Positions 1 through 18,148 of a stretch of DNA of 18,148 nt are shown piece by piece. Positions within the stretch are counted from its first letter, which is position 1; the number at the start of each line of letters is the position of its first letter. The notes beneath the pieces were generated by a model. The model was not told where the DNA came from. It did not search any database and saw nothing but the letters and a program-made list of their open reading frames with translations. The stretch is taken from contig JALGZO010000703.1 of assembly GCA_025774865.1 (NCBI GenBank), positions 1-18,148 on the forward strand, written 5' to 3'. A program made the position numbers and the translations under genes. This DNA comes from a bacterium (GTDB lineage: Bacteria > ARS69).

Positions 1-444
1 GCCCACGTCCGCCTCGCCCTCGAGGACCGCATCCGGAATCCGGTCGAAGTCGACGACTGCGCGCTCCACCGGAGGACAATAGATGGATAGAAGAAGATTC
101 GCCGTCGTCTGGAGCCCCGGCACGGCGACGGTCTTGCCCTCGATGGCCGCCGGGTCGATCGGCTCGCGGGTCACGAGAATGGGCCCGTACCCGCGCCCCA
201 TGCTCGCGCCCGTCCGCATCACGAAGTACTTGTCCGCCAGCGACGGGTACGCCGCGGCGCTGACGGCGGTGACCTCCAGCTCGGCCTTGGCGGCGCGGCG
301 GTTCAGTGACTCGATGTCCTCCAGCACGTGCTCCACTTCGATCCCGTCGATGCCCTCCACTTCTCTGGCCAGCGCGTAGAACATGAAAGCGTCGTCGGGA
401 TCGGGGCTGTGGCCGATGCGAAGCGTCAGTGTTTCCGGGCTCAA
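1..444 (-). CDS. mqnD: 1,4-dihydroxy-6-naphthoate synthase-like protein (MqnD / MqnA-MqnD-SBP family), 3' end outside window
   Basis: The first 148 residues are present and the frame runs off the left edge. Reading begins at a TTG codon (442-444) preceded by AGGAGA at a good distance, which decides the start; there is no suitable ATG nearby. The N-terminus reads LRIGHSPDPDDAFMFYAL, matching the family motif usually seen as SPCPNDTFIFYAL in MqnD, and is followed by VLEDIESLNRRA, a SAAAYP segment, MGRGYGPILV and a VAVPGLQTTANLLLS substrate-binding block. MqnD is a periplasmic-binding-protein-fold enzyme that acts on cyclic dehypoxanthine futalosine in the futalosine route to menaquinone. The DPDD in place of CPND places it in the broad MqnA/MqnD/SBP group, so a related substrate-binding role is possible. 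It is divergent from kynA and separated from it by about 350 nt. Confidence 0.78.
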   Translation of the reverse strand, partial: MSPETLTLRIGHSPDPDDAFMFYALAREVEGIDGIEVEHVLEDIESLNRRAAKAELEVTAVSAAAYPSLADKYFVMRTGASMGRGYGPILVTREPIDPAAIEGKTVAVPGLQTTANLLLSIYCPPVERAVVDFDRIPDAVLEGEADVG

Positions 445-479
445 CGAGGTCTCCTGGTCGACGGGAGCCGCGATTCTAG

Positions 480-710
480 GGCGAGAGTGACCCCCGGGCA
501 AGGCTCGCCGCCCGTGCCGCGCACTGCCACGCGGACCATCCGTTTCCCGGCTCGGACGAGTACTGGAAAGAGCGCTACGCGTCGGGCGGGAATTCCGGCG
601 TCGGTTCCTGCGGAAAGTTCGCCGAATTCAAAGCCGAGGTGATCAACGGTTTCGTGCGGAACCGGGGCGTGACGTCGGTGATCGAGTCCGGACGCGGCGA
701 CGGGAATCAA
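480..710 (+). pseudogene. Remnant of a class I SAM-dependent methyltransferase (N-terminal fragment)
   Basis: The stretch between mqnD and kynA is over 350 nt long and has no intact gene, but one forward frame reads ADHPFPGSDEYWKERYASGG, then NSGVGSCGKFAEFKAEVING, then VTSVIESGRGDGNQ. This resembles the N-terminus of a methyltransferase family with YWEERY-x-GGxSGxGSYG-x-LAEFKAEV and the SAM-binding EFGCGDGNQ. Two glycine-motif positions have changed (F to S, C to R) and SYG has become SCG. The similarity stops right after GDGNQ; the rest of the SAM fold is absent and the frame ends at a TGA at 780-782. No start codon with a ribosome binding site is visible. I read it as a decayed, 3'-deleted gene. 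Family recognition is from memory of the motif, without a search. Confidence 0.55.
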
Positions 711-797
711 CGGCCGAAGCAGCGCGAGGCCAGGGCTGAGCCGGCTCGTGGATTGGTCTCGCCACGCTCGCGACGGCTCTGATACGTTCTTCTCGCC

Positions 798-1895
798 ATG
801 TCCGACACGAAGCCCGTCTATTACTCCGAGTACCTCCAGCTGGATCGTCTTCTCGGCGCGCAGACCCTGGAGAGCGAGAAGGCCGGCCAGCCAGTGCACG
901 ACGAGCACCTCTTCATCATCGTGCACCAGGCGTACGAGCTGTGGTTTCGGCAGATCCTCTGGGACGTCGACGCCGTGCTCGCTGTCTTCCGTGCGGAGCA
1001 AGTGGACGAGCGGAGCCTCGGCCACACGGTCTCGCTCCTGCACCGCGTCGTGGAGATCCAGCGGCTCCTGATCCGCCACATCGACGTCCTCGAGACGATG
1101 ACGCCGCTCGACTTCCTGGACTTCCGCGAGCATCTCACGCCGGCGTCCGGATTCCAGAGCGTGCAGTTCCGCCTCATCGAGAACAAACTCGGGATGCTGC
1201 CGGACTCTCGCATCCCGATCAACCAGGCGTCGTATCTGGCCCGCTTCCGAGACGGCGAACGCGAGCAGATCGAAGCGTCAGAGGACCAGCCGTCGCTGTT
1301 CGCGCTCGTGGACCGGTGGCTCGCTCGCACTCCGTTTCTCCAGTTCGGCGACTGGGATTTCTGGCGCGAGTACAAGCAGGCCGTAGAGAAGATGCTCGCG
1401 CGTGAGAGAGCGCTTATCCAGACGAACGAAATGCTGACGAGGCCGCATCGCGATGCGTTGCTGAAACGGTTCGGCGGCACGATGGAGACGTTCGAGGCGC
1501 TCTTCGATCGCGACCGCTACGAAGGGATGGTCGACGCCGGCGAGCACCGCCTCTCGTACGAGGCGCTCCTCGCCGCACTCCTCATCAACCTCTATCGCGA
1601 CGAGCCCATCCTGCAGCTTCCGTTCCGGTTCCTCACGACCCTCATGGACCTGGACGAGCAGTTCACGACCTGGCGCTACCGCCACGCACTCATGGCGCAT
1701 CGGATGATCGGAGCGAAGGTGGGAACCGGCGGCACGGCCGGCAGTGACTATCTGCGCGAGACGGCGGAGAAATCGAAGGTGTTCACGGACCTGTTCGCGC
1801 TCTCGACGTTCTACATTCCCCGCTCGGATCTCCCTGACCTGCCGCCCGACGTGGCCCGCCACATGAGTTTCCAGTTCACGGGCGGGAACGGTTGA
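798..1895 (+). CDS. kynA: Tryptophan 2,3-dioxygenase
   Basis: This cytoplasmic heme dioxygenase opens the indole ring of L-tryptophan to N-formylkynurenine, the first step of the kynurenine route. The 365-residue product has the family hallmarks: YYSEYLQLDRLL at 8-19, HDEHLFIIVHQAYELWF at 34-50 with the distal-pocket His43, SGFQSVQFRLIE at 117-128 with the substrate-binding Arg125, and WRYRHALMAHRMIGAKVGTGG at 292-312, containing the proximal heme ligand His296 and the Thr310 loop. It is longer than the roughly 300-residue Xanthomonas enzyme, mainly through a helical insert around 140-260. There is no Shine-Dalgarno match before the ATG. Its TGA overlaps the TTG start of the next gene by 4 nt, so the two are probably translationally coupled. 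No formamidase (kynB) lies next to it. Confidence 0.93.
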   Translation: MSDTKPVYYSEYLQLDRLLGAQTLESEKAGQPVHDEHLFIIVHQAYELWFRQILWDVDAVLAVFRAEQVDERSLGHTVSLLHRVVEIQRLLIRHIDVLETMTPLDFLDFREHLTPASGFQSVQFRLIENKLGMLPDSRIPINQASYLARFRDGEREQIEASEDQPSLFALVDRWLARTPFLQFGDWDFWREYKQAVEKMLARERALIQTNEMLTRPHRDALLKRFGGTMETFEALFDRDRYEGMVDAGEHRLSYEALLAALLINLYRDEPILQLPFRFLTTLMDLDEQFTTWRYRHALMAHRMIGAKVGTGGTAGSDYLRETAEKSKVFTDLFALSTFYIPRSDLPDLPPDVARHMSFQFTGGNG

Positions 1896-3070
1896 GCTTT
1901 CAGCGGCATTTCTCCCGGTTTCTGGCGGCCGGGCCGGACCGTCTCCACTTCGCCGCGCACAGTCATCACCTCTGGCCCGACGTCTCTTTCGAGGCGCAGC
2001 AGCAGGCCTGGCGGGACGCGGCCGAGCTCGTCGACGGGAAATGGGACCGCGTTCTCGAAGATTTGCTGCCGCGGGCGCAGGGGCACGTCGCGCGCCTGCT
2101 TCGCCTGTCGGAACCGTCGACCGTCGTCTTCGCGCCGAACACGCACGAGCTCCTGCTTCGCCTGTTGTCTTGCTTCGAGAGACGACCCGTGAGGATCCTC
2201 ACGACCGACAGCGAGTTCTACAGCTTCGAGCGTCAGGGACGGCGGTGGGAGCAAGCGGGGGAGGTGGAGATGACGCGCGTGGCGGCGGAACCGTTCGCGA
2301 CCTTCGACGCTCGCTTCCTGAAGGCCGTCGTGGACGGCGACCACGATCTCGTGTTCTGCAGCCAAGTACATTTCAACTCGGCGTTCATCTTCGAGAGATT
2401 TGCCGAGGTCGCGGCGGCGGCGCCGGCCGACGCGTGGATCGTCATCGACGGCTACCACGGCTTCATGGCCCTGCCGACCGATCTGGCGGCCATCGAGTCG
2501 CGCGTCTTCTACCTCGCGGGCGGCTACAAATACGCCATGAGCGGCGAAGGCGTCTGCTTCCTGCACTGTCCGCCCGGGTTCGGCCCGCGGCCGGTGAACA
2601 CGGGGTGGTTCGCGGGCTTCGGCGACCTGGAGCAGGGCGTGGGCGACGAGGTGCCGTACGCGCCGGACGGACGTCGCTTCTTCGGATCCACGTTCGATCC
2701 GTCGGGGCTCTACCGGTTCGTCGCGGTGATGGACCTGTGGCAGCGCGAAGGGGTGTCGGTCGAAGCGATCCATGCGTACGTCCGGGAGCTGCAAGAGGAG
2801 TTCCTCGACCGGCTCGAGGAGCTCGCGCTGCCCGAGCTGACGGTGGGTCGCCTGATCCCGGATCGCTCGTTCCGGGAGCGCGGCCACTTTCTGACGTTTC
2901 GGCTGTCCCAGGCCGGCGATGTGTACGGGGCGCTCCGCGAGGACGGGGTCGTGACGGACCACCGGGGCGACCGACTCCGCTTCGGCTTCGGGATCTATCA
3001 CGAGGAAGAGGATGTGGCGGAGCTAGGTCGCCGGCTGGCTCGCGCCCTGGGGCGCGCGGGCGCCCGGTAG
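1892..3070 (+). CDS. kynU: Kynureninase-like class V PLP-dependent enzyme
   Basis: The 392-residue protein has a fold-type I, class V aminotransferase layout. The N-terminus carries LHFAAHSHHLWPDV (about 18-31), the PLP phosphate-binding region lies around FAPNTHELL (83-91), IVIDGYHGF contains the PLP-ring Asp186 and His189, and YLAGGYKYAMSGEG holds the probable Schiff-base Lys213. By context it should cleave kynurenine to anthranilate and alanine, supplying the ligase encoded downstream. The primary sequence differs from textbook kynureninase (no LDGNSLG and no FDxAH block), so it may be a separate kynureninase branch or another PLP lyase. The TTG start at 1892 sits inside TTGA, overlapping the kynA stop, which supports co-translation with kynA. 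Its 3' end overlaps the convergent ligase gene by 48 nt. Confidence 0.65.
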   Translation: MSFQRHFSRFLAAGPDRLHFAAHSHHLWPDVSFEAQQQAWRDAAELVDGKWDRVLEDLLPRAQGHVARLLRLSEPSTVVFAPNTHELLLRLLSCFERRPVRILTTDSEFYSFERQGRRWEQAGEVEMTRVAAEPFATFDARFLKAVVDGDHDLVFCSQVHFNSAFIFERFAEVAAAAPADAWIVIDGYHGFMALPTDLAAIESRVFYLAGGYKYAMSGEGVCFLHCPPGFGPRPVNTGWFAGFGDLEQGVGDEVPYAPDGRRFFGSTFDPSGLYRFVAVMDLWQREGVSVEAIHAYVRELQEEFLDRLEELALPELTVGRLIPDRSFRERGHFLTFRLSQAGDVYGALREDGVVTDHRGDRLRFGFGIYHEEEDVAELGRRLARALGRAGAR

Positions 3071-4585
3071 GGTCTTGAGCTTGCCGCGGTCGACCTTGCC
3101 GAGGTGGGTCCGCGGCAGCGCATCCATGACGAAGACGGCCCGCGGAACCTTGTAGCGTTCGAGTCGCTCGACCACGAACGCCTTCAGCTCGTTCGGCAGG
3201 CCCTCGCCTTCGTCCTTCGCGACGACGAACCCGTACGGTTTCGTCAGCCCGTTCTCGTCGACTACGCCGACCACTGCCACCTCCTCGACGCTCGGATGCT
3301 GGAGCAGGCAGTTTTCGACCTCGCCCGGTGAGAGCCACTTGCCCGAGACCTTCAGCATGTCGTCGCCGCGACCGCAGTAGGTGAAGGTGCCGTCCGCATC
3401 GCGGCAGACCATGTCCCCCGAAACGTACCAGTCGCCGCGGAACGCCTCCTGCGTCTTTTCCATCTGCTGCCAGTACCCGATGGCCCGGGAATCGCCTCGC
3501 ACGCGCAGCCAGCCGATCTCCCCGTCGGGAAGCTCGTGACCATGCTCGTCGCAGACCTTCACGGTGAATCCGGGGACGACCTTCCCGAGAGTGCCCGGCT
3601 TCACGTCACCGGGACGATTCGAGAGGAAGATGTGCCACATTTCGGCGGTACCCAGACCATCCAGGAGCTCGGGCCCGAAGGCGCTCTTCCACCGCTCGTG
3701 AAGCTCCACGGGAAGCGCCTCGCCGGCCGACGTGGCGAGCCGGAGGCACGAGAGGTCCTGCGCCGATGCGCTCTCGTGCGAGACCATCTTGTTGATCATG
3801 GTCGGCACGTTCACCAGGATCGTCGGGCGGAACTTCGTGATCTTTTCGAAGAGACACTCCGGCGTGCAACGCTCGGGAAAGAGGGCGGCGGTGGCGCCGA
3901 CCGCGAACGGAAAGAGCAGGTTCGATCCGGTCGCGTATCCGAAGAAGAGCTTCGGTACGGACAACGTGACGTCGCTCTCGCGGTAGCCCAGCACGCCCTT
4001 CGCGTAGAGCTCGGTGGTGTTCGCGAACGAACGGTGCGTCTGGACGACGGCCTTCGGGCGTCCGGTCGTGCCGCCGGAGAAGAGCCAGATCGCGGCGTCG
4101 TCGCGGTGCGAAGGGAAACAGTCCAGCTCGTCAGGTGCGGCGGCGAGTCTCTTCTCGAACGCATCTGAGCCGACGGTGAAGGTCTCCTTGAGATGCTGCG
4201 CGTCCGAAGCCGCCGTGTCGAACGCGACCCGCGTGCTCTCGTGCACGAACGCTACCGTCGCGCGCGTGTATTCGAAGAAATACTCGATCGCGTCGGGCTT
4301 CAGCTCCGGATTCACCATGACGACGACGGCGCCGATCTTCAGAGTTCCAAACAGTGCCGCGACGAATTCCGGGCCGTCCGGCAAAGCGATCAGGACGCGC
4401 TGCTCGGGCTGTACGCCCGCCTCCAGCAACAGGTTCCCGAAGCGGTTTGCGAGCCGCTGGACTTCGTGGTAGGAGAGGGTGCGGTCCTCCGTGAGGAGCG
4501 CCGCCTTCTCGCCCTTCCCTTCGCGGATGCGCGCGTCGAGAAACCAATCCGTGACGTTGAGCAGTTCCGGCGGCGTGAACGTCAT
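3023..4585 (-). CDS. Benzoate-CoA ligase family enzyme, probably 2-aminobenzoate (anthranilate)-CoA ligase
   Basis: This acyl-adenylate-forming enzyme (520 residues from the chosen ATG at 4585) would activate anthranilate with ATP and CoA to 2-aminobenzoyl-CoA. Visible ANL motifs are the P-loop FSGGTTGRPK at 169-178, GLGTAEMWHIF (A5), WYVSGDM (A7), the hinge YCGRGDDMLKVSGKWLSPGEVE (A8) and the C-terminal PRTHLGKVDR with the catalytic Lys497. The FFGYATGSNLLFPFAVGAT block is typical of benzoate-CoA ligases. Two upstream in-frame starts (4597, 4633) exist, but 4585 is preferred: the protein then begins MTFTPPELLNVTDWFLD like its relatives, and a near-consensus promoter places the transcript start on that ATG. 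It is divergent from the catabolic operon at 4627. Specificity for anthranilate over benzoate or salicylate is inferred from KynA/KynU and the downstream fusion enzyme. Confidence 0.86.
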   Translation of the reverse strand: MTFTPPELLNVTDWFLDARIREGKGEKAALLTEDRTLSYHEVQRLANRFGNLLLEAGVQPEQRVLIALPDGPEFVAALFGTLKIGAVVVMVNPELKPDAIEYFFEYTRATVAFVHESTRVAFDTAASDAQHLKETFTVGSDAFEKRLAAAPDELDCFPSHRDDAAIWLFSGGTTGRPKAVVQTHRSFANTTELYAKGVLGYRESDVTLSVPKLFFGYATGSNLLFPFAVGATAALFPERCTPECLFEKITKFRPTILVNVPTMINKMVSHESASAQDLSCLRLATSAGEALPVELHERWKSAFGPELLDGLGTAEMWHIFLSNRPGDVKPGTLGKVVPGFTVKVCDEHGHELPDGEIGWLRVRGDSRAIGYWQQMEKTQEAFRGDWYVSGDMVCRDADGTFTYCGRGDDMLKVSGKWLSPGEVENCLLQHPSVEEVAVVGVVDENGLTKPYGFVVAKDEGEGLPNELKAFVVERLERYKVPRAVFVMDALPRTHLGKVDRGKLKTLPGARAPQGASQPAT

Positions 4586-4592
4586 GGCGCGA

Positions 4593-4621
4593 ATCATACG
4601 GACGAGCCGGGAGACGGTCAA
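4593..4621 (-). promoter_or_regulatory. Sigma70-type promoter for the CoA ligase gene, leaderless architecture
   Basis: On the minus strand TTGACC (4616-4621) and TATGAT (4593-4598) are separated by exactly 17 nt; each matches consensus at 5 of 6 positions. Only 7 nt (4586-4592) separate the -10 box from the ATG at 4585, so transcription would start at or next to the A of the start codon. No Shine-Dalgarno sequence precedes that ATG. The element lies inside the 41-nt gap between the divergent ligase and creatininase-family genes, so a regulator bound here could control both directions. Confidence 0.7.
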
Positions 4622-4626
4622 CGACC

Positions 4627-5385
4627 ATGGCAACGCGCTACTTTTCGTCCATGACTTGGAAAGAGATCGACGATCTCGACAAAGATAACGTCGTCGTGGT
4701 GCTTCCCGTCGGCGCGGTCGAGGCGCACGGTCCGCACCTGCCCTTGGCGACCGACGGGATCATCTCCGAGTCGATGGCGCACGCGGGCGCGAAGAAACTC
4801 TCCGCCCGCGGACTCACGGTACTCATTTTGCCGGCGCTCTCGTACACGGCGGCGGGTTTCGCGGCGGCCTTCCCGGGCACGATCTCGCTGCCGCCCGATC
4901 ATGTGACCCGGACGATCGTCGGGATCGCACGCAGCGTGGCGGACGCTGGTTTCCGACTCCTCGCGATCGCGAACTCGCACCTCGATCCCGAGAATCTTTC
5001 GTCACTCCGGGAAGCGGAGGAGACGTTTCGAAGCGACGACCGTCTGCGAATCGTCTTCCCCGATCTCACCCGGAAGCCTTGGGCGTCCCGCCTCTCCGAC
5101 GAATTCCGGAGTGGCGCCTGCCACGCTGGACGGTTCGAGACGTCGATCGTCCTGGCCGTGAGCCCGGAGCTCGTCCGCGAGGAGGTGCGGCGCGGGTTGC
5201 CTTCGAATCCGTCGTCACTCTCCGTCGCGATCCGGGAGGGAAAAACCACGTTCGAGGAGGCCGGCGGCCCCGACGCCTACTTCGGGCATCCCGCCGAGGC
5301 CAGCGCGGTGGAGGGGGAGGCGACGATCGAGACGCTGGGTTCCATCCTGGAGGATGCCGTGATGGCGGCGAGGGAGACGGCATGA
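4627..5385 (+). CDS. Creatininase-family metal-dependent amidohydrolase; candidate N-formylkynurenine formamidase
   Basis: The 252-residue protein belongs to the creatininase (creatinine amidohydrolase) family. LPVGAVEAHGPHLPLATD at 26-43 supplies the metal ligands Glu32, His34 and Asp43, and CHAGRFETS at 165-173 supplies His166 and Glu171. The usual NGHGGN block is replaced by NSHLDPEN (116-123), keeping His118 but losing the glycine pair, so the substrate is probably not creatinine. Members of the family cleave cyclic amides and formamides; archaeal ArfB is a formamide hydrolase. Because the cluster encodes KynA and a KynU-like enzyme but no KynB-type formamidase, hydrolysis of N-formylkynurenine is an attractive role. 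Action on a ring-derived CoA intermediate is the alternative. It is the first gene of a six-gene operon; its TGA overlaps the next ATG. Confidence 0.85.
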   Translation: MATRYFSSMTWKEIDDLDKDNVVVVLPVGAVEAHGPHLPLATDGIISESMAHAGAKKLSARGLTVLILPALSYTAAGFAAAFPGTISLPPDHVTRTIVGIARSVADAGFRLLAIANSHLDPENLSSLREAEETFRSDDRLRIVFPDLTRKPWASRLSDEFRSGACHAGRFETSIVLAVSPELVREEVRRGLPSNPSSLSVAIREGKTTFEEAGGPDAYFGHPAEASAVEGEATIETLGSILEDAVMAARETA

Positions 5386-6164
5386 CCGAGCGACTCTCCG
5401 GCAAGGCCGCCGTCGTGACGGGCGGGGGCCGCGGGATCGGCGAGGGCGTCGCGGTGGCGCTGGCCCGCGCGGGCGCCGTCGTCTGTGTGTGCGCGCGCAC
5501 CGAAGCCGAGGTCCGGCGGGTCGCCGGCGAGATTCGGGCGGGGGGCGGTCGCGCGTGGGCGCTCCCCTGCGACGTCACCGATCCCGAGAGCGTACGGGGA
5601 ATGGTGGAGGCCGCCAGCGAGCGGCTCCGCCGGATCGACATCCTGGTGAACAACGCCGGCGCGGCATCGTCGGCGCCGCTCGCGAAAATCACGCTCGAAG
5701 AGTGGAACCGGATCATGGCCGTCAACGCGACGGGAACGTTTCTCTGTACGCAGGCCGCACTCCCCGGCATGGTGGAGCGCGGCTGGGGACGGGTGGTGAA
5801 CGTGGCGTCGGTGGCCGCGCGGACGGGCGCGCGTTACGTGGCGGCCTACACCGCCGCGAAGCACGCGGTGCTCGGCTTCACCCGGTCGGTCGCGGCGGAA
5901 GTAGCGGCCTCGGGAGTGACGGTCAACGCCGTCTGTCCCGGTTACGTCGACACGGAGATGACGGTGGAGTCCATAGACCGGATCGTCGAGAAGACCGGGA
6001 TGTCACGCGACGAGGCCACCACGGCTCTCCTCCAGACGACGCCTCAGAAGCGCCTCATCGAAGTGGCAGAAGTGGCTTACTCGGTGGTCTCACTCTGCGA
6101 CGCCGACGCGAAGGGAGTGAATGGGCAGGCGCTCGTCCTCGACGGGGGGAAGCTGCTCGCATGA
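5382..6164 (+). CDS. Short-chain dehydrogenase/reductase (SDR), classical type
   Basis: The 260-residue oxidoreductase has a Rossmann nucleotide site TGGGRGIG at 13-20, CDVTD near 64-68 for the adenine ring, NNAG at 90-93, and the catalytic triad Ser143, Tyr156 and Lys160 in a YTAAK motif, followed by the PGYVDTEM loop. The length is normal for classical SDRs. Its ATG (5382) overlaps the upstream TGA, with AGGGAG six bases before it. In this operon it would oxidise or reduce a hydroxy/keto group of an alicyclic or ring-opened CoA intermediate derived from 2-aminobenzoyl-CoA, taking the place of a 3-hydroxyacyl-CoA dehydrogenase, which the cluster lacks. The precise substrate cannot be read from the sequence. 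Confidence 0.9.
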   Translation: MTERLSGKAAVVTGGGRGIGEGVAVALARAGAVVCVCARTEAEVRRVAGEIRAGGGRAWALPCDVTDPESVRGMVEAASERLRRIDILVNNAGAASSAPLAKITLEEWNRIMAVNATGTFLCTQAALPGMVERGWGRVVNVASVAARTGARYVAAYTAAKHAVLGFTRSVAAEVAASGVTVNAVCPGYVDTEMTVESIDRIVEKTGMSRDEATTALLQTTPQKRLIEVAEVAYSVVSLCDADAKGVNGQALVLDGGKLLA

Positions 6165-6568
6165 CGCACACGATCATCAACCCGGTCGAGCTCGGTGCAC
6201 CGCGCGGTTGGAGCAACGGGATGCTCGCACCCCGAGGCGGACGGCTTCTCTTCGTGGCGGGGCAGGACGCGACCGATGACGCCGGCAATCTCCCGGAAGA
6301 TTTCGTCCGTCAGTTCGGAGCGGCGCTCGAGAAGATCCTGGCCGTCGTCCGGGAAGCCGACGGTGGCCCCCAGGACGTCGCGCGGCTAACGATCTACGTT
6401 ACCGATCTCGCCGCCTACCTCGAGAGTCGGAAAAGTCTCGGCGAAGCGTACCGCGAGCTCATGGGGCGCCACTTCCCGGCGATGGCCCTCGTGGAGGTGA
6501 AGGGGCTCGTCGAACCGGGTGCGATGGTCGAGATCGAAGCGACGGCCGTCGTGGGAGGAGATGGATGA
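6161..6568 (+). CDS. RidA/YjgF/YER057c-family protein lacking the substrate-binding arginine; probable enamine/imine deaminase
   Basis: The 135-residue protein has the Rid fold signature: LLFVAGQDATDDAGNLPEDFVRQ, then ARLTIYVTDLAAYLES, then HFPAMALVEVKGL and GAMVEIEATAVV. In canonical RidA the segment reads PARSxVEV, and its Arg binds the carboxylate of amino-acid-derived imines. Here the position is Met108, so the protein belongs to the Arg-less Rid subfamilies. A CoA-thioester substrate has no free carboxylate, which fits an enzyme hydrolysing the 2-amino-enoyl-CoA (enamine) made by the downstream fusion enzyme and releasing ammonia. The start codon overlaps the SDR stop (ATGA), and its own stop overlaps the next start in the same way. 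Rid family membership is clear; the proposed reaction is inference. Confidence 0.85.
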   Translation: MTHTIINPVELGAPRGWSNGMLAPRGGRLLFVAGQDATDDAGNLPEDFVRQFGAALEKILAVVREADGGPQDVARLTIYVTDLAAYLESRKSLGEAYRELMGRHFPAMALVEVKGLVEPGAMVEIEATAVVGGDG

Positions 6569-7359
6569 CGATCGCCCCTCGATCGTTTCTCTACGAGCAC
6601 GATCCCGGCACTTCGGTGGCCACGATCACGCTGAACCGTCCGGATCGCCTGAACGCCCTCACCTTCGAAGTGTACGAAGAGCTCCGGGACTGCTTCGGCG
6701 CTCTCGACACCGAGCCCGACGTTCGCGCCGTGATGTTGACCGGGGCGGGCCGGGCGTTCTGCTCGGGCGGCGACGTCGAGGACATCATCGGAGCCTTGTT
6801 CGACAAGGACTACGAAGGGCTTCTCGACTTCACGCGATTGACCTGCGATCTCGTGCTCTCGATCCGGCAGTGTCGGCGGCCGGTCGTCGCGGCCCTGAAC
6901 GGCACCGTCGCGGGCGCGGGCGCGGTGATCGCGACCGCCTGCGACTTCCGGATCGCGGCCGAGTCGGCGAAGATCGCGTTCCTCTTCACGAAGGTCGGCC
7001 TGTCGGGCGCGGACATGGGCGCTTCCTGGCTCTTGCCGCGGATCGTCGGCATGGGGCACGCGACGCACCTCTTGATGACCGGCGACTTCATCGACGCGGC
7101 GGAAGCGCACCGGATCGGCCTCTACCACCGGGTGGTGGAAGACGCCGCCGCCGAGGGCAGAGCCCTCGCCGAGAAGCTCGCCACCGGTCCGTCGTTCGCG
7201 CTCGAGGTCACGAAGGATGCGCTCAACCGAGAGGCGGGGATGCACATGCTCGCCGCGTTCGAGCACGAGGGTGAGATTCAGGCCACCTGCATGCAGAACC
7301 CGAACTTTCGCGAGGCGTTCGAGGCCTTCAAGGAGAAGCGGCCCCCGCGGTTCGTGTGA
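6565..7359 (+). CDS. Crotonase-fold enzyme (enoyl-CoA hydratase family) without the catalytic glutamate pair; possible ring-opening hydrolase
   Basis: The 264-residue crotonase has ITLNRPDRLNAL near 22-33, the oxyanion-hole segments RAFCSGGDVEDI and ALNGTVAGAGAV, and the C-terminal segment FREAFEAFKEKRPPRF. The two glutamates of classical hydratases are missing: the GQPE region reads AFLFTKVG (138-145), and the second site reads ATHLLMTG with His168. Instead it has LSGADMG with Asp150, and the KVG block resembles MenB/BadI-type crotonases, which make or hydrolyse C-C bonds in rings. A BadI-like hydrolytic opening of a 2-oxocyclohexane-carbonyl-CoA derivative would fit the pathway. The gene is preceded by GGAGGAG five bases before its ATG and overlaps the RidA stop. 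Assignment to the fold is firm; the reaction is inferred. Confidence 0.88.
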   Translation: MTIAPRSFLYEHDPGTSVATITLNRPDRLNALTFEVYEELRDCFGALDTEPDVRAVMLTGAGRAFCSGGDVEDIIGALFDKDYEGLLDFTRLTCDLVLSIRQCRRPVVAALNGTVAGAGAVIATACDFRIAAESAKIAFLFTKVGLSGADMGASWLLPRIVGMGHATHLLMTGDFIDAAEAHRIGLYHRVVEDAAAEGRALAEKLATGPSFALEVTKDALNREAGMHMLAAFEHEGEIQATCMQNPNFREAFEAFKEKRPPRFV

Positions 7360-7372
7360 GGGTCCCAGACGA

Positions 7373-8545
7373 ATGTCCGAGACGCAGACCGTTCGTGCCT
7401 TCCTCGACGACTCCCACCTCGAGCTCGCTCCGAGGATCGCCGAGTTCGCGGCGCGCGAGATCGCACCCGAGCCGGTCCCCGAGGATGACGCGTCGGCCCG
7501 GGTCCGCGCGCGCGAAGTGCTCGAGCTCCTCGGCGAGAGCGACTGGTTCCGGTTCATCCCGCAGCAGGACCTTCGCGCCTGCTGCCTGATCCGAGAAGCC
7601 CTCGCGGCTGCGTCACCGCTGGCCGATGCCGTCTTTGCGCTGCAGGCGCTGGGGTCCACGCCCATCGTCATCGCCGGCTCCGCCGAGCTCCGCGAAACCT
7701 GGCTCGAGCGCGCGGTCGCCGGCACCTCCATGGCCGCCTTCGCGATGACGGAAGCCGGCGCCGGCTCGGACGTCGCGGCCATCACCACCACCGCCCGCCG
7801 GGACGGCGACCACTACGTCCTCGACGGGACCAAGTCCTTCATTTCGAACGCGGGAATCGCGGACTTCTACACGGTGTTCGCCTCGACCGATCCCTCGGCC
7901 GGTAGCAAGGGCATTTCTTGCTTCGTCGTGGCCGCCGACACCCCGGGGCTCGTCTTCGACGGCCCGCAGATTCTCTCGGCCCCGCATCCGCTCGGCGAGA
8001 TCTCGTTCGACGGGTGCCGCGTCCCGGCCAGTTGCCGGCTCGGGGACGAGGGTGGAGGATTCAAGCTCGGGCTCGCCACTCTGGACCGGCTGCGGGCCAC
8101 GGTGGGCGCGGCCGCCTGCGGCATGGGGACTCGGGCGCTGGACGAAGCGCTCGCGCACGCGACGACTCGACGCCAATTCGGGAAGCCGCTCGCCGAGTTC
8201 CAGCTCGTGCAGCAGAAGCTCGCACGCATGGCCACCGATCTGACGGCAGCCCGGCTTCTCGTCTACCGGGCCGCCTGGGAGAAGGACGGGGGCGCCGAGC
8301 GAGTGACCGTGGAAGCCGCGATGGCGAAAGCGTTCGCGACGGAGGCGGCACAGCGGATCGTCGACGACGCGGTGCAGATCCTCGGGGGGCGCGGCGTCCT
8401 GGCCGAGCACCCCGTGGACCACCTCTACCGGGCGGTCCGGGCGCTTCGTATCTACGAGGGGACGACGGAGATCCAGCACCTCGTCATCGCGGGTCAGCTG
8501 ACCGCGGCGGCGGAGGTCCCCGCGGCGGCCGGCACCGAGAGCTAG
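7373..8545 (+). CDS. Acyl-CoA dehydrogenase
   Basis: The 390-residue flavoprotein has the standard ACAD layout: an N-terminal helical domain, the FAD/substrate motif [16 protein letters not shown] near 119-134, the beta-domain [14 protein letters not shown], and the C-terminal motifs [36 protein letters not shown] and IYEGTTEIQ. Glu362 in YEGT is at the position of the medium-chain enzyme's catalytic base, so it should be an active alpha,beta-dehydrogenase passing electrons to ETF. The start at 7373 follows the crotonase stop by 13 nt with GAGGG upstream; the longer open frame that begins earlier overlaps the crotonase gene and is not family-like. In context it would oxidise a saturated ring or ring-opened dicarboxylyl-CoA intermediate. 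Confidence 0.93.
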
Positions 8546-8554
8546 GGGGCGTCC

Positions 8555-10816
8555 GTGAGGATCGTCAGCATCGGCGGTGGCCCCGCCGGGCTCTACTTCG
8601 GGATCTTGATGAAGAAGGCCGATCCGTCGGCCGAGGTCACGATCCTCGAGCGCAACCGTTCGTCGGACACCTTCGGTTTCGGCGTCGTCTTCTCGGACGC
8701 GACCCTCGAGAACCTGCGCGCCGCCGACCCCGAGTCGTTCGGTGAGATCACGCGGCGCTTCCACCACTGGGACGACATCGACGTCCACTACGAAGGGGAG
8801 CTCCTCCGCTCCACCGGTCACGGGTTCTGCGGGCTGTCGCGCAAGACGCTCCTCGACGTTCTCGGGGCGCGCTGTGAGAAGCTCGGCGTCGACGTGCGGT
8901 ACGAGGTGGAGGTCGACGACGAAGCGCCCTACCGCGACGCCGACCTCGTCCTCGCCGCCGACGGAGTCAACAGCGCGATCCGCGAGCGCCACGCCGACCA
9001 CTTCAGGCCGACTACCGACATACGCCCCAACAAGTTCGTGTGGCTCGGCACGACTCGTCCGTTCCCTGCCTTCACGTTCTACTTCAAGGAGACCGAACAC
9101 GGACTCTGGCGGATCCACTGCTACCAGTACGAGAAGGATGCCTCGACCTTCATCGTCGAGACGACCGACGAGGCCTTCCGCCGAGCCGGGCTGGCGGAGG
9201 AGGACGAGGAAGCCACGATCGCGTTTTGCGAGGATCTCTGCCGCGACGAGCTGGACGGACACCGCCTCCTCAAGAACCGCTCCCTTTGGCGCAACTTCCC
9301 CACGATCCGAAACGAGCATTGGTCGTGGGAGAACCTCGTCCTCATGGGCGACGCCGCCCATACCGCCCACTTCTCGGTAGGATCGGGAACGAAGCTCGCG
9401 ATGGAGGACGCGATCACGCTCGTGGAGGCGCTCGGTCAAAACGGCGACGTGGCGGCGGCCGTGCGACGGTACGAGGAAGTACGCCGTCCCGCGGTCGAGA
9501 GCCTGCAGCGCGCGGCGCAGGCGAGCCTCCAGTGGTTCGAGTCGACGGAACGTTACATGCGTTCCGAGCCCATCCAGTTCGGCTTCAACCTGCTCACCCG
9601 GAGCCTTCGTATCACGCACGAGGATCTCAAGATCCGCGATCCGCGGTACATCGAGTCCGTCGACGGGTGGTTCGCAGCCCGAGCGGCCGGGCAGAGCGGC
9701 CTCCCGGTGCCGGCCCGCGCCGGCGAACCCGTACCCCCGCCCATGTTCACGCCGTTCCGGCTCCGGGACCTGCTCCTCACCAACCGCGTCGTCGTCTCCG
9801 CCATGTGTCAGTACCTGGCCGAGAACGGCACTCCGAACGATTGGCACTTCGTCCACCTCGGGAGCCGTGCCGTCGGCGGAGCCGGCCTCGTCTTCACGGA
9901 GATGACGGATGTCTCGGCGGAAGCCAGGATCACGCCCGGCTGCGCCGGGATCTATGCGCCCGAGCACGTCGCGGGGTGGAAGCGCACCGTCGACTTCGTG
10001 CACGAGTACACCGAGGCGAAGATCGGTCTCCAGCTCGCGCACGCCGGGCGCAAGGGATCCACGAAGCTTCCGTGGGCGGGTATCGACGAGCCGCTCGAGG
10101 AAGGGGGCTGGCCGATCCTCGCCGCCTCGCCGATCCCGTGGTTCTCGCACAGCCCGATCCCGAAGGAGATGGACCGCGCCGACATGGACACCGTCCGCGA
10201 CGATTTCGTCCTCTCTACCGAGCTGGCGGAGGCCGCGGGCTTCGACATCCTGGAGCTCCACTTCGCCCACGGGTATCTGCTCTCGAGCTTCATCTCCCCG
10301 CTCACGAACGAGCGGACCGACGAGTACGGCGGTTCCCTCGAGAATCGGATGCGCTTCCCGCTCGAGGTCCTCGACGCGGTTCGCGCGGCCTGGCCGGAAC
10401 GGAAGCCGATCTCGGTCCGCATTTCCGCCGTGGACTGGGCGCCGGCCGGCATGGATGCCGGTGACGCCGTCGACGTGGCGAGACTCTTGAAGGAGCACCA
10501 GTGCGACATCGTCGACGTGTCGGCCGGGCAGACGGTGCCGTATGCGAAGCCGGCCTACGGCCGACAGTTCCAGACCCCGTTCTCCGATCGGATCCGTCAG
10601 GAGGTCGACATTCCGACGATCGCGGTCGGCAACATCTCGTCCTTCATGGACGTGAACACGATACTCGCGGCGGGTCGCGCGGATCTCTGCGCGCTCGCCC
10701 GCGCGCACTTGTGGGATCCGTACTGGATCCGACACGCGGCTCACGAGCAGGGCTGGAAGCTCCCCTGGCCCGACCCTTACTCCGTCCTGGAGAACTACAC
10801 GCCGCGGTTCAAGTAG
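8555..10816 (+). CDS. 2-aminobenzoyl-CoA monooxygenase/reductase-type fusion (FAD aromatic hydroxylase + old yellow enzyme)
   Basis: This 753-residue bifunctional flavoprotein has two parts. Residues 1 to about 380 are a class A flavin monooxygenase with [12 protein letters not shown] at the N-terminus and [22 protein letters not shown] (Asp266) contacting FAD. Residues from about 397 ([17 protein letters not shown]) are an old-yellow-enzyme FMN reductase with [10 protein letters not shown] (His496), [16 protein letters not shown] (His572) and [12 protein letters not shown]. This is the architecture of Azoarcus evansii 2-aminobenzoyl-CoA monooxygenase/reductase and of proteins annotated as salicylyl-CoA 5-hydroxylase/oxidoreductase. 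It hydroxylates the ring at C5, then reduces it to 2-amino-5-oxocyclohex-1-enecarbonyl-CoA. The GTG start at 8555 follows a GGGGG ribosome site, 9 nt after the previous stop. Kynurenine genes nearby favour anthranilate over salicylate. It is the last gene of the operon. Confidence 0.9.
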
Positions 10817-10859
10817 TCGCGCCCCGCGCCGCGCGTCGGGCGCCGGTGGTGCGTCGCCG

Positions 10860-10880
10860 CCGCCGTTTTGCGGCGGTTTG
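10860..10880 (+). terminator. Possible intrinsic terminator after the catabolic operon
   Basis: CCGCCG (10860-10865) and CGGCGG (10871-10876) form a six-base-pair all-GC stem with a TTTTG loop, followed by TTTG, 44 nt after the fusion-enzyme stop. The U tract is short, so termination efficiency is uncertain. The right arm plus TTTG could alternatively pair, with a small bulge, with CAAACGCCGCC at 10914-10924. Confidence 0.45.
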
Positions 10881-10942
10881 TCGATCCTGGCTCCGCACCG
10901 GTTCCAACAACTGCAAACGCCGCCAATCTTCTTGAAACATTG

Positions 10943-10957
10943 TTGTGCATTGCACAA
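10943..10957. promoter_or_regulatory. Perfect 15-nt palindrome, probable operator
   Basis: TTGTGCA-T-TGCACAA is an exact inverted repeat with 7-nt arms and a single central base. It sits in an AT-richer island within the 300-nt gap before the DUF4956 operon, about 50 nt upstream of the proposed promoter core. Its size and symmetry fit a dimeric helix-turn-helix regulator. No regulator gene is present in the window, so the binding protein is unknown. Confidence 0.5.
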
Positions 10958-10983
10958 TTCCGAACCGTGTCGGTGGAAAGTAT

Positions 10984-11014
10984 TTGCGCAGGTCGATTCG
11001 GAAAATGCTATCCT
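10984..11014 (+). promoter_or_regulatory. Possible extended -10 promoter for the DUF4956-CotH-VTC operon
   Basis: TGCTATCCT at 11006-11014 resembles an extended -10 element (TGn plus TATCCT, 4 of 6 matches), with TTGCGC at 10984-10989 as a weak -35 box. The 19-nt spacer is long, so the extended -10 would do most of the work. Transcription would start near 11021 and leave a leader of about 96 nt before the GTG at 11117. Confidence 0.4.
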
Positions 11015-11035
11015 CATTTCTCAACACATCTCACC

Positions 11036-11094
11036 CCTTCTCTCTCGAGAAGGAACGTGGCCAGTTCGGATCCGCGACGACGCCCCTTCGTCGC
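11036..11094 (+). promoter_or_regulatory. Two consecutive stem-loops in the DUF4956 operon leader
   Basis: The first hairpin pairs CCTTCTC (11036-11042) with GAGAAGG (11047-11053) around a TCTC loop. The second pairs GCGACGA (11074-11080) with TCGTCGC (11088-11094) around a 7-nt loop. The second ends 9 nt before the AGGGGA ribosome site at 11104-11109, so it could influence translation of the GTG-started gene. Neither has a U tract and no known riboswitch class was recognised. Confidence 0.4.
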
Positions 11095-11116
11095 AGGTCA
11101 CGCAGGGGAATGACCC

Positions 11117-11803
11117 GTGGACAAGATCCAGACGTTTGAGCAGTTCCTGACGAACCAGAGCGTCCAGGTGGACGTCCCGTCGTTCATCGTCAACACGTTG
11201 CTCGCGGCGTTCCTCTCGTTCCTGCTCGGTCGCCTCTACGTGAAGTTCGGCCAGTCGCTTTCCAATCGTCGGCTCTTCGCCAAGAACTTCATGCTGATCG
11301 CGGTGACGACGATGTTCATCATCACCGTCGTGAAGTCGTCCTTGGCCCTCTCGCTGGGTTTGGTCGGCGCTCTCTCGATCGTACGATTTCGGGCGGCCAT
11401 CAAGGAGCCGGAGGAGCTCGCGTATCTCTTCCTCAACATCGCCATCGGCCTGGGGCTCGGCGCCGATCAGAGGATCATCACACTCGTAGCGTTCGGGCTC
11501 GTGGGTTCTCTGATCGTGTCGCGGGGATTCCTGCAGCAGCGGGAGGAAGACGGCAACCTGTACCTGTCGATCGACAGTCACAATCCGGAGAAGGTGGAGC
11601 TCCGGGACATCGTGAGCACGCTGAAGCAGCATTGCTCGGGCGTCACGATGAAGCGCTTCCACGAAACGAAGGAGGCCCTCGAGGCGACGTTCCTCGTGGA
11701 GTTCGACGACTTCAATCAGCTCAACGAAACGCGATCGGGGCTGCAGGGCCTCAACGAGCACCTCACGATCCGCTTTCTCGATCTCAAGGGTGTCCACGAA
11801 TGA
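11117..11803 (+). CDS. DUF4956-family integral membrane protein
   Basis: The 228-residue protein has four or five hydrophobic segments: about 20-42, 56-72, 74-90, and 102-135, which is long enough for two. They surround the family motif SLGLVGALSIVRFRAAIKEPEEL, a conserved membrane-embedded stretch with charged residues. The C-terminal 80 residues are soluble (NLYLSIDSHNPEKVELRDIV onward), with alternating strands and helices that could form an ACT- or ferredoxin-like domain. Translation starts at GTG with AGGGGA seven bases upstream. The biochemical role of DUF4956 is unknown to me. It is repeatedly found beside CotH and VTC-domain genes, as here, and the ATGA overlap with the CotH gene supports a shared membrane complex. 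The family call rests on the SIVRFR motif. Confidence 0.85.
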   Translation: MDKIQTFEQFLTNQSVQVDVPSFIVNTLLAAFLSFLLGRLYVKFGQSLSNRRLFAKNFMLIAVTTMFIITVVKSSLALSLGLVGALSIVRFRAAIKEPEELAYLFLNIAIGLGLGADQRIITLVAFGLVGSLIVSRGFLQQREEDGNLYLSIDSHNPEKVELRDIVSTLKQHCSGVTMKRFHETKEALEATFLVEFDDFNQLNETRSGLQGLNEHLTIRFLDLKGVHE

Positions 11804-14406
11804 TCGTCAAGAGCGCGAGCCGCAAGCGGCCGTCGAGGCTCGCCGAGTTGCTTCACGGAAAGGTGAGGCGAGCGCTCTTGGTGTCGGGGCTCATCGTGGT
11901 GGCGCTCCCCGCCATCACTCTCGGCAGCATCTACTACGGCATGCTTCTGCACGAGCAGAAGGTCGCGGACTCGTTCGCGACCTTCTTCGAAAACGCAGTA
12001 CAGACGAAGCTCGAGCTCGGACCGAACTTCGTCCGGGGGCAGCTGGCGAACCCGGAACGGCTGACGATCGACGTCAAGCACGAGGACTTCCAGAAGCTGG
12101 CGTACAAGCGGGACGTGGCGATCGAGACCGGAGTCCTGCTCACGAGTCCCGACGACTACGTGCCGGCGAAGATCCGCCACCGGGACAAGACCTACAAGAT
12201 TCACCTGCGGCTCAAAGGAGACTGGATCGACCACCTCGAGGGCGACAAGTGGTCCTTCCGGGTGAAGGTCAGGGACAACGAGACGCTGTTCGGGATGAAC
12301 AAGTTGTCGCTGCACCATCCGAGAACCCGGAACTTCATTCACGAGTGGATCTTTCACGAGGCCTTGCAGCGGGAGGGAATCGTCGCGCCGCGCTATTACT
12401 TCGTGGACGTCGTTCTCAACGGGAAGCCGCTCGGCATCTACGCGCTCGAGGAACACTTCGACAAGAGGCTGGTCGAGAACAACCGGCACCGCGAGGGCCC
12501 GATTCTCAAGCTCAGCGAGGATGCGCTCTGGCCCGACCTCGCCCTCTTCGGCAAGGGCTCGGCCGAGAGCCCCACGGGTCTGCAGGCGGAGGAGATCGCG
12601 CCCGTCGAGGCGTTCCGGTTGAGCAAGATCAAGCGGGACCCCATGCTCACGGCGGAGTTCCGGAAGGCCATCGCCCTCCTGGACGGCTTCCGGAGCGGGG
12701 CGGTCTCGGTCCGGCAGGCTTTCGACGACGACAAGCTGGCGGCCTACCTCGCGCTCTGTGACGTCATGGGCGCGAAGCACGCCGCGATCTGGTTCAACCT
12801 GCGGTTCTTCTACAACCCCGTGACTTCCCGTCTGGAGCCCGTGGGGTTCGACGGAAACGCGGGCGGCGAGCTCGAGCAACTCATCGGCTCGAATCGGTCC
12901 CAGGCCAACGAGTCCGTGAAGTTCAAGGACCGGTGCTTCTCCGATCCCGAGTTCTTCGGGAGGTACGTCGCGGCGCTCGAGCGCCTCTCCGACGAACGCT
13001 GGCTGGATTCCCTGCTCGACGAAATCGACGCGGGGCTCACGAGGAACCTGGGCATCCTCTATCGAGAGTTTCCGTACTACCACTTCAGCACGCGCGTGTA
13101 CCGGGACAACCAGGCGAAGATCCGCGCGGTCATCGATCCGACCCGGGCCGTTCACGCGTACTACACGAAGCACACGGTCGATTCGGTGACCCTGGAGCTC
13201 GGCAACGTCCAACCGCTCCCGGTGGAGATTCTCGGGCTCGAGACGGTGGTGGGCGTCCCGGAGTGGCTGCCGGAGCCCCTGGTCTTGGCTTCGTACGTTC
13301 CGTCGAAGTTGCCGAGCTACGAGCACGTCGAGTTCGGGATTCCGGGCGAGGCCGGCTGGCAAGCCGGTCTGGAGGACTCTCTGAAGGTCCGGTACCGCAT
13401 CCTCGGGACCGAGGCCAGCCGCTCCGAGGAAGTCTTCTCGTGGTCCCGGCCGGATCCGGCCATCCTCGAGGGGGACGTGACCCGCCGGGAGCCCAACGCC
13501 GATACGTTTCCCTTCCTGCTGGTCGACGACCTCGCGGCCACGATCCTCGTGAAGCCGGGCTCGTGGACCGTGGGCCGGGACCTCGTGATTCCCGGGGGCT
13601 ACACGGTTCTGGCGGGGCCGGCGACGGAGCTCGACATCGTCAACGGCGCGACGATCCTGTCGCGCTCGCCGCTCAACCTCCGGGGAACGAAAGAGGCACC
13701 GATCGTCTTCCGGTCGAGCGACTCGACCGCGCAAGGCGTGGTGGTTCTCGAGGCGGAGCGGATGTCGGTACTCACGCACGTCCGGTTTCTGAATCTCGGG
13801 AGTCCCGAGGTGGACGGCTGGAACGTCACCGGCGCGGTAACGTTCTACGAGTCACCGCTCGAGTCGGTCGATTGCGAGTTCGGAATGAACCGCTGCGAGG
13901 ACGCGCTGAACGTGATCCGGACGAGCTTCGACATCGACGGAGCGATCTTCCGCGACACTCACTCCGACGCCTTCGACAGCGACTTCTGCTCCGGCACGAT
14001 CCGGCGGTCGTCGTTCGTCCGGTGCGGCAACGACGGTATCGACATCTCCGGAAGCACGGTGACGGTGGAAAACGTCTCCGTGGACGGGGCCGGCGACAAG
14101 GCGGTCAGCGCCGGCGAGTCCAGCCGGATGACGATGAGCGAGATTCGCATCTCGAAGGCGAACATCGGCGTCGCAAGCAAAGATCAATGCGAGGTCGACG
14201 GTACGGACGTCGTCATCCGCGACACGAAGATCGGTCTGACCGCGTTCCGGAAGAAATCGGAGTTCGGGCCGGCGTCCATGAAGGTCCGGCAGCTCGCCCT
14301 CCACGGCGTCGAAACACCGAGTCTCGTCGAGACGGGCTCGAGCGTCGAAGTCGACGGAAAGGCGCTCACGGAGAATGGCGCGGACCTGAAGGGATTGCTC
14401 TACTGA
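11800..14406 (+). CDS. Membrane-anchored CotH-kinase-domain protein with C-terminal parallel beta-helix
   Basis: The protein has 868 residues. A single N-terminal membrane anchor (about 24-47) follows a basic tail, implying an extracytoplasmic body. Residues about 95-450 form a CotH domain with RLKGDWIDHLEGDKWSFRVKV near 137-157, NGKPLGIYALEEHFDKRL near 207-224, and the active-site-type GFDGN containing Asp351 and Asn353. CotH of Bacillus is an atypical protein kinase that phosphorylates spore-coat proteins. From about 578 the sequence changes to short repeating strands (for example CGNDGIDISGSTVTVENVSV), the pattern of a right-handed parallel beta-helix as in pectate-lyase-like surface proteins. 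The middle segment (about 450-575) may be a lamin-tail-like or linker region. It overlaps DUF4956 by 4 nt and the VTC gene by 1 nt. Substrates are unknown. Confidence 0.85.
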   Translation: MIVKSASRKRPSRLAELLHGKVRRALLVSGLIVVALPAITLGSIYYGMLLHEQKVADSFATFFENAVQTKLELGPNFVRGQLANPERLTIDVKHEDFQKLAYKRDVAIETGVLLTSPDDYVPAKIRHRDKTYKIHLRLKGDWIDHLEGDKWSFRVKVRDNETLFGMNKLSLHHPRTRNFIHEWIFHEALQREGIVAPRYYFVDVVLNGKPLGIYALEEHFDKRLVENNRHREGPILKLSEDALWPDLALFGKGSAESPTGLQAEEIAPVEAFRLSKIKRDPMLTAEFRKAIALLDGFRSGAVSVRQAFDDDKLAAYLALCDVMGAKHAAIWFNLRFFYNPVTSRLEPVGFDGNAGGELEQLIGSNRSQANESVKFKDRCFSDPEFFGRYVAALERLSDERWLDSLLDEIDAGLTRNLGILYREFPYYHFSTRVYRDNQAKIRAVIDPTRAVHAYYTKHTVDSVTLELGNVQPLPVEILGLETVVGVPEWLPEPLVLASYVPSKLPSYEHVEFGIPGEAGWQAGLEDSLKVRYRILGTEASRSEEVFSWSRPDPAILEGDVTRREPNADTFPFLLVDDLAATILVKPGSWTVGRDLVIPGGYTVLAGPATELDIVNGATILSRSPLNLRGTKEAPIVFRSSDSTAQGVVVLEAERMSVLTHVRFLNLGSPEVDGWNVTGAVTFYESPLESVDCEFGMNRCEDALNVIRTSFDIDGAIFRDTHSDAFDSDFCSGTIRRSSFVRCGNDGIDISGSTVTVENVSVDGAGDKAVSAGESSRMTMSEIRISKANIGVASKDQCEVDGTDVVIRDTKIGLTAFRKKSEFGPASMKVRQLALHGVETPSLVETGSSVEVDGKALTENGADLKGLLY

Positions 14407-15107
14407 TGAGCCAGCCCGTGACATCCGCGGCGAACCGCTACCGCTACGAGCGCAAGTTCACGACGAGCAGGCTCGGCCGCGACGAAGTCGAGCACATGAT
14501 CCGGATGAATCCGGCGATGTTCTCGGAGATCTTTCGGGAGCGCTGGGTGAACAACATCTACTTCGACTCGATGAGCATGACCAATCTCCACGCGAACCTT
14601 TCGGGTGTGCAGCATCGGGTCAAGTGCAGGATTCGCTGGTACGGAGATCTCTTCGGCCAGGTCGAGAAGCCCGTCTTCGAGGTGAAGAAGAAGAACGGAC
14701 TCATGGGAGCCAAGGACTCCTTCCCTCTACCCCCTTTCGACCTGGACGAGGATCTCCGGCCGACGGACCTCGTGGACGTGCTGGCGGCCTCCGATATTCC
14801 TGACTGGCTGCGAGCGCGATGCCTGTTCCTGGAGCCGGCACTTCTGAACCGATACCGGCGGAAGTATTTCCGCTCCGCCGACGACGACTACCGGATCACG
14901 GTCGACACCGATCTGGAATACTACCGGATCGACCGGTGTGCGAACCGATTCCGGGAGAGCATGACCGACGAGTGGATGGTCATCGTCGAGCTGAAGTACG
15001 CCCGGGGAAGGGACGCCAAGGCGGACCGGATCACGAGCAGGTTTCCTCTCCGTCTGGCGCGCATCTCGAAGTACGTCGACGGCGTGGGGCGGCTCCACCG
15101 CTTCTAG
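14406..15107 (+). CDS. VTC-domain protein (polyphosphate polymerase-like, triphosphate tunnel fold)
   Basis: The 233-residue protein has the strand-by-strand signature of the VTC catalytic domain: YRYERKF near 12-18, VNNIYFDS, HRVKCRIRWYG, PVFEVKKKNG, LNRYRRKYFRS, YRITVDTDLEYY, WMVIVELKYA and ISKYVDGV. The alternating basic and acidic residues (RVKCRIR, EVKKK, ELK) line the phosphate tunnel in yeast Vtc4, which makes inorganic polyphosphate from ATP. The length fits a stand-alone domain without SPX or membrane segments; the partner DUF4956 protein could provide the membrane part. The ATG lies in TGATG, overlapping the CotH stop by one base. Its TAG shares a CTAG tetranucleotide with the stop of the convergent molybdoenzyme gene. 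Whether it makes polyphosphate or another phospho-product is untested. Confidence 0.87.
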   Translation: MSQPVTSAANRYRYERKFTTSRLGRDEVEHMIRMNPAMFSEIFRERWVNNIYFDSMSMTNLHANLSGVQHRVKCRIRWYGDLFGQVEKPVFEVKKKNGLMGAKDSFPLPPFDLDEDLRPTDLVDVLAASDIPDWLRARCLFLEPALLNRYRRKYFRSADDDYRITVDTDLEYYRIDRCANRFRESMTDEWMVIVELKYARGRDAKADRITSRFPLRLARISKYVDGVGRLHRF

Positions 15108-16981
15108 GACGACTTCTCCAGGCTCGCCTCCACCGACTTGAACGCCGGAGTCTTCGAGCGCGGATCCAACCGACGCGGCACGATCGCGTTCGCCTCGGGG
15201 TAGTACATCGCGAGGTTTCCGGGGGGAAGCTCCACGAGCGCGACGGACACCTCGAGCTTTCCGGCTTCCGTGGACACGACGACCCGATCACCCTCCGAGA
15301 CCCCGAGACGGCGCGCGTCGGTCTCGGCCATCATGACGACGTCACGGCGCCCGTTGCCGCGATAGAGGTCCTCCTCCTCGTACACGACCGTGTTGAACTG
15401 GCCTTCCGAGCGAAGGGTCATCAGGCGGAACTCCGCCGAAGGTTCCGCGGGGAGCGGCGTCACGTGAAAGTGCGCCTGGCCGGTCGGGGTCGCGAAGCCC
15501 CGCTCGTGGAACGTGCGGCCCTCGATGTGAAACTCCTCGCGCTGCGCGTCGACGCCGCCGATCGGCCCAAAGCCCGGCACGACGGCGGCGATGCCCTCGC
15601 GGAGCCTCCGGTGGGAGCGCAGCGCCTTCCAGTCGAAGCGTCCCTCGGGTAGGACTCGTTCGGCGATCGACGCGATCACGTCCACCTCGGAGCGCATCTC
15701 GCCCGGCGTGGCCGGGTGACCACCGTCGGAGCGGCGCACGTAGTTGAACATCGATTCCTGGGTCGTGGTCTGCGGCTCCTCGTCGCGGGCGAGGACCGGG
15801 AGAATGAGGGTCGTGCGGCCGCGTCCGTGCAGGTGCCCTTCGTTGAGCTTCGTGGTGAGCGAAACGGTGAACGGGATCGAACGAAGTGCCGCGGCCGCCC
15901 AGGCACGATCCGGATTGCTCGCGAAGAGATTGCCGCCGAGCAAGACGCTCGCGCGGATGCGGCCGTCGTCGGCAGCGGTCATCGAGGCGTACGTGTCCTG
16001 GCCGGGTTCGGCGGGGACCCGGATGTCGTAGAGCTCCTCCAGCTTCGCGGCGAACGCACGCTTCAGGGCCGGCCTCATGCCGACGGAGCCGACTCCCTGC
16101 ACGTTGGAGTGACCGCGGATCGGGAGGAGGCCCGCTCCCGGCCGCCCAAGCCAGCCGCGGGCGAGCGCGAGGTTGGACAGCGCCAGGACGTTGTCCACCC
16201 CGTGGGCGTGGTGCGTGAGCCCCATTGCCCAGCTCAGGACGCCGCGCTGCGCGCCGGCGAGATACCCGACCGCCTTGTCGACGCAGCGCTGCGGCACGCC
16301 GGAGCGGCGCGCGAGCTCGTCCCAGGGAGCCGCTTTCACGTCCGATAACACGTCGCCCCAGCCGGTCGTGGCGGCGTCGACGAACTCGCGGTCGACGGCG
16401 CCGGCCTCGACCAACCCCTTGAGCAGCGCCTTGAACAGCGCGACGTCCCCCCCGACGTGTGGCTGCAGGTAGAGATCGCAGACGTCGGATCCGAAGAGCA
16501 AGCTCCGCCAGTCCGATGGCAACCGGAATCGGAGGAGCCCGAGCTCCCGCAGCGGATTGACGATGATCACCTTGCCGCCGCGACGCCGGAGCTCGATCAG
16601 CTGGCTGATGAGCCGCGGGTGGTTGCTCGCGGGGTTCGCACCGGCCACGAGCACGAGGTCCGTCTTCTCGAGATCCTCGAGCACGATGGAAGCCGTGCCG
16701 GAGCCGTACACCGAAGACAGCGCGACGCTGGACGCCGCGTGGCAGTAATACGAGCAGTTGTGGATGTTCGGCGATCCGTAAGCGCGCGCGACGAGCTGCA
16801 ACAGGAACGCCGCCTCATTGCTGGAGCGGCCGGAGGCGTAGAAGAAGACCTCGGCGGGCGGGGCATCGCGGAGACCCAGGCCCACCCGGTCGATTGCCTC
16901 GTCCCAGCCGACGCGGCGAAAGTGCGTGTCATCTTCGTCGGCCAGAATGGGGAACGCGAGGCGTCCGAGCTGCTCGAGCTC
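15104..16981 (-). pseudogene. FdhF/YdeP-family molybdopterin oxidoreductase, N-terminally truncated
   Basis: About 626 codons of uninterrupted similarity to YdeP-type formate-dehydrogenase-like molybdoenzymes are present: WDEAIDRVG, FFYASGRSSNEAAFLLQL, NCSYYCHAASSVAL (the Cys of YYCH aligning with the molybdenum-ligand site), GANPASNHPR, IVNPLRELGL, GHSNVQGVGSVG, and the C-terminal dinucleotide-binding domain ending SKTPAFKSVEASLE. Homology starts abruptly at LELEQLGRL near 16981. Full-length relatives have about 100 more residues there, including a Cys motif of the CPGCAWPD type. No ATG, GTG or TTG occurs in frame between 16981 and about 17070; the first possible start is GTG at 16885, inside the conserved region. 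I therefore call it a 5'-deleted gene, although a shortened protein from 16885 (593 residues) cannot be excluded. It is convergent with the VTC gene. Confidence 0.75.
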
Positions 16982-17045
16982 TAGGGGATCGGGCTCCGTC
17001 GGGCAACCGGCGGTAAAGGGGAAGCCCGACTCTCGACACGGAAGG

Positions 17046-17777
17046 CTAGCGGTAGAGACTCTTGATCGATCCCCAGCTCGTCGGGATCACGGGCGAATGG
17101 GTGTCGTTGCAGAACGCGACCACATCGAAGAGTAGTTGAGCGTCGCAAACGCCGTCGTGGAAGGGTGAGCCCGGGCAGAGCGGCGACGTCGCCGTGCCGA
17201 AGTAGTACGACCAATTCGGGCGGGTCGACGGATAACAGGTGCCGCACGCAATGGGTCCCGTGGCGCCGGCGGCGGGATGATCCGTCACGAGCGTGGCCGG
17301 ATTGTCTTCGCCGGGACCGAACGTGACGGTCACCGTGAGATCCTGATTCGTGGGCCACTGGACGGTCCACTCGTGCTCGTTCCAGCCGCTCGTCGGCAGG
17401 AAGGGGTGCTCTTGGAGGAGTACCTCGGGGCAGCCCTCGCCGCCGCTTTCGCTGACCGAGATGACCCCCGTGTATCCGTAGCCGGCCGGCGCGCCGGTGT
17501 CCACGAACACGCGGGTCGACGTGAGAAAATTCCAGTTCGTGGCGCACGGGTCCTAGACGGAGACTCCGACCACGTCGCCCGCGGCCCAGTCCGACCAGAC
17601 CCAGACCCATCCCGTGCAGCTGTTGTAGTAGTAGATGGTGATCGTTCCGAAGCCGCGCTGCCAGTCGGCTCGATTCGAGTCATCGTGGAAGCGGGCCGCG
17701 GTCTTCTCGAGCGCGAGGGACGGTGCGGGAAAGAAGACCGCTGCGGCGATCATGACGAGGGCGATGCGTGAAACCAT
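17046..17777 (-). pseudogene. Secreted hypothetical protein interrupted by an in-frame TAG
   Basis: One minus-strand frame runs from ATG 17777 to TAG 17046 and is broken only by TAG at 17553-17555. The first part has a signal peptide (MVSRIALVMIAAAVFFPAPSLA) followed by FGTITIYYYNSCTGWVWVWSDW, AAGDVVGVSV. After the stop the same frame continues DPCATNWNFLTSTRVFVDTG and on for about 165 residues of protein-like sequence with Cys, Trp and Gly (CDAQLLFDVVAFCNDTHSP, TSWGSIKSLYR). Same-frame continuation, balanced composition and paired cysteines on both sides argue for one exported protein of about 243 residues carrying a recent nonsense change, or a base-call error. TAG is the ordinary stop for five other genes in the window, so general recoding is unlikely. 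The family is not recognised. Confidence 0.65.
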
Positions 17778-17815
17778 GGTGAAATGGTACCACGCGGCCG
17801 GGGTCGGTTTCGCCG

Positions 17816-18148
17816 TTACGCGGACAGTCTCGCCGGATCCGTCTCCTCGTCGTGGACCTCGACGAAGGCCGTCCGCACACGGTGCTCGGCCAGGAGATCG
17901 AAGTACTCGTTCAGGGACCGCTCCGCGTCGGCGACCGTCTGGGAGTGGAAGATACGCTCGCGGAGCTTGCTACCGTACGGCAGACCCTTCGTGAAGTATC
18001 CGGTCACCTTCTTGATCCGGCCGAGGATCACTTTCTCGAGGCGCTCACCTTCGCCGGTGACCCGCGTCCTACCATGACGCCGTCCGCGCCCGACGCCGCG
18101 ATGGCCCGGCGAGCATCATCGACCGTGAGAATGTCCCCGTTGACGACG
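17816..18148 (-). pseudogene. tRNA-dihydrouridine synthase (Dus) C-terminal part, frameshifted; 5' end outside window
   Basis: Reading in from the right edge, the frame gives VVNGDILTVDDARRAIAASG, ADGVMVGRG, the FMN-phosphate-binding strand and loop of DusB-type enzymes (usual form: NGDI...GADGVMIGRGA). That frame then runs into a TGA at 18028-18030. The next frame continues as LGRIKKVTGYFTKGLPYGSK, LRERIFHSQTVADAERSLNEYF, the C-terminal tRNA-binding helices (usual form: ARKHxxWY...), ending at TAA 17816. Fewer than 25 residues lie between the two motifs, where DusB has about 60, so the gene shows both a frame change and an internal deletion near 18060. Dus reduces specific uridines in tRNA to dihydrouridine. 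Confidence 0.7.

Follow-up and report, generated by a model that had tools for sequence, protein, structure and literature searches.

A creatininase-family protein as candidate N-formylkynurenine formamidase in a conserved gene cluster for tryptophan degradation

The bacterial contig described here carries a cluster of genes that very likely takes tryptophan to intermediates of beta-oxidation, and the distribution of one cluster member among genomes suggests that this creatininase-family protein is probably the N-formylkynurenine formamidase of the route, in place of KynB. It is this candidate formamidase gene that is the new point. The wider proposition also seems rather likely, namely that a creatininase-like subfamily, encoded in a conserved operon of at least five mostly uncultured phyla, stands in for KynB as an N-formylkynurenine formamidase that had gone unrecognised.

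In the proposed route, KynA would convert tryptophan to N-formylkynurenine, the creatininase-family metalloenzyme would take off the formyl group, and a divergent kynureninase would then yield anthranilate and alanine. A ligase would activate the anthranilate to 2-aminobenzoyl-CoA, which a fused monooxygenase/reductase would hydroxylate and reduce to 2-amino-5-oxocyclohex-1-enecarbonyl-CoA; deamination, ring opening and shortening would fall to a RidA-family protein, a crotonase, a short-chain dehydrogenase/reductase (SDR) and an acyl-CoA dehydrogenase (ACAD). We infer the order of the steps that come after the fusion enzyme, as we do the substrates of the window's ligase and fusion, whose reactions have been established elsewhere for homologues.

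Genes of the cluster

The window, by which is meant the whole stretch of DNA analysed, is an entire contig of 18,148 bases (C707) from a 4.7 Mb MAG that is 92.65% complete with 8.3% contamination and belongs to a phylum represented in the collection by five genomes of one family. Every gene named in the initial annotation was found where it had been placed, as judged by profile matches: kynA, a kynureninase-like gene, a ligase gene and a six-gene operon ending in the fusion. That annotation had counted the six operon genes and had given no role to the creatininase gene or to N-formylkynurenine hydrolysis.

The cluster opens with kynA (798 to 1895, plus strand), the only copy in the genome, which encodes a tryptophan 2,3-dioxygenase of 365 amino acids, an animal-type length, with a PF03301 score of 363 bits against a cut-off of 34.9 and a match to PDB tryptophan 2,3-dioxygenase at 1e-103. 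It is overlapped by 4 bases by a gene with a TTG start (1892 to 3070, plus strand), the product of which is accepted as a divergent kynureninase, that is, a fold-type I PLP enzyme nearest to kynureninase by profile and by fold. The evidence from the single sequence is weak (1qz9 at 5.6e-6; KYNU_C at 30 bits), and a six-sequence profile ranked the Pseudomonas enzyme 1qz9 (4.7e-20) and human kynureninase (5e-8) ahead of the cysteine desulfurases. The structural model is of moderate quality (pLDDT 77), and its best fold match in the PDB is again 1qz9, at rank 1. Residues K213, D186, H189, W239, T267 and R363 are invariant among its relatives and coincide in the alignment with active-site positions of kynureninase, with K213 being what we take to be the PLP lysine and R363 presumably the substrate arginine. 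The NCBIfam kynureninase model was matched neither by the window protein at 0.001 nor by its relatives at 0.01, which marks this as a divergent branch of kynureninases.

These two genes are oriented towards a minus-strand gene (3023 to 4585) for an aryl-CoA ligase of the benzoate-CoA-ligase family (TIGR02262, 493 bits against a cut-off of 375), probably a 2-aminobenzoate-CoA ligase, whose relatives in the PDB include both benzoate-CoA ligase and anthranilate-CoA ligase (4wv3). Beyond it lie six collinear plus-strand genes (4627 to 10816), spaced by 4-base overlaps or by gaps of 9–13 bases. The first encodes the creatininase-family metallohydrolase of 252 amino acids (4627 to 5385; PF02633, 182 bits against 31), and the next an SDR (5382 to 6164; PF00106) with 49% identity to the SDR that neighbours the fusion in Paracoccus. 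These are followed by a RidA-family protein (6161 to 6568; PF01042), which is probably an enamine/imine hydrolase and is 45% identical to the RidA of the Paracoccus cluster, and by a crotonase-superfamily protein (6565 to 7359; NF006107 over its cut-off; 49% to the crotonase of that cluster), a candidate for the ring-opening hydrolase. An ACAD (7373 to 8545; PF00441, PF02770 and PF02771; 46% to its Paracoccus counterpart) precedes the last gene (8555 to 10816), which encodes a flavoprotein monooxygenase fused to an OYE-type reductase. The latter matches NF006101 over its full length with 1143 bits against a cut-off of 1078, is 53–55% identical to Arthrobacter and alphaproteobacterial members, and is by this profile a member of the fusion family, a predicted 2-aminobenzoyl-CoA monooxygenase/reductase.

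The rest of the window holds several other genes. A gene start at 1–440 (minus strand), which by a motif we take to be characteristic resembles the menaquinone enzyme MqnD, stands beside the kyn genes, and the same neighbour is found beside kynU in a sister genome (L021:4490-5506), at a spot that lacks kynA. After the cluster come consecutive genes for DUF4956, CotH/beta-helix and VTC-domain proteins (11117–15107) and a minus-strand molybdopterin oxidoreductase (15107–16885; PF00384 and PF01568) that seems to lack its N-terminal part.

Recurrence of the cluster and its known relatives

A sister genome carries the ligase, creatininase, SDR, RidA, crotonase, ACAD and fusion genes collinearly at 56–71% identity, and two contigs of a second sister carry the stretches from kynureninase to RidA and from ACAD to the fusion. 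A scan for the creatininase-family protein with one genome per species gave 429 relatives, the best 80 loci of which were examined and came from Gemmatimonadota, Planctomycetota, Acidobacteriota, Myxococcota and Eisenbacteria. Most of these 80 had a ligase gene facing creatininase-SDR-RidA-crotonase-ACAD-fusion, often with kynA-kynU after it, and the ligase adjoined the creatininase-headed operon in most loci. The recurrence of the same order in the sister and in dozens of other genomes means that the arrangement is not due to chance. Moreover, the kynA and kynU partners of the cluster belong to several distinct lineages, indicating that the association formed more than once. The initial annotation had made its reading depend on recurrent linkage to kynA and kynU homologues, and the gene-neighbourhood check found such linkage, to the fusion and lower module, in many genomes.

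Some loci depart from this plan. In three genomes, from Planctomycetota and one deltaproteobacterium (G010:C39, G041:C108, which is L087, and G027:C213), the monooxygenase part, about 400 amino acids long, lacks the OYE part, which shows that the two are not fused everywhere. Three loci (L132:7520-8098, L149:3261-3893 and L041:10799-12247) have another kind of OYE-family protein, some 480–600 amino acids long, next to kynA or the creatininase gene.

The lower module was already known. Counterparts of all five of its genes (fusion, SDR, crotonase, ACAD and RidA; 45–53% identity) lie together in an iad-type module on plasmid 1 of Paracoccus denitrificans, in the order fusion, then SDR, MarR, crotonase, ACAD, thioesterase, RidA and ligase, and in other Gemmatimonadota, too, the SDR, crotonase, ACAD, RidA and ligase genes adjoin the fusion. 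Thus, of the interpretation first offered, the recurrent tryptophan-to-anthraniloyl-CoA cluster stood, but the novelty of the candidates for the lower steps did not, as the Paracoccus plasmid and other Gemmatimonadota already join them. Unlike the window, the Paracoccus module is without kyn genes and without the creatininase gene, has the additional MarR, thioesterase and ABC transporter genes, and has a ligase only 35% identical.

The aerobic 2-aminobenzoate pathway of Azoarcus evansii reportedly goes back to Altenschmidt and Fuchs and to Schuhle et al. in 2001. It consists of a CoA ligase, a fused monooxygenase/reductase and then beta-oxidation-type enzymes, as does the window cluster (review PMC4539516); the window differs in being joined to kynA, kynU and the creatininase-family gene and in drawing its ligase from the benzoate-CoA-ligase branch. 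Arthrobacter sp. Rue61a degrades anthranilate through CoA esters only, and the esters of C7H7NO3 and C7H8O4 acids accumulate (PMC3534580). Its fusion enzyme, of the type linked to anthranilate, is 53% identical to that of the window, but the strain is quinaldine-fed, has no kyn genes at the same locus and has a ligase of 35% identity. The two accumulating esters fit the hydrolysis of an enamine to a diketone, and the order of steps first suggested for the window, enamine hydrolysis and ring opening by the crotonase, is chemically reasonable and would agree with the CoA ester of the C7H8O4 acid (PMC3534580).

The creatininase-family protein and the formamidase step

The formyl group must be removed from N-formylkynurenine before kynureninase can act. 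Neither PF04199 nor TIGR03035 was among the matches listed for the nine cluster proteins, and the genome's sole PF04199 protein reaches 53 bits where the KynB cut-off is 223. This protein has Asn and Tyr at the positions of the KynB zinc ligands His50 and His54, and with two ligands missing it was set aside as the formamidase. It is possible that a gene has been lost elsewhere in this incomplete and partly contaminated MAG. TIGR03035 is itself broad as a marker for KynB: one iad-locus protein that carries the annotation kynurenine formamidase seems to be an amidase of broad specificity (PMC12633357).

The structural model of the creatininase-family protein (AlphaFold; pLDDT 96.9) has the creatininase fold, with Z about 25, at 22–26% identity to the solved members of the family. 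E32, H34, D43 and H118 are present in all 65 orthologues, and residue 120 is Asp or Glu in all 65; these are the counterparts of E34, H36, D45, H120 and E122 of creatininase, which we take to be its metal ligands, so that all five metal positions are kept. H166 and E171 are also invariant among the 65. The position of W174, presumably the tryptophan that stacks on creatinine, is Ser/Thr162 in 64 of the 65 orthologues, and by this mark the window protein would not be a true creatininase. The orthologues have in addition a GACHAG motif, invariant or nearly so, and a conserved TRKPW motif, both new relative to creatininase. The family has a precedent in BrbF, a protein annotated as creatininase that is a formamide hydrolase (PMC9478397). 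KynB is likewise a two-metal hydrolase and would catalyse the same reaction, but it is of a different fold and family and is absent from the creatininase clusters (PMC4243253). In the collection of papers searched, nothing relevant tied creatininase to formylkynurenine or to arylformamidase.

The distribution of the two proteins was followed in 46 creatininase-bearing genomes and, separately, in 298 sampled Gemmatimonadota genomes (from a transcribed table), mostly incomplete MAGs. Of the former, 44 have kynA and none has a KynB over the curated cut-off, with a clear KynB relative (at least 134 bits) in seven. The fusion enzymes of the 298 Gemmatimonadota fall into two score classes, type I (n = 69) and type II (n = 73). 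The creatininase gene is present in 72 of the 298 genomes, in 70 together with kynA and in 68 together with a type II fusion. Accordingly, 68 of the 73 type II genomes have it, and two of the other five, when read, both proved to have truncated contigs; the type I genomes have the creatininase gene in none of 69 and KynB in 51. Among the genomes with both kynA and a fusion, the creatininase gene occurs alone in 56 and KynB alone in 42, while 10 have the two together and 21 have neither (Fisher p 1.7e-9, a value that ignores shared ancestry). The 21 imply another formamidase, or one that went undetected.

In the 298 Gemmatimonadota no creatininase gene lay within 10 kb of a KynB gene, and the two were never in the same cluster. 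The creatininase gene lies no more than 10 kb from kynA in 47 of 69 genomes; in 26 genomes KynB is no further than 2 kb from kynA, and 14 of these have a type I fusion, suggesting that KynB serves the same route there. Shared ancestry was addressed through the kynA tree alone, which left out row L157 and has at least two changes of partner between creatininase and KynB on well-supported branches. In the omitted row (genome G151), a frame that by eye resembles kynurenine 3-monooxygenase overlaps the kynA-kynB region or lies next to it, and a number of KynB-type clusters may therefore act in the 3-hydroxykynurenine route. One genome, G006, has two copies of kynA, one adjoining KynB and the other in a creatininase cluster.

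The main rival, which is unlikely although it is the best of the alternatives, places the creatininase-family protein in the lower pathway, where it would open the ring of the diketone or release the acid from its CoA ester, replacing the thioesterase of other loci. The gene is not adjacent to kynA and is the first of the lower-pathway operon in the window as in most loci, and it follows the type II fusion just as closely as it follows kynA, so that distribution alone cannot place it upstream; fusion-free genomes with a creatininase gene number only four, too few to separate the two ties. Several of the type I and Paracoccus loci include a thioesterase, against only two creatininase loci, and IolN, of the same Pfam family (PF02633), acts on a cyclic ketone. 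Against such a role, the type I loci that were read across the cluster have the fusion, crotonase and ACAD in every one, the SDR, RidA and ligase in nearly all and the creatininase gene in none, and the iad-type plasmids likewise have a homologous module without it, which argues that the lower pathway does not need this protein. About half of the type I loci are also without a thioesterase, and the plasmid search found no creatininase orthologue, the best of the distant family members having about 34% identity. Furthermore, 58 of the 70 genomes with creatininase and kynA would then be without a known formamidase. An upstream role is favoured because the lower module exists without the creatininase gene and most genomes that have the gene are otherwise without a recognisable formamidase.

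It is improbable that the protein has an unrelated role in peptide or amide turnover and is retained by linkage. The gene does stand alone, apart from the pathway genes, in some Acidobacteriota and Myxococcota, but these same genomes keep kynA and the fusion elsewhere, which suggests that it tracks the pathway even where physical linkage is lost. That the cluster degrades salicylate or another benzoate via salicylyl-CoA, with the kyn genes as passengers, is very improbable: the NCBIfam name of the fusion ("bifunctional salicylyl-CoA 5-hydroxylase/oxidoreductase") and the family of the ligase would suit such substrates, but kynA accompanies the creatininase gene almost throughout, kynureninase adjoins kynA or the ligase in many clusters and in several distinct lineages of both, and RidA, which an amino substrate would call for, is always present. 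Tryptophan catabolism with a creatininase-family formamidase is considered the best explanation overall, and a fairly probable one.

Significance for the cluster-bearing phyla

One conserved, collinear gene set spans the way from tryptophan to a dearomatised CoA ester, in phyla whose carbon use has mostly been guessed. Tryptophan degradation via anthraniloyl-CoA monooxygenase/reductase is a route that GapMind, a standard pathway predictor, leaves out, and its authors give insufficient knowledge as the reason (PMC9007349). If the formamidase proposal is true, the gap at the second step would be filled in many genomes and a large clade of genes that currently carry the creatininase annotation would gain a function, with their products adding a third protein fold for this reaction beside those of KynB and the animal enzymes.
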